Below are positions 1 to 64,000 of a stretch of DNA of 64,000 bases, in pieces; the first letter of the stretch is position 1; the number at the start of each line of letters is the position of its first letter. The translations under genes and the position numbers were made by a program. Under the pieces are notes generated by a model that saw only the letters and a program-made list of their open reading frames with translations, ran no database searches and was not told where the DNA came from. This stretch comes from Flavobacterium sp. 83 (GTDB lineage: Bacteria; Bacteroidota; Bacteroidia; Flavobacteriales; Flavobacteriaceae). The stretch is from positions 3,100,001-3,164,000 of the forward strand of contig NZ_JQMS01000001.1 of assembly GCF_000744835.1 (NCBI RefSeq), written 5' to 3'.

Positions 1-587
1 TAATTATCTTTATCGAAATTGTGATAATCGACCAATCTTAAATTATGCACAATATTGCCGCTGCCTACAATCAGGATTCCTTTGGTACGCAAGGCACTTA
101 GTTTTTGAGCCAGTTCAAAATGGTATTGTCCGGATTTTGTATAGTCAATACTCAACTGAATCACGGGAACATTCGCTTCGGGATATAAATGTTTGATGAC
201 ACTCCAAGCTCCGTGATCCAATCCCCAATGTTCGTCCAGCTCTACTTCTACCGGTGTCAACAATTGTTTAGTTTCTATCGCTAATTCAGGACTTCCTTTG
301 GCAGGATATTGCACGTCGAACAACGCTTGCGGAAAACCTCCAAAATCGTGAATCGTTCTAGGCATTTCCATTGCAGTAACCTTTGTCCCTTTGGTAAACC
401 AATGCGCCGAAATACACAAAATGGCATTTGGTTGCGGCAACGTTTTTGCCAAGTTTCGAAAACCAGTCACAAACTGATTTTCTTCAATCGCGTTCATCGG
501 GCTTCCATGTCCTAGAAACAAAACAGGCATTTTTTCGGTATTCGAAAAAGAACCTGAAATTTTATGTAAGTCATTTAATGTGTTCAT
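1..587 (-). CDS. Class III extradiol (DODA-type) dioxygenase, 3' end missing
   Basis: The gene runs off the left edge, so about 195 N-terminal codons are visible of a family usually near 260-280 residues. Translating the minus strand from the ATG at 587 gives conserved LigB/DODA landmarks: LGHGSPMNAI near the N-terminus, CISAHW about 60 residues in, and HWGLDHGAWSVIKH further on. The His residues in these motifs bind the catalytic metal in the family. E. coli YgiD (4,5-DOPA extradiol dioxygenase) is the closest named relative I recognise; the natural substrate here is unknown. No signal peptide is visible, so it should be cytoplasmic. There is no Shine-Dalgarno sequence, as expected for Bacteroidota. 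The next gene on this strand ends about 100 bases upstream, separated by a palindromic repeat. Confidence 0.85.
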   Translation of the reverse strand, partial: MNTLNDLHKISGSFSNTEKMPVLFLGHGSPMNAIEENQFVTGFRNLAKTLPQPNAILCISAHWFTKGTKVTAMEMPRTIHDFGGFPQALFDVQYPAKGSPELAIETKQLLTPVEVELDEHWGLDHGAWSVIKHLYPEANVPVIQLSIDYTKSGQYHFELAQKLSALRTKGILIVGSGNIVHNLRLVDYHNFDKDN

Positions 588-609
588 AATAAAAAAATTA
601 AATATTTTT

Positions 610-675
610 TAAACCATTAAGAAAATTAAGATTTATGGTTTGGCACTTAATAACCTTAAATTTTTTAATGATTTA
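610..675. repeat. Imperfect palindromic intergenic repeat
   Basis: Arms at 610-631 and 654-675 match in 18 of 22 positions as an inverted repeat. The left arm contains AACCATTAAGAAAATTAAG, which closely resembles the arm of the perfect palindrome at 9681-9743. The element lies just after the helicase stop codon, so it may act as a weak transcript end, although no U-run follows. Two related copies in one window suggest a dispersed family. Confidence 0.5.
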
Positions 676-686
676 ATTTAAAAAAA

Positions 687-2108
687 TTATTCTACAAAAT
701 TCTCGTCCTTAAATCCTATCAAATATAATTTATTTTTTGCTCGGGTCATAGCGGTGTACAACCACCGAATATAATCTCTATTGATACCATCCGGCAAATA
801 CGGTTGTTCTATAAAAACGGTATTCCATTGCCCACCTTGTGATTTATGACATGTAATTGCATACGAGAATTTCACTTGCAAGCCATTGAAATATTCGTTG
901 GCTTTTACTTTTTGGAATTTTTGGAATTTGGTTTCACCTTCATAATCTTTCAACACTTCCTGATACAATCGGTTGGATTCTTCGTATGTTAACGATGGCG
1001 ATTCGCTCTTTATGGTGTCCATTAACAATACCGTTTCAAACGGAATCTGATTGGGGTAATCAATCATTCGGATTTTTACTTTGGCAAACTTAAAACCATA
1101 CAATTCTTTGATATTGAAAATTTCCAATATTTCGATAATATCACCATTGGCAATAAAACCCGCTTCATCAGAATCTTTCAACCAAAAATAATTGTTCTTC
1201 ACCACCATCAGAAAATCGCCAGTGGAAAGTTCACTTTCTTTATCGAGGATTTTGGTTCTGATTTGCTCATTATATTGATTCGCTCTTTTATTCGAACGAA
1301 CAATAAAAGCGGTGTCTTCTATGCTATAATTACTGTAGGCGGAATTGATAGCATCCTGAATATCGTAGCCATCGGTCAACCGAACAATATCTTTGAATTT
1401 CTTAACATCAAACTTGAATTCATCGATAAAAGAATCTTTCAATAATTCCCGAAGTTCGGTTGCGTTATACAAAATCCCTGAACTTTCTTCCTGACGCATG
1501 ACTTCATCCAATTCTATGTGTTCTACTTCCTTATCATAATTCATTCCTAAAGTACGAATGTCCAAAGCGGGACTAATATCCAAATTCACCGGAGGCAACT
1601 GGGCGGTATCACCCAGTAAAATCATCTTACAATTGGTTCCTGAATACACATACGAAATCAAATCATCTAATAAAGAGCCGTTTTCATACAACTTAGAATC
1701 AGAATTAGTATCAGAAATCATCGAAGCTTCATCGACTATAAATATGGTATTCTTGTGTTTGTTTTGTTGCAATGTAAACGAAACGCCACCGCCGGAAGAT
1801 TTCTTGGGAAAATATATTTTTTTATGAATCGTAAAAGCCGGTTTGTTCGAATAATTAGCAATCACTTTTGCCGCACGACCAGTTGGCGCCAACAAGACAT
1901 ATTTTTTATTGATATCCAATAAGCTATTTACAATTGTAGAAATAACGGTTGTTTTTCCAGTTCCTGCATATCCTTTTAAGACGAAAATAGTCCTGTTTTC
2001 AGCTTCAGTTAAAAAAATAGCAATTTTTTGAAAAAAAATATCTTGTTTATAAGTGGGCTGAAAAGGAAATTTTCTCTGTAAAAGACTGTAAAACAAGGAG
2101 GAATTCAT
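687..2108 (-). CDS. RecD/Pif1-like ATP-dependent DNA helicase (AAA family)
   Basis: This is a 473-residue superfamily 1 helicase. The Walker A loop GYAGTGKTT is at about residues 46-54, Walker B IFIVDEAS lies near 125, and the C-terminal motif YAITCHKSQGGQW is typical of the UvrD_C_2 domain of RecD-like and Pif1-like helicases, followed by YTAMTRAKNKLYLIG. It probably unwinds DNA 5' to 3' during repair. I chose the ATG at 2108 because the residues encoded upstream (to 2168) are hydrophobic and unlike the family, while MNSSLFYSLL begins a family-like N-terminus. No partner RecB/RecC genes are nearby, so it is more like the stand-alone single-protein helicases of Flavobacteria than a RecBCD subunit. 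The neighbour upstream is divergent. Confidence 0.85.
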   Translation of the reverse strand: MNSSLFYSLLQRKFPFQPTYKQDIFFQKIAIFLTEAENRTIFVLKGYAGTGKTTVISTIVNSLLDINKKYVLLAPTGRAAKVIANYSNKPAFTIHKKIYFPKKSSGGGVSFTLQQNKHKNTIFIVDEASMISDTNSDSKLYENGSLLDDLISYVYSGTNCKMILLGDTAQLPPVNLDISPALDIRTLGMNYDKEVEHIELDEVMRQEESSGILYNATELRELLKDSFIDEFKFDVKKFKDIVRLTDGYDIQDAINSAYSNYSIEDTAFIVRSNKRANQYNEQIRTKILDKESELSTGDFLMVVKNNYFWLKDSDEAGFIANGDIIEILEIFNIKELYGFKFAKVKIRMIDYPNQIPFETVLLMDTIKSESPSLTYEESNRLYQEVLKDYEGETKFQKFQKVKANEYFNGLQVKFSYAITCHKSQGGQWNTVFIEQPYLPDGINRDYIRWLYTAMTRAKNKLYLIGFKDENFVE

Positions 2109-2171
2109 GTCGATTTGATTGCTATAAATGAACATCAAATATAAGTATGAAAATCGAGGCAATTGCATAAA

Positions 2172-2204
2172 TTGGCATTAGAATCAAAAAAAATTGTAAG
2201 TTTG
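2172..2204 (+). promoter_or_regulatory. Bacteroidota-type promoter for DUF3822-rsmD
   Basis: A TTG at 2172-2174 is followed after 22 bases by TAAGTTTG at 2197-2204, an exact TAnnTTTG -7 box. Transcription would start near 2210, giving a leader of about 50 bases before the DUF3822 start. Confidence 0.6.
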
Positions 2205-2261
2205 TGACCGCATTTAATTCTTGTACTATATATAAGGTAGAAATGGATTGAAAATCAAATT

Positions 2262-3083
2262 ATGTCAATACAAAACACGAATATCACCGAAAAAAAATAT
2301 AAAAAACTGTCCATTCAAGTTTCTTTGACTGGACTTTCTTTTTGTTGTTTTGACACACTAAATAATACGGTAACTTCATTTAACGAAGTACATTTTGATA
2401 CGTTTCATAAAGCCACAAAAATTGAGGATTTATTTGGTGATGCTTTCAGAGATTATCCGGAATTAAAGGATTCGTATGATGAGATTTTGGTTATTCACAA
2501 TAACAACCTGTCTACTTTTGTTCCTACAGCTCTTTTTGATGAAAACTTTTTAGGCAGTTATTTGCAGTACAATACGAAGGTTTTTGAAACTGATTTTTTT
2601 GCTTTTGATGAAATTCCAAACTATCAAATGAATGCGGTTTATATACCGTATGTGAATATCAATAATTTTTTTATTGACCAATTTGGTTCTTTTGATTACA
2701 AGCATGCCAATAGTATTTTGGTTTCGAAACTTTTGGTTGCCTCCAAAAATAAGGATGAGAAAAAGATGTTTATTCACATCAATTCTGGTCATTTTGAAAT
2801 CATTGTAGTTCAGAACCAAAAATTATTGCTTTTCAATTCTTTTGATTACAACACGCCAGAAGATTTCTTGTATTACATTTTATTCACGGCAGAACAATTG
2901 AACTTAAATCCCGAAAACTTCGCATTGGAATTAATCGGAAATATTGATACCGAAAGTGATTATTTCAAAATCGCTTACAAATACATTCGCAACGTTTCCC
3001 TTATAGATGTGGAAGATTTGCGATGGAACAATTATTTTTCTGAGGCCGAAAACAGAAATCATTTTATACTTTTCAACTCATGA
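2262..3083 (+). CDS. DUF3822 family protein
   Basis: This 273-residue protein has the size and position of DUF3822, a Bacteroidota family routinely found directly upstream of rsmD. It has no signal peptide, membrane segment or enzymatic motif that I can identify. It overlaps rsmD by four bases (ATGA), so the two are translationally coupled and share the promoter at 2172-2204. The sequence is rich in Phe, Asn and Asp. DUF3822 proteins are thought to have an actin/ASKHA-like fold, but I cannot confirm this from sequence alone. The function is unknown; the context suggests a link to ribosomal RNA methylation or ribosome assembly. Confidence 0.8.
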   Translation: MSIQNTNITEKKYKKLSIQVSLTGLSFCCFDTLNNTVTSFNEVHFDTFHKATKIEDLFGDAFRDYPELKDSYDEILVIHNNNLSTFVPTALFDENFLGSYLQYNTKVFETDFFAFDEIPNYQMNAVYIPYVNINNFFIDQFGSFDYKHANSILVSKLLVASKNKDEKKMFIHINSGHFEIIVVQNQKLLLFNSFDYNTPEDFLYYILFTAEQLNLNPENFALELIGNIDTESDYFKIAYKYIRNVSLIDVEDLRWNNYFSEAENRNHFILFNS

Positions 3084-3679
3084 GAATCATTTCAGGAAAA
3101 TACAAAGGAAGACGCATTTTTCCACCAAAAGGATTACCCGTTCGTCCCACTACCGATATGTCTAAAGAAGCATTATTCAATGTTTTGAACAACCATTTCA
3201 GTTTTGAAGGACTTAAAATATTAGACTTATTTGCCGGAACAGGAAATATCAGTTACGAATTTGCTTCAAGAGGAAGCACGCCAATCACATCTGTTGATGG
3301 TGATTTTGGTTGTGTAAAATTCATCAAGCAAGTCGCCGCCGAATATGATTTTAATATTGCAGCTACCAAAAGTGATGTTTTTACCTATTTAGAAAGATGC
3401 AAAACGTCCTATGATATCATTTTTGCAGATCCGCCGTATGCTTTGGACCAAAAAACTTTCGAGAAAATCATATTGTTAGTTTTCGAAAAACAATTGCTTA
3501 ATGAAGAAGGAATGATGGTCATCGAACATTCGAAATATACTAAGCTGGATCACATGATTCATTTTTCATTCCAGAAAAGTTACGGAGGTTCTATTTTTAG
3601 TTTCTTCGAATTTGATTCAAGTAATGATGCAGAAGATTCTGAAAATGCATCAGACCAAAACGACAGTGAAGAAGAATAA
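3080..3679 (+). CDS. rsmD: RsmD family 16S rRNA (guanine-N2) methyltransferase
   Basis: This 199-residue protein starts MRIISGKYKGRRI, the characteristic N-terminus of RsmD. It has the SAM-binding loop LDLFAGTGNISYE at about residues 52-64 and the catalytic DPPYALD motif near 117-123, typical of N2-guanine methyltransferases. The family methylates G966 (E. coli numbering) of 16S rRNA in the 30S subunit using S-adenosylmethionine. The C-terminus carries an extra acidic tail rich in Asp, Glu and Ser that is not part of the fold. It is the second gene of an operon with DUF3822 and is followed by a strong bidirectional terminator. Confidence 0.93.
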   Translation: MRIISGKYKGRRIFPPKGLPVRPTTDMSKEALFNVLNNHFSFEGLKILDLFAGTGNISYEFASRGSTPITSVDGDFGCVKFIKQVAAEYDFNIAATKSDVFTYLERCKTSYDIIFADPPYALDQKTFEKIILLVFEKQLLNEEGMMVIEHSKYTKLDHMIHFSFQKSYGGSIFSFFEFDSSNDAEDSENASDQNDSEEE

Positions 3680-3691
3680 GCTTGATATGTT

Positions 3692-3735
3692 AAAAACATA
3701 GAAACCCTTGCAATAACAAGGGTTTCTATGTTTTT
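3692..3735. terminator. Bidirectional intrinsic terminator
   Basis: CATAGAAACCCTTG (3697-3710) pairs perfectly with CAAGGGTTTCTATG (3717-3730) around a 6-base loop. The stem is flanked by AAAAA on the left and TTTTT on the right, so it can work for rsmD on the plus strand and for the convergent minus-strand gene ending at 3754. Confidence 0.85.
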
Positions 3736-3753
3736 ATTAAACAATTAAAGTAA

Positions 3754-4302
3754 TTATTTACCAATTACCCAACCCAAAGTAAAATTTAACACGGTTACAA
3801 AATCACTATTATTTTTTTCAAAATTATAACCAACCCCCATATTCAAATCAAGATTAAAATTACCCTTGTATGTTCGCTGAAAACCCCAAACTGGTGCAAT
3901 AGTAATCGATGAATTTTTGGGTAAAAAGTTATCATTGGTTGAAATTGATCTAAAATTATAAAAAGCGGTCATAGCAACAAATCCACCTGAATTATGGGAA
4001 GTAACTTTTCCCTTTTCTGCCCTTTTCTCTAAATTATAATAATGACGAAATTGCTCATTAATATTAGGGTAAAAAGTCCAGGTTTTTCCAAAACTATTTG
4101 ATGTATATCCATAACCTGAACTCAATTCTGAATACAGTGTGTTTTTTTCACTTAACCCATGTTCATAAACAAATCCTGGAAGTAATACATTAATCTTGAA
4201 TTGGCTTTTTGCTACGGCTGGTTTTTCTTGTGCTTTTGAATGTAAAATTGTCATTAAAATGAAAAAGACAAGAATAACTTTCTTAAATCTTGATGGTTGC
4301 AT
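3754..4302 (-). CDS. Small outer-membrane beta-barrel-like protein, secreted
   Basis: This 182-residue protein starts with a basic stretch and hydrophobic core (VILVFFILMTILHSKAQ), a signal peptide with likely cleavage before the Gln typical of Flavobacteria. The rest alternates polar and aromatic residues in short strands and ends in a strand-like C-terminus (VLNFTLGWVIGK), consistent with a small 8-stranded barrel. I do not recognise a specific family; the layout resembles DUF3575-type porins. It lies downstream of the TonB-receptor-like gene on the same strand with a 111-base gap, so the two may be co-transcribed. The function is unknown. Confidence 0.6.
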   Translation of the reverse strand: MQPSRFKKVILVFFILMTILHSKAQEKPAVAKSQFKINVLLPGFVYEHGLSEKNTLYSELSSGYGYTSNSFGKTWTFYPNINEQFRHYYNLEKRAEKGKVTSHNSGGFVAMTAFYNFRSISTNDNFLPKNSSITIAPVWGFQRTYKGNFNLDLNMGVGYNFEKNNSDFVTVLNFTLGWVIGK

Positions 4303-4413
4303 AAATAATCTATTATTATGTTTTTAAAAAATTAAATCTAAACCAAACATAATAAATTAAAATTCAATTTGTAAGAATTTATTTTAAAATCTAAATACTA
4401 CTAAGGATTTTAT

Positions 4414-6528
4414 TTATCGAATTCTACTCGAATTTTCATCAATATTTTTCTCCTTAAATTCCGTGTTTTTTATTTTTCCAAAGGAATATTTTACTGAAAA
4501 GGAAACTAAATTGGAATCGGTATAATAGATTCCTTTTGCGGATATATTGTTGATAGTAAAATTTTCATGAAATTTCATTTGTCTAAAAATATCATTATAA
4601 TTTATTGCACAATCAAAGTGTTTAAAGAACGTTTTAGAAACTGCAAAATCCATTGTAAACAAAGCACTTCTTTCAAAAACTCCTTGCTGTTGTCTTGTCA
4701 AACCCCATCCTGTTAGTGCTACTTCTATTCCTTTTGGCAATTGGAACGAATGATTAGAATAGTAATACAAATAGGGTTTGACATCATTTAAAATGGCTTG
4801 CTTATCTTCAATTTTACTCAAGGCAAAATTTAAAGTATTGGTTGTAGTCCAAAATTTTTGTTTAAATGGAAGCGTAAATTCTAAATTAAAACCGGTTTCT
4901 TTCTGAAAATTTGTTGTTTTGAAAGTCAATATGTTTTGAGAGGCATCATAAGAAGAACCGTAATAAACCGGATTATTAATTTTGTTATAGCTCACTTTTA
5001 CCGATTTTTCTTTATACTGATAACTTAAAGCGACTTCATCCGTAATTGTTGGATCCAGATTGATATTATTAGACCAAACAAAATAGGGATTTATGTATGC
5101 TGAAACTTGACTTGTCGTGGAAAAGTTAGGTCTTAAAATACTTTTAGCATAATTGAAATTAATTGTATTTGTACTGTCTATCGGAATTTCGACTGTAGCT
5201 TTTGGAAATAGATTGATATAATTTTTATCGATTAACAAAATATTTTCTGATTGATATTTCCCTTTTGCAATGGTATTTTCAGCTCTAAAACCAAAGGAAT
5301 AATTTACTTTTTTGATGCTTCCGGAAAGTTGGGAATAAGCAGCAATGTTCTTTTCTATATATTTATAATCTGAATTTATTATACTATTCGGATTAACATT
5401 TTCTACTAAAAAGTTAGTTTTAGAATTTGCCTGAAGGTAAAGTGTTCCTAGTTCTAACTTCATTTTATTTTTAAATTCTTTTTCGAAATCAAATCTTCCC
5501 GAAAAAACTCCAATGTTTATTTTTTGATTTCTATTTTGCGACAGTTGAAAACTAGTATTGTTATAATTATTGGAAATTATACTGGCAACTTCTTGTTTGA
5601 ACTTAGAATACTGAAAACCCGAAAATAAAATGCCATCGATACTTTTTATTTTATGATTATAGTTTAAAAATCCATTAGAAAAGTTTCTATATTCGTCATT
5701 AGCATTAAAAGTATTGACTGTATTAATTGTATTTTGCTGCTCATTATAGGTATCAGTTATAATATTAAAAATGTCTTTTTGAGTTCTTCTGCTAAAATTT
5801 AAAGACAAATAATCTTCTTCATTAATTTTATAGAAAACACCGGCTCCAAAAATAAATTGTGGTCGTTTGGTAACTGCAGTAACCAAATAATTTGAAATAA
5901 TAGCATTCGATGGAATTGTAAAATCATTACCGTTGCTCTCCCAAACTTTAATTTGATTGTAGTTAAAATTAGCTTTAAACTCGAATTTGTTTTTCTTTAA
6001 ACTGGAATTAATTCCTAAATAATTATTGAACTGTTTTTTAAAAGAGGCCACTTCAGATAAAGTAGTTTGAAAACCCTCTTTTTTACTAAACTTTCTGGTA
6101 ATTAAAATAACTGCTCTTCCCGATGCTTCATATTTAGAAGATGGATTATTAATAATTTCAATGGTTTTAATAGCATCAACTGATAAGGTATTCAAATCAT
6201 TCATTCCTACTTTTTGATTATCGATGTAAATCAAAGGATTTCCTTTTCCTATAATCGTAATGCTTTCTTTATCAGCACTAACTTGAATATTGGGTAATTT
6301 TGCCAATAAATCTATTGTATTAGGGATTGAATTATAAATAGAATTTGCAATGTCAACTTTAATATTTCCATTTTTGTTGGTAAACAATTTACTTTGGCCA
6401 CTAACAATTACTTCATTTAATTTAGTAGAAATACTGTCTTTTGGAGTTGTATTTTGTCCATATCCAAATCCTGATATAAAGAGACAAATTGCGATGATGT
6501 TATATTTAATTCCAGTGTTCCTTTTCAT
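4414..6528 (-). CDS. TonB-receptor-like outer membrane beta-barrel protein (OMP_b-brl_3)
   Basis: This is a 704-residue outer-membrane protein. A signal peptide (IIAICLFISGFGYGQ) is followed directly by a plug domain (about 35-145; LNEVIVSGQSKL, IYIDNQKVGMNDL, IEIINNPSSKYEASG). The remainder is strand-rich barrel ending in VSFSVKYSFGKI. It lacks the N-terminal carboxypeptidase-regulatory-like domain usual in SusC and most Bacteroidota TonB receptors, and it has no partner SusD. Its ligand is unknown. It is divergent from a kinase/regulator pair, and three GTTAAT repeats lie in the shared intergenic region, so that system probably controls it. Confidence 0.85.
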   Translation of the reverse strand: MKRNTGIKYNIIAICLFISGFGYGQNTTPKDSISTKLNEVIVSGQSKLFTNKNGNIKVDIANSIYNSIPNTIDLLAKLPNIQVSADKESITIIGKGNPLIYIDNQKVGMNDLNTLSVDAIKTIEIINNPSSKYEASGRAVILITRKFSKKEGFQTTLSEVASFKKQFNNYLGINSSLKKNKFEFKANFNYNQIKVWESNGNDFTIPSNAIISNYLVTAVTKRPQFIFGAGVFYKINEEDYLSLNFSRRTQKDIFNIITDTYNEQQNTINTVNTFNANDEYRNFSNGFLNYNHKIKSIDGILFSGFQYSKFKQEVASIISNNYNNTSFQLSQNRNQKINIGVFSGRFDFEKEFKNKMKLELGTLYLQANSKTNFLVENVNPNSIINSDYKYIEKNIAAYSQLSGSIKKVNYSFGFRAENTIAKGKYQSENILLIDKNYINLFPKATVEIPIDSTNTINFNYAKSILRPNFSTTSQVSAYINPYFVWSNNINLDPTITDEVALSYQYKEKSVKVSYNKINNPVYYGSSYDASQNILTFKTTNFQKETGFNLEFTLPFKQKFWTTTNTLNFALSKIEDKQAILNDVKPYLYYYSNHSFQLPKGIEVALTGWGLTRQQQGVFERSALFTMDFAVSKTFFKHFDCAINYNDIFRQMKFHENFTINNISAKGIYYTDSNLVSFSVKYSFGKIKNTEFKEKNIDENSSRIR

Positions 6529-6587
6529 ATAAAATTGTAATTATGTTTAAAACATTGCAAAAATGCTTCTAAATATGCACTGCATAA

Positions 6588-6615
6588 GTTAATCGAAGGT
6601 TAATGCGAGGTTAAT
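6588..6615. promoter_or_regulatory. Three GTTAAT direct repeats at 11-bp spacing
   Basis: GTTAAT occurs at 6588-6593, 6599-6604 and 6610-6615, an exact 11-bp period, in the divergent region between the receptor gene and the histidine kinase gene. Direct repeats about one helical turn apart are the classical binding layout of OmpR/PhoB-type regulators, and such a regulator is encoded at 8024-8725. I infer an operator controlling one or both divergent units. Confidence 0.6.
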
Positions 6616-6665
6616 GATTAAATTGAATAATAAAAGACTTATTTTTGAATTGTATTTTTTAACAA

Positions 6666-8024
6666 ATGAAACAAAGAATCAATTTATTAATTGCGTTTTC
6701 TGTCATCGCCCTGATAGCATTATCAGTTGTGCAATGCTATTTGGTAAAAACAACTTACGATTATAAAGTGGCTCAGTTTCATTCAGAAATTAAAGAGGAA
6801 ATTGCTACTATTTCAAATGATTACAGCGATATTGATTCGACGATTGTCAACAAAAAAGACTTACTTTATAAACAGTTAGCGGAGCATTATATTCGCGACA
6901 AAAGAACCAAATTTAAAATTAAAAATGCTTTGCTTCAAAATCAATTCAGAGGCGAATTGACCCGAAAATTACAGCTTAAATTTGAAAGAGAAATTCCAAA
7001 TATTACCATAGATTTTGCCATTGTTCTTAACAAGTTTATCATTTATAACAGTCGAAAAAAAACGGACACTATTTTTTCAGAAAAACCGCTTATAAAAAAT
7101 AAATTATATGGAAATTTAGCTTCTTTAGATAATGCCTTTTTAGTCCGAAATTATGTAGGAACTACCAGTGGTTCTTCGCAAATGCAAGATTATAAATTAC
7201 TTACTGAAGATTCTATGTATGTTTCTGTAATGGATTGGGAAACCATAATTCTAAAAAGAATGAGAATGGTTTTATTTTTATCCTTACTTTCAATTCTAAC
7301 ACTAATTATCCTTTTCGTAATTGCCATCAAAGCATTAATCAAACAAAAAAAGGTGAATGATGTTAAAACTGATTTTATCAATAACATCACCCATGAACTC
7401 AAAACACCATTGACCACTTTGGGGATTTCCACTAAAATATTGGAGCGAAAAGACATTCGGGACAATGAAGTCCAATTCAACACAATTCTTCATACAATTA
7501 CACGTCAAAATAATCGTTTACAAAATTTGATTGACCAAGTAATGTCAAGTTCATTAGGAGAAAACAAGATTGAACTACAAAAAGAAGCAATTGATTCGGA
7601 GATTTTTTTGAATGTAATTATTGCTGATTTCAAAATTTCAAACCCTAAAATCAATCTCATAGCAGACTTCAATACTTCTAAAACAACATTGTTATTAGAC
7701 CAATTTCATTTAACAACTGCAATTCAAAACGTGCTTGAAAATGCAGTGAAATATGGTAGCACTACCATTTCCATTAAAACAGAATTAATCCAAAACCAAT
7801 TTAACATTAGTATCAAAGACAATGGAATTGGGATATCAAAAAATAAGCATTCTTTATTATTTGATAAATTTTACAGAGTAGAGCAAGGCAATTTGCATAA
7901 TACAAAGGGATTGGGATTAGGTCTTTATTATGTAAATCAAATTATAAAAGCACATCAAGGTTCAATCGCGGTCATCAGTGATTTAGGAAAAGGTGCTATT
8001 TTTACTATTATGTTTAAAGTTTAA
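6666..8024 (+). CDS. Membrane sensor histidine kinase
   Basis: This 452-residue protein has transmembrane segments at about 6-27 and 198-222 that enclose a periplasmic sensor domain of about 170 residues. The HisKA box FINNITHELKTPL follows (phosphoacceptor His near 243), then the ATPase N box (VLENAVKYG), the G1 box (DNGIGIS) and the G2 box (GLGLGLYYV). No HAMP domain is visible between the second membrane segment and HisKA, as in RprX-like Bacteroidota kinases. Its stop codon TAA shares one base with the ATG of the regulator gene (TAATG), so the two are translationally coupled. The signal is unknown; the divergent outer-membrane receptor gene is the likely regulated partner. Confidence 0.92.
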   Translation: MKQRINLLIAFSVIALIALSVVQCYLVKTTYDYKVAQFHSEIKEEIATISNDYSDIDSTIVNKKDLLYKQLAEHYIRDKRTKFKIKNALLQNQFRGELTRKLQLKFEREIPNITIDFAIVLNKFIIYNSRKKTDTIFSEKPLIKNKLYGNLASLDNAFLVRNYVGTTSGSSQMQDYKLLTEDSMYVSVMDWETIILKRMRMVLFLSLLSILTLIILFVIAIKALIKQKKVNDVKTDFINNITHELKTPLTTLGISTKILERKDIRDNEVQFNTILHTITRQNNRLQNLIDQVMSSSLGENKIELQKEAIDSEIFLNVIIADFKISNPKINLIADFNTSKTTLLLDQFHLTTAIQNVLENAVKYGSTTISIKTELIQNQFNISIKDNGIGISKNKHSLLFDKFYRVEQGNLHNTKGLGLGLYYVNQIIKAHQGSIAVISDLGKGAIFTIMFKV

Positions 8025-8725
8025 TGTATTCAAAATTGAAAAAAATACTTTTAGCCGAAGACGATTTTGATTTTGCAAGTGTACTCAAACAATATTTAGA
8101 GTTGTATGAATATGCAGTAACTTGGGCACAAAACGGAGAAGAAGCATTGGTTACTTTCCAATCGGAGATCTTTGATATTTGTGTTTTTGATGTCATGATG
8201 CCAAAAATGGATGGGTTTACACTTGCTGAAAAAATCATCAAAATCAATCCTGAAATTCCTTTTGTTTTTCTAACGGCAAGAAAGCTAAAAGAGGACAAAA
8301 TTATTGGATTAAAATTAGGAGCCGATGATTATATTGCAAAACCTTTTGAGGTGGAAGAACTTGTTTTACGATTGAATAATATCTTAAAAAGAAGCCAACA
8401 AAAACCAACTCTTTTTTCAAAAATTGATGAATTGGCAATTGGTTCTTATGTATTCGATACCAAACGTTTGTCCTTAAAAAACAGTTTTAAAACACAACAA
8501 CTCACAGAAAAAGAAGCGGCTCTTATTCATTTTTTTTACACCTATAAAAATCAAATGATAAAAAGAGAACAAATCCTAAAAGCGATTTGGGGCAATGACG
8601 ATTTCTTTTCGGGACGAAGCATGGATGTTTATATTAGTAGAATTCGGAAATATTTCAAAGATGATTCTCAAATCAGTATTGAAAGCGTTCGTAATATTGG
8701 ATTAGAATTCAAGATTAAAAACTAA
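8024..8725 (+). CDS. OmpR/PhoB-type response regulator
   Basis: This 233-residue protein has an N-terminal receiver domain with the acidic pair in AEDDFD, phosphoacceptor Asp56 in FDVMMPKMDG, Thr in FLTARK and Lys in YIAKPF. A C-terminal winged helix follows (about 130-230), with LTEKEAALIHFF, the recognition region GRSMDVYISRIRKYF and the closing IESVRNIGLEFKI. It is the cognate partner of the upstream kinase (one-base overlap). The three 11-bp-spaced repeats at 6588-6615 suit this regulator class and suggest autoregulation and control of the receptor gene. Confidence 0.93.
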   Translation: MYSKLKKILLAEDDFDFASVLKQYLELYEYAVTWAQNGEEALVTFQSEIFDICVFDVMMPKMDGFTLAEKIIKINPEIPFVFLTARKLKEDKIIGLKLGADDYIAKPFEVEELVLRLNNILKRSQQKPTLFSKIDELAIGSYVFDTKRLSLKNSFKTQQLTEKEAALIHFFYTYKNQMIKREQILKAIWGNDDFFSGRSMDVYISRIRKYFKDDSQISIESVRNIGLEFKIKN

Positions 8726-8737
8726 AATTTTCTTTTA

Positions 8738-9655
8738 TCACAACAACTTCTCTAAAACTATTTGATATGTTGGTATTGCAACACCATATTTTAAACCTTG
8801 GTTTACCACATATTCCGTCAAGGAAACTACTTCGGTATTTCTACCCGCCAATAAATCTCTATGCATAGATGAGGTGGCATCTTGTGGAGTTTTTTCTAGT
8901 TTGACAATCGTTTGGGCAACAATGTCATTTGGTATCGCTAATCCTTTTGCGGCAGCTACTGCACTAATTTCATTAAGTAGTGAAATATAAATTGCTTTGT
9001 GGGAAGGATTGTTCAAAATACCGCCAATATTCACATTCAAATACGAAGTAACCGAAGCCAAGGCCGAAATAAAAATGAATTTTTCCCAAACCACTTCTTC
9101 AATGTTTTCAACAAGATAACTTTCTATAGCAGCCTTTTCCAAAATGGATTGTAATTGATTTAGTTTTGAAATTGAAGCAGTTTTTGAGCCAAAAAATAAT
9201 TTCTCATAGTGACCAATTTTCTTGATAATCCCTGGTGATTCAATCATCGAAACAATATAAACACACCCTTGCAAAACTTCATTTTCGGGAAATAAATAAC
9301 TAATTCGTTCTGGCGCATCAACACCATTGTATAAAGGAAGAATTACCGTATCTGGAGTAATACAGTTTTTTATAGATTCAAAACTAGATTCGATATCATA
9401 GGTTTTAGTGGCGCAAATAAGGTAATGCAGTTCTCCTATTTCTTCTGGATTATTAGAAACTAAATTTGGAAAAACAATGACTTCATTACTATCCGTAATA
9501 ATTTTCAGACCGTTTTGAGCTATTGCTTTTTGGGTTTCCCCACGAGCAATGAATATTATTTCAACAGAATCAGATTCAGCATACGCTTTGGCCAATAATC
9601 CTCCAAAATAGCCTCCTACTCCACCCATTCCTAAAATTCCAATTCTTGTTTTCAT
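8738..9655 (-). CDS. panE: Ketopantoate reductase family protein (PanE/ApbA-like)
   Basis: This 305-residue NADPH-dependent reductase begins with the Rossmann signature ILGMGGVGGYFGG (residues about 7-19). The central VVWEKFIFISALA contains the lysine region that is catalytic in 2-dehydropantoate 2-reductases. The C-terminal helical domain includes SSMHRDLLAGRNTEV, with the family Ser/Asp/Arg cluster. The expected reaction is ketopantoate to pantoate in pantothenate and CoA synthesis. Family assignment is firm; the exact substrate is less certain because Bacteroidota often carry paralogues. It is convergent with the response regulator gene, with only 12 bases between the stop codons. Confidence 0.82.
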   Translation of the reverse strand: MKTRIGILGMGGVGGYFGGLLAKAYAESDSVEIIFIARGETQKAIAQNGLKIITDSNEVIVFPNLVSNNPEEIGELHYLICATKTYDIESSFESIKNCITPDTVILPLYNGVDAPERISYLFPENEVLQGCVYIVSMIESPGIIKKIGHYEKLFFGSKTASISKLNQLQSILEKAAIESYLVENIEEVVWEKFIFISALASVTSYLNVNIGGILNNPSHKAIYISLLNEISAVAAAKGLAIPNDIVAQTIVKLEKTPQDATSSMHRDLLAGRNTEVVSLTEYVVNQGLKYGVAIPTYQIVLEKLL

Positions 9656-9680
9656 AATTACTTATCTATTAAAAAAATTA

Positions 9681-9743
9681 AACCATTAAGAAATTTAGAA
9701 AATTAAGCATTACTACTTAATAAAACTAAATTTCTTAATGGTT
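9681..9743. repeat. 18-bp perfect inverted repeat
   Basis: AACCATTAAGAAATTTAG (9681-9698) is exactly complementary to 9726-9743, with a 27-base spacer. It lies between rnpB and panE. The arm matches the element at 610-675 in most positions, which suggests a dispersed palindromic family; it could also help end the rnpB transcript. Confidence 0.6.
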
Positions 9744-9792
9744 CTCTTTTAGATTTCACAATCCCTAATTTTATTAAAGTTTTTAATAAAAA

Positions 9793-10103
9793 AATGCAGA
9801 CCTATAAGCCGGATTCTGTCCCCGATAAATCGGAGCCTTATCATTTATCTAGACTTATAATTACTCATAAGCTCAAGCTATCTACCCTTCAACAACGGAC
9901 GAGAAGCCCTTAAATGCTGATATACTTGATATTTCACCGCATAGAGTTTACCTGGTTTCACTACAGCATTACCTGTACATACTTTCTGTTGCACTTGTCC
10001 TGAATTGATTGCTCAACCCGACGGGCGTTACCCGTTATGCTTCCCTATGGTGTCCGGACTTTCCTCCCTTCTGATTGCTCAAAACGACGATAAGGCGGTC
10101 TGC
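9793..10103 (-). ncRNA. rnpB: RNase P RNA (bacterial type)
   Basis: Read on the minus strand, the region contains the hallmark GAGGAAAGTCCGGAC near its 5' end, then AACGGGTAACGCCCG and GTGAAACCAGGTAAAC. It ends in ACAGAATCCGGCTTATAGG, the universal 3' segment. The first bases GCAGACC (around 10103-10097) pair with GGTCTGC at the 3' end (about 9796-9802) to form helix P1. The mature length is about 310 nt. The RNA is the catalytic subunit that trims tRNA 5' leaders. A T-rich stretch follows the 3' end. An exact -7 box sits at 10108-10115 just before the inferred start. Confidence 0.95.
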
Positions 10104-10107
10104 GCTG

Positions 10108-10115
10108 CAAATTTA
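10108..10115 (-). promoter_or_regulatory. rnpB -7 promoter box
   Basis: The minus strand reads TAAATTTG, an exact TAnnTTTG box, ending about 5 bases before the first base of the P1 helix of RNase P RNA. Box and RNA structure therefore agree on a transcription start near 10103. No clear TTG -33 element is visible. Confidence 0.65.
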
Positions 10116-10224
10116 CAACTTTTAATCCTTTTTTTAAGTTTTAGATTATTTACTTTAACAACTCTTTGACAATGAATTCATAATAAAATAGTTACCTTTA
10201 AACATTAACCATAAATCTGCTATT

Positions 10225-10524
10225 ATGTCAAACATATATCATTATGCCAGTGTTTCTAAGGCTTTAGACGATTTGAGTGAAATGGGATTTACATTTGATT
10301 TTAATCTGCATGAGGAAGACATTATCAAAAATCCACATCGTTATGAAATCGAACACATCTATCGTTACGAAGGCGACAGTAGTCCTGATGATGAAGCAAC
10401 TGTTTATGGTATAAAATCCAGTTCTGGCAAAAGAGGGGTTTTTGTTGCGGGTTTCGCGGCTAATTCCGAAAATGATGCAGCAAGAGTTTTGAATGAAATC
10501 AGCATTAAAGGAAGATCGAAATAA
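10225..10524 (+). CDS. Small conserved flavobacterial protein (about 100 aa)
   Basis: This 99-residue soluble protein has the pattern [18 protein letters not shown], then [21 protein letters not shown] and [10 protein letters not shown]. It belongs to a small Bacteroidota family that databases often label phosphoribosylpyrophosphate synthetase. It is far too short for that enzyme and has no PRPP-binding motif, so the label should not be trusted. No signal peptide or membrane segment is seen. A candidate promoter lies upstream: TTTG at 10165-10168, then TACCTTTA at 10193-10200 (7/8 match to the box). The function is unknown. Confidence 0.75.
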
Positions 10525-10544
10525 GCGATTTTTCAAAAATAAGG

Positions 10545-10755
10545 TTTTTTTGAAATTTATTTTTTTATTCAGGAGCTATTTACTTCGTCAGTTCGCTTCG
10601 TTCGAGTCCAGCTATCCGTTACAATTTTATTCGCAAAACCCCGGCAAATAAGGATTTTCTCTTCTATCTGGACTAGGGAATTTTGAAAACAAAAACCATT
10701 TTAAAAATTATATAATCTTTCAAGCAGCAAATTTTTCCATCATTAAATTAAAAGC
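10545..10755. other. Intergenic region with a possible dispersed repeat
   Basis: No ORF is credible here. The stretch 10570-10675 has a higher GC content than its surroundings and contains TTCGTCAGTTCGCTTCGTTC and CAGCTATCCGTTACAATTTT. I associate such segments with a repeat scattered between genes in Flavobacterium genomes. This is recognition from memory and not proved by a second copy in the window. Confidence 0.35.
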
Positions 10756-10763
10756 TATATTTG
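10756..10763 (+). promoter_or_regulatory. dnaX -7 promoter box
   Basis: TATATTTG is an exact TAnnTTTG box ending 18 bases before the ATG at 10782. It overlaps the TTG at 10761 that would otherwise be an upstream in-frame start, so translation should begin at 10782. Confidence 0.6.
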
Positions 10764-10781
10764 CTTTCGAATAAAATTTCT

Positions 10782-11867
10782 ATGGAACAATTTGTTGTAT
10801 CGGCTCGTAAATATCGTCCTCAAACATTTAAAGATGTTGTAGGGCAAAAAGCCATTACCAATACTTTATTGAATGCCATAGAAAGCAACCACTTAGCTTC
10901 GGCATTATTATTCACAGGACCTCGTGGAGTGGGTAAGACAACCTGCGCCCGAATTCTGGCTCGAAAAATTAATCAGCCAGGATATGATGATCCAAATGAA
11001 GATTTTGCTTTTAATGTTTTCGAATTAGATGCTGCATCCAACAACTCTGTTGATGATATCCGTAATTTAATTGACCAAGTCCGTATTCCACCACAAACGG
11101 GACAATATAAGGTTTATATTATTGATGAGGTTCATATGTTGTCATCAGCAGCTTTCAATGCTTTTCTGAAAACATTGGAAGAACCGCCAAAGCACGCCAT
11201 TTTTATTTTGGCTACGACCGAAAAACATAAAATTATTCCAACGATACTTTCTCGTTGTCAAATATTTGATTTCAAAAGAATTACCGTAAAAGATGCCAAA
11301 GAACATCTTGCAGAAGTTGCGACAAGTCAAGGCGTAAATTTTGAAGATGATGCTTTGCATATTATTGCTCAAAAAGCAGATGGAGCGATGCGTGATGCTT
11401 TGTCTATATTTGACCGAGTAGTTTCTTTTTGTGGAAAAGATTTAACACGTCAGGCAGTTACGGAGAACTTGAATGTGTTGGATTACGAAACCTATATCAA
11501 TGTAACCGATTTGATTCTGGATAATAAAATCCCAGATTTATTAATCGCATTCAATGAAATTCTTGCTAAAGGATTTGATGCACATCATTTTGTATCCGGA
11601 TTAGCTTCTCATTTTAGAGATTTATTGGTTTCTAAAACACCTGTTACACTATCGTTATTAGAAGTTGGGGAACAAGCACAACAAATGTATGGTGTACAAG
11701 CCCAAAAATGCAGCCAAGATTTTCTTTTGAAAGGAATCGAAATTGCAAATGATTGTGATTTAAAATACAAATTAAGTCAAAATCAACGACTTCTTGTCGA
11801 ACTTTGTCTGATGCAACTAGCCTCCATCACTTTTGATGGAGAAAAAAAAAAGTTGAGCAATTTATAA
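10782..11867 (+). CDS. dnaX: DNA polymerase III gamma/tau subunit, zero-frame (gamma-like) product
   Basis: The 361-residue zero-frame product carries the clamp-loader AAA+ ATPase. Walker A is FTGPRGVGKTT, the DEVHMLS motif is the DExx box, sensor 1 is ATTEKHK and the SRC motif is LSRCQIFDF. The zinc-binding Cys cluster that lies between Walker A and the DExx box in E. coli DnaX is absent, replaced by QPGYDDPNEDFAF. The frame ends soon after domain III at EKKKLSNL and a stop. The same protein continues in the -1 frame up to 12517, so this ORF is either the short gamma form of a programmed frameshift or half of a frameshifted gene. I use the ATG at 10782 because the alternative start lies inside the promoter box. 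Confidence 0.92.
   Translation: MEQFVVSARKYRPQTFKDVVGQKAITNTLLNAIESNHLASALLFTGPRGVGKTTCARILARKINQPGYDDPNEDFAFNVFELDAASNNSVDDIRNLIDQVRIPPQTGQYKVYIIDEVHMLSSAAFNAFLKTLEEPPKHAIFILATTEKHKIIPTILSRCQIFDFKRITVKDAKEHLAEVATSQGVNFEDDALHIIAQKADGAMRDALSIFDRVVSFCGKDLTRQAVTENLNVLDYETYINVTDLILDNKIPDLLIAFNEILAKGFDAHHFVSGLASHFRDLLVSKTPVTLSLLEVGEQAQQMYGVQAQKCSQDFLLKGIEIANDCDLKYKLSQNQRLLVELCLMQLASITFDGEKKKLSNL
11838..11852 (+). promoter_or_regulatory. dnaX slippery site (A10 with A-AAA-AAG)
   Basis: Ten A at 11842-11851 followed by G form, in the reading frame, GAA AAA AAA AAG. The last seven bases are the A-AAA-AAG heptamer used for -1 frameshifting in E. coli dnaX. GGAG at 11838-11841 is a possible internal Shine-Dalgarno stimulator. 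A -1 slip gives AAA AAA GTT and continues for 221 more codons. No strong downstream stem-loop is evident. Transcriptional slippage on the A-run, as in Thermus dnaX, would give the same result, and a miscounted homopolymer is the alternative. Confidence 0.65.
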
Positions 11868-12517
11868 TTCCTCCTACTTATTATAGAAAAAACGATTACT
11901 CTATTGTTGATGTAAAAAGCCTAAAAGCAAAAATTGAAATTGATACAACTCCAATTGCAACAACAGTTGAAGAAAAAGAGCCAAAAGTTACAGTTAACGC
12001 TACTTCCGTTTCAACTCCTACAGTAAAAATTGACATTCCACAATCTAATGAACCAAAGGTTTCTGCGTTTTCTTTAGCCAGTATTCGTGCAAAAAAAGCA
12101 TTAGAAGAAAGCAATAAAGGAATTGTAAAAGAAACAGTTCACCTACCAACTGAATCTTTTACTGAAACTGAAATGTTATTGTATTGGAATAAATATGCAC
12201 AACGTTTAGGAGATAAAGGATATAAAATTATGGAATCGTTGTTACTTATCAACGATCCTAAATTGAACGGAACAGCCATCACGATCGAATTGCCAAACGA
12301 AGGTTCAAAATTAGATTTTGAAAAAGAATTGAATGGGCTTTTAGGGCATTTGAAAGGTCATTTACACAATCATGATATTACTATAGAAGTTATTGTAAAT
12401 GAAAGTGTGGAAAGCAAAAGAAACTTTAACGATCAAGACCGATACAACAGACTCCTTGAAATAAATCCAAATATTGAACTCTTACGAACAACATTTGGAT
12501 TAGATTTAGATGCTTAA
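11852..12517 (+). CDS. dnaX: DnaX tau-specific C-terminal extension (-1 frame)
   Basis: In the -1 frame relative to the first part of dnaX, an open stretch of 221 codons begins right at the slippery A-run and ends with TAA at 12515-12517. It first encodes IIPPTYYRKNDYSIVD, then a Thr/Val/Lys/Pro-rich linker as expected between domains III and IV of tau. After that comes a folded segment (SFTETEMLLYWNKYAQRLGD to ELLRTTFGLDLDA) typical of the C-terminal domain of Bacteroidota DnaX. There is no convincing start of its own at the junction; the first ATG is at 12174. The fused product would be about 578 residues, a normal length for this group. Expression therefore depends on frameshifting, slippage or a sequence error upstream. 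Confidence 0.8.
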   Translation, partial: VEQFIIPPTYYRKNDYSIVDVKSLKAKIEIDTTPIATTVEEKEPKVTVNATSVSTPTVKIDIPQSNEPKVSAFSLASIRAKKALEESNKGIVKETVHLPTESFTETEMLLYWNKYAQRLGDKGYKIMESLLLINDPKLNGTAITIELPNEGSKLDFEKELNGLLGHLKGHLHNHDITIEVIVNESVESKRNFNDQDRYNRLLEINPNIELLRTTFGLDLDA

Positions 12518-12539
12518 TTATATGAAAAATGAATTGTAA

Positions 12540-13121
12540 TTATTCATTTGAATTAATCACTTTTTCAATTCTTTTATCAGGTACAAGCCAGATTATTGCA
12601 ACAATAATGTAAATTGCGGTAGCTATAAATTCATAAAAAAAAGAAATAACTATTGCACTTAGGTATAATAAGTTTGATATTTTTCCTTTAAAATTTTTTC
12701 CTAGCGCTTTTGCTAATAATGATTTTTCCCCTTCACTGGTAATAATTATGTTTTGAAGTAACCAAAAAGCTATCGCCGAAAAAAATAGAATTATTCCATA
12801 CAATGTAATGGTAGCTTTAGCAAAATTGTGTTCCCCCATCCATCCCGTAGAAACTGGAATTAATGACAACCAAAATAACAAATGTAAATTTGCCCAAAGA
12901 ATTTTACCATTTACTTTAGTAACACTTTGTAGCATGTGATGATGATTATTCCAGTATATCCCTACATAAACAAAACTCAAGATATAACTTATAAATTTTG
13001 GAAAAAGGGAGAGTAAATCGCTGAAATTTTCTCCTTCAGGAACCTTTATTTCCAATATCATTATAGTAATTATGATAGCCAAAACACCATCACTAAAAGC
13101 TTCAAGTCTATTTTTATTCAT
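12540..13121 (-). CDS. TMEM175 (DUF1211) family potassium-channel-like membrane protein
   Basis: This 193-residue integral membrane protein starts MNKNRLEAFSDGVLAIIITI. The Arg followed by FSD in the first helix is the signature of TMEM175 channels. About five or six hydrophobic segments follow, including LSFVYVGIYWNNHHHML, where the His/Asn-rich turn is also family-typical. Bacterial members form tetrameric potassium-selective leak channels lacking the TVGYG filter. The gene is convergent with dnaX (22 bases between stops) and lies just downstream of ppx on the same strand with a 7-base gap, so it may belong to the polyphosphate operon. Confidence 0.85.
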   Translation of the reverse strand: MNKNRLEAFSDGVLAIIITIMILEIKVPEGENFSDLLSLFPKFISYILSFVYVGIYWNNHHHMLQSVTKVNGKILWANLHLLFWLSLIPVSTGWMGEHNFAKATITLYGIILFFSAIAFWLLQNIIITSEGEKSLLAKALGKNFKGKISNLLYLSAIVISFFYEFIATAIYIIVAIIWLVPDKRIEKVINSNE

Positions 13122-13128
13122 TAAAAAC

Positions 13129-14019
13129 TTATATTTTACCGTAGTACATGGCTTTTACAATACCATCAGAAAGTCCAATTTTAGGAACATAAATATTTCT
13201 GGCTCCACTCCATTTCATGGCATTAAGATAAATTCTTGTCGCTGGAAGAATTACATCGGCACGATCTGGATTCAATCCCAATTCTGAAATCCTTTGTTCA
13301 TAGGAAAGTGAGTTTAAGAAAGCATACTGGGAATTCATGTATATATATGACAAAGGTTTTTCCTGCATTTTCCCTGACATCTTGAAGAGTTTATTAATAT
13401 TTCCTCCGGAACCTATTAAAGTGACTTCATCATATTCTTGAGTATTTATCTTTATCCATTTTTCAATTTCATCCCAGACCACATCGCAAACCATACCATT
13501 CAACAATCGAACTGTTCCAGCTTTAAATGATCTGGAATTTATCATTTTACCATTAGAAAATAAGGTAAATTCAGTACTTCCTCCACCTACATCCACAAAA
13601 AGATACGTTTGATCTGTTTTTAACAAATGATGCAAATCAGTTGATGCAATAATGGCAGCTTCTTTTTTTCCATCAATAATTTCTATATTTATATCCGCTT
13701 TTTTCTTAATCATTTCTACAACTTCTTTGCCATTATAGGCTTCACGCATCGCTGAAGTTGCAAATGCCATATAGCGCTCTACTTTATGCACTTTCATTAA
13801 TAGATTAAATGCTGTCATGGCATCACACATCCTTTCCATATTCTCCTCAGAAATTTCACCTACCGTAAAAGCATCTTGTCCCAAACGAATTGGTACACGT
13901 ACAAGAGAACTTTTATTAAATTGAGGTTCTTTTCCTTCTTGTTCAACAATATTCACAACCAATAGACGCATGGCATTTGAACCAATATCTATTGCGGCAT
14001 ATTTCTTTATTTTAATCAT
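13129..14019 (-). CDS. ppx: Ppx/GppA family exopolyphosphatase
   Basis: This 296-residue protein of the ASKHA superfamily has the phosphate-1 motif AAIDIGSNAMRLLV near the N-terminus and the phosphate-2 motif LFVDVGGGSTEF around residues 141-152. SRSFKAGTVRLL and a late GSGGNINKLF loop are also present. The length matches the N-terminal phosphatase part only; the C-terminal HD-like domain of E. coli Ppx is missing, as is common in Bacteroidota. It should release phosphate from polyphosphate or convert pppGpp to ppGpp. It lies 67 bases downstream of ppk1 on the same strand, so synthesis and degradation genes are linked. Confidence 0.88.
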   Translation of the reverse strand: MIKIKKYAAIDIGSNAMRLLVVNIVEQEGKEPQFNKSSLVRVPIRLGQDAFTVGEISEENMERMCDAMTAFNLLMKVHKVERYMAFATSAMREAYNGKEVVEMIKKKADINIEIIDGKKEAAIIASTDLHHLLKTDQTYLFVDVGGGSTEFTLFSNGKMINSRSFKAGTVRLLNGMVCDVVWDEIEKWIKINTQEYDEVTLIGSGGNINKLFKMSGKMQEKPLSYIYMNSQYAFLNSLSYEQRISELGLNPDRADVILPATRIYLNAMKWSGARNIYVPKIGLSDGIVKAMYYGKI

Positions 14020-14086
14020 TATTAATCTATGATTTGAATTTAGTTTCTTCTTTTATTCGAGGATAATAGCAAGTATTAAGCCGCTT

Positions 14087-16156
14087 TTAGACAATTTCCT
14101 CCAAAACATCGATTTTATTTCGATAATATTTATAAGTCTCTAATTGCGCTCTAAAAATCGGATTATGATTTCTTACTCTATATTTATTATCTAATTTAAA
14201 GGAATGATATCTTGCTTTTACATTTCCTTTCCAACCTAAATCAAAATTATCTATGAGTTCATTTTTAATTTCCTGATCATAAATAGGGCAAGTAACTTCT
14301 ACTCGACCATCGAGATTTCTGGTCATAAAATCAGCTGAAGAGATGTAGACTTCTGTTTGTCCAGCATTTCCAAAAATATAAATTCTCGAATGTTCCAGAT
14401 AATTATCTACAATACTTATTGCTTCTATATTTTCGCTCATCCCAGGAATTCCAGGGATTAAAGAACAAATACCTCTAATTTCTAGTCGTATTTTCACTCC
14501 CGCATTACTGGCTTCATATAATTTATCAATCATTTTAAAATCTGATAAACTATTCATTTTTAATTTTATATGAGTTTTTCTACCTGCTGAAGCATGCAAA
14601 ATTTCTCTGTCTATCAGTTTGTAGAATCGGGTTCGGGTATAATGAGGAGAAACGATAAGATGTTTGTATCGATGTACTCTGTAATTAATATCAAAAAATT
14701 CAAAAATTTTATTAATGTCTTTTAGAATTTGTTGGTGGCTTGTAAATAGAGTCACATCAGTATACACTTTTGCTGTTGATTCATTAAAATTCCCTGTAGA
14801 AATGAAACCATACCTTTTGATTTTATCCTTTTCGGTTCTTTCAATTACACATATTTTACTATGGACTTTTAGCCCTTTTATTCCAAAAATAAGTTCAATT
14901 CCCTCAGTTTTCATTTGCTCTGCATAGGAAATATTAGAAGCTTCATCAAAACGAGCTTGCAATTCGATTTGCACAGTCACTTTTTTTCCGTTTTTGGCAG
15001 CATTTATTAGAGAACTTATTATTTGAGAATTTTTTGCTAATCGGTATAACGTGATTTTAATCGAAGTTACTTTTGGGTCAAGAGCCGCTTCTCTTAAAAA
15101 TTTAGTTAGATATGAAAATGACTGATAAGGAGCATTTAATAAATAATCTTTAGTACTAATTTTTTCTAATATACTTCCTTCAAGACTTAATCCGGGAATT
15201 GGTAGAGGTTCATTAGTTTGATACAATAAATCAAATCTGCCTAGATTAGGAAAATTCATATAATCACGCCTATTGTGATATCTACCCCCAGGAATAATAC
15301 TGTCAGTCGTGACAATTTTCATTTTATCGAGAAAAAATTGGAGTGTGTCTTTTTCTATCAACTGGTCATAAATAAAACGAACAGGCTCTCCTATTCTTCT
15401 ATCTTTCACACTTGTTGAAATTTTTTCAATCATACTTTTGCTTAAATCGCTATCAATGTCTAACTGCGCATCTCTGGTTATTTTAATCATATGAGCTGAA
15501 ATACTTTGGTAATCAAAAATATTAAAGATACTTTTCAAATTATGCCTTATGACATCATCAAGTAGGATTACATATTGCTTTTCATTATTCGAAGGCAAAA
15601 CAACAAATCGATTAATTGTTTTTGGAATTTCGATTACGGCATATCGAACTTCAGAGGTATGATTCATAACTAATTTTACAGCCAAATATCCTAAAGTATC
15701 TTTCAACAAAGGAAATTCTGCTAAATCATTCAATATAATTGTAACTAATTCCGGACTTAATTTTTGGATAAAAAAGTCTTTTAAAAAATTTTCCTGTTCC
15801 CTTGAAATTTCATTTTCATTAATAATGAATATATTTTCTGTTTCAAGTTTTGTTTCAATAATATTTAAAATACGTAAACTTTCAGACTGCTGCTGAATTA
15901 CTATTTCGGTAATATCCTTTACTAATTGTTGTGCTGATATTCCCCCCAAATATTTTTCTCCTGAAATTCCTGAAAGACTTAATCGTCTAATTGCAGCAAA
16001 TCGAACCCTGAAAAATTCATCAAGATTGTTAGAAAAAATACCTAAAAATCGCAATCTATCTAATAACGGTACTGAATCATCTGCAGCTTCTTGAAGTACT
16101 CTTGCATTGAAAGCTAACCAACTTTTTTCTCTGTCAATATATCTATTTTCTAACAC
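14087..16156 (-). CDS. ppk1: Polyphosphate kinase 1
   Basis: This 689-residue PPK1 begins RYIDREKSWLAFNARVLQEA, the conserved N-terminal domain. A middle region carries LLNAPYQSFSYLTKFLREAA and the arginine-bearing ITLYRLAKNS. The catalytic histidine lies in LKVHSKICVIER (about residue 432), and the second phospholipase-D-like half has RKTHIKLKMNSLSD and SSADFMTRNLDGRVEV. It reversibly transfers the terminal phosphate of ATP to polyphosphate, usually at the inner membrane. Only five bases separate it from sixA upstream, and ppx follows, giving a sixA-ppk1-ppx operon. Confidence 0.95.
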   Translation of the reverse strand: MLENRYIDREKSWLAFNARVLQEAADDSVPLLDRLRFLGIFSNNLDEFFRVRFAAIRRLSLSGISGEKYLGGISAQQLVKDITEIVIQQQSESLRILNIIETKLETENIFIINENEISREQENFLKDFFIQKLSPELVTIILNDLAEFPLLKDTLGYLAVKLVMNHTSEVRYAVIEIPKTINRFVVLPSNNEKQYVILLDDVIRHNLKSIFNIFDYQSISAHMIKITRDAQLDIDSDLSKSMIEKISTSVKDRRIGEPVRFIYDQLIEKDTLQFFLDKMKIVTTDSIIPGGRYHNRRDYMNFPNLGRFDLLYQTNEPLPIPGLSLEGSILEKISTKDYLLNAPYQSFSYLTKFLREAALDPKVTSIKITLYRLAKNSQIISSLINAAKNGKKVTVQIELQARFDEASNISYAEQMKTEGIELIFGIKGLKVHSKICVIERTEKDKIKRYGFISTGNFNESTAKVYTDVTLFTSHQQILKDINKIFEFFDINYRVHRYKHLIVSPHYTRTRFYKLIDREILHASAGRKTHIKLKMNSLSDFKMIDKLYEASNAGVKIRLEIRGICSLIPGIPGMSENIEAISIVDNYLEHSRIYIFGNAGQTEVYISSADFMTRNLDGRVEVTCPIYDQEIKNELIDNFDLGWKGNVKARYHSFKLDNKYRVRNHNPIFRAQLETYKYYRNKIDVLEEIV

Positions 16157-16161
16157 TTTTT

Positions 16162-16647
16162 TTATTTTAATTCTTTCGGAAATATTATTTTTTTGGTTTT
16201 GCCATTTTTAATAGCATCCCAGTTGTCTGTATCAAATTGTAAAGCTACAAATCCAGCTGTAGGAACATTATTAATAAATGCATCTCCAAATTTATTAACA
16301 AAATTTGTAATAGCCTCGTTATGTCCAAAAAGAATAACACTTTCTATATCATTATTACAAGATTTAATAACTTTCTCTAATTTATTTTCATCGAAAGTGT
16401 AAAGTTCGTCTTTGTAATCAATAGATTCTATGGGATAAGATATATTTTGAGCAAAAATCATTGCTGTTTCAGAAGCTCTTTCTGCTGAACTACTCCAAAT
16501 CATATATGTCTTAGGTATATAATTACTTATATGTGAAGAAACAAGGTGAGCATCTTTCATTCCTTGATTTGTTAAAGGTCTGTCCTTATCATGTAATGGA
16601 GCTTCCCAACTCGATTTTGCATGCCGAATTAATATTAAGTTTTTCAT
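16162..16647 (-). CDS. sixA: SixA-type histidine phosphatase
   Basis: This 161-residue member of the histidine phosphatase superfamily carries the catalytic RHG-like motif LILIRHAKSSWEAP at the N-terminus (RHAKS is typical of SixA) and a second histidine in VILFGHNEAIT. The small size fits SixA, which removes phosphate from phosphohistidine on phosphotransfer proteins. No cap domain is present. It is the first gene of the operon with ppk1 and ppx, so here it may act on phosphohistidine or phosphate-linked metabolism rather than on ArcB; this is inference from context. Confidence 0.85.
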   Translation of the reverse strand: MKNLILIRHAKSSWEAPLHDKDRPLTNQGMKDAHLVSSHISNYIPKTYMIWSSSAERASETAMIFAQNISYPIESIDYKDELYTFDENKLEKVIKSCNNDIESVILFGHNEAITNFVNKFGDAFINNVPTAGFVALQFDTDNWDAIKNGKTKKIIFPKELK

Positions 16648-17193
16648 GCTTTAATTTTTTATATGAAAATATTTTTGTCGGTATTATTAAAGAATACAAA
16701 TTACAATTTTTTTTTTAATTTCTACTTTTTATTAAAACAGAACTAATGAAAATAAAATTAGTTTGTCGCTATATATCTCATTTAAAAAACAACTAAATGC
16801 ACACAAAATCAACTACTTAACCACTTTATCGTCTTTTTTATTTTTAACTATAAATTAAAATAGCGCTTTATAATGTTAAAATTTTATTTAAAAAAACGAT
16901 AATATCATAAAAAGACAATAAAACCACCTTTAAAAAGAAATCTACACCTATTTTTCATTTTTTTTCAACAATAAATGTCATTTCAACGAGTATTTTGGTT
17001 ATTGATAGAAAAAAAAGATGTAATTAAATGAAACTAATTAGCTTAGTATTCTATATTTTTTAAAATTCCTAAAAATGATTGTTAAAAATTAACAAATAAC
17101 TAATAAAATTGACACTTTTTTTATAAAAAAAACACTTGGTTGCTAAATTAAAATAGGATTAAATATTACAAACGATAATTAAAATTTGATTGT
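16648..17193. other. Long AT-rich upstream region of the first giant adhesin gene
   Basis: This gap of about 545 bases has no credible ORF. It separates the minus-strand sixA operon from the plus-strand giant gene and must hold both promoters. The only distinctive content is a 38-bp motif at 16979-17016 that recurs upstream of the second giant gene. The remainder consists of poly-A/T tracts. Confidence 0.7.
16979..17016 (+). promoter_or_regulatory. Conserved upstream motif, copy 1
   Basis: A 38-base segment containing AACGAGTATTTTGGTTATTG and ending in TAG plus eight A matches 31961-31998 at 35 of 38 positions without gaps. It ends 177 bases before the giant gene. Surrounding DNA is not alike, so the match looks like a conserved control site (activator site or promoter part). 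Confidence 0.6.
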
Positions 17194-20100
17194 ATGAAGA
17201 CAAAAATTACCCATCTATTAATTACTTTATTTATGTTTGTTGGTAATTTATATTGCCAATTCGATGCTAATCATCCTGATTTAAGATTATGTGGTATAGC
17301 ACCAAATTACTATCTGGATTCCTTTAATTGTACATCTAACAATTTTACCTTAAAAGATGTATTCCTCAGTCTCACAGATGTAAATGGAGTTCCAATGAAC
17401 ACCACAACATGTACAATCGGGACCTCGCAGCAGCTTTATGTAATGCTCAATTACACTTCAAATGCTAATAATACCCCTAATAATGGTAGATTATTTGCTG
17501 ATATTGCTATTACTTCTTACAATACAAGTGGAAATCCTTCTACTCAGACTATTCAAATTAATTCTTATTTAGGAGATATCAATCCTGGAAATGGGCAAAG
17601 ATTAATTTACGGACCATTTACATGGACATGCGGACAAGAATTAGAACTAAAAAAAATATTAGTTGTTTGGAAAACTGGGGGTAATTCAAATCAATTATCC
17701 TCTTATAATTGCAGTACTTATAGTTCTTCTCAATGTGAATTACCTGGGAATACTACCATTAAAAAACCTCTTGCCGTTCAGTTTTCATACAAAGCATGTA
17801 AAGTTAGTAATAATGTAACCGTCAATTTCACATCAACTACTAATGGTGGTACTCCTGCTTATACGTATGCTTGGGATTTAAATAATGATGGAGTTTTTAC
17901 TGATTCCTCTCTTCCTAATCCAATATGGACATACTCTTATAATGCCTTAGGATATGTGGCTAAATTAAAAGTAACTGATTCTCTAGGCCTTACCAATACA
18001 TTTACAGTAACAGTTGCTAATCCAACTGAATTAATGCTAAATGGCGCTACTCCTACCAATGTTGGCTGTGGTGGAGGATCCAATGGTTCAATAATATTAA
18101 ATGATCCGACTGGAGGGACTCCTGGATATACCTATTTATGGAGTAATGGAGCAACAACTCAAAATCTCAGCGGACTTTCTGGAGGTATTTATACAGTAAC
18201 AGTAACTGATAGTAATGGTTGTACCAAACAACTTTCAGTAACGATTAATGGAGGAGATTCTATAAATCCACTAGTAACTGCTCCCACTAATGCAACCATT
18301 GAAGGATGTGGTACATCTAATTTGGTTGGCGCTGGTTTATTGGCTTTTTCAACCTCACAAGTAACAATCTCTCCTTCTACTTTTAATTCAATTGGAGGTT
18401 CATATGTTGATACTTCAACTATTTCAAGTATTACTTATCAAGATACACAAAGTGGAACCATGCCAATAATCATTACAAGAACTTTCAGAGTAACTGATGC
18501 CTGTAATAATGTTGGAAGTGCTACACAAACAATTAAAATTCAAGATACTACCAAACCCGAAGTTCCTCTTTTGGCTGATGTAATCGGACAATGTACCGCT
18601 ACTGCTACTGCGCCTGTTACTACTGATAACTGTAGTGGAAGCATTACTGGAACAACTTCCGATGCTTTAACGTATTCCACTCAGGGAACTCATGTGATTA
18701 CATGGACTTTCACTGATGCTGTGGGGAATTTTTCTACCGCTACACAAAATGTTGTCATTACCGATACTACCAAACCCGAAGTTCCTCTTTTGGCTGATGT
18801 AATCGGACAATGTACCGCTACTGCTACTGCGCCAATTACTACCGATAACTGTAGTGGTACAATCACAGGAACAACTTCCGATGCTTTAACGTATTCCACT
18901 CAGGGAACCCATGTGATTACATGGACTTTCACCGATGCTGTGGGGAATTTTTCTACCGCTACACAAAATGTTGTCATTACCGATACTACCAAACCCGAAG
19001 TTCCTCTTTTGGCTGATGTAATCGGACAATGTACCGCTACTGCTACTGCGCCTGTTACTACTGATAACTGTAGTGGAAGCATTACTGGAACAACTTCCGA
19101 TGCTTTAACGTATTCCACTCAGGGAACTCATGTGATTACATGGACTTTCACTGATGCTGTGGGAAATTTTTCTACCGCTACACAAAATGTTGTCATTACC
19201 GATACTACCAAACCCGAAGTTCCTCTTTTGGCTGATGTAATCGGACAATGTACCGCTACTGCTACTGCGCCTGTTACTACCGATAATTGTTCTGGTACAA
19301 TCACTGGAACAACTTCCGATGCTTTAACGTATTCCACTCAGGGAACTCATGTGATTACATGGACTTTCACTGATGCTGTGGGAAATTTTTCTACCGCTAC
19401 ACAAAATGTTGTCATTACCGATACTACCAAACCCGAAGTTCCTCTTTTGGCTGATGTAATCGGACAATGTACCGCTACTGCTACTGCGCCTGTTACTACC
19501 GATAATTGTTCTGGTACAATCACTGGAACAACTTCCGATGCTTTAACGTATTCCACTCAGGGAACTCATGTGATTACATGGACTTTCACTGATGCTGTGG
19601 GAAATTTTTCTACCGCTACACAAAATGTTGTCATTACCGATACTACCAAACCCGAAGTTCCTCTTTTGGCTGATGTAATCGGACAATGTACCGCTACTGC
19701 TACTGCGCCTGTTACTACCGATAATTGTTCTGGTACAATCACTGGAACAACTTCCGATGCTTTAACGTATTCCACTCAGGGAACTCATGTGATTACATGG
19801 ACTTTCACTGATGCTGTGGGGAATTTTTCTACCGCTACACAAAATGTTGTCATTACCGATACTACCAAACCCGAAGTTCCTCTTTTGGCTGATGTAATCG
19901 GACAATGTACCGCGACTGCTACTGCGCCTGTTACTACCGATAATTGTTCTGGTACAATCACTGGAACAACTTCCGATGCTTTAACCTATGCTACTCAGGG
20001 AACTCATGTGATTACATGGACTTTCACTGATGCTGTGGGGAATTTTTCTACCGCTACACAAAATGTTGTCATTACCGATACTACCAAACCCGAAGTTCCT

Positions 20101-23100
20101 CTTTTGGCTGATGTAATCGGACAATGTACCGCTACTGCTACTGCGCCTGTTACTACCGATAATTGTTCTGGTACAATCACTGGAACAACTTCCGATGCTT
20201 TAACCTATGCTACTCAGGGAACTCATGTGATTACATGGACTTTCACTGATGCTGTGGGGAATTTTTCTACCGCTACACAAAATGTTGTCATTACCGATAC
20301 TACCAAACCCGAAGTTCCTCTTTTGGCTGATGTAATCGGACAATGTACCGCTACTGCTACTGCGCCTGTTACTACTGATAACTGTAGTGGAAGCATCACT
20401 GGAACAACTTCCGATGCTTTAACGTATTCCACTCAGGGAACTCATGTGATTACATGGACTTTCACTGATGCTGTGGGGAATTTTTCTACCGCTACACAAA
20501 ATGTTGTCATTACCGATACTACCAAACCCGAAGTTCCTCTTTTGGCTGATGTAATCGGACAATGTACCGCGACTGCTACTGCGCCTGTTACTACCGATAA
20601 TTGTTCTGGTACAATCACTGGAACAACTTCCGATGCTTTAACCTATGCTACTCAGGGAACTCATGTGATTACATGGACTTTCACTGATGCTGTGGGAAAT
20701 TTTTCTACCGCTACACAAAATGTTGTCATTACCGATACTACCAAACCCGAAGTTCCTCTTTTGGCTGATGTAATCGGACAATGTACCGCTACTGCTACTG
20801 CGCCTGTTACTACTGATAACTGTAGTGGAAGCATTACTGGAACAACTTCCGATGCTTTAACGTATTCCACTCAGGGAACTCATGTGATTACATGGACTTT
20901 CACTGATGCTGTGGGAAATTTTTCTACCGCTACACAAAATGTTGTCATTACCGATACTACCAAACCCGAAGTTCCTCTTTTGGCTGATGTAATCGGACAA
21001 TGTACCGCGACTGCTACTGCGCCTGTTACTACTGATAACTGTAGTGGAAGCATTACTGGAACAACTTCCGATGCTTTAACGTATTCCACTCAGGGAACTC
21101 ATGTGATTACATGGACTTTCACTGATGCTGTGGGGAATTTTTCTACCGCTACACAAAATGTTGTCATTACCGATACTACCAAACCCGAAGTTCCTCTTTT
21201 GGCTGATGTAATCGGACAATGTACCGCGACTGCTACTGCGCCTGTTACTACCGATAATTGTTCTGGTACAATCACTGGAACAACTTCCGATGCTTTAACG
21301 TATTCCACTCAGGGAACTCATGTGATTACATGGACTTTCACTGATGCTGTGGGAAATTTTTCTACCGCTACACAAAATGTTGTCATTACCGATACTACCA
21401 AACCCGAAGTTCCTCTTTTGGCTGATGTAATCGGACAATGTACCGCTACTGCTACTGCGCCTGTTACTACCGATAATTGTTCTGGTACAATCACTGGAAC
21501 AACTTCCGATGCTTTAACCTATGCTACTCAGGGAACTCATGTGATTACATGGACTTTCACCGATGCTGTGGGGAATTTTTCTACCACTACACAAAATGTT
21601 GTCATTACCGATACTACCAAACCCGAAGTTCCTCTTTTGGCTGATGTAATCGGACAATGTACCGCGACTGCTACTGCGCCTGTTACTACTGATAACTGTA
21701 GTGGTACAATCACTGGAACAACTTCCGATGCTTTAACGTATTCCACTCAGGGAACTCATGTGATTATATGGACTTTCACCGATGCTGTGGGGAATTTTTC
21801 TACCACTACACAAAATGTTGTCATTACCGATACTACCAAACCCGAAGTTCCTCTTTTGGCTGATGTAATCGGACAATGTACCGCGACTGCTACTGCGCCT
21901 CTTACTACCGATAACTGTAGTGGTACAATCACTGGAACAACTTCCGATGCTTTAACGTATTCCACTCAGGGAACTCATGTGATTACATGGACCTTCACTG
22001 ATGCTGTGGGGAATTTTTCTACCGCTACACAAAATGTTGTCATTACCGATACTACCAAACCCGAAGTTCCTCTTTTGGCTGATGTAATCGGACAATGTAC
22101 CGCGACTGCTACTGCGCCTGTTACTACTGATAACTGTAGTGGAAGCATCACTGGAACAACTTCCGATGCTTTAACGTATTCCACTCAGGGAACTCATGTG
22201 ATTACATGGACTTTCACTGATGCTGTGGGGAATTTTTCTACCGCTACACAAAATGTTGTCATTACCGATACTACCAAACCCGAAGTTCCTCTTTTGGCTG
22301 ATGTAATCGGACAATGTACCGCAACTGCTACTGCGCCTGTTACTACTGATAACTGTAGTGGAAGCATCACTGGAACAACTTCCGATGCTTTAACGTATTC
22401 CACTCAGGGAACTCATGTGATTACATGGACTTTCACTGATGCTGTGGGGAATTTTTCTACCGCTACACAAAATGTTGTCATTACCGATACTACCAAACCC
22501 GAAGTTCCTCTTTTGGCTGATGTAATCGGACAATGTACCGCGACTGCTACTGCGCCTGTTACTACCGATAATTGTTCTGGTACAATCACTGGAACAACTT
22601 CCGATGCTTTAACGTATTCCACTCAGGGAACTCATGTGATTACATGGACTTTCACTGATGCTGTGGGGAATTTTTCTACCGCTACACAAAATGTTGTCAT
22701 TACCGATACTACCAAACCCGAAGTTCCTCTTTTGGCTGATGTAATCGGACAATGTACCGCGACTGCTACTGCGCCTGTTACTACCGATAATTGTTCTGGT
22801 ACAATCACTGGAACAACTTCCGATGCTTTAACGTATTCCACTCAGGGAACCCATGTGATTACATGGACTTTCACTGATGCTGTGGGGAATTTTTCTACCG
22901 CTACACAAAATGTTGTCATTACCGATACTACCAAACCCGAAGTTCCTCTTTTGGCTGATGTAATCGGACAATGTACCGCGACTGCTACTGCGCCTGTTAC
23001 TACCGATAATTGTTCTGGTACAATCACTGGAACAACTTCCGATGCTTTAACGTATTCCACTCAGGGAACTCATGTGATTACATGGACCTTCACCGATGCT

Positions 23101-26100
23101 GTGGGGAATTTTTCTACCGCTACACAAAATGTTGTCATTACCGATACTACCAAACCCGAAGTTCCTCTTTTGGCTGATGTAATCGGACAATGTACCGCGA
23201 CTGCTACTGCGCCTGTTACTACCGATAATTGTTCTGGTACAATCACTGGAACAACTTCCGATGCTTTAACGTATTCCACTCAGGGAACTCATGTGATTAC
23301 ATGGACCTTCACTGATGCTGTGGGGAATTTTTCTACCGCTACACAAAATGTTGTCATTACCGATACTACCAAACCCGAAGTTCCTCTTTTGGCTGATGTA
23401 ATCGGACAATGTACCGCTACTGCTACTGCGCCTGTTACTACCGATAATTGTTCTGGTACAATCACTGGAACAACTTCCGATGCTTTAACGTATTCCACTC
23501 AGGGAACTCATGTGATTACATGGACTTTCACTGATGCTGTGGGGAATTTTTCTACCACTACACAAAATGTAATTGTGGATGATGTAACTCCTCCTTCAAT
23601 TACTACAACAGGTACTAACTTAATTATCAATTGTCCTGCAACTCCTGTATTCACAGTTCCTACAGCTACTGATAATTGCTCAACAGCTACTATCAATGTA
23701 TTATCTGATATAACATCTCCAGGTAATTGTGCAGGTTCATATAGCCGAACAATTACTTGGGATGCAACTGATGAAAATGATAATCATAGTTCACAAATAA
23801 GTCAAACCATTACTGTTCAAGATATAACTGCTCCAAGCTTTATACCTCCTGTAAATATTACTATGAATAGTGATGAAAATTGTTTAGCAAATATTAACCC
23901 TGCAGTAACTGGTAATGTAACAAACATAAATGATCATTGTGATTCTAATCCAACTGTTACTTACATGGATTCAGAATGTTTTGGAATCATAGAAAATAAT
24001 GGATCAATAAATGCTGGAAATGGAAATTATTTTCCCTTTACTGTTTCAGGATTTGATGATTTATCAGCAAATAATATTGAAAAAATTGCTTTATCATTTG
24101 AAACAAATCAAGGAAAAGGAAGAGCTGAATTCACTTTAGTTTCTCCTAGCGGACAAGGAGTGATATTAGTTGGTCCATATTGTACAGGTGGAAATTGTGA
24201 TGATGCTACATCGAATTCAAAAGAATTATATTTACCTGTATTTTATCCAAATAGCTCTGGTTACACTCAATGGAATAATGCTAATTTTATTCAAGACGGG
24301 ATAAATCAAAATATGACTCCAAACGGAGGAACTACCTCACCAAATACAATCAATGGGTTAACTTCTTATGTATCAAGTTTTGAAAATCTTACCGGACCAA
24401 TGAATGGTACTTGGTTTATTTATTCAAGAAAACAAGCAAATGTAAATGGAAGCATAGATTTTAACAGTATTTGTTTAACCCCAGCCAGTTCTTGTACAAG
24501 TAATAAAGTAATTACAAGAACATGGACCGTTACAGATGCTTGTGGTAATTTTTCTAAAGCAATTCAAACAATAAAAATTCAAGATAAAACTGCTCCAATA
24601 TTGAGCGAGGCTCCTGCCGATGCAACAGCAGAATGTTCTGCAGTTCCTGCTGCAGCTACATTAACTGCCACTGATAATTGTGATGCCGCTCCTGTAGTGA
24701 CTTTCGAAGAAGTTAGAACTGACGGAAATTGCGCTAGTAACTATACCCTAACCAGAACTTGGACTGCAACAGATGTTTGTGGAAACACTGCTTCTAAAAC
24801 ACAAGTAATTACCGTTAAAGATAAAACTGCTCCAGTATTGAGTGAGGCTCCTGCAGATGCAACAGCAGAATGTTCTGCAGTTCCTGCTGCAACTACATTA
24901 ACTGCCACTGATAATTGTGATGCCGCTCCTGTAGTGACTTTCGAAGAAGTTAGAACTGACGGAAATTGTGTAAGCAACTATACCCTAACCAGAACTTGGA
25001 CTGCAACAGATGTTTGTGGAAACACTGCTTCTAAAACACAGGTAATTACCGTTCAAGATAAAACTGCTCCGGTATTGAGTGAGGCTCCTGCAGATGCAAC
25101 AGCAGAATGTTCTGCAGTTCCTGCTGCAGCTACATTAACTGCCACTGATAATTGTGATGCCGCTCCTGTAGTGACTTTCGAAGAAGTTAGAACTGACGGA
25201 AATTGTGCTAGTAACTATACTCTAACCAGAACTTGGACTGCAACGGATGTTTGTGGAAACTCTGCTTCCAAATCACAAGTAATTACCGTTCAAGATAAAA
25301 CTGTTCCAATATTGAGCGAGGCTCCTGCCGATGCAACAGCAGAATGTTCTGCAGTTCCTGAAGCTGCTACATTAACTGCCACTGATAATTGTGATGCCGC
25401 TCCTGTAGTGACTTTCGAAGAAGTTAAAACTAATGGAAACTGTGCCAGCAACTATACGCTTACCAGAACTTGGACTGCAACGGATGTTTGCGGAAACACT
25501 GCTTCCAAATCACAAGTAATTACCGTTCAAGATAAAACTGCTCCAATATTGAGCGAGGCTCCTGCCGATGTAACCGCAGAATGTTCTGCTGTTCCTGTAG
25601 CTGCTACCTTAACGGCCACTGATAATTGTGATGCCGCTCCTGTAGTGACTTTCGAAGAAGTTAAAACTAATGGAAACTGTGCCAGCAACTATACGCTTAC
25701 CAGAACTTGGACTGCAACGGATGTTTGCGGAAACACTGCTTCCAAATCACAAGTAATTACCGTTCAAGATAAAACTGCTCCAATATTGAGCGAGGCTCCT
25801 GCCGATGTAACCGCAGAATGTTCTGCTGTTCCTGTAGCTGCTACCTTAACGGCTACTGATAATTGTGATGTGGCTCCTGTGGTGACTTTCGAAGAAGTTA
25901 AAACTAACGGAAATTGTGCCAGCAACTATACACTTACCAGAACTTGGACTGCAACGGATGTTTGTGGAAACTCTGCTTCCAAATCACAAGTAATTACCGT
26001 TCAAGATAAAACTGCTCCAGTGTTGAGTGAGGCTCCTGCCGATGTAACCGCGGAATGTTCTGCAGTTCCTGCAGCTGCTATCTTAACAGCTACAGATATT

Positions 26101-28740
26101 TGTGATGTGGCTCCTGTGGTGACTTTCGAAGAAGTTAAAACAAACGGAAATTGTGCCAGCAACTATACACTAACAAGAACTTGGACTGCAACGGATGTTT
26201 GTGGAAACACTGCTTCCAAATCACAAGTAATTACCGTTCAAGATAAAACTGGTCCAATATTGAGCGACGCTCCTGCCGATGTAACAGCAGAATGTTCTGC
26301 TGTTCCTACAGCTGCAACTTTAACAGCTACTGATAATTGTGATGCTTCTCCTGTGGTGACTTTCGAAGAAGTTAAAACTAACGGAAACTGTGCCAGCAAC
26401 TATACACTAACCAGAACTTGGACTGCAACTGATGTTTGTGGAAACTCTGCTTCCAAATCACAAGTAATTACCGTTCAAGATAAAACTGCTCCAATATTGA
26501 GCGAGGCTCCTGCCGATGTAACCGCAGAATGTTCTGCTGTTCTTGAAGCTGCTACCTTAACAGCTACTGATAATTGTGATGCTTCTCCTGTGGTGACTTT
26601 CGAAGAAGTTAAAACTAATGGAAACTGTGCCAGCAATTATACCCTAACCAGAACTTGGACTGCAACGGATGTTTGTGGAAACACTGCTTCCAAATCACAA
26701 GTAATTACCGTTCAAGATAAAACTGCTCCAGTGTTGAGTGAGGCTCCTGCCGATGCAACAGCAGAATGTTCTGCTGTTCCTACAGCTGCAACTTTAACAG
26801 CTACTGATAATTGTGATGCTTCTCCTGTGGTGACTTTCGAAGAAGTTAAAACTAACGGAAACTGTGCCAGCAACTATACACTAACCAGAACTTGGACTGC
26901 AACTGATGTTTGTGGAAACTCTGCTTCCAAATCACAAGTAATTACCGTTCAAGATAAAACTGCTCCGGTATTGAGCGAGGCTCCTGCCGATGCAACAGCA
27001 GAATGTTCTGCAGTTCCTGCTGCAGCTACATTAACTGCCACTGATAATTGTGATGTGGCGCCTATGGTGACTTTCGAAGAAGTTAAAACTAATGGAAACT
27101 GTGCCAGCAATTATACCCTAACCAGAACTTGGACTGCAACGGATGTTTGTGGAAACACTGCTTCCAAATCACAAGTAATTACCGTTCAAGATAAAACTGC
27201 TCCGGTATTGAGCGAGGCTCCTGCCGATGCAACAGCAGAATGTTCTGCAGTTCCTGCTGCAGCTACATTAACTGCTACTGATAATTGTGATGTGGCGCCT
27301 GTGGTGACTTTCGAAGAAGTTAAAACAAACGGAAATTGTGCCAGCAACTATACACTAACCAGAACTTGGACTGCAACGGATGTTTGTGGAAACTCTGCTT
27401 CCAAATCACAAGTAATTACCGTTCAAGATAAAACTGCTCCGGTATTGAGTGAGGCTCCTGTCGATGTAACCGCAGAATGTTCTGCAGTTCCTGCTGCAGC
27501 TACATTAACTGCCACTGATAATTGTGATGCCGCTCCTGTAGTGACTTTCGAAGAAGTTAAAACTAATGGAAACTGTGCCAACAACTATACACTTACCAGA
27601 ACTTGGACTGCAACGGATGTTTGCGGAAACACTGCTTCCAAATCACAAGTAATTACCGTTCAAGATAAAACTGCTCCAATTATTGCTGCATTACCTGAAA
27701 CTTCAACTGTTTCTTGTTCAACAACGCCAACTTTCGCAATAGCTACTGCAACTGATGAATGTGGTTCAGTTGTAACTTTGACTTCGGAAGACGTAACCAC
27801 TAATGGCGCTTGTGCTGGTTCCTATTCTGTAACTAGAACCTGGACTGCAACAGATGCATGTGCAAACAGTACTAAAGCTTCACAAACTATCAATGTACAA
27901 GATACAACTGCTCCTACCACAACTACTGATTTTGCAGCGACTATCGATGTCAATTGTGATGCAATTCCTTTGAAACCTGAGCTCGTATTTGTTGATAATT
28001 GCTCTACTGTATCTCCTGCACTATTTACTGAGGAAATCATTAACAAAAACCAAAATTCCTATTCAATCATAAGAAAATGGTCTGTGGCTGATAGTTGTGA
28101 AAATACTTCTGTATTTACTCAAATAATCAATGTTAACATTACAAATAGTGTTATAGAAAAAGTCGGTTCGGTTTGTAATGATGGAGAAATTACTACTATC
28201 GATTTATCAAGTCTGTTACCTAGCGAAACTCCTACCGGAACTTGGATTAATGTAAATAATATTGAATCTTTTCAAGGTTCTATTCTTAATGCAGCGGGTC
28301 TTGCAATTGGTAATTATGTATTTGAATATAAAATTGACGATGCAACTTGTCCTAGAACAATAAGAATTACAATAACAGTAACGACTGGTTGTGGTGGTAT
28401 AGTATTACCATGTGGATTAGTAGTAGTTCATAATGCATTCTCTCCAAATGGAGATGGAATTAATGAAGTATTTGTTATCGACAATATTGATGACACAAAT
28501 TGTTATCCGGATAATACCGTTGAAATTTACAACCGATGGGGTGTTTTAGTTTTTGATACTCAAGGCTATAATAACACAACAAAAGCATTCAAAGGCTTCT
28601 CTGAAGGCAGATCAACTATTAGCCAATCATCTGGTTTACCAACTGGAACTTATTTTTACATCTTAAATTATACTTCTACAGACGGTACAGGTAAAGTACA
28701 AACCAATAAAAAAGAAGGGTATTTATACCTTACTAAATAA
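17194..28740 (+). CDS. Giant HYR/SprB-repeat surface adhesin with T9SS type B sorting domain
   Basis: This 3848-residue protein has a signal peptide (about 1-21), a unique N-terminal part, a PKD-like module (about 200-275), a SprB-type repeat (about 285-350; [19 protein letters not shown]) and an HYR-like module. Twenty-three 73-residue repeats follow (453-2131; [15 protein letters not shown]...TDNCSG). Then come HYR modules with a nested P-domain-like insert (about 2260-2433; [20 protein letters not shown]) and thirteen 79-residue Cys-rich HYR-like repeats (2465-3491). The end is a gliding-motility-associated C-terminal domain (about 3742-3848; [35 protein letters not shown]) that targets proteins through the type IX system. 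It should be exported and anchored at the cell surface, perhaps for adhesion or gliding like SprB. The downstream PorP/SprF-like gene is its probable secretion partner. Confidence 0.92.
18550..23586 (+). repeat. 23 tandem 219-bp units (73 aa)
   Basis: The unit starts at ACC AAA CCC GAA; first copy at 18550, last at 23368, and 4818 bases equal exactly 22 periods of 219. Copies differ only at a few sites: Gly-Ser versus Gly-Thr at the NCSG position, Ser versus Ala in TYSTQ, and synonymous pairs such as GCT/GCG. The final copy diverges at its end into VDDVTPP. Each unit has two Cys. The near-identity implies recent unequal recombination. Confidence 0.97.
24586..27666 (+). repeat. 13 tandem 237-bp units (79 aa)
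   Basis: The unit encodes [20 protein letters not shown] and continues to [25 protein letters not shown] at 24601 recurs up to 27445, exactly 12 periods of 237. Each unit carries four Cys, in AECS, DNCD, GNCA and DVCGN (one copy has DICD). The units are more diverged from one another than the 219-bp array, so this array is older or less homogenised. Confidence 0.95.
27661..28740 (+). repeat. Duplicated C-terminal coding block, copy 1
   Basis: The last 1080 bases of this gene correspond without any indel to 39465-40544 of the second giant gene. Long stretches are identical; differences cluster in a short tract around 28020-28070. The block encodes the last HYR modules and the T9SS sorting domain. 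Confidence 0.9.
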
Positions 28741-28749
28741 TCAAGTTTA

Positions 28750-28779
28750 ATCCCTGAGGGCTCTTTAGTGCTCAGGGAT
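28750..28779 (+). terminator. Hairpin between adhesin and PorP/SprF gene, copy 1
   Basis: ATCCCTGAG (28750-28758) pairs with CTCAGGGAT (28771-28779), loop 12. No U-run follows, so it may be an mRNA processing or partial attenuation hairpin rather than a full terminator. A covarying counterpart lies at 40554-40583. Confidence 0.6.
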
Positions 28780-28802
28780 AATTAAAATAACAAACAGCTG
28801 CT

Positions 28803-29711
28803 ATGAAAACAAAATTATTTTCTTTCGTTTTGATGTTTACAGCCATTGTAAGTTTTGCGCAACAAGATGCTCAATTTACGCAATACATGTACAACACAAT
28901 TAATATTAATCCCGCTTATGCAGGATCTAGAGGTGCCTTAAGTATTTTTGCATTACATCGTACACAATGGGTGGGACTTGAAGGAGCACCGGTAACTAAC
29001 GCTGTATCCATCAATACACCACTCAACGGAAGTAATCTGGGATTGGGAGTATCAATTATAAATGATAAAATTGGCCCTACACATGAGAATACCATTTCGG
29101 CTGATTTGTCATATACAATTCCTACTTCAGAGACTTTTAAACTTTCCTTTGGAATTAAAGCAACTGCTAACATATTTGATTTGGATGTTTCTCGCTTGAA
29201 TCCTGTTGATGACGATCCAAGCCTACACGATTTCAGTAATAAATTCACTCCAAATATTGGTGCCGGTGTCTATTTGCATTCTAATAAAGCCTACGTGGGA
29301 TTCTCTGTTCCTAATTTTATTCAAACAAATCGATATGATGATAATGAAGTAGCCATTTTTAAAGAAAAAATTAATTACTACTTAATTGCCGGTTATGTAT
29401 TTGATTTGAATGATTATATAAAATTCAAACCAGCAGTACTTGCAAAAATGGTAGAAGGAGCGCCTCTTCAAGCTGATGTGTCAGGAAATTTTATGTTTAA
29501 TGATAAGTTTGTGGTGGGAGTAGCTTATAGATGGAGTGCGGCGCTAAGTGCCATGGTTGGATTTCAGGTTTCTGAAGGTTTGTATATTGGATACGGATAT
29601 GATCATGAAACAACCAATTTAGACCATTATAATTCTGGTTCTCACGAGATTTTCTTGCGCTATGAATTATTCAAAAACAATAATAAAATCACAACACCAA
29701 GATTCTTCTAA
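28803..29711 (+). CDS. PorP/SprF family type IX secretion outer-membrane protein, copy 1
   Basis: This 302-residue protein has a signal peptide (LFSFVLMFTAIVSFAQ) followed by QDAQFTQYMYNTININPAYAGSRGA, cut here to its core TININPAYAGS, the signature start of the PorP/SprF family. The rest is strand-rich and ends with an outer-membrane barrel-like segment. In F. johnsoniae, SprF is needed for secretion of the adhesin SprB encoded just upstream. The same gene order here (giant type B cargo, then PorP/SprF) argues that this protein secretes or anchors the upstream giant protein. It is 62 bases downstream of the giant gene, with a hairpin between them. The protein sequence appears identical to the copy at 40703-41611. 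Confidence 0.92.
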   Translation: MKTKLFSFVLMFTAIVSFAQQDAQFTQYMYNTININPAYAGSRGALSIFALHRTQWVGLEGAPVTNAVSINTPLNGSNLGLGVSIINDKIGPTHENTISADLSYTIPTSETFKLSFGIKATANIFDLDVSRLNPVDDDPSLHDFSNKFTPNIGAGVYLHSNKAYVGFSVPNFIQTNRYDDNEVAIFKEKINYYLIAGYVFDLNDYIKFKPAVLAKMVEGAPLQADVSGNFMFNDKFVVGVAYRWSAALSAMVGFQVSEGLYIGYGYDHETTNLDHYNSGSHEIFLRYELFKNNNKITTPRFF

Positions 29712-29722
29712 AAATAATTATT

Positions 29723-31663
29723 ATGAAAAATAATATACTCCTTTATATAACAATAATAAGTGTTTTTTCTTTTAATACTTATTCCCAAAAAGCTAAATTG
29801 GCTGCAGCTGATAAAAAGTACGACAACTATGCCTACGTAGATGCCATAAAAACTTATGAAAGGGTTGCCGAAAAAGGATACAAATCAGCTGATATGTTTA
29901 AAAAATTGGGGAACGCCTATTACTTCAATGCGGAGTTAGACAAAGCAGCTAAATGGTATGGGGAATTATTTGCCATGAATACCCCAGATTTAGAACCTGA
30001 ATACTACTATCGCTATGCTCAGTCTTTAAGATCTATTGGTCAAAATGATAAAGCGAATGAAATGTTAGAATTATTCAATCAAAAACTAGGAAACGACAAT
30101 AGAGGTAAAATTTTCAAACAAAATACCAATTATTTAGAAGCCATTAAAGCCAATTCAGGAAGATATCAAGTAGAAGATGCAGGTATCAACTCTAAATACT
30201 CTGATTATGGAACAACTGTATATTTAAACAAAATAGTATTTGCTACCGCAAGAGATACTGGAAGTTTAGGACATCGAAAACACACATGGACCAATCAATA
30301 TTTTACTAATTTATATTCTGCTGATTTAGGAGATAACATGACTCTTGGCTCCCCACACAAGTTTAGTGAATCTATAAATTCGAAATTTCATGAATCTACA
30401 CCTGCCTTTACTAATGATGGAAAAACTATGTATTTTACCCGAAACAATTATTTAGACGGTAAAAAGGGGAAAAATGGAAATAAAATTACGCTGGTAAAAA
30501 TATATAAAGCCAGTTTAGAAAATGATAAATGGGTAAATGTAACTGAATTACCTTTTGACAGTGATAATTACAGCACTGCTCATCCTGCCTTAAGCCCTGA
30601 TGGGAAAACATTATATTTTGCGTCAGATATGCCCGGAACAATAGGACAATCTGATTTATTTAAAGTAAAAATAAATGATGATGCCACTTTTGGTACTCCA
30701 GAAAACTTAGGAAATACAATCAATACTGAAGGAAGAGAAACCTTCCCTTTTGTAAATGATGAAAATGAAATTTATTTTGCATCTGACGGACATCCAGGTC
30801 TTGGAGGTTTAGATGTTTTTGTATCCAAAATAAATCCTGATGGGACTTTCAGCGAGGTTCAAAATGTGGGAGAAAATGTTAATTCTCCCAAAGATGATTT
30901 TGCTTATTTAATAGACACAAAATCAAGAAGAGGCTTTTTTAGCTCCAATAGAGATGGTGGACAAGGATACGATGATATTTATAAGTTTTTAGAAACCAAA
31001 AGACTTACTTGTGAACAACTTTTATATGGTGAAATTACTGACTTAACTACAGCAGAATTGCTTTCAGATGCTAAAGTCACTTTATATGATAGTCAATTTA
31101 ATTTAGTGAGCACTACTACTTCTGATGCAAAAGGGAATTATTCTTTTACTGTGGAATGTGGAAAAACTTATAATGTAAGAGCTGAAAAAACAGAGTTTAC
31201 TACCAAAGAACAAAAAATCACTATAGCCAGCAATAAAGGAAAAACATATTTACCAATCGCATTGGAAAAAGAAAAATGTAAAGTAACAGTGGGTGATGAT
31301 CTAGGTAAATGCTTTGGTATAAAAATGATCTACTTTGACTTTGATAAATCGAATATCAGAGTAGAAGCATCTATTGATTTAGAAAAAATATTAGATGTAA
31401 TGAGTCAATATCCAACTATGAAACTTGATATACGCTCCCATACTGATAGCCGTGGCACTTTCAAATACAATGAAGAATTATCAGATAGAAGGGCTAAGTC
31501 TACTATAAACTGGTTAATAAAAAATGGTGTTGATTCAAGCAGATTGACTGGTAAAGGATATGGTGAATCACAATTAGTGAATAAATGTAGCGATGCCATA
31601 GAATGTAATGAAGATGAACATCAACTTAACAGACGTAGCGAGTTTATAATTACTGCTTTGTAA
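29723..31663 (+). CDS. TPR/PD40/OmpA-family protein (PorE-like), copy 1
   Basis: This 646-residue protein has a signal peptide (about 1-21, ending NTYSQ), a TPR-like region (25-140; AIKTYERVAEKGYKSADMF) and a PD40 beta-propeller (about 150-410; TPAFTNDGKTMYFTR, HPALSPDGKTLYFAS). A carboxypeptidase-regulatory-like domain follows (about 430-510; TLYDSQFNLVSTTTSDAKGN), then a C-terminal OmpA peptidoglycan-binding domain (MIYFDFDKSNIRVEA, DIRSHTDSRGTFKYNEELSD). This order matches PorE-like periplasmic proteins of the type IX system, which link outer-membrane parts to the cell wall. It starts 11 bases after the PorP/SprF gene. It differs from the copy at 41623 at seven residues. Confidence 0.9.
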   Translation: MKNNILLYITIISVFSFNTYSQKAKLAAADKKYDNYAYVDAIKTYERVAEKGYKSADMFKKLGNAYYFNAELDKAAKWYGELFAMNTPDLEPEYYYRYAQSLRSIGQNDKANEMLELFNQKLGNDNRGKIFKQNTNYLEAIKANSGRYQVEDAGINSKYSDYGTTVYLNKIVFATARDTGSLGHRKHTWTNQYFTNLYSADLGDNMTLGSPHKFSESINSKFHESTPAFTNDGKTMYFTRNNYLDGKKGKNGNKITLVKIYKASLENDKWVNVTELPFDSDNYSTAHPALSPDGKTLYFASDMPGTIGQSDLFKVKINDDATFGTPENLGNTINTEGRETFPFVNDENEIYFASDGHPGLGGLDVFVSKINPDGTFSEVQNVGENVNSPKDDFAYLIDTKSRRGFFSSNRDGGQGYDDIYKFLETKRLTCEQLLYGEITDLTTAELLSDAKVTLYDSQFNLVSTTTSDAKGNYSFTVECGKTYNVRAEKTEFTTKEQKITIASNKGKTYLPIALEKEKCKVTVGDDLGKCFGIKMIYFDFDKSNIRVEASIDLEKILDVMSQYPTMKLDIRSHTDSRGTFKYNEELSDRRAKSTINWLIKNGVDSSRLTGKGYGESQLVNKCSDAIECNEDEHQLNRRSEFIITAL

Positions 31664-31710
31664 AAGCAAATCAATTAAAGGAAAGCAATGTTAGATTCTT
31701 AAGCATATTT

Positions 31711-31746
31711 AAACCCAAAAAAAGTATTTTTTTGGGGTTTATTTTT
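31711..31746 (+). terminator. Intrinsic terminator after first adhesin operon
   Basis: AAACCC plus seven A (31711-31723) pairs with seven T plus GGGGTTT (31727-31740), with one bulged G and a 3-base loop. ATTTTT follows. It closes the giant gene-PorP-OmpA operon. Confidence 0.75.
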
Positions 31747-32639
31747 AAAAATAAGCTTTTCAACTATGTATTTAAAATAGTAATAACACAAACACTTTGT
31801 TAAAAAAACAAATCAATTAAAATTATTTTTATTTATTAATTATAGTTTTATTATAAATATAATTGCTCAAAATTTAAAATTATTTATTGATACTTAATTA
31901 AACTACTAAACAAACGTTAAAATACAAGAGCAATAAAATTGTTTTTTTATTAAGAATATACATTTGAACGAGTATTTAGGTTATTGGTAGAAAAAAAAAA
32001 TCAATATCAATAAATCTTTATAACTTTAATGTAAGATAATAAAAGGCTTACAATTATTTGAGAACCTAAATCAAATAATTATTTACGAGGAAAAGTTTCT
32101 TTCTGCCCAAAAAAAGAGAACTTTCATCCCTGAAAAATTTAGAAATAATCTAAATTTTAGACTGTTATTTTTTTTAAAATAATTTATTAATTAAAAAAAG
32201 TATTGAACATATTTAAAAAATATCTTTCTAAATAATTTTATACTTAAAAAAATCAAACAAGTATAAATTGAATTAAAAATTCAATTGTTTGATAACTCAT
32301 AATTATTTTATTTTTAATTAAAAAATTCAAATAATATGAAAAAAATTACTTTCCATTTATAGATTTCTTCAAGTTTGTGAGTAATCTAAATTCTCGATTT
32401 GATTGCCAATTGCATAAGGATAACCTTGGCTAAATTGATTTTTTTTCCATCTTTAATAGTTCTTTATTTTAATTAAATAATTAACCATTCAAGTGTATTT
32501 ATAATACATCTTTCTTTTAATCATAATACGAATGAATGTTCATTGAGAACGATTCATCCATCAATTCACAAGCAACGTTCTAAAATGAATTTTGCTATTT
32601 ACAAACATTTCATTTTCTAACGATTTAAAACAAATCAAT
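31747..32639. other. Structured AT-rich leader region of the second giant gene
   Basis: About 890 bases lack a credible gene. It contains the conserved 38-bp motif (31961-31998) and two perfect inverted repeats: 32052-32061 with 32071-32080, and 32134-32143 with 32149-32158. A longer imperfect one lies at about 32253-32293. At 32337 an ATG opens MKKITFHL and then a stop, resembling the beginning of a secreted-protein gene, either a decayed start or a short leader peptide. If transcription begins near the 38-bp motif, the mRNA has a leader of roughly 600 bases. Confidence 0.55.
31961..31998 (+). promoter_or_regulatory. Conserved upstream motif, copy 2
   Basis: This segment matches 16979-17016 at 35 of 38 positions, with core AACGAGTATTTAGGTTATTG and a terminal A-run. 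Here it is about 640 bases before the giant gene's ATG, against 177 bases in copy 1. It therefore seems tied to transcription rather than to translation start. Confidence 0.6.
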
Positions 32640-35600
32640 ATGAAATCAACTTTTACTAATTCGACAAGAATATTTACTATTTTTTTATTAAGTTTTTTAT
32701 GTTCTCCAACAGTAATACTTGCACAAATTGGTCCTGGTATTGCACCTGTCAATTCACTAAGTGGTGGATTTAATATAGACGGAACACTTATTGCAAATAC
32801 AGCTGCAGGAGATTGGACGGACGGAACAGGTACAGGTGGATTTGTACTTGCAAATTCAGGAGTTCCTTTAAATTCAGGAACTACTTATCATTTATATGAC
32901 CCTTATAACAACTCTACTGACAATATATTTGGAGGTGGGGATAAAGTAAGTGATAATCCAAATAGTATGACTTGGGTACCAGGTACTGCAAATAATAAAA
33001 CCGACATGAACAATGCTCTAATTCATCTAACGACAGATAGTAATGGAAATGTATGGGTTATTTTTGCCGCCGATCGTTTAAGCAATAGCGGTAATGCCTA
33101 TGTTGATTTTGAATTTCTTCAAAGTACTATGACAAAAACTAGTAGTGGTTTTACAACTACAGCTCCTGCATCAACTGGAGGACGAACTGCTGGAGATTTT
33201 TTATTGACAGTATACTTTGAAAGCGGTGTCGCTAAATTTGATATTCAACGATGGGAGCTTAATGGAAGTGTATGGGAATATAAAACCTATTTCTCCTCTT
33301 TACCTGCTAACAGTGTATTTGCAGACGGAAATTCTACTACTGTACCAGTACCTTTTCAGGCATTTGGAGTTAATAACTATCTTCAAAATACATTTATTGA
33401 ATCTGCTGTAAATTTAACAGAAGTATTAGGGGCAATTGACCCATGTATAAGTCTTAAAATAAAAACTATTTTTGTTAAATCTAAAACATCAACATCTCCA
33501 TCTGCAGCTATTAAGGACTTTTTTGATCCACTTCAAATCAACAATCTAACTCTCGGAAGCGCTGATGCTGGTGATGATGATACTGTTTGTGCAGGATCAC
33601 CTTATACGCTTCAAGGAGCGGCTATACCAAGTAACGGTTATGAAGTAATATCTAAAACTTGGTCTGTAGTAGGTGGATCAGCAACTATAGTTGACCCAAC
33701 AGATTTACATAGTAATATAAATATAACTAGTAGTCCAGCTACCTTACGCCTCACTGTAGTTACGGGACCTTTAGTTGGCTCAGGATCACAATGCACCGTA
33801 TCTGATGATGTGATTATAACAGTAAACCAACCGCTAACATGTTCTATCTCTGGTTCAAGTGGTCCTCTATGCCCTTCCTCCTCTTCTAATATTTATTCAG
33901 CTCCATCAAGCGCTACATACTTATGGAAGATATCTGGAAATGGGTCAATAGTAGGAAATAGTAACTCTCAAACTGTTTCAGTAACTACGGGAATAGGCTG
34001 TAATACTTCATTTACATTAACCTCTACAATTACTAATTCTAATGGTTGTACTTCGACTTGTACAAAAACAGTTTCAGTAGTCGATGACAGCATTCCAATA
34101 GTGACTACAGCTGCGAATTCTCTAGATCATACGTTGCAATGCAACAATACAGTAGGAATAGCTGCAGCAATAGCAGAAGTACCTACAGCAACTGATAATT
34201 GTACCGCAAACCCAACATTGAATTTGGTAAGTGATACAAATACTGCCAATGCAAATTGTGCTAATGCTTATGTTAGAACACGTACTTGGAACTTTAGCGA
34301 CGGTTGTGGAAACACTAGCGCCAACTTTGTCCAAACGATCACTGTTATTGACAATACTGCTCCAGTAATAACTACAACTTCGAATTCCCTTGATCATACT
34401 TTACAGTGTAACAATATCGCTGCAATAGCTGCTGCATTAGCAGAAGTTCCTGCAGCTACGGATAATTGTACCGCAAACCCAACTATGAATTTAGTGAGTG
34501 ATACAAATACTCCAAATGCAAATTGTACCAATGCTTATGTAAGAGTGCGCACTTGGAACTTCAGCGACGGTTGTGGAAACACTAGCGCCAACTTTGTGCA
34601 AACAATCACTGTTATTGACAATACAGCTCCAGTAGTATCTACTGCTTCGAATTCCCTTGATCATACTTTACAGTGTAACAATACCGCTGCTATAGCTGCA
34701 GCATTAGCAGAAGTTCCTGCAGCTACGGATAATTGCAGCGCAAACCCAACTATGAATTTGGTAAGTGATACAAATACTGCCAATGCAAATTGTGCCAATG
34801 CTTATGTAAGAGTGCGCACTTGGAACTTCAGCGACGGTTGTGGAAACACTAGCGCCAACTTTGTGCAAACAATCACTGTTATTGACAATACAGCTCCAGT
34901 AGTATCTACAACTGCGAATTCCCTTAATCATACTTTACAGTGTAACAATACCGCTGCTATAGCTGCTGCATTAGCAGAAGTTCCTGCAGCTACGGATAAT
35001 TGCACCGCAAACCCAACTATGAATTTGGTAAGTGATACAAATACTGCCAATGCAAATTGTGCCAATGCTTATGTTAGAACACGTACTTGGAACTTCAGCG
35101 ACGGTTGTGGAAATACTAGCGCCAACTTTGTGCAAACGATCACTGTTATTGACAATACTGCTCCAGCAGTATCTACAACTGCGGATTCTCTTAATCATAC
35201 TTTACAGTGTAACAATACCGCTGCAATAGCTGCAGCATTAGCAGAAGTACCTACAGCGACTGATAATTGTACCGCAAACCCAACTATTAATTTAGTGAGT
35301 GATACAAATACTCCGAATGCAAATTGTACCAATGCTTATGTGAGAGTGCGTACTTGGAACTTCAGCGATGGTTGTGGAAACACTAGCGCCAACTTTGTGC
35401 AAACGATCACTGTTATTGACAATACTGCTCCAGTAATAACTACAACTGCGGGTTCTCTTAATCATACTTTACAGTGTAACAACACCGTTTCAATAGCTGC
35501 AGCATTAGCAGAAGTTCCTGCAGCTACGGATAATTGCACCGCAAACCCAACTATGAATTTGGTAAGTGATACAAATACTGCCAATGCAAATTGTGCCAAT

Positions 35601-38600
35601 GCTTATGTACGAACACGTACTTGGAACTTCAGCGATGGTTGTGGAAATACTAGCGCCAACTTTGTGCAAACGATCACTGTTATTGACAATACTGCTCCAG
35701 TAGTATCTACTGCTGTTGGTTCCCTTGATCATACTTTACAGTGTAACAATACAGCAGGAATAGCTGCAGCATTAGCAGAAGTACCTACAGCTACGGATAA
35801 TTGTACCGCAAACCCAACTATGAATTTAGTGAGTGATACAAATACTCCAAATGCAAATTGTACCAATGCTTTTGTAAGAGTGCGTACTTGGAACTTCAGC
35901 GATGGTTGCGGAAACACTAGCGCCAACTTTGTGCAAACGATCACTGTTATTGACAATACTGCTCCAGTAATAACTACAACTGCGAATTCTCTTGATCATA
36001 CTTTACAGTGTAACAATACCGCTGCAATAGCTGCTGCATTAGCAGAAGTTCCTGCAGCTACGGATAATTGTACCGCAAACCCAACTATGAATTTAGTGAG
36101 TGATACAAATACTCCAAATGCAAATTGTACCAATGCTTATGTAAGAGTGCGTACTTGGAACTTCAGCGACGGTTGCGGAAACATTAGCGCCAACTTTGTA
36201 CAAACGATTACCGTTATTGACAATACTGTTCCTGTAATAACTTCTACTGAGAATTCCCTTGATCATACGTTACAATGCAACAATACAGCAGGAATAGCTG
36301 CAGCATTAGCAGAAGTACCTACAGCGACTGATAATTGTACTGTAAACCCGACCATGAATTTGGTAAGTGATGCAAATACTGCTAATGCGAACTGTGCCAA
36401 TGCTTATGTTAGAACACGTACTTGGAACTTCAGCGATGGTTGTGGAAACACCAGTGCTAATTTTGTGCAAACTATTACGGTTATTGACAATACACCACCA
36501 ACTTTTAACGAATCATTACCAGCGGATTTAACTGTAGAATGTAATTCAGTTCCTACTGCTAAAATATTGACTGCTAATGACAATTGTGGTATGGCAAATG
36601 TTGACTTTTCAGAAACTGAAACTGCAGGAACTTGTGCTGGATCGTCAACTATTTTAAGAACTTGGATTGCCACTGATGCGTGCAAAAACACAACTACATT
36701 TACCCAAACAATAAAGGTTCAGGATACTACACCTCCTACTTTTACTCCACCAACTAACAAGACACTTACTAGTGATGAAAATTGTTTTGCTGACATTAGT
36801 ACAACTTCAACTGGAACCGTAACAAACATTCAAGATAACTGTGATCCAAATCCAACAGCTACATTTGTAGATCATGATTGTTTTGGAAACTCAGATATAA
36901 CATCGGTAAATGCTGGAAGTGGTAATTATTTTCCATTCACTGTTTCGGGTTTTGATGATATAACAGCTAGTAATATCGAAAAAATTGCTTTGGCATTTGA
37001 AACAAATCAAGGAAAAGGTAGAGTCGAATTTACTTTAGTTTCCCCAAGTGGACAAGGAATTGTTTTAGTTGCTCCATATTGTTCTGGAGGAAATTGTGAT
37101 ACAGCAACACCAAGTGATCCAGAATTATATTTACCTGTATTTTATCCTAATAGTTCTTCTTATCCAAAATGGGATAACAATAATCCTGTGCTACCTAATG
37201 TCATTCAAAACTTTACTCCATATGGTGCAGTTTCATCGACAAGTAGCATCATTGGCTTAAATTCTTATGTATCAAGTTTTGAAGAACTTACCGGTAACAT
37301 GAATGGAAATTGGTTTATTTATGCCCAAAAAGATGGAACTGAACTCGGCACTATTGAATTCAAAAGTGTTTGTTTGACTCCTGCAGGTTTATGCAAAAAC
37401 AATAAAGTAATTGTAAGACATTGGTCTGTTAGCGACGCTTGCAAAAATACTGTAGGATTTGATCAAGTAATTAAAATTGTTGATACTACAGCTCCAACTT
37501 GGACTACTGAAGCAACTGCTTTAAACTCAACTATCGAATGTAGTAATACCGAAGATTTGGCTGCAGCCCAATTAGTATTCCCAATAGCTAAAGATAATTG
37601 TGATTTGGATGTTTCCAATATTACAAAAGTAACGGGTCAATTTGTAGCTTCTGAAGGATGTGCAAATGCTGGAACTTATACTAATACTTGGACAGTAAAA
37701 GATGATTGTGGAAACACTTCCGAAGTATTTACGCAAGTAATCACTATCGAAGATACGACTGCACCAACTTGGACTAGTCAAGCATCGTCTTTAAATAAAA
37801 CTATTGAATGTAGTGATGTAGAAGCTTTGGCTACAGCCCAAGGATTAATTCCATTAGCTACTGACAAATGTGACGAGGATGTAACAAATAGTATAAAAGT
37901 GACCGGTCAATTTGTAGCCTCTCAAGGATGTGCAAATGCTGGAACTTATACGAACACCTGGACAGTAAAAGATGATTGTGGAAATACTTCTGAAATATTT
38001 ACGCAAATAATCACCATCGAAGATAATACACCACCAGACATTAATATCCCTGCTACAAATATAACTGTTGAATGTGATGGTCAAGGAAATCAAAATTCTC
38101 TAACAAATTGGTTAACGAATAATGGTGGAGCAACTGCTAGTGATAATTGTTCAGATGTAACATGGACTAATAACTTTAATGCAATTTCTAACGATTGTTC
38201 AGCTGCAGTAACTGTAGTCTTTACAGCAAAAGATGCCTGTGGAAACAGTTCTTCAACATCTGCAACATTCAGTATAAAAGACAATACTAATCCTATAGCT
38301 TCAGAAAATCTGGCGACTATAACTGTGAGTTGTGCTACAGATGTTCCAGCTACAACTTCACTAACTGCTACTGATAATTGTAGTGGTGAAATAACTACGC
38401 AAGGAATTGATGTGATTACTCAAGGTGACTGTGTGAACTCATTTGTTATTACCAGAACTTGGACATTTACTGATGCTTGTAGCAACTCATCTATTACAAC
38501 ACAAACCATTAATGTAATTGATACTTTGGCACCAATTATTGCTCCACTCCCAGAGATATCAACTATCTCATGCCCAGCAACGCCAAATTTTGCAACGGCT

Positions 38601-40544
38601 ACTGCAACTGATAATTGTGGCGCATCTGTAAGCTTAACTTCTGAAGATGTAACAACTAATGGTCAATGTGCTGGTTCCTATTCTGTAACAAGAACCTGGA
38701 CTGCTACTGATGCCTGTGGAAACAGTTCCATAGCTTCACAAACTATTAACGTACAAGATACAACTGCTCCAATTATTGCGGCATTGCCTGAAGCTTCAAC
38801 TATAGCTTGTCCTGCAACTCCTGTATTTGCTCAAGCATCGGCAACCGACGAATGTAGTTCTACTTTTACTTTAACTTCAGAAGATGTAACAACTAATGGT
38901 CAGTGTGCTGGTTCCTATTCTGTAACAAGAACTTGGACTGCTACTGATGCTTGTGGAAACAGTTCTATAGCTTCTCAAACTATCAATGTACAAGATACAA
39001 ATGCTCCAATTATCGCGGAATTGCCTGAAGCCTCAACTATATCTTGTCCTGCGACTCCTGAATTTGCTGTAGCATCGGCAACTGACGAATGTGGGTCTAC
39101 TTTTACTTTAACTTCAGAAGATGTAACAACTAATGGCGCTTGTGCTGGTTCCTATTCTGTAACAAGAACCTGGACTGCTACTGATGCTTGTGGAAACAGT
39201 TCCATAGCTTCTCAAACCATCAATGTACAAGATACAACTGCTCCAATTATCGCGGCATTGCCTGAAGCTTCAACTATAGCCTGTCCTGCGACTCCTGAAT
39301 TTGCTGTAGCATCGGCAACTGACGAATGTGGGTCTACTTTTACTTTGACTTCAGAAGATGTAACAACTAATGGTCAGTGTGCTGGTTCCTATTCTGTAAC
39401 AAGAACCTGGACTGCTACTGATGCCTGTGGAAACAGTTCCATAGCTTCACAAACTATTAACGTACAAGATAAAACTGCTCCAATTATTGCTGCATTACCT
39501 GAAACTTCAACTGTTTCTTGTTCAACAACGCCAACTTTCGCAATAGCTACTGCAACTGATGAATGTGGTTCAGTTGTAACTTTGACTTCGGAAGACGTAA
39601 CCACTAATGGCGCTTGTGCTGGTTCCTATTCTGTAACTAGAACCTGGACTGCAACAGATGCATGTGCAAACAGTACTAAAGCTTCACAAACTATCAATGT
39701 ACAAGATACAACTGCTCCTACCACAACTACTGATTTTGCAGCGACTATCGATGTCAATTGTGATGCAATTCCTTTGAAACCTGAGCTCGTATTTGTTGAT
39801 AATTGCTCTACTGTATCTCCTGCAATATTTACCGAAAAAATTATTAATAGAACACAGGATTCCTATTCAATCGTAAGAAAATGGTCTGTGGCTGATAGTT
39901 GTGAAAATACTTCTGTATTTACTCAAATAATCAATGTTAACATTACAAATAGTGTTATAGAAAAAGTAGGTTCGGTTTGTAATGATGGAGAAATTACCAC
40001 TATCGATTTATCAAGTCTGTTACCTAGCGAAACTCCTACCGGAACTTGGATTAATGTAAATAATATTGAATCTTTTCAAGGTTCTATCCTTAATGCAGCG
40101 GGTCTTGCAATTGGTAATTATGTATTTGAATATAAAATTGACGATGCAACTTGTCCTAGAACAATAAGAATTACAATAACAGTAACGACTGGTTGTGGTA
40201 GTATTGTATTACCATGTGGATTAGTAGTAGTTCATAATGCCTTCTCTCCAAATGGAGATGGAATTAATGAAGTATTTGTTATCGACAATATTGATGATAC
40301 AAATTGTTATCCGGATAATACCGTTGAAATTTACAACCGATGGGGTGTTTTAGTTTTTGATACTCAAGGCTATAATAACACAACAAAAGCATTCAAAGGC
40401 TTCTCTGAAGGCAGATCAACCATCAGTCAATCGTCTGGTTTACCAAGTGGAACCTATTTTTACATCTTAAATTATACTTCTACAGACGGTAATGGTAAAA
40501 TTCAAACCAATAAAAAAGACGGGTATTTGTACCTCACTAAATAA
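32640..40544 (+). CDS. Second giant HYR-repeat adhesin with T9SS type B sorting domain
   Basis: This protein has about 2634 residues from the ATG at 32640; I prefer it to the TTG at 32592 because [20 protein letters not shown] begins a proper signal peptide ending VILAQ. An N-terminal domain of about 270 residues has a lectin-like or jelly-roll look ([21 protein letters not shown]). PKD/Ig-type modules follow, then nine 89-residue Cys-rich repeats (484-1284). Next come a HYR module with a nested P-domain-like insert (about 1411-1590), two TAPTW modules, five HYR copies of another type and the same C-terminal sorting domain as the first giant protein (from about 2528). It should be exported by the type IX system to the cell surface. 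Role as adhesin or gliding protein is inferred. Confidence 0.92.
34089..36491 (+). repeat. 9 tandem 267-bp units (89 aa)
   Basis: GATCAT at 34125 recurs up to 36261, exactly 8 periods of 267. A typical unit reads [20 protein letters not shown], then [40 protein letters not shown] and TVIDNTAP. Four Cys occur per unit. Copies share most bases but vary more than the 219-bp array of the first giant gene. Confidence 0.95.
39465..40544 (+). repeat. Duplicated C-terminal coding block, copy 2
   Basis: Counterpart of 27661-28740: same length, no indels, mostly identical. The upstream edge falls exactly at a HYR module boundary (CAAGATAAAACTGCTCC), which suggests recombination at module junctions. 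Confidence 0.9.
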
Positions 40545-40553
40545 TTAAATTTT

Positions 40554-40583
40554 ATCCCTGATATCTAAAGTGATATCAGGGAT
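40554..40583 (+). terminator. Hairpin between adhesin and PorP/SprF gene, copy 2
   Basis: ATCCCTGATATC (40554-40565) pairs with GATATCAGGGAT (40572-40583), loop 6. The outer stem equals that of 28750-28779 while the inner pairs differ on both arms, so pairing is preserved. No U-run follows. Confidence 0.6.
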
Positions 40584-40702
40584 AATCAAAATAAGAACAA
40601 AAGCCCTATTCATGAGTGACAAACTCAAATGTAATTTATCAACTAACCTACAGAATTCTAATAAATGAATTCGACAGATAATTAAAATAACAAACAGCTG
40701 CT

Positions 40703-41611
40703 ATGAAAACAAAATTATTTTCTTTCGTTTTGATGTTTACAGCCATTGTAAGTTTTGCGCAACAAGATGCTCAATTTACGCAATACATGTACAACACAAT
40801 TAATATTAATCCCGCTTATGCAGGATCTAGAGGTGCCTTAAGTATTTTTGCATTACATCGTACACAATGGGTGGGACTTGAAGGAGCACCGGTAACTAAC
40901 GCTGTATCCATCAATACACCACTCAACGGAAGTAATCTGGGATTGGGAGTATCAATTATAAATGATAAAATTGGCCCTACACATGAGAATACCATTTCGG
41001 CTGATTTGTCATATACAATTCCTACTTCAGAGACTTTTAAACTTTCCTTTGGAATTAAAGCAACTGCTAACATATTTGATTTGGATGTTTCTCGCTTGAA
41101 TCCTGTTGATGACGATCCAAGCCTACACGATTTCAGTAATAAATTCACTCCAAATATTGGTGCCGGTGTCTATTTGCATTCTAATAAAGCCTACGTGGGA
41201 TTCTCTGTTCCTAATTTTATTCAAACAAATCGATATGATGATAATGAAGTAGCCATTTTTAAAGAAAAAATTAATTACTACTTAATTGCCGGTTATGTAT
41301 TTGATTTGAATGATTATATAAAATTCAAACCAGCAGTACTTGCAAAAATGGTAGAAGGAGCGCCTCTTCAAGCTGATGTGTCAGGAAATTTTATGTTTAA
41401 TGATAAGTTTGTGGTGGGAGTAGCTTATAGATGGAGTGCGGCGCTAAGTGCCATGGTTGGATTTCAGGTTTCTGAAGGTTTGTATATTGGATACGGATAT
41501 GATCATGAAACAACCAATTTAGACCATTATAATTCTGGTTCTCACGAGATTTTCTTGCGCTATGAATTATTCAAAAACAATAATAAAATCACAACACCAA
41601 GATTCTTCTAA
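40703..41611 (+). CDS. PorP/SprF family type IX secretion outer-membrane protein, copy 2
   Basis: This 302-residue protein appears identical to the product of 28803-29711: the same signal peptide, the same TININPAYAGS signature and the same strand-rich body. It follows the second giant gene by 158 bases, a longer spacer than in copy 1, containing a hairpin and about 95 bases of unrelated sequence. It is the presumed secretion or anchoring partner for the upstream giant protein. Because both copies are the same, either could serve both cargos; the shared C-terminal sorting domains of the two giant proteins would fit that. Confidence 0.92.
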   Translation: MKTKLFSFVLMFTAIVSFAQQDAQFTQYMYNTININPAYAGSRGALSIFALHRTQWVGLEGAPVTNAVSINTPLNGSNLGLGVSIINDKIGPTHENTISADLSYTIPTSETFKLSFGIKATANIFDLDVSRLNPVDDDPSLHDFSNKFTPNIGAGVYLHSNKAYVGFSVPNFIQTNRYDDNEVAIFKEKINYYLIAGYVFDLNDYIKFKPAVLAKMVEGAPLQADVSGNFMFNDKFVVGVAYRWSAALSAMVGFQVSEGLYIGYGYDHETTNLDHYNSGSHEIFLRYELFKNNNKITTPRFF

Positions 41612-41622
41612 AAATAATTATT

Positions 41623-43563
41623 ATGAAAAATAATATACTCCTTTATATAACAATAATAAGTGTTTTTTCTTTTAATACTTATTCCCAAAAAGCTAAATTG
41701 GCTGCAGCTGATAAAAAGTACGACAACTATGCCTACGTAGATGCCATAAAAACTTATGAAAGGGTTGCCGAAAAAGGATACAAATCAGCTGATATGTTTA
41801 AAAAATTGGGGAACGCCTATTACTTCAATGCGGAGTTAGACAAAGCAGCTAAATGGTATGGGGAATTATTTGCCATGAATACCCCAGATTTAGAACCTGA
41901 ATACTACTATCGCTATGCTCAGTCTTTAAGATCTATTGGTCAAAATGATAAAGCGAATGAAATGTTAGAATTATTCAATCAAAAACTAGGAAACGACAAT
42001 AGAGGTAAAATTTTCAAACAAAATACCAATTATTTAGAAGCCATTAAAGCCAATTCAGGAAGATATCAAGTAGAAGATGCAGGTATCAACTCTAAATACT
42101 CTGATTATGGAACAACTGTATATTTAAACAAAATAGTATTTGCTACCGCAAGAGATACTGGAAGTTTAGGACATCGAAAACACACATGGACCAATCAATA
42201 TTTTACTAATTTATATTCTGCTGATTTAGGAGATAACATGACTCCTGGCTCCCCACACAAGTTTAGTGAATCTATAAATTCGAAATTTCATGAATCTACA
42301 CCTGCCTTTACTAATGATGGAAAAACTATGTATTTTACCCGAAACAATTATTTAGACGGTAAAAAGGGGAAAAATGGAAATAAAATTACGCTGGTAAAAA
42401 TATATAAAGCCAGTTTAGAAAATGATAAATGGGTAAATGTAACTGAATTACCTTTTGACAGTGATAATTACAGCACCGCTCATCCTGCCTTAAGCCCTGA
42501 TGGGAAAACATTATATTTTGCGTCAGATATGCCCGGAACAATAGGACAATCTGATTTATTTAAAGTAAAAATAAATGATGATGCCACTTTTGGTACTCCA
42601 GAAAACTTAGGAAATACAATCAATACTGAAGGAAGAGAAACCTTCCCTTTTGTAAATGATGAAAATGAAATTTATTTTGCATCTGACGGACATCCAGGTC
42701 TTGGAGGTTTAGATGTTTTTGTATCCAAAATAAATCCTGATGGGACTTTCAGCGAGGTTCAAAATGTGGGAGAAAATGTTAATTCTCCCAAAGATGATTT
42801 TGCTTATTTAATAGACACAAAATCAAGAAGAGGCTTTTTTAGCTCCAATAGAGATGGTGGACAAGGATACGATGATATTTATAAGTTTTTAGAAACCAAA
42901 AGACTTACTTGTGAACAACTTTTATATGGTGAAATTACTGACTTAACTACAGCAGAATTGCTTTCAGATGCTAAAGTCACTTTATATGATAGTCAATTTA
43001 ATTTGGTGAGTACTACTACTTCTGATGCAAAAGGAAATTATTCTTTTACTGTTGAATGTGCAAAAACATACAATGTAAGAGCTGAAAAACCAGAATATAC
43101 TACCAAAGAGCAAAAAATCACTATTGCTAGCGATAAAGGAAAAACATATTTACCAATCGCATTGGAAAAAGAAAAATGTAAGGTAACAGTGGGTGACGAT
43201 CTAGGTAAATGCTTTGGTATAAAAATGATTTACTTTGACTTTGATAAATCGAATATCAGAGTAGAAGCAGCTATTGATTTAGAAAAAATATTAGATGTAA
43301 TGAGTCAATATCCAACTATGAAACTTGATATACGCTCCCATACTGATAGCCGTGGCACTTTCAAATACAATGAAGAATTATCAGATAGAAGGGCTAAGTC
43401 TACTATAAACTGGTTAATAAAAAATGGTGTTGATTCAAGCAGATTGACTGGTAAAGGATATGGTGAATCACAATTAGTGAATAAATGTAGCGATGCCATA
43501 GAATGTACTGAAGATGAACATCAACTTAACAGACGTAGCGAGTTTATAATTACCGCTTTGTAA
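41623..43563 (+). CDS. TPR/PD40/OmpA-family protein (PorE-like), copy 2
   Basis: This 646-residue protein has the same domain order as the copy at 29723: signal peptide, TPR-like region, PD40 propeller, carboxypeptidase-regulatory-like domain and OmpA domain. I count seven amino-acid differences. One is Leu to Pro in the propeller (TPGSPH); the rest lie in the C-terminal third, for example CAKTYNVRAEKPEY against CGKTYNVRAEKTEF, and ECTEDE against ECNEDE. It starts 11 bases after the PorP/SprF gene and is the last gene of the second adhesin operon, ended by the terminator at 43580-43612. Confidence 0.9.
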   Translation: MKNNILLYITIISVFSFNTYSQKAKLAAADKKYDNYAYVDAIKTYERVAEKGYKSADMFKKLGNAYYFNAELDKAAKWYGELFAMNTPDLEPEYYYRYAQSLRSIGQNDKANEMLELFNQKLGNDNRGKIFKQNTNYLEAIKANSGRYQVEDAGINSKYSDYGTTVYLNKIVFATARDTGSLGHRKHTWTNQYFTNLYSADLGDNMTPGSPHKFSESINSKFHESTPAFTNDGKTMYFTRNNYLDGKKGKNGNKITLVKIYKASLENDKWVNVTELPFDSDNYSTAHPALSPDGKTLYFASDMPGTIGQSDLFKVKINDDATFGTPENLGNTINTEGRETFPFVNDENEIYFASDGHPGLGGLDVFVSKINPDGTFSEVQNVGENVNSPKDDFAYLIDTKSRRGFFSSNRDGGQGYDDIYKFLETKRLTCEQLLYGEITDLTTAELLSDAKVTLYDSQFNLVSTTTSDAKGNYSFTVECAKTYNVRAEKPEYTTKEQKITIASDKGKTYLPIALEKEKCKVTVGDDLGKCFGIKMIYFDFDKSNIRVEAAIDLEKILDVMSQYPTMKLDIRSHTDSRGTFKYNEELSDRRAKSTINWLIKNGVDSSRLTGKGYGESQLVNKCSDAIECTEDEHQLNRRSEFIITAL

Positions 43564-43579
43564 AAGCAAATCAATTAAA

Positions 43580-43612
43580 GGAAGCTGTCTAAACTAGACA
43601 GCTTCCTTTTTT
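43580..43612 (+). terminator. Intrinsic terminator after second adhesin operon
   Basis: GGAAGCTGTCTA (43580-43591) pairs with TAGACAGCTTCC (43595-43606) around a 3-base loop and is followed by six T. This is a strong, perfect stem. Confidence 0.9.
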
Positions 43613-43729
43613 ATAAAAAAGAATAAGCTTAATCATGAAAAGATATATTCATAATATAATTCTTAAACCTGATGAATGAAATTCACTTGAAATACAAGTT
43701 TATCTTGCAGCTAACAATACCATTTTAAA

Positions 43730-43765
43730 AAAAAGTCTAATGAAATAATTTCCATTAGACTTTTT
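43730..43765. terminator. Second hairpin between convergent genes
   Basis: AAAAAGTCTAATG (43730-43742) pairs with CATTAGACTTTTT (43753-43765), loop 10. A/T ends on both sides would allow termination in either direction. It lies in the 322-base gap between the OmpA gene and the CAP gene, which otherwise holds no ORF of note. Confidence 0.65.
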
Positions 43766-43824
43766 CATAAATAGCTATATATATTAACCTTTACTATTTT
43801 TTAGAGGTCCTATTCTTATTTAAA

Positions 43825-43858
43825 AAGAGTCTGCCTTTTGGGGGGAAAGCAGACTCTT
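43825..43858 (-). terminator. Terminator of the CAP-domain gene
   Basis: AAGAGTCTGC (43825-43834) pairs with GCAGACTCTT (43849-43858). On the minus strand the stem is followed by TTTTTAAA, and it lies 28 bases downstream of the stop of the gene at 43886. Confidence 0.7.
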
Positions 43859-43885
43859 AATACCAAAAATAAACAAAAAATTAAC

Positions 43886-44392
43886 TTATATTTTTGCAAA
43901 GATATTTGTATAATATTTTCTTCCTGTTATTGGATTTTCTCGAATTGATATACCAAAATGAGTAAAATCTCCTTCAATATTTTCTTTATGTCCAGGACTT
44001 GCCAACCATGCATTTAAAGCAGCTTGAGGTGTGTTATAATTATAAGCTATATTTTCACTTACATTTTTTGCACCTAGTACTTTAATTATATTTTCAGAGC
44101 GAGCAACAAAATCATCGTGATTAACTACATTATTAGTAATCATATAATTGTCATGTTCTTCTGACTTGTAAGAAATATGATTGATTTTTTCTAAAGGATT
44201 TAGACCAACACTAACTCTATAAGCATTAATCAAATCCATCGTTTCAATTTCAGATGAATTATAAGTGTAATTAACGACCTTTTGAACAGAAGTTGAATCA
44301 GTTACTGGTGTAGCTGATGTATCTGAAGAACAGGAATTCATAGTGCATATCACAGTAACGAGCAATAATGCGCGAAGTACTTTTAGTTTCAT
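43886..44392 (-). CDS. CAP-domain (SCP-like) lipoprotein
   Basis: This 168-residue protein starts MKLKVLRALLLVTVICTMNS followed by Cys, a lipoprotein signal peptide with the acylated Cys near residue 21, then a Ser/Thr-rich linker. The CAP domain covers about 55-168: LINAYRVSVGLNPL, HDDFVARSENI (a family His), NVSENIAYNY and ALNAWLASPGHKENIEG, the CAP hallmark with its second His, and a closing YYTNIFAKI. Bacterial CAP proteins are secreted and often bind or cut cell-wall or protein substrates; the activity here is unknown. It has its own terminator and is separated from pdxH by 164 bases. Confidence 0.88.
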   Translation of the reverse strand: MKLKVLRALLLVTVICTMNSCSSDTSATPVTDSTSVQKVVNYTYNSSEIETMDLINAYRVSVGLNPLEKINHISYKSEEHDNYMITNNVVNHDDFVARSENIIKVLGAKNVSENIAYNYNTPQAALNAWLASPGHKENIEGDFTHFGISIRENPITGRKYYTNIFAKI

Positions 44393-44556
44393 AAAGTAGT
44401 AGTTTAAGTTTAAAGTAGATTGTGGGGCAAACTCTTTAAAGTATTTACAAATATTCTGCTTTAATTATATTCAAAACTACATATTTTATCGCTAAACTAC
44501 CAAATAAAATCGACAAAATACATAACAATCATTGTTTTACGTGTCTTTTTCTTACA

Positions 44557-45201
44557 TTATGGTGATAATCGATCAATCTTCCAAGAGAAATCTTCTTGAC
44601 TAATATACCTAATTCTATCATGCAATCTATTAGGCCTTCCTTGCCAAAATTCAACTTCTAAAGGTGTCACTAAAAATCCTCCCCAATGGTTTGGTCTTGG
44701 AATAACCATACTTTCAAAGTCTTTTTCCAATTGTTTTAGATTTTCCTCTAAATATTCTCTAGAAGGCACAACTTCACTTTGATTCGATACTATCGCTCCT
44801 AATTTACTACCATCAGGTCTGGATTCAAAATAATTATCTGAAATGGTTTCTGAAGTTTTCTGGGCAATACCTTTTATAATAATTTGACGTTCCATTGTGT
44901 GCCAAAAAAAAGAAAGACATACTTTAGGATTTTCGATAATAGCCTTACCTTTTTCGGAATTATAATTGGTATAAAAAATAAATCCTTCTTCATTGAATTT
45001 TTTTAATAAAACAACTCTGGACTTTGGAAAGCCATCCAGACCAATTGTAGAGACTGTCATGGCATTAACTTCTTCATTAGCCCCAAAGTCTTCTGCTTCA
45101 TGAAACCATCTATTAAATAGGTTTATTGGATCTTCAGGAATATTAGATTCTAATAACTCACTCTTTTCGTAGGATTTTCTATAATTACTTAAATCACTCA
45201 T
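44557..45201 (-). CDS. pdxH: Pyridoxamine 5'-phosphate oxidase
   Basis: This 214-residue protein matches PdxH throughout: NLFNRWFHEAEDFGANEEVN, MTVSTIGLDGFPKSRVVLLK for FMN binding, FIFYTNYNSEKGKAI, CLSFFWHTMERQIIIKG and the C-terminal EFWQGRPNRLHDRIRY, whose Arg-His-Arg residues contact substrate. It oxidises pyridoxamine or pyridoxine phosphate to pyridoxal phosphate with FMN and oxygen. Length is normal. It lies downstream of rnz on the same strand, with a 102-base gap that contains a 14-bp inverted repeat. Confidence 0.95.
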   Translation of the reverse strand: MSDLSNYRKSYEKSELLESNIPEDPINLFNRWFHEAEDFGANEEVNAMTVSTIGLDGFPKSRVVLLKKFNEEGFIFYTNYNSEKGKAIIENPKVCLSFFWHTMERQIIIKGIAQKTSETISDNYFESRPDGSKLGAIVSNQSEVVPSREYLEENLKQLEKDFESMVIPRPNHWGGFLVTPLEVEFWQGRPNRLHDRIRYISQEDFSWKIDRLSP

Positions 45202-45226
45202 TTTTTTTTATTTTAAGATTGTTTGA

Positions 45227-45260
45227 TTTTAAGATTATTCGAAATAGAATAATCTTAAAA
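45227..45260. repeat. 14-bp inverted repeat between rnz and pdxH
   Basis: TTTTAAGATTATTC (45227-45240) is exactly complementary to GAATAATCTTAAAA (45247-45260), loop 6. A further TTTTAAGATT lies at about 45211-45220. It could be a rnz terminator, a pdxH leader hairpin or a regulator site; the sequence does not decide. Confidence 0.5.
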
Positions 45261-45303
45261 ATACAGTGTCAATTTTATAGTACAACAGATAAATTGTCTT
45301 TAT

Positions 45304-46209
45304 TTAAAACTCAAAACTTTTCCCATCATCGGCTAAAAGAACTTCCGGAAAAATTGTTTCGGCTTCTTCTTTAAATAATTCGATGCTTTGATATCTTGTA
45401 GAATAATGCCCTAAAATTAATTGCTTCACATTAGATTTCAAAGCAATCATTGCAGCTTCTTTTGCCGTGGAATGTAATGTTTTTTTTGCAAGATTTTCTT
45501 CTGATTGCAAAAAAGTAGATTCGTGGTATAATACATCTACATTTTCAATAATTGGAAGAATAGATTCATTATAAGCAGTATCTGAACAGAAAGCATATTG
45601 TTTTGCAGGAATAGGGTCGAATGTTAATTTATCGTTTTCTATGACTCTGCCATCTTCCAGAGTGATGTCTTTACCGTTTTTTATTTTCTGATAATAACAA
45701 CTCTCAATTTCATAATTTTGAACAGCATCTAAATTTAGTTTCCGCTCCCCTACTTTTTCTTGGAACAAAAAACCATTGGTATAAACACGATGCTTTAACG
45801 GAATAGTTCTCACCAAAACCTTTTCATCTTCAAAAATTACTTCACTTTCAAGAGATTCCAATTCATGAAAAAACAATCCGTAATTCGTCCAAGAATTAGA
45901 CAATCGCAATTGTAATTTAATGATTTCTTGAATTCCTTTAGGTCCGTAAATATGTAATTCCGTGACTCTGTTAAGTAATGTAAAAGTGGAAACTAAGCCC
46001 ACTAATCCAAAAAAATGATCTCCATGCAAATGCGAGATAAAAATATGATTTATCTTAGAAAATCTAATTTTGTTTTTGCGTAATTGCACTTGAGTTCCTT
46101 CACCACAATCAATCAGAAAAAGTCTATTTTTTATTTCTAAAATCTGTGATGTTGGATTGGTAAAAGTTCGAGGTGTTGCAGCATAGCAACCAAGTATTGT
46201 TAATTTCAA
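45304..46209 (-). CDS. rnz: Ribonuclease Z
   Basis: This 301-residue metallo-beta-lactamase-fold nuclease has the zinc-binding SHLHGDHFFG near residue 60, LIDCGEGTQVQLR just before it, the AFCSDTAYNE motif, the HESTF motif and the late LGHYSTRY with a further His. A flexible-arm region lies around 150-190. RNase Z removes 3' trailers from tRNA precursors. The start MKLTILGCYAATPR is family-typical. It forms a likely operon with the 110-residue gene 73 bases upstream, as in other Flavobacteria. Confidence 0.95.
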   Translation of the reverse strand: MKLTILGCYAATPRTFTNPTSQILEIKNRLFLIDCGEGTQVQLRKNKIRFSKINHIFISHLHGDHFFGLVGLVSTFTLLNRVTELHIYGPKGIQEIIKLQLRLSNSWTNYGLFFHELESLESEVIFEDEKVLVRTIPLKHRVYTNGFLFQEKVGERKLNLDAVQNYEIESCYYQKIKNGKDITLEDGRVIENDKLTFDPIPAKQYAFCSDTAYNESILPIIENVDVLYHESTFLQSEENLAKKTLHSTAKEAAMIALKSNVKQLILGHYSTRYQSIELFKEEAETIFPEVLLADDGKSFEF

Positions 46210-46282
46210 GTTTTTATGTATGGATTATAGCGTATTTGTTAAATCAATTAAGCGGTTAAACACATAACCGAAATACACTAAT

Positions 46283-46615
46283 TTAAAAACCTAATTCTCT
46301 TTCAATCTCTTCCATCTCAATTATATCATGAGCTTCTAATAAGGAAGGAACAACAGTTAATTTAGCAGGAACTGCATTATAATCAAAATCAGAAGTGACA
46401 ATAACAAATGACTTTTTACCTTTTTTATGTTGTTTTGATAATGGCAAGAACAACTTTATACTATCTGTAGATAAATCCTTATAAAGTAAAAGATCAATAA
46501 TCAAGTTATGCTTTTCAAATGTTTTGTATTGATGTGTTACTTTCATTAAAAAAGAAGTAAAATCACCTTGTGTATCTTTAATTGTAATTGTGTGGCCTTT
46601 TTGATCTACTTTCAT
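46283..46615 (-). CDS. Small conserved protein linked to rnz (STAS-like)
   Basis: This 110-residue soluble protein has alternating strands and helices (HTITIKDTQGDFTSFLMKV, NLIIDLLLYKDLSTDSI, GKKSFVIVTSDFDYNAVPAK) and ends in the conserved PSLLEAHDIIEMEEIERELG. The fold pattern suggests a STAS-like domain; this is inference. The family occurs next to rnz in Flavobacteriia and is sometimes labelled ribonuclease Z in databases, although it has none of the metal-binding His residues. No signal peptide is visible. The function is unknown. Confidence 0.75.
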   Translation of the reverse strand: MKVDQKGHTITIKDTQGDFTSFLMKVTHQYKTFEKHNLIIDLLLYKDLSTDSIKLFLPLSKQHKKGKKSFVIVTSDFDYNAVPAKLTVVPSLLEAHDIIEMEEIERELGF

Positions 46616-46689
46616 TTTTTTAAGTTTCAGAAGCTGCGTAACAGCAGACAGGTTACCAAGTAGCTAAGTTACTAAGTTTTTCTTTGAAA

Positions 46690-47616
46690 TTACTGAATTT
46701 TTGAAGCCAAAAGATAAATAACTGCCATTCTAATCGCCACACCATTTTCTACTTGATTTAAAATAACTGATTGACTGGAATCAGCAACTTCACTGGTAAT
46801 TTCGACACCACGATTGATAGGCCCCGGATGCATGATTACAATTTCTTTATCCAATGAATCCAGTAATGTTTTATCAACTCCATATTGTTGCGCATATTCT
46901 CTTGTTGAAGGAAAATAATTCACATCCATTCTCTCATTTTGCACGCGTAGCATATTAGCCACATCACACCATTCAAGCGCTTTTCTTAAATTAGGTTCTA
47001 CGGTAACTCCAAGAGATTCTATATGTCTTGGAATAAGCGTTTTGGGTCCGCAAACTTTTACCTCTGCACCCTGCATTTGCAAAGCATATATATTAGACAA
47101 TGCTACTCTGGAATGCAATACATCACCTACAATGACAACTTTTTTTCCTGCAACTTCGCCTAATTTTTCTCTAATTGAATAACTGTCTAATAAAGCTTGT
47201 GTAGGATGTTCATGCGCTCCGTCACCTGCGTTTACGATACTGGCTTTTACGTTTTTGGATAGAAAATAAGCCGCACCAGGATTGGCATGTCTCATCACTA
47301 CCATATCTACTTTCATTGAAAGTATATTATTCACGGTATCTATTAGAGTTTCCCCTTTTTTTACCGAAGATTGTGCTGCCGAAAAACTAATCACATCAGC
47401 AGATAGCCGTTTTTGTGCTAATTCAAAAGAGAGTTTGGTTCGGGTACTGTTTTCGAAAAAAATATTGGCAATAGTAATATCTCGTAAAGAAGGTACTTTC
47501 TTAATTGGTCGGTTAATGACTTCTTTAAAATGATCGGCAGTTTCAAAAATTAAGTCAATATCATTCTTGTTGATGTATTTTATTCCTAATAAATGATTTA
47601 CGCTTAATTCTTTCAT
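46690..47616 (-). CDS. pyrB: Aspartate carbamoyltransferase catalytic subunit
   Basis: This 308-residue protein has the carbamoyl-phosphate loop FFENSTRTKLSFELA near residues 53-67, the second-domain loop around SVKKGETL, the GDGAHEHPTQALLD motif with its catalytic His, and the MHPGPINRGVEI motif near the C-terminus. It condenses carbamoyl phosphate with aspartate in de novo pyrimidine synthesis. It follows pyrR by 55 bases on the same strand. No regulatory pyrI subunit is adjacent. Confidence 0.96.
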   Translation of the reverse strand: MKELSVNHLLGIKYINKNDIDLIFETADHFKEVINRPIKKVPSLRDITIANIFFENSTRTKLSFELAQKRLSADVISFSAAQSSVKKGETLIDTVNNILSMKVDMVVMRHANPGAAYFLSKNVKASIVNAGDGAHEHPTQALLDSYSIREKLGEVAGKKVVIVGDVLHSRVALSNIYALQMQGAEVKVCGPKTLIPRHIESLGVTVEPNLRKALEWCDVANMLRVQNERMDVNYFPSTREYAQQYGVDKTLLDSLDKEIVIMHPGPINRGVEITSEVADSSQSVILNQVENGVAIRMAVIYLLASKIQ

Positions 47617-47671
47617 TTCTTTTTTACGATTATTAGTTTTTTTAATAGTTAGATTTCAAATATAATGTTAT

Positions 47672-48211
47672 CTAACTTGTAATTAAATACACGCCATCTT
47701 CACCATCATTTTCTTTCCAACTCACTTTTACTTTTTCGTTATTTATGGCATCCACCTGTCTTCCTCTATAATCCGGTTGAATAGGTAAATTGCGACTGAA
47801 ACGTCTGTCGATTAAAACCAGTAATTCAATTTCAGAAGGTCTTCCAAAAGATTGAATAGCAGTCAAGGCAGAGCGTATGCTTCTCCCAGTAAATAAAACA
47901 TCATCAATAAAAATAACTTTTTTATTTTCGACAATAAAATTAATCTTGGTTTTATTTGCTTCTAATGGTTTATCCGTTCTGCGAAAATCATCTCTAAAAA
48001 AAGTAATATCCAGATAACCCAGCTTGATTTCAGGAGTTTGGTATTCTTTTTCTAATATTTCTTTCAAACGTTCCGCTAAAAAAACACCTCTTGGTTGAAT
48101 TCCCACCAAAATAGTATCTGAAAAATCCAAGTGTTTTTCAATTAACTGACAGGCCAAACGATGTAATATGATAGTAACTTCTTTTGCAGTAAGTAATACT
48201 TTTTGACTCAT
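47672..48211 (-). CDS. pyrR: PyrR bifunctional pyrimidine regulator / uracil phosphoribosyltransferase
   Basis: This 179-residue protein starts MSQKVLLTAKEVTIILHRLA and has the PRPP-binding loop VIFIDDVLFTGRSIRSAL near residues 95-112 and the typical VLIDRRFSRNLPIQPDYRG segment. PyrR binds pyr mRNA or makes UMP from uracil and PRPP. I use the ATG at 48211, because the exact -7 box at 48236-48243 lies inside the extra codons of the upstream start at 48253. It is followed directly by pyrB. I did not find an obvious PyrR-binding anti-terminator in the short leader. Confidence 0.93.
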   Translation of the reverse strand: MSQKVLLTAKEVTIILHRLACQLIEKHLDFSDTILVGIQPRGVFLAERLKEILEKEYQTPEIKLGYLDITFFRDDFRRTDKPLEANKTKINFIVENKKVIFIDDVLFTGRSIRSALTAIQSFGRPSEIELLVLIDRRFSRNLPIQPDYRGRQVDAINNEKVKVSWKENDGEDGVYLITS

Positions 48212-48235
48212 GTTAAAGTGTGTTGTTTGGTTTTG

Positions 48236-48243
48236 CAAATATA
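48236..48243 (-). promoter_or_regulatory. pyrR -7 promoter box
   Basis: The minus strand reads TATATTTG, an exact TAnnTTTG box, ending 24 bases before the pyrR ATG at 48211. It rules out the longer reading frame start. The -33 element is not clear. Confidence 0.6.
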
Positions 48244-48296
48244 CGAATTCCACTTTATGATTTTATAATTATAAAGAGAGAAAATAGTTGCTGGTA

Positions 48297-49481
48297 TTAT
48301 TTACCGAATGAGATCCATGTTGCTTTGTGCCAAATATACTCTAAAGGCCCTTGCTTATGAGTTTTAAGCCACCAAGTACAGAATGATAATTGGATAATAA
48401 ATAATACAATCCCTATCAACAAACAGTATGTTGCACCTGTATATTCAAAAAGACCAAGGCCATATCTATAATAAATAAAGGAACCAATCATAGATTGCAT
48501 GATATAATTCGTCAAACTCATTTTTCCAAAAGGAATCAATTTAACAAGGATTTTATTAACCGACTCCTTTTGATATAGTAAAACGAAAGTAGAAACCAGT
48601 ACTAACATAAATGCAACATTTGACCATGAAGCAAAGATTATAGTCAACTTATTGGATAAGGTTACTCTTGTTACTATGTCAATCATATAGGTCTTTAAAA
48701 AATACAAGGGAATAAATAAAATAATCGCATATCGTAATACTTTAGTCCAAAATTGAATATTTTCAACGGTAGTTGTGAAAAGTTGTTTTCTTCCTAATAA
48801 CATTCCAAACATAAATAAAGCCGGAGCTTGGAAAAACCTTCCATTTTCCCATGACCATAATAAAGAGGCAGTTTTTCCTAATGTCAAATCTCCAATTACA
48901 TAATCAACGAAAGATCCATTTTTCATATAATACCCAATGCTTTCATAATAGGCATTAGACAAATTAGAAGGAGCTACATAATCCGGATTTAAAATATAAT
49001 AAATACATCTTCCCCACTCTAATGGTTGCAACATTAGAATAAAGGCAGTAATAAAAACTGCTTTATTACTCCAGTTTACAACCGGTATTAATAAAAGTCC
49101 TAGAAAAGCATATAAAGTAAGAATATCACCTTGATAAAATGCCGTATTGATAAGTCCAAAAACCAATAATAACATCATTCTCCAAAAAAATCGTCCCCGG
49201 AAATCATTTCCTTTTTTAACTTGATTATCATTTTGAATGTAAAAACTAAAACCAAAAAGAAGTGCAAAAATCGCATAGGATTTACCTCCAAAAAGGAAAA
49301 ATAAAGAATCCCAAATAATTTTATCTAAAGCCACCAACCAAGCTGGAAAATTTTCCGGTAAATAATAATATTCAAAATGTTCCACATTATGAAGTAACAT
49401 AATTGACATGATTGCAAATCCACGTAAGGCATCAACTACATCTATTCGAGGAGCTTTTAAACTGAAAGTAATGTTAGTCAT
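48297..49481 (-). CDS. DUF418-type multi-pass membrane protein
   Basis: This 394-residue protein has about ten hydrophobic helices. The start RIDVVDALRGFAIMSIMLLH is shared by DUF418 and acyltransferase-3-like proteins. The later segments LIPFGKMSLTNYIMQSMIGS and GPLEYIWHKATW are typical of the C-terminal DUF418 domain. It is probably an inner-membrane transporter or transferase; the substrate is unknown. It is upstream of pyrR on the same strand with an 85-base gap and divergent from the small gene at 49695. Confidence 0.85.
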   Translation of the reverse strand: MTNITFSLKAPRIDVVDALRGFAIMSIMLLHNVEHFEYYYLPENFPAWLVALDKIIWDSLFFLFGGKSYAIFALLFGFSFYIQNDNQVKKGNDFRGRFFWRMMLLLVFGLINTAFYQGDILTLYAFLGLLLIPVVNWSNKAVFITAFILMLQPLEWGRCIYYILNPDYVAPSNLSNAYYESIGYYMKNGSFVDYVIGDLTLGKTASLLWSWENGRFFQAPALFMFGMLLGRKQLFTTTVENIQFWTKVLRYAIILFIPLYFLKTYMIDIVTRVTLSNKLTIIFASWSNVAFMLVLVSTFVLLYQKESVNKILVKLIPFGKMSLTNYIMQSMIGSFIYYRYGLGLFEYTGATYCLLIGIVLFIIQLSFCTWWLKTHKQGPLEYIWHKATWISFGK

Positions 49482-49694
49482 ATTTTAAATTAGATTTATA
49501 TAGAAATAGTAAAACTCAAAAATATATTTTTTTTTGCATGAAAATTAGTTTAAAAAAAAATAATTACTAATTATAAACTAACATTTTGTTATTTTTTTCG
49601 ATAATTATAAAAATTTCACAAGAAAATATAAAAATTATATAACTAATCGCTATTCTATTTCTCTACTTTTATGATAACCTAAAAATATAAAATC

Positions 49695-49868
49695 ATGCAA
49701 AAAGAGAGAACAAGATTAATGATGCTTTTTATAATATTACTTTCATTTACAAGCTGTTCTGTAGTAGAAGGAATATTTAAAGCCGGAATTGGAGTAGGCA
49801 TTTTTATGGTGATTGTTGTGATTGTAATTATAGTTTTTATTATCAGTAAAATCTTTGGTAAAAAGTAG
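49695..49868 (+). CDS. 57-aa small lipoprotein-like membrane protein
   Basis: The ATG at 49695 opens 57 codons ending in TAG. The product has a short basic N-terminus, the hydrophobic stretch LMMLFIILLSFTSCSVVEG with a plausible lipobox (SFTSC), a Gly/Ile stretch and a second hydrophobic helix (FMVIVVIVIIVFIISKIFGK). Similar 55-60-residue proteins are common in Flavobacteria; databases sometimes call them phosphatidate cytidylyltransferase, which the size excludes. A bidirectional terminator follows 46 bases later. It is oriented opposite to both neighbours. The function is unknown. Confidence 0.75.
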   Translation: MQKERTRLMMLFIILLSFTSCSVVEGIFKAGIGVGIFMVIVVIVIIVFIISKIFGKK

Positions 49869-49913
49869 ATTGAAATAGTTCGCATTAAATAATCAAGAAT
49901 AGCAATAAAACAA

Positions 49914-49942
49914 AAAATCTCCCACATTTAGAGGGAGATTTT
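49914..49942. terminator. Bidirectional intrinsic terminator
   Basis: AAAATCTCCC (49914-49923) pairs with GGGAGATTTT (49933-49942), loop 9. It sits between the small plus-strand gene and the end of the convergent ABC-F gene and can serve both. Confidence 0.8.
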
Positions 49943-49964
49943 AAAAATCTTGAAATTATTATTT

Positions 49965-51593
<1,629 letters not shown>

Positions 51594-51608
51594 TTATAAA
51601 AATTTTTG

Positions 51609-51616
51609 CAAAAGTA
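51609..51616 (-). promoter_or_regulatory. ABC-F gene -7 promoter box
   Basis: The minus strand reads TACTTTTG, an exact TAnnTTTG match, ending 25 bases before the ATG at 51584. Confidence 0.55.
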
Positions 51617-51772
51617 CGAAAAAAATACTGATTTTTATAAATTGTAGATAGCTTAACATTAAAATAGTAGTCCTGGAAAAATGCGATGAAAATTCATTCG
51701 ATTAGCACTATTATTTTCTATAAAATTTACAGCAATACAAACTTAATCTTAATACCTATTTATTTTATTTCA

Positions 51773-53842
51773 TCACTGACTTAATTTCTTCAAACTGGCA
51801 TAAACAGCGACTTCAACATCGGCAGGGCTTCTAGTATTAAACTTTTCTAATAAGCCATTAAGAACATCAGTATTAACTGTTTTTTTATTTTCTATAACTA
51901 ATAAAAGTTGTTCCGATATATCTTTTAAATTTTTGGATAAAGGTAAGAGCGGTTGAATCAACGGCGCATTGTTGCTTAAACTAATTAAATCCGCGTCCAT
52001 AGCAATCCATTTTCTAAAAAAATTAGTTACCAAAGTTTGATTTTCTATATTTTTATTTTCTAAATAGTTGTTTACCGCTATATCAAAATCATATGCATCA
52101 AAAGCATCTGCTGTGCAGGCATCAGCAAATAATGTCAATGGAGAAAACATAAAGTATTTTTTACCACCCCCGTTACGCTTGTAAATTTTCAATGGTTCGC
52201 AAACATTAGAAAAATCTCTCAATGCCTTTGTTTCCTGATTATTACAAATATTTCTTAAAATTACATCTTTATTTCTCAGATGCATAATTCCTGATTCTTC
52301 GAGCCTAAAAGAAATCGTTTTTAGTCTTTTATTTAAACTATTCAAATCAGTAACATTTTCATTAGACCACAATCGTTCAGCAATTGCAGCTGTTCTTGGC
52401 CAAATCCTTGAATCAATATTTAATGGTGTTACAAGTTCGCTCCACATTGCAGCTTCACCTCCTAATATCCTCGCTTTTTCTTCGGGAGTCAATATACTAT
52501 TTTTTGGTATTGGATCATTTAAATAATGACTCTTTACCCCTAACATTAAATCAATGTAATAGCCATTTGACAAAACTGTTTGATAACCATTTTTTGCTGC
52601 TTTGATTAATGCACCACCAGCTGAAAGACCCTCATTAGTTCCTCTCCAAGCATGAATAATGGCATCTTTAGACATATTTTTAGTCATTATTTCCTCCCAT
52701 CCCATTAATTTCTTGTTATACTTTTTTAACATTGGAACCAACTGCATGTTAAAGTAAGTTTGCAAATCATGATTGTTATCAAATTTATTTTTCTTCTTGA
52801 ATTCTTGTATTTTAGGATTTGCATCCCATTCTTTTCCATTGTTTTCATCACCACCGATATGAAAATAATCTCCTGGAAATAAAGGACAAACCTCATCAAA
52901 AACTTCACTTAATAATTGATATGTTTTGGGATTTGTTGGATCTAATGTCGCGTTAAAAATACCCGATCTTCTTTCGATTGCATAATTAGCAATTGCAGCA
53001 CTTTGCTTTTTACTTTCAACTGAATTAGATTTTAAATCTACCACTTTGCTCCCTATTTCTGGATAAGCCGTTAGTAATGCAGATGCATGACCAGGAACAT
53101 CAATTTCTGGAACTACCAGAATTCCTCTATCGCCGGCATATTTTACAATATTCTTGATTTCTTCTTGAGTATAAAACTCTCCATCTGAAGCCAATTGTGT
53201 AAACTTTGGATGGTTTTTCATTTCTATTCGCCATCCTTGATCGTCTACTAAATGCCAATGAAAAACGTTCATTTTCATTGAAGCCATAGCATCCAGATTT
53301 CTTTTAATCACAGCTACAGGCTGAAAATGCCTCGCAGCATCAATCATCAATCCCCTCCATGTAAACCGGGGCATATCTGTAATTTCAACTGTTGGAAAAT
53401 TATACGTTTTACTATTATTTTGCAATAATTGCAATAATGTTTCTAAACCATGTAAGGCTCCTAAATCAGTTGTGGCATTAATTTTTATTTTATTGGATTC
53501 AATACTAAGTTGATAACTTTCATCTTCATATAATCCTATTTTTCCGTTGCGAACACAATTAATTTGCAATTCAGCTTCTGGATTTTCATTTATTTTTGTC
53601 GAAAAACCTTGCTCAAAAAATAACCCCGTTCTACCATCTAATCTTCTCAAAAAATTAGTTGCTCTTATAAAAATTCTAGGATTGGGATTACCAGTAATAT
53701 TTATTTTAAATCCTTTGTTTAAAGTAAAAGTACTACCGGTCAAATTTATATTTTGCGGCCAAGGCATAAGATCTAATTGTTCCTTTTGCATTTGAGCATT
53801 AGAAACAAAAGCAGTGAATAATAGAATTAGGAAGTATTTCAT
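51773..53842 (-). CDS. GH20 beta-N-acetylhexosaminidase
   Basis: This 689-residue protein has a signal peptide (FLILLFTAFVSNAQ), a GH20b N-terminal domain (about 25-145) and the GH20 catalytic barrel (about 150-490). The catalytic Asp-Glu pair is at about 332-333 in FHIGGDENNGKEW; MNVFHWHLVDDQGWR and LMGWEEIMTK are other family marks. A helical C-terminal part of about 190 residues follows. It should release N-acetylglucosamine from chitooligosaccharides by substrate-assisted catalysis in the periplasm. No T9SS sorting domain is present. It starts 29 bases after the nagB fusion gene stop and is co-transcribed with it. Confidence 0.93.
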   Translation of the reverse strand: MKYFLILLFTAFVSNAQMQKEQLDLMPWPQNINLTGSTFTLNKGFKINITGNPNPRIFIRATNFLRRLDGRTGLFFEQGFSTKINENPEAELQINCVRNGKIGLYEDESYQLSIESNKIKINATTDLGALHGLETLLQLLQNNSKTYNFPTVEITDMPRFTWRGLMIDAARHFQPVAVIKRNLDAMASMKMNVFHWHLVDDQGWRIEMKNHPKFTQLASDGEFYTQEEIKNIVKYAGDRGILVVPEIDVPGHASALLTAYPEIGSKVVDLKSNSVESKKQSAAIANYAIERRSGIFNATLDPTNPKTYQLLSEVFDEVCPLFPGDYFHIGGDENNGKEWDANPKIQEFKKKNKFDNNHDLQTYFNMQLVPMLKKYNKKLMGWEEIMTKNMSKDAIIHAWRGTNEGLSAGGALIKAAKNGYQTVLSNGYYIDLMLGVKSHYLNDPIPKNSILTPEEKARILGGEAAMWSELVTPLNIDSRIWPRTAAIAERLWSNENVTDLNSLNKRLKTISFRLEESGIMHLRNKDVILRNICNNQETKALRDFSNVCEPLKIYKRNGGGKKYFMFSPLTLFADACTADAFDAYDFDIAVNNYLENKNIENQTLVTNFFRKWIAMDADLISLSNNAPLIQPLLPLSKNLKDISEQLLLVIENKKTVNTDVLNGLLEKFNTRSPADVEVAVYASLKKLSQ

Positions 53843-53871
53843 ATTTTTTATCCGTTTTTTAAAGATATTAT

Positions 53872-55809
53872 TTAATAGTCAAAACGCTTAAAAGCTTCAA
53901 TGGCTTCGTATTCAGCAAGTCCCAAATCATCGTATAGTTTTGCCGTATTCTTATTACGGTCTTCGGCTCTTACCCAAAATTCCCTAGAGTCGTTCCCTTG
54001 AAACATGACTCGGTCTTTTTGAGATTGGTGGTATAAAATAGCATGTCTTTTGAGTAAAACCTCATCAGGACTTAATGGCACAGCCATGTCAATTTCATGA
54101 ATATCCCATTCATGCCATGCACCGCGGTATAACCATAACCAACAATCTTTCATGTAGGTTTGTGGTTTTAATGCAGCCATAGCAGTAAAAATAGCATTTA
54201 AACACACTTCGTGGGTACCATGTGGATCAGCAAGATCTCCGGCAGCAAAAACTTGATGTGGTTTAATTTTAGCAATTATATCTTGAACAATAGTAATATC
54301 TTCAGGACCCAAAGGATTTTTCTTTATTTGCCCAGTTTCATAGAATGGTAAATCTAAAAAATGAGTATTTTCATCTTTTAATCCAATATACCTTGTTGCA
54401 GCATAAGACTCACGGCGTCTAATCAAACCTTTCAATTTTCTTACTTCAACTGAGTCAACTTCATTTTCTGATTTACTATTTAAAAAATCGATAACTGCTT
54501 GAAAATTAATTTTAGTTTTATCATCTCCCACAAAATCGTTACAAACCTCCGCAAATTTGAGTGCTTCATCATCTGTTACAGCAATGTTTCCAGAGGTTTG
54601 ATACACCACATGAACATCATGTCCTTGTTTTATTAATTTAGAAAAAGTTCCTCCCATAGAAATCACATCATCATCAGGATGAGGACTAAAAAGGATTACT
54701 CTTTTCTTAGCAGGATTAGCTCTTTCTGGTCTATGTGAATCATCAGTATTAGGTTTACCTCCTGGCCATCCCGTTATAGTGTGTTGCAATACATTGAACA
54801 TATTTATATTCAAGTCGTAGGCAGATCCTTCTAATGCTAAAAGATCCGACATTCCGTTATTATTGTAATCCCTGTCCGTCAATTTCAAAATCGATTGATT
54901 GGTATTTTGACACAACCAAACAATTGCTTTGCTTTTTAACTCTTGGGTCCAGATACACTCCCCAACCAACCACGGTGTTTTGAAACGGGTTAATTCTGAA
55001 GCTGCTGATTGGTCTAAAACGAAAGTGGCATTCGTATGATTTTGTAAAAATGTTGCAGGTACTTCAGAACTGATATCGCCTTGAATTGTTCTTTTTATTA
55101 TATCTGCTTTGTTTTGGCCCCAAGCCATTAACACAATTCTTTTAGATCTAAGAATTGTTGAAACGCCCATGGTAATTGCTCTTTTAGGTACATTATCAAT
55201 TCCATTAAAATCTGATGAAGCATCGACTCTTGTAATATGATCTAAAGTAATTATTCGAGTTCCAGAGTTAATATGAGACCCCGGTTCATTGAACCCAACG
55301 TGTCCTGTACGACCAATACCCAATAATTGGAAATCAAGTCCACCAGCATTTTTAATGTTCATTTCATAATCAATGCAATATTGATTCAATTCTTCAATGG
55401 CTACTGTTCCGTCTGGAATATGTATGTTTTCAGGCCTAATATCTATATAATTAAACAGATGCTGATGCATAAAATAATGATAGCTCTGATTGTTCTCTTT
55501 AGTCATTGGATAATACTCATCCAGATTAAAAGTGATTACATTGCTAAAACTAAGTCCTTCTTCTCTATGCATTCTAACTAGTTCTTCATACACCTTTATA
55601 GGCGAAGAACCAGTAGCTAAACCAAGAACACATGATTTATTGTTCTCTTGCTTGAATTTAATCAATTCAGCGATTTCCTGAGCTACAATTAGAGAAGCAG
55701 TTGTGGAGTTTTTGAAAATTTCATTATGAATTTTTTCAAATCTGGTTTCTTCAAATTTTCCGGCACTTTTATAGCTAATGTCTGGTTTAATTTCTAAAGT
55801 ACTTTTCAT
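53872..55809 (-). CDS. nagB: Glucosamine-6-phosphate deaminase fused to a PIG-L deacetylase-like domain
   Basis: This 645-residue two-domain protein has an N-terminal NagB domain (about 25-285) with LGLATGSSPIKVYEEL, ITFNLDEYYPM and LGIGRTGHVGFNEPGS, the substrate and catalytic motifs. The C-terminal half is PIG-L/LmbE-like, with the zinc motif SPHPDDDVISMGG (His near 377) and DPHGTHEVCL. NagB turns glucosamine-6-phosphate into fructose-6-phosphate and ammonia. PIG-L proteins deacetylate N-acetylglucosamine compounds, so the fusion may join deacetylation and deamination, although the PIG-L substrate is not known. Length and fusion are common in Bacteroidota. A separate operator/promoter region lies upstream. 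Confidence 0.93.
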   Translation of the reverse strand: MKSTLEIKPDISYKSAGKFEETRFEKIHNEIFKNSTTASLIVAQEIAELIKFKQENNKSCVLGLATGSSPIKVYEELVRMHREEGLSFSNVITFNLDEYYPMTKENNQSYHYFMHQHLFNYIDIRPENIHIPDGTVAIEELNQYCIDYEMNIKNAGGLDFQLLGIGRTGHVGFNEPGSHINSGTRIITLDHITRVDASSDFNGIDNVPKRAITMGVSTILRSKRIVLMAWGQNKADIIKRTIQGDISSEVPATFLQNHTNATFVLDQSAASELTRFKTPWLVGECIWTQELKSKAIVWLCQNTNQSILKLTDRDYNNNGMSDLLALEGSAYDLNINMFNVLQHTITGWPGGKPNTDDSHRPERANPAKKRVILFSPHPDDDVISMGGTFSKLIKQGHDVHVVYQTSGNIAVTDDEALKFAEVCNDFVGDDKTKINFQAVIDFLNSKSENEVDSVEVRKLKGLIRRRESYAATRYIGLKDENTHFLDLPFYETGQIKKNPLGPEDITIVQDIIAKIKPHQVFAAGDLADPHGTHEVCLNAIFTAMAALKPQTYMKDCWLWLYRGAWHEWDIHEIDMAVPLSPDEVLLKRHAILYHQSQKDRVMFQGNDSREFWVRAEDRNKNTAKLYDDLGLAEYEAIEAFKRFDY

Positions 55810-56170
55810 TTTTATTTTTGTTTATTCTATTTACTTACTTCGTTGATATTAATTATATTACATATATAAGCTGTTGATTTATTCTTCTTACAAAAACTTA
55901 TTTAAATTATTTCTGGTATGTTTTTTATAAACTAAAAAAAATATTTTTTTTTACAGAATCTATTGATTTTGACTCTATTTGCTTAATAATGGTATAAAGC
56001 TAACTAAAACGTTTTTTCTAAAAAAATAAAATATACCAACAGTCAAAAAATTTAAACAAACGACATGATTTATTCTATAATGCGTTTTAAAAAAATATGC
56101 CTTATTTTTATAACGCTAATTTTAAATTCTTTAATAGAGACTCATTCATTAAAAAAAAATCTGATATAAA
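55810..56170. other. Intergenic control region upstream of nagB
   Basis: There is no ORF in this stretch. It must contain the nagB-hexosaminidase promoter, because the susCD transcript ends at the hairpin 56171-56206. The notable content is the operator-like element at 56033-56088; the rest is A/T tracts. Confidence 0.7.
56033..56088 (-). promoter_or_regulatory. LytTR-type operator upstream of nagB
   Basis: These 56 bases align without gaps to 60919-60974 upstream of susC (42/56 identical). On the minus strand two 9-bp direct repeats, GTCGTTTGT (56064-56056) and ACTGTTGGT (56043-56035), are separated by 12 bases, the spacing of LytTR-domain binding sites. A LytTR regulator is encoded at 63179. 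The element is 224 bases before the nagB start. Confidence 0.65.
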
Positions 56171-56206
56171 AAATGGTGTAAATAATAGGAATTACTTACA
56201 CCATTT
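56171..56206 (-). terminator. Terminator of the susC-susD transcript
   Basis: AAATGGTGTAA (56171-56181) pairs with TTACACCATTT (56196-56206), loop 14. On the minus strand a run of T follows the stem. It lies 27 bases past the susD stop and separates susCD from nagB. Confidence 0.75.
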
Positions 56207-56232
56207 CTATCTTCAATCTATACTTGTTTTTT

Positions 56233-57813
56233 TTAGAAGTTAGGTCCGGTAGTATCCCACCAAAGTCTAGTTCCTCCTGTATCAACTCCACCAAGTTTTG
56301 TTAGTCCAGTGGTTACACCACCTGCATTTCCATCTTTTTCAGACTGTACAAAGTTTACCCTTCTTACCCCTAAATTAGAATCAATTTTACCTCCACTTGT
56401 GTTTTTAAGAACCGGTAATAATTTTGGATATCCTGTTCTTCTATATTCTGACCAAGCTTCTTGTCCTTCCGGAAAACCAGCAATCCATTTTTGAGTAATG
56501 ATTTTTTGCAACTTCACTTCATTTGTGGCAGCAACATCCCAAGCAACAGTCACATTATTTAATGCTGCACCATTATTTGCTGGAAAATTAGGATCTACAT
56601 ACGCTTTTGCTGTTTTCACATTATCAGCAATGTAAGCCGTAGCACCTGAAACTCCATGTTGATCGAAAGAAGCAGTTATACCCATTTCATACAAACTTTG
56701 CGCTGTTCCACCCATATTCCAACCTCTTAAAGCTCCCTCAGCCCTTAATAAATATACTTCGGCTGTATTCATCAAAACAATCTCTTTTGAATTGACAATT
56801 GGGCCAATCGCTGAAAAATCAACATGATCAGCTTTAGCAGCAATTTCTATTCCAGTACGAACTCCTTTGAACTGACCAGGAAATTGAACTGATGTATTAA
56901 AGAAAATTGGCATCCTTGGATCAGCATAACCACCCATTATTGATTCCATATCTGCTGACATACGAATATCTCCCCAAGCTGCACTAATTGTAGCAATTGG
57001 ATTGTTGTATGTAGGAGATACCACTTTGAAAGTATCCGCATTTACAGTCATAACTCCATATTTTTGAGTAATGGCTTTTTCTGCTTCCGCTTTCGCCAAA
57101 GTTGGATTCTTTTTCACGATACGCATGGCTAACCTTAGACGTAATGAATTAGCAAATTTAACCCATTGTTTATAATCCCCTTTGTAAGATGAAAGATCTG
57201 TAGTTACAAATGTAGAAGCTTCATTTGCATCTACTCTTTTTGTTAATTCAACAACTGCAACATCTAATTCTTTGAACATTTGATTGTAAACTTCTTCTTG
57301 AGAATCATAAGCAATTACTGGATCAGTAGTTCCAAATTTTGAATATACAATAGGTCCATAAGTGTCCGTTATCCTATGCATCCCTTCAACTTTCAAAATC
57401 AAAGAGAGCGCATAAAACTGATCGTATTTCCCTTTTGCTTTTTGTTCTACATTGTATGCATTAAACATTACATCTCCATAAGCGGATCCCCAAGCAAAAC
57501 CATTCCAACCGTCTACAAGATCATAAGTAGTGTTGTTTGTTCCTCCTCTAAATGCAGTTCCTGTAGCCATATAACCTGACCAAATATCTCCTTGTAATCC
57601 TTGTTGGACTTGGTATTTCCATTCTGGTGTAAGAACTATTATATTATTGAACATTGGTCCAAATGAACCTTTAATATGATTAAAATCTTGTTCTAATAAT
57701 TCTTGGGTAATACCGTTTGGATTAGTATTTATTTCTTCAAAATTATCTGTACAACTCACTGCAGCAAGCAAGGAAATACAAATAGCTGTTCTTTTTATAG
57801 TATTTAATTTCAT
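56233..57813 (-). CDS. SusD/RagB-type nutrient-binding outer-membrane lipoprotein
   Basis: This 526-residue protein has a lipoprotein signal peptide (ICISLLAAVSC, acyl Cys near residue 21) followed by DNFEEINTNPNG, typical of the SusD-like_2 subfamily. A helical TPR-like core includes FANSLRLRLAMRIVKK and EIVLMNTAEVYLLRAEGALRGW, and the end has QKWIAGFPEGQEAWSEYRRTG. SusD proteins cap their SusC transporter on the outer surface and capture the sugar. The adjoining susC gene (10-base gap) is the partner. GH20 and nagB nearby suggest chitooligosaccharides or N-acetylglucosamine glycans as ligand. Confidence 0.93.
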   Translation of the reverse strand: MKLNTIKRTAICISLLAAVSCTDNFEEINTNPNGITQELLEQDFNHIKGSFGPMFNNIIVLTPEWKYQVQQGLQGDIWSGYMATGTAFRGGTNNTTYDLVDGWNGFAWGSAYGDVMFNAYNVEQKAKGKYDQFYALSLILKVEGMHRITDTYGPIVYSKFGTTDPVIAYDSQEEVYNQMFKELDVAVVELTKRVDANEASTFVTTDLSSYKGDYKQWVKFANSLRLRLAMRIVKKNPTLAKAEAEKAITQKYGVMTVNADTFKVVSPTYNNPIATISAAWGDIRMSADMESIMGGYADPRMPIFFNTSVQFPGQFKGVRTGIEIAAKADHVDFSAIGPIVNSKEIVLMNTAEVYLLRAEGALRGWNMGGTAQSLYEMGITASFDQHGVSGATAYIADNVKTAKAYVDPNFPANNGAALNNVTVAWDVAATNEVKLQKIITQKWIAGFPEGQEAWSEYRRTGYPKLLPVLKNTSGGKIDSNLGVRRVNFVQSEKDGNAGGVTTGLTKLGGVDTGGTRLWWDTTGPNF

Positions 57814-57823
57814 GATTTTTTGA

Positions 57824-60800
57824 TTAGAAAGTTACGTTTAAATTAAGACCGATACTTCTTGTAGATGGCATTCCGTAAACATCAATACCTTGCAAACCTT
57901 CCCCTGTGCTTAATGAAATATTAGGATCAAATGGAGCATCTTTGTAAATAAAACCTAAATTTCTGGCAATTAATGACAAACTGGCTGTTTGCAAGAAAGG
58001 TAATCTTTTAGTATTAAAAGTGTACCCTATTGAAACTTCTCTTAAGCTTACATTGGTAGCACTATAAACATATTCTCCTGTTGCTCCTGCTCTACCTCCT
58101 GTTTGTTTGTAATAACTTTCTGCTGGATATTTTCCTACATAAGCAGAACCATCAGGATAAACTGCATTAATAGCAACTCCACCTGCATTTCTAGCATCTC
58201 CTGTAGCTTTTGAAACTCCAAATTCGTCATTTATAGCTTCAGTTAAACTCATTACGTTCCCACCAAATCTTCCGTCAATAAGTACATTTGCAAAGAAAGA
58301 ACCTAATTTAAATGAGTTAGAAAAACCTAACATAAAGTCTGGATTAGAATTACCAACTTCTTCAAAACCTGTTTTTTGAATTGTTCCGTCAGCATTTAAC
58401 AATACTCTGCCTTGAGCATCTCTTTTGATATTTACACCTTCGATAACACCATATGGTTTTCCTTGTTCTAAAACGTAACGGTAGTTATTCACTCCAGCTT
58501 CAGTCAAAATTACTTTTCCTCCTAATTCAGCTGGAATTTCTTTAACTGTATTTTTATTTTGAGAATAATTTACCGTTGCATCCCAAGAGAACTTATCGGT
58601 TTTAACAATTTTTCCGGTAACAACCGCTTCAAAACCTACGTTTTTAATACTACCTGCATTAATACCGTAGTATTTTACACCAAGCGGATTCGTTAGTGGA
58701 GCAAGAATTTGTAAATATTGATGTTTGGTTTCTGAATTATAATAAGACAATTCGAATCCAAGTCTGTTGTTAAACATTCTCCATTCTGTACCAATTTCAA
58801 CTTCTGATTTCAATTCTGGACGCAATGAAGTTCCAGGTTTTGGAGCTGCAAGAGCAGGCTTATTACCTTCTGAAGTAAAACCATTAGTTGGAGAAGTAAC
58901 AAAAGGAAAAATATCATTTCCTACTTGTGCATAAGTGGCACGAACTTTTCCATAATTAATAAAATCCGGCAAAGTTGTCATTTCGCTAATAATAGCAGTT
59001 ACACCCACAGATGGATAAAAGAAACCTTTATTATTTGTATTTACTAATGTAGAAGACCAGTCGTTTCTTGCTGCAAGATCTAAAAACAACATGTCTTTAT
59101 ATCCAAAAGTAGTAGCTGCAAAAACAGATTGTACTTCTTTCGAAGAATCTAACGTTTGTAAATTTCCTGCATTGTTCACAAAATTACCCAATGTAAACCA
59201 GTTTGCAATTTGTAAACCTCCGCCAATACCCGAATCCAAAGTTGTTCTTTGATTTCCAATTGTATTGGTAATACTTGTTCCAACGTTAGCATTAAAACTA
59301 AAATCTTCATTGAATTTAGTATTAATTGTAGCAATTAAATCACCATAACGCTGTGTGCTTAAAGTATTCACGTTTATGTATCTTCCGTTTGTGTGAGATA
59401 AAGTACCTTGTGTAGTGGCATATATCTTTTTATCAAAACCACTTTCTACACGATTGTAACTGTATCTTGAAGCAACACTTAACCAGTTATTTACTTTGTA
59501 ATCTAAAGCAATCGATCCGTTAAAAAATTGATTGGTATCTTCTGACTTATTTCTATTGATTCCCCAATATGGATTTTGAAGAATGTCTCTGTTAGTCATC
59601 CAGTTTTGAACCATCATATTTCTTGAAGGATCAAAAACTTCGAAGTTTTCTTTGTAGGCATTAAAATCATTCCCTCTTGGCATCAAATAAACTCCGGTCA
59701 AGGGATTAAAATACAGTCCGTTTACAGGTCTATTGATAACTTTTTGAGTAGTATAATTTGCATTAGCAGCAACATTCAATTTATCATTGAAAAATTTTGC
59801 GGTTTGACGAATCCCAAAATTATTTTTCTTTAAACCACTTCCCGGTATAATTCCAGATCCACTAGTATTAGCATAAGATAAAGTAGTAGATGATATTGCT
59901 GAAGCCGAAGAAAAAGCCAATGAAGTAATTTGTGTGTTTCCAGTATCAAAGAAATCTTTCACATGGTCATTAGAAGCTCCTTTTGCTCCCCAAGTTTCTT
60001 CACCTCCTGCTACAGCAACATATTCATTTTGAAATTTCGGCAAATATGCCGCCGACTCAAAAGTAGTTACTGACGAAGCTTTAAGATTTGATTTTCCTTC
60101 TTTTGCTTTATTCGAAGAAAGTAAAATTACTCCATTTGCACCTTGACTTCCATACAATACAGATGCAGCAGCTCCTTTAAGAACTGTCATCCCTTCGTAA
60201 TCATCTGGATTAATAAGAGACACAACGTCTCCTCCATCACGGTTTCCACCTGCAGTATCTCCAAAAGCACTATTAGGTTGTCCTGAAGTTCCATTAAACA
60301 AAGGAATACCATCAATAACATAAAGGGGTTGGTTGTTACTCACGGAAGAATTCCCTCTAATAACCACTTTTGTAGAACCACCTGTACCACCAGCACTTTT
60401 TGTCACGGCAACACCCGCAATTTTACCCGCAATTGTATTAATGATATTAGCATCTTTAACACGAGTTAATTCTTCTCCCTTTAATTCTTGAGCAGAATAC
60501 GTTAATGATTTTCTGGCTTTCTTGATACCAAGAGAAGTTACCACTACTTCAGTAAGCGCTGTAGAAGCAGCTTCTTTCAATTGTACTTTAATAGTACTAT
60601 CGTCACCCACTAGAACTTTTTGGGTTTCTGAGCCAAGGTAGGAAACCACCAAGGTCTTTCCTTTTTGCACTTCAATAGAAAAATTACCGTCAAAATCGGT
60701 AACAGTTCCTTTTGATTCTCCTTGTACTGTAATAGATGCCCCAGGCAATGGTGAACCGACAGCATCGGTCACTGAACCTTTGACAGTTTTTACTTGTGCA

Positions 60801-60853
60801 AGCATAACTTGCGAAGTAAAAATAATCATAAAGATTAAGATAATTTGTTTCAT
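57824..60853 (-). CDS. SusC/RagA-type TonB-linked outer-membrane transporter
   Basis: This 1009-residue protein has a signal peptide ([17 protein letters not shown]), a carboxypeptidase-regulatory-like domain (about 22-100; [20 protein letters not shown]), a plug domain (about 110-235; [20 protein letters not shown] is its mark) and a 22-stranded-type barrel to the end, closing [13 protein letters not shown]. It imports oligosaccharides into the periplasm with TonB energy together with SusD. It is the first gene of the susCD operon. Upstream lies the 56-bp operator shared with nagB and, divergently, a LytS-type kinase gene. Confidence 0.95.
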
Positions 60854-60918
60854 TTTGAAAGGTTTTTGTTAGTTATGGGGTAAATTTATCTTTAAGGGTA
60901 TTCTAAAAAAAATAATTT

Positions 60919-60974
60919 ATACCAACTGTACTTTATTTTAAACCAACGACATAATTTTGTCAACAATACGTTTT
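60919..60974 (-). promoter_or_regulatory. LytTR-type operator upstream of susC
   Basis: On the minus strand GTCGTTGGT (60950-60942) and ACAGTTGGT (60929-60921) form two 9-bp direct repeats with a 12-base spacer; the second fits the LytTR consensus [TA][AC][CA]GTTN[AG][TG] exactly. The whole 56-base segment aligns without gaps to 56033-56088. It is 66 bases before the susC start and about 160 bases from the divergent kinase gene. Confidence 0.7.
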
Positions 60975-61130
60975 TCAAGTACGCTTTTTATGTGTTTTTT
61001 TTACCTGTTTTCTATTTTTTGATATTTTTATTCAAAAAAAGGTGTTTTTCATTGTCAAATTGATTAAAGTTGTAGAAAATTCAAGAACCCCTATTTTAAT
61101 GCATAAACCATTAAATTATTAAGTAAAAAA

Positions 61131-62207
61131 GTGCGTAAAAAAAAAGAAATGAAATTCGATATCAGCCTTCAAAACCATTTTGGGTTTTGGGGATTGTTTT
61201 TTTTAATGAACTTTCTTCGTTGGGGCGCTTATTTTAATGATTATGGCTATTCATTAAAATCAAATATTTTAGAATTTTCACTTCACATTCCATTAGTATA
61301 TTTCAATCTATATTTCCTTATACCTCGCTATGTATTAACTTCAAAATATTTTAAATATAGTTTAGGATTACTTTTGAGTTTAATGATGGTTTATTTATTG
61401 AAAACTGAATTAACCTATTATATCATTTCTGAAGATATTTGGCCAGAAGCTAACAGAGAATACAAACCTTTTGAATTGAATCATATTGTAGCTGTATGTA
61501 TTGGTGAAATTTATGTCCTTGCAATAGCATCTTCGGTATATTTAACTTTAATCTGGCTTAAGGAAAGGGAACGAAATAGAGCCATAAAAGAAAATCAATC
61601 TAAAATTGAATTGAAATATTTAAAAAATCAAATTCAGCCTCATTTCTTCTTTAATACTTTAAATAATTTGTATGCTCTATCACTTGAATCCTCTGATAAA
61701 GTTCCAGATGTGATTATAAAGCTTTCAAAATTGATGGAATATGTTCTCTACGATATTGAAGGAACTAAATTTGTTCCTTTGATAAATGAAATTAATTATA
61801 TTCAGAATTATATTGAAATCGAAAAACTTCGTTTTGAAAACGTAGAAGTAGCCATAAATATAGATTCTAATATTGATGAAATTAAAGTTCCACCTTTACT
61901 TTTTATATCTCTGGTAGAAAATGCCTTTAAACATGGTGGCATAAATAATAGCAACCTTAAAATAAAAATTAACTGTAAAGTTATTAATGGAACTGTCTTG
62001 AGTTTTGAAATTCTGAATAATTTTGTACTTTCACAGCATACAAAAACAAAAAAAGGTATTGGTCTAATAAACACTAAGAAGCGGTTGAAATTAATTTTCA
62101 AAAACCATTACACTTTCAAACATAAAGTAAAGTTCAATTATTATATCATCTCTTTACAAATACCTATTTATAACCCGTTGGGTGCAATTAGATTATTTGT
62201 GTTTTAA
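61131..62207 (+). CDS. LytS/YehU-type sensor histidine kinase, C-terminus altered by IS
   Basis: This is a 358-residue kinase with about four membrane helices in the first 140 residues and then a His_kinase domain with LKNQIQPHFFFNTLNNLYAL (phosphoacceptor His) and the ATPase N box LLFISLVENAFKHGG. The start is GTG at 61131; an in-frame ATG at 61149 is equally possible. The last residues PLGAIRLFVF are encoded by the insertion sequence. Removing the IS restores IYNED and a stop that overlaps the regulator ATG by 11 bases, so only two residues were lost and ten gained. The kinase domain is intact and probably works. It should sense sugar availability for the divergent susCD and nagB genes. Confidence 0.9.
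   Translation: MRKKKEMKFDISLQNHFGFWGLFFLMNFLRWGAYFNDYGYSLKSNILEFSLHIPLVYFNLYFLIPRYVLTSKYFKYSLGLLLSLMMVYLLKTELTYYIISEDIWPEANREYKPFELNHIVAVCIGEIYVLAIASSVYLTLIWLKERERNRAIKENQSKIELKYLKNQIQPHFFFNTLNNLYALSLESSDKVPDVIIKLSKLMEYVLYDIEGTKFVPLINEINYIQNYIEIEKLRFENVEVAINIDSNIDEIKVPPLLFISLVENAFKHGGINNSNLKIKINCKVINGTVLSFEILNNFVLSQHTKTKKGIGLINTKKRLKLIFKNHYTFKHKVKFNYYIISLQIPIYNPLGAIRLFVF
62165..62172. repeat. 8-bp target site duplication, left
   Basis: TATTTATA directly precedes the left inverted repeat of the IS; the same 8 bases follow its right end at 63171-63178. Both copies flank the element exactly. Confidence 0.9.
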
Positions 62208-63072
62208 TATTGTTTATTGGTCTTTCAAAAATAAATTTATTAATGAATTGTACCAAAGTTAATGCTGTTATTTTAGCTAAAATTCTTGTTTTAAAACCTT
62301 GAAAAGATTTAGCATAATTTCGTCTAATCATAAATTGATCACACAATTGAGAGAATAATGTCTCTATTCTTTTTCTTGATTTTCTAAATATGTAGGGTTG
62401 TTTTTTATACCCAATTTGATTGATTCTCATTGGAGTTTCTAATTTTATATTTGCTGTTTCAAACAAATCTAATTGTAATGGTGAAGACAAATAACCTCTA
62501 TCTCCAAGAAGCACACAATCAGACATTTGATATTTTAAATCTTTTAATAAATGTACATCGTGAACACTTGCTTTTGTAATATCTATTGATTGAAAAACCC
62601 CAGAAACAGTACAAACTCCGTGAAGTTTGTAACCATAAAACCAAGAGTTTTGTGATGCACAAAAACCTTTATCTGGCGCAGTCTGAAAATCACCCTTACA
62701 AATTTTAATCCTATTATGACGAGCCATTTTACAAATCTCAAGTGGCATACTATCAACAACAAAATAGTTCTCAAATTCTGTGAATTTTGAATATAAATGT
62801 TGTCTGATTTCTTCAGCAAAATGGAATAATTTTTTCCTTCTCTTATTATACTGACTTCGTTCAATTAGATTAGAAATTTGTCCATTTTGCAACTGATTAA
62901 AAAATGAATTTTCACTGTCAATAGACATAAATTCAGATGTTAAACTTAAAGCAACTACTTCTAAATCAGACATTTTAAACTTTCTTCCAGCTCGAATTTC
63001 TGTATTAAATGCAATATTCAAAGAACTTATAACTTCTAAAACTCTAAAATAATTTTTTACTATATTTGACAT
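62188..63072 (-). CDS. IS982 family transposase
   Basis: This 294-residue transposase has an N-terminal helical DNA-binding part (SDLEVVALSLTSEFMSID is typical of IS982) and a DDE RNase-H-like core, with the first Asp in FVVDSMPLEICK (about 109), the second in VLLGDRGYLSSPLQ and the Glu in RKRIETLFSQLCDQF. It cuts and joins the element's ends. The reading frame is full length without frameshifts. Its stop lies within 20 bases of the end of the kinase ORF, which it overlaps convergently. A long hairpin upstream of its start could limit translation from read-through transcripts. Confidence 0.93.
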   Translation of the reverse strand: MSNIVKNYFRVLEVISSLNIAFNTEIRAGRKFKMSDLEVVALSLTSEFMSIDSENSFFNQLQNGQISNLIERSQYNKRRKKLFHFAEEIRQHLYSKFTEFENYFVVDSMPLEICKMARHNRIKICKGDFQTAPDKGFCASQNSWFYGYKLHGVCTVSGVFQSIDITKASVHDVHLLKDLKYQMSDCVLLGDRGYLSSPLQLDLFETANIKLETPMRINQIGYKKQPYIFRKSRKRIETLFSQLCDQFMIRRNYAKSFQGFKTRILAKITALTLVQFINKFIFERPINNIKTQII

Positions 63073-63073
63073 A

Positions 63074-63129
63074 GATATTGGTTGTTTGACGACTTCAAGA
63101 TACTGAATTTCAGTATCTTGACCAATATC
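63074..63129. repeat. Long hairpin in the transposase leader
   Basis: TCAAGATACTGAA (63095-63107) and its complement (63109-63121) form a 27-base palindrome around a single T. Outside it GATATTGG (63074-63081) pairs with CCAATATC (63122-63129). The structure starts two bases before the transposase start codon and could hide the start region in mRNA that enters from outside. Confidence 0.65.
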
Positions 63130-63170
63130 TAATCAATATTTTTTACTTCAAATAATTACACCCAACGGGT

Positions 63171-63178
63171 TATTTATA
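63171..63178. repeat. 8-bp target site duplication, right
   Basis: TATTTATA directly follows the right inverted repeat and directly precedes the ATG of the regulator gene at 63179. The duplication therefore preserved the bases just before the start codon. Confidence 0.9.
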
Positions 63179-63880
63179 ATGAAGATTAAATGTGTTTTAG
63201 TAGATGATGAACCATTAGCTATAAAAGTCCTTCAGAATTATTTTATCAATTTTTCGGATTTTGAAATTATTGGTACCTTTAGCAATGCACTGGAAGCACT
63301 GGAGTTTATCAATAACAATAGTGTAGATGCCGTATTTCTCGACATCAACATGCCTATGATGACAGGTTTTGAATTGATCCGATTAATAGAGTATAAAACT
63401 AAAACTGTAATCACCACAGCCTTTAGGGAATTTGCTGCCGAAAGCTACGAATTAGACGTTTTAGACTATTTAGTAAAGCCAATCCCATTACCCCGATTTA
63501 TTAAATGCATCAATAGGATTTCAACAGAAATCAATTTAAAGAATACTATTAAAACGGAGATGCATCGAATCGAACCCCATATTTTTATCAAAGTAGATAA
63601 AAAAATGGTAAAAATAACAATAGATGAAATTCTGTTTATCGAAGGAATGAAAGAATACATAAAGGTTGTGACTATTGACAAAACCTATATTACACACAAG
63701 TCATTAACTTCATTATCCGAGGAGTTACCATTGGATCGATTTGTAAGAATCCATAAATCATACACTATTGCCATTGACAAAATAAAATCTATTGAGGGGA
63801 ACCGAATCCAAATACTTTCTTACACTTTACCTATAGGACGAAATTACAGTAAAGATGTAAAAAGTAAAATTTTAGAATAA
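63179..63880 (+). CDS. LytTR-family response regulator
   Basis: This 233-residue protein has a receiver domain with VLVDDEPLAIKVL, phosphoacceptor Asp55 in VFLDINMPMMTG, the TTA of VITTAF and Lys in YLVKPIPL. A C-terminal LytTR DNA-binding domain follows (about 138-233; FIKVDKKMVKI, EILFIEGMKEYIKV, FVRIHKSYTIAIDKI, LPIGRNY). LytTR domains bind paired 9-bp repeats about 12 bp apart; such pairs lie upstream of susC and nagB. Before the IS insertion its ATG overlapped the kinase gene. Now it relies on read-through across the IS or on a new promoter at the IS end. It is the probable regulator of the sugar locus. Confidence 0.93.
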   Translation: MKIKCVLVDDEPLAIKVLQNYFINFSDFEIIGTFSNALEALEFINNNSVDAVFLDINMPMMTGFELIRLIEYKTKTVITTAFREFAAESYELDVLDYLVKPIPLPRFIKCINRISTEINLKNTIKTEMHRIEPHIFIKVDKKMVKITIDEILFIEGMKEYIKVVTIDKTYITHKSLTSLSEELPLDRFVRIHKSYTIAIDKIKSIEGNRIQILSYTLPIGRNYSKDVKSKILE

Positions 63881-64000
63881 AAGTGATTTCAATATTTTAT
63901 TTGAAATTGCAAAAAATCTAAAAAAAAAGCATCATTTTTTAATAAAACGTGATTATTCTATAATTTTAAGAATATTTATTCTAAATAATTTTTTTTTAAT
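63881..64000. other. Right-edge intergenic sequence
   Basis: These 120 AT-rich bases contain no ORF. No clear terminator hairpin is visible. The next gene lies outside the window. Confidence 0.5.

Follow-up and report, generated by a model that had tools for sequence, protein, structure and literature searches.

Two-component systems whose sensor and regulator genes overlap are well documented (PMC3018481). The CusS/CusR pair of Flavobacterium johnsoniae (Fjoh_4563/4564) belongs to the chitin locus of that species, and deletion of cusS-cusR abolishes its growth on chitin (PMC5127042). In F. johnsoniae the -7 box of promoters has been deduced as TAHHTTTG, the -33 element being weak, and translation is favoured by adenines at positions -3, -6, -12 and -13 of the leader (PMC6847099); start sites of F. 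psychrophilum give TAnnTTTG (PMC9723704). Insertion sequences of the IS982 family are described as about 1 kb long, with inverted ends beginning AC and a short target duplication. They are known beside genes, whose expression they can raise or abolish, and in Bacteroides fragilis, a species of the same phylum as the bacterium studied here, the family member IS1187 lies just upstream of cfiA and is reported to supply a promoter with -7 and -33 motifs (PMC7335449).

The window analyzed here, a stretch of 64,000 nucleotides from Flavobacterium sp. 83, contains on its plus strand a cusS-type sensor histidine kinase gene (61149..62207, the listed ORF beginning with GTG at 61131) and a cusR-type LytTR response regulator gene (63179..63880). 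The kinase carries the His_kinase domain (PF06580, E 9.9e-25), with no ATPase domain reported by Pfam at E 0.001, and the regulator carries Response_reg (PF00072) and LytTR (PF04397). Their counterparts in F. johnsoniae CI04 share 77% (CusS) and 83% (CusR) identity with them and are accompanied by GH20, nagB, CusCD and transporter genes; judged from this similarity and neighbourhood, the two genes are orthologues of the CusS/CusR pair in the chitin locus. A first reading of this DNA, made from its letters only and hereafter the sequence-only reading, had linked the pair to chitooligosaccharides, a link that the orthology supports. The nearest named CusR, among the best 80 of 182 matches, was that of F. 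gawalongense (95%), and the nearest CusS, among the best 120 of 441 listed, was P0001 of Flavobacterium sp. LB3P45 (96%, with the tail IHNED); an IS-free strain of the same species was not found there.

The locus reads GH20, nagB-like, SusD, SusC, CusS, CusR and transporter, and so shares GH20, nagB, CusCD and the downstream transporter with that of F. johnsoniae, where cusS and cusR overlap by 11 bp (strain CI04). It differs from it in that an insertion sequence separates cusS from cusR, and in lacking chitinase genes and a second CusCD pair: among the locus ORFs examined there was one CusCD pair and neither a chitinase nor a second pair. The arrangement of a complete ChiUL, with the GH18 enzymes ChiA and ChiB and two CusCD pairs, is not present here. 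A search of the genome for GH18 chitinases gave no match, with 6 of 14 controls detected, and GH18 is present in 9 of 12 relatives; the equivalent GH19 search, in which no control was detected, is uninformative. Elsewhere in the window, two giant ORFs (3848 and 2650 aa) are each followed by a pair of ORFs, at 28803-31663 and 40703-43563; the two pairs agree in the lengths of their members (302 and 646 aa), which suggests a duplication.

The element between the two genes (62173..63170, minus strand) is 998 bp long, starts with ACCC and has inverted ends of 18 bp that match, by reading, at 17 of 18 positions. Its transposase of 294 aa (62188..63072, minus strand), antisense to cusS-cusR, scored 252.3 bits (E 4.8e-75) with the NCBIfam IS982 model NF033520, for which the cut-off is 130, and matched the DDE Pfam domains PF01609 and PF13612; together with the length of about 1 kb, the ends and the short target duplications this places the element in the IS982 family. 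By its listed features ISFba2 from a Flavobacteria bacterium has the same 998-bp length and 18-bp inverted ends, whereas its transposase is given as 277 aa and its duplications as 0, against 294 aa and 7-9 bp here. The genome (3.79 Mb, one contig) contains at least eight identical full-length copies, a minimum obtained from 40 of 118 first-look candidates, and a target duplication of 7-9 bp accompanies eight of these eight copies, so the element has moved recently. The insertion at this locus is not a product of chance. In another region of the genome (L001, G000:C1:3443888-3446187) two identical copies lie in the same orientation with 304 bp between them.

The left and right target-site duplications both read TATTTATA (62165..62172 and 63171..63178), and the limits given by the sequence-only reading for the element and for its duplications proved to be exact. 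When the flanks were rejoined by script, the kinase ended in IPIYNED-stop, with the stop falling, by reading, within ATGAAGATTAA, the first 11 bases of the regulator gene; removal of the element hence restores the IYNED-stop overlapping the regulator ATG by 11 bases, as had been claimed. In place, the kinase ORF runs into the element and ends NPLGAIRLFVF, which bears out a further claim, that two native residues (ED) gave way to ten, the IS-encoded PLGAIRLFVF. The insertion had been placed in the overlap itself; the element is real, but its 8-bp target abuts the 11-bp overlap and lies outside it. The kinase stop is now 971 bases from the regulator start, and the loss of the overlap, with the break in translational coupling proposed in the same reading, follows from the sequence. 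At L005:2464-3153 another copy of the same element likewise terminates an ORF, which ends in the same PLGAIRLFVF, and the 229-aa ORF beside that copy matched no Pfam family.

The native overlap was conserved. Relatives were collected as 29 loci from a genome set (30 with our own locus, which was excluded, from the 48 genomes with a match among 199) and 80 further loci, the best 80 of 182, and the resulting 109 loci reduced to 96 distinct junctions after collapsing 13 duplicate pairs. Sister genomes without overlapping genes, named in advance by the sequence-only reading as the observation that would tell against it, were looked for, and the kinase stop was found exactly 11 bases into the regulator in 107 of the 109 loci. 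The junction with the kinase read ATGAARATTAA in 94 of 96 cases; the other two were the kinase-less loci of F. xinjiangense (L048) and F. ranwuense (L059), which were set aside. The same overlap occurred in 11/11 further orthologues (74-81% CusR identity), and among nine distant homologues (47-52%) one has a stop at that place.

The overlap is not the only part of cusS conserved at the DNA level. Within the last 250 codons of cusS 153 columns show amino-acid conservation of 95% or more, with a median modal-codon fraction of 0.68, and only seven of them are invariant in codon: -55, -54, -52, -50, -8, -7 and -2. The first four spell AATAATTT(T/C)GTAnnTTCA, which contains TAATTTTG; codons -8 and -7 are CAAATA, and codon -2 lies in the overlap. 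Among 92 full-length cusS genes the 15 five-codon windows with the highest silent-site conservation all fell on the TAATTTTG block or on the AAATACC that precedes cusR. In the window the first block occupies 62005..62034 on the plus strand and holds TAATTTTG, similar to a -7 box, at 62018-62025. In 88 of the 94 junctions a TAHHTTTG lies 155 nt upstream of cusR, the remaining six having TAATTTCG, with C for one T, and in 11 more diverged orthologues it stands at 152-155 nt in nine and is absent from two. Along 1040 nt it was the only near-fixed plus-strand TAHHTTTG (87/93, the next place reaching 10/93), and the best minus-strand place was occupied in 40/93. A -7 box of the Bacteroidetes sigma-A type thus occurs at a fixed place, and we regard the block as a candidate promoter or operator of cusR, a reading that we slightly favour, with the -33 element not established. 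Conservation continues past the box as far as about +5, further than a promoter alone would require, so the block may be an operator or an RNA element; RNAalifold, applied to the conserved cusS 3' region in 18 hand-picked junctions of the 94, found no two-sided change. A sigma-70 scan was also run, with a consensus that is unsuited to this phylum. A second TAATTTTG, at 60952 upstream of cusS, is not put forward as the main promoter, since its position is not fixed in relatives: of 76 oriented loci, 16 have any such site, and these sites are scattered.

The second conserved stretch, AAATACC at -15 to -9 before cusR, did not vary in any of the 94 distinct junctions. Ten of the 11 more diverged orthologues have it too, once three bases closer to the start, and one has AAATCCC. 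Considering the preference of F. johnsoniae for adenines at -12 and -13, this A-rich stretch is probably part of the cusR translation start, and a putative service of AAATACC in cusR translation appears reasonably probable. It could be argued that both blocks owe their conservation to the kinase protein or to codon bias and not to cusR, as the residues that they encode are conserved as well and codon -12 is also mostly ATA (77/92). Nevertheless, the Ile codon is ATA in 94/94 and the Gln codon CAA in 92/92, whereas uniformity is 38-91% in the 15 further conserved Ile columns, with ATT the commonest codon in 12, and 51-82% in the three further Gln columns; moreover, both blocks survive in loci that have lost the kinase. 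Selection on the kinase or its codons is therefore a very unlikely explanation.

The insertion separates cusR from both blocks. The sequence-only reading had pointed out, as a reassuring sign, that the regulator ATG and the eight bases before it were unchanged. That they are: the right duplication now forms -8 to -1 of cusR, the A at -3 is kept, and initiation may persist for that reason. Yet the invariant stretch at -15 to -9 has been displaced, -13 to -9 changing from ATACC to CGGGT, and the native -16 to -9 region, CAAATACC (62157..62164, plus strand), is stranded on the cusS side of the element. The promoter-like block has been displaced likewise, the distance from TAATTTTG to cusR being 155 nt in the relatives and 1161 nt here.

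Support for a probable function of the blocks outside the kinase protein comes from F. xinjiangense and F. ranwuense, which have neither susC nor susD and retain only a cusS stub at the locus together with cusR. No close CusS was found elsewhere in these two genomes (best match 33%, or none at E 1e-20). Both retain the TAATTTTG block and AAATACC, the box being in both the only plus-strand TAHHTTTG from nagB to cusR, and in F. ranwuense its spacing is reduced to 74 nt. In a cusR tree of 13 sequences the two species lie in different parts, beside relatives that bear cusS, so the kinase losses look independent. Pairwise dN/dS of cusR was 0.04-0.07 in the four closest pairs printed, three of which include a kinase-less species (0.048-0.073 in these three); such values are means over time, from which the loss cannot be dated. 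The locus may also be viewed as decaying neutrally, a chitin locus of little use in a bacterium with no chitinase, in which the insertion is inconsequential and cusSR is on its way out. The missing GH18 and second CusCD pair agree with this, as do five of the 12 relatives looked at (L160, L161, L164, L165 and L170), whose locus lacks cusS or susCD, and the early ends of the frames of P0091 and P0106. However, apart from the junction both cusS and cusR have open frames, GH20, nagB, susCD and the transporter are retained, and the dN/dS values of cusR given above also speak against it; neutral decay is accordingly a possibility to which we give somewhat less than an even chance. The short CusS proteins P0091 and P0106 are, in themselves, a sign either that kinases have decayed repeatedly or that the contigs are broken.

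The question is then what feeds cusR now. A simple scan for intrinsic terminators on the plus strand of the element found none, so that read-through into cusR is possible. A second source could be the element itself: an outward promoter in the transposase start might drive cusR, which would then be constitutive. An exact -7 box, TATATTTG, is located at 63061..63068 on the plus strand, within transposase codons 2-4 and 118 nt before cusR, and among 20 aligned leaders (that of the window and those of 19 out of 27 matches, eight partial or weak ones having been dropped) it is exact in 15, with one mismatch in four and two in one. The box sits in a segment of unusual silent-site conservation, third-position identity being 0.888 in transposase codons 1-20 and 0.660 in codons 30-290; the silent identity of codons 1-20 was the higher one in 42 of 45 pairs of ten homologues and dropped sharply after codon 20. 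IS1187 offers a precedent within the family, with the difference that it brings both motifs whereas near cusR only a -7 box was found. The match to TATATTTG is in itself weak, at least one plus-strand TAHHTTTG being present in 290 of 500 shuffles of the element, no TTG occurs 17-23 nt upstream of the box, and a TTG-requiring promoter scan of 63073-63178 gave nothing at up to one mismatch. Similarly, 21% of shuffles contain the near-miss TATTTTTT seen at 63137. Another exact plus-strand TAHHTTTG, at 62446, has a TTG 23 nt before it, although 86 of 500 shuffles equal it and a matching -7 was seen in 2 of 10 homologues. The IS-borne promoter suggested by the sequence-only reading thus stands as far as an exact box facing cusR and conserved in IS relatives, but the scans that require TTG lent it nothing. 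An outward RNA may, besides, be a short, structured antisense transcript that ends at the hairpin and T-run at 63139-63144, before cusR. A constitutive cusR driven from the transposase start is less likely than not. As immediate sources, read-through and the outward box each seem possible, both with a little less than even chances; the outward box, the 62446 box and the missing simple terminator leave room for full expression of cusR.

The conservation of this end of the element could have a reason of its own. A nested hairpin, conserved in homologues, spans the transposase start (63072..63131), with fold z values of -6.6 on the minus strand and -6.7 on the plus strand (-6.0 for 63073-63150, plus). 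Paired changes in the stem were modest (eight cells, a value as high as this in 2 of 500 shuffles) and the number of pairs was ordinary (259/500); Rfam on 62100-63300 gave no match up to E 1. A start five bases past the box (about 63073) would coincide with the first hairpin base, antisense to the transposase start, and a candidate outward RNA from there would carry the hairpin as its 5' end. In IS10, which belongs to another IS family, an outward promoter at the transposase start produces RNA-OUT, which forms a stem-loop and is antisense to RNA-IN, the transposase leader. That layout would match the present IS end, where a conserved outward box and a conserved fold lie at the transposase start and no Rfam family matches. 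By analogy it looks like a candidate for RNA-OUT-type antisense control of the transposase, although transposase binding or exchange between elements could also cause the conservation. As a separate observation, over 63011-63131 the leader hairpin and the first 20 codons are conserved at the DNA level far above the remainder of the gene. Many Flavobacterium genomes contain short pieces that resemble mainly the transposase start (about IS bases 76-164), the frame being broken in several; the outward box is kept in 12 of the 16 examined (L215, L216, L218-L220, L223, L225, L226, L178 and L182-L184) and absent from L217, L221, L222 and L224.

The insertion and the conservation of the overlap and of both elements are observed directly. 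The explanation that we slightly favour is that an IS982-family element, active until recently, inserted in the 8 bp immediately ahead of cusR, within a chitin/GlcNAc locus that is reduced, and cut cusR from its putative native cis-signals in cusS. CusS retains nearly all of its sequence and gains a ten-residue tail, and CusR retains its entire coding sequence and the last eight bases of its leader. Three native inputs would be lost to cusR, namely the overlap with cusS, the stretch at -15 to -9 and the nearness of the promoter-like box, and its output would be uncoupled from cusS and probably lower. For Flavobacterium as a whole a wider picture may be drawn, to which we give nearly, but not quite, an even chance: a promoter or operator of cusR and a translation-start signal would be held in silent positions of the cusS 3' end, kinase-less lineages would have kept the stub as a leader, and CusR would have a role independent of CusS; the element would remove precisely these signals, with both proteins left almost whole, and may substitute for them the outward promoter of an antisense RNA that controls the transposase.

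In the open-licence literature no report was found of an internal cusR promoter, of an IS at an overlap of two-component genes in Flavobacterium or, at the level of titles and the beginnings of abstracts, of an antisense RNA of IS982 itself; the part of PMC7335449 that treats IS982 insertions does not use the word antisense. The insertion is ordinary, IS insertions between genes being common, and the conserved cusS elements are new, interesting and testable leads. What the insertion points to here is a hidden cis-element, that is, dual coding in a kinase gene, which seems to give the regulator of a polysaccharide locus its own expression unit. If true, this accounts for the survival of the regulator after the loss of its kinase, and it shows where to seek regulation in overlapping sensor/regulator pairs, for which translational coupling is the first assumption. 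The outward box and hairpin of the element would, in turn, provide a subgroup of IS982 with an antisense control that can be tested.
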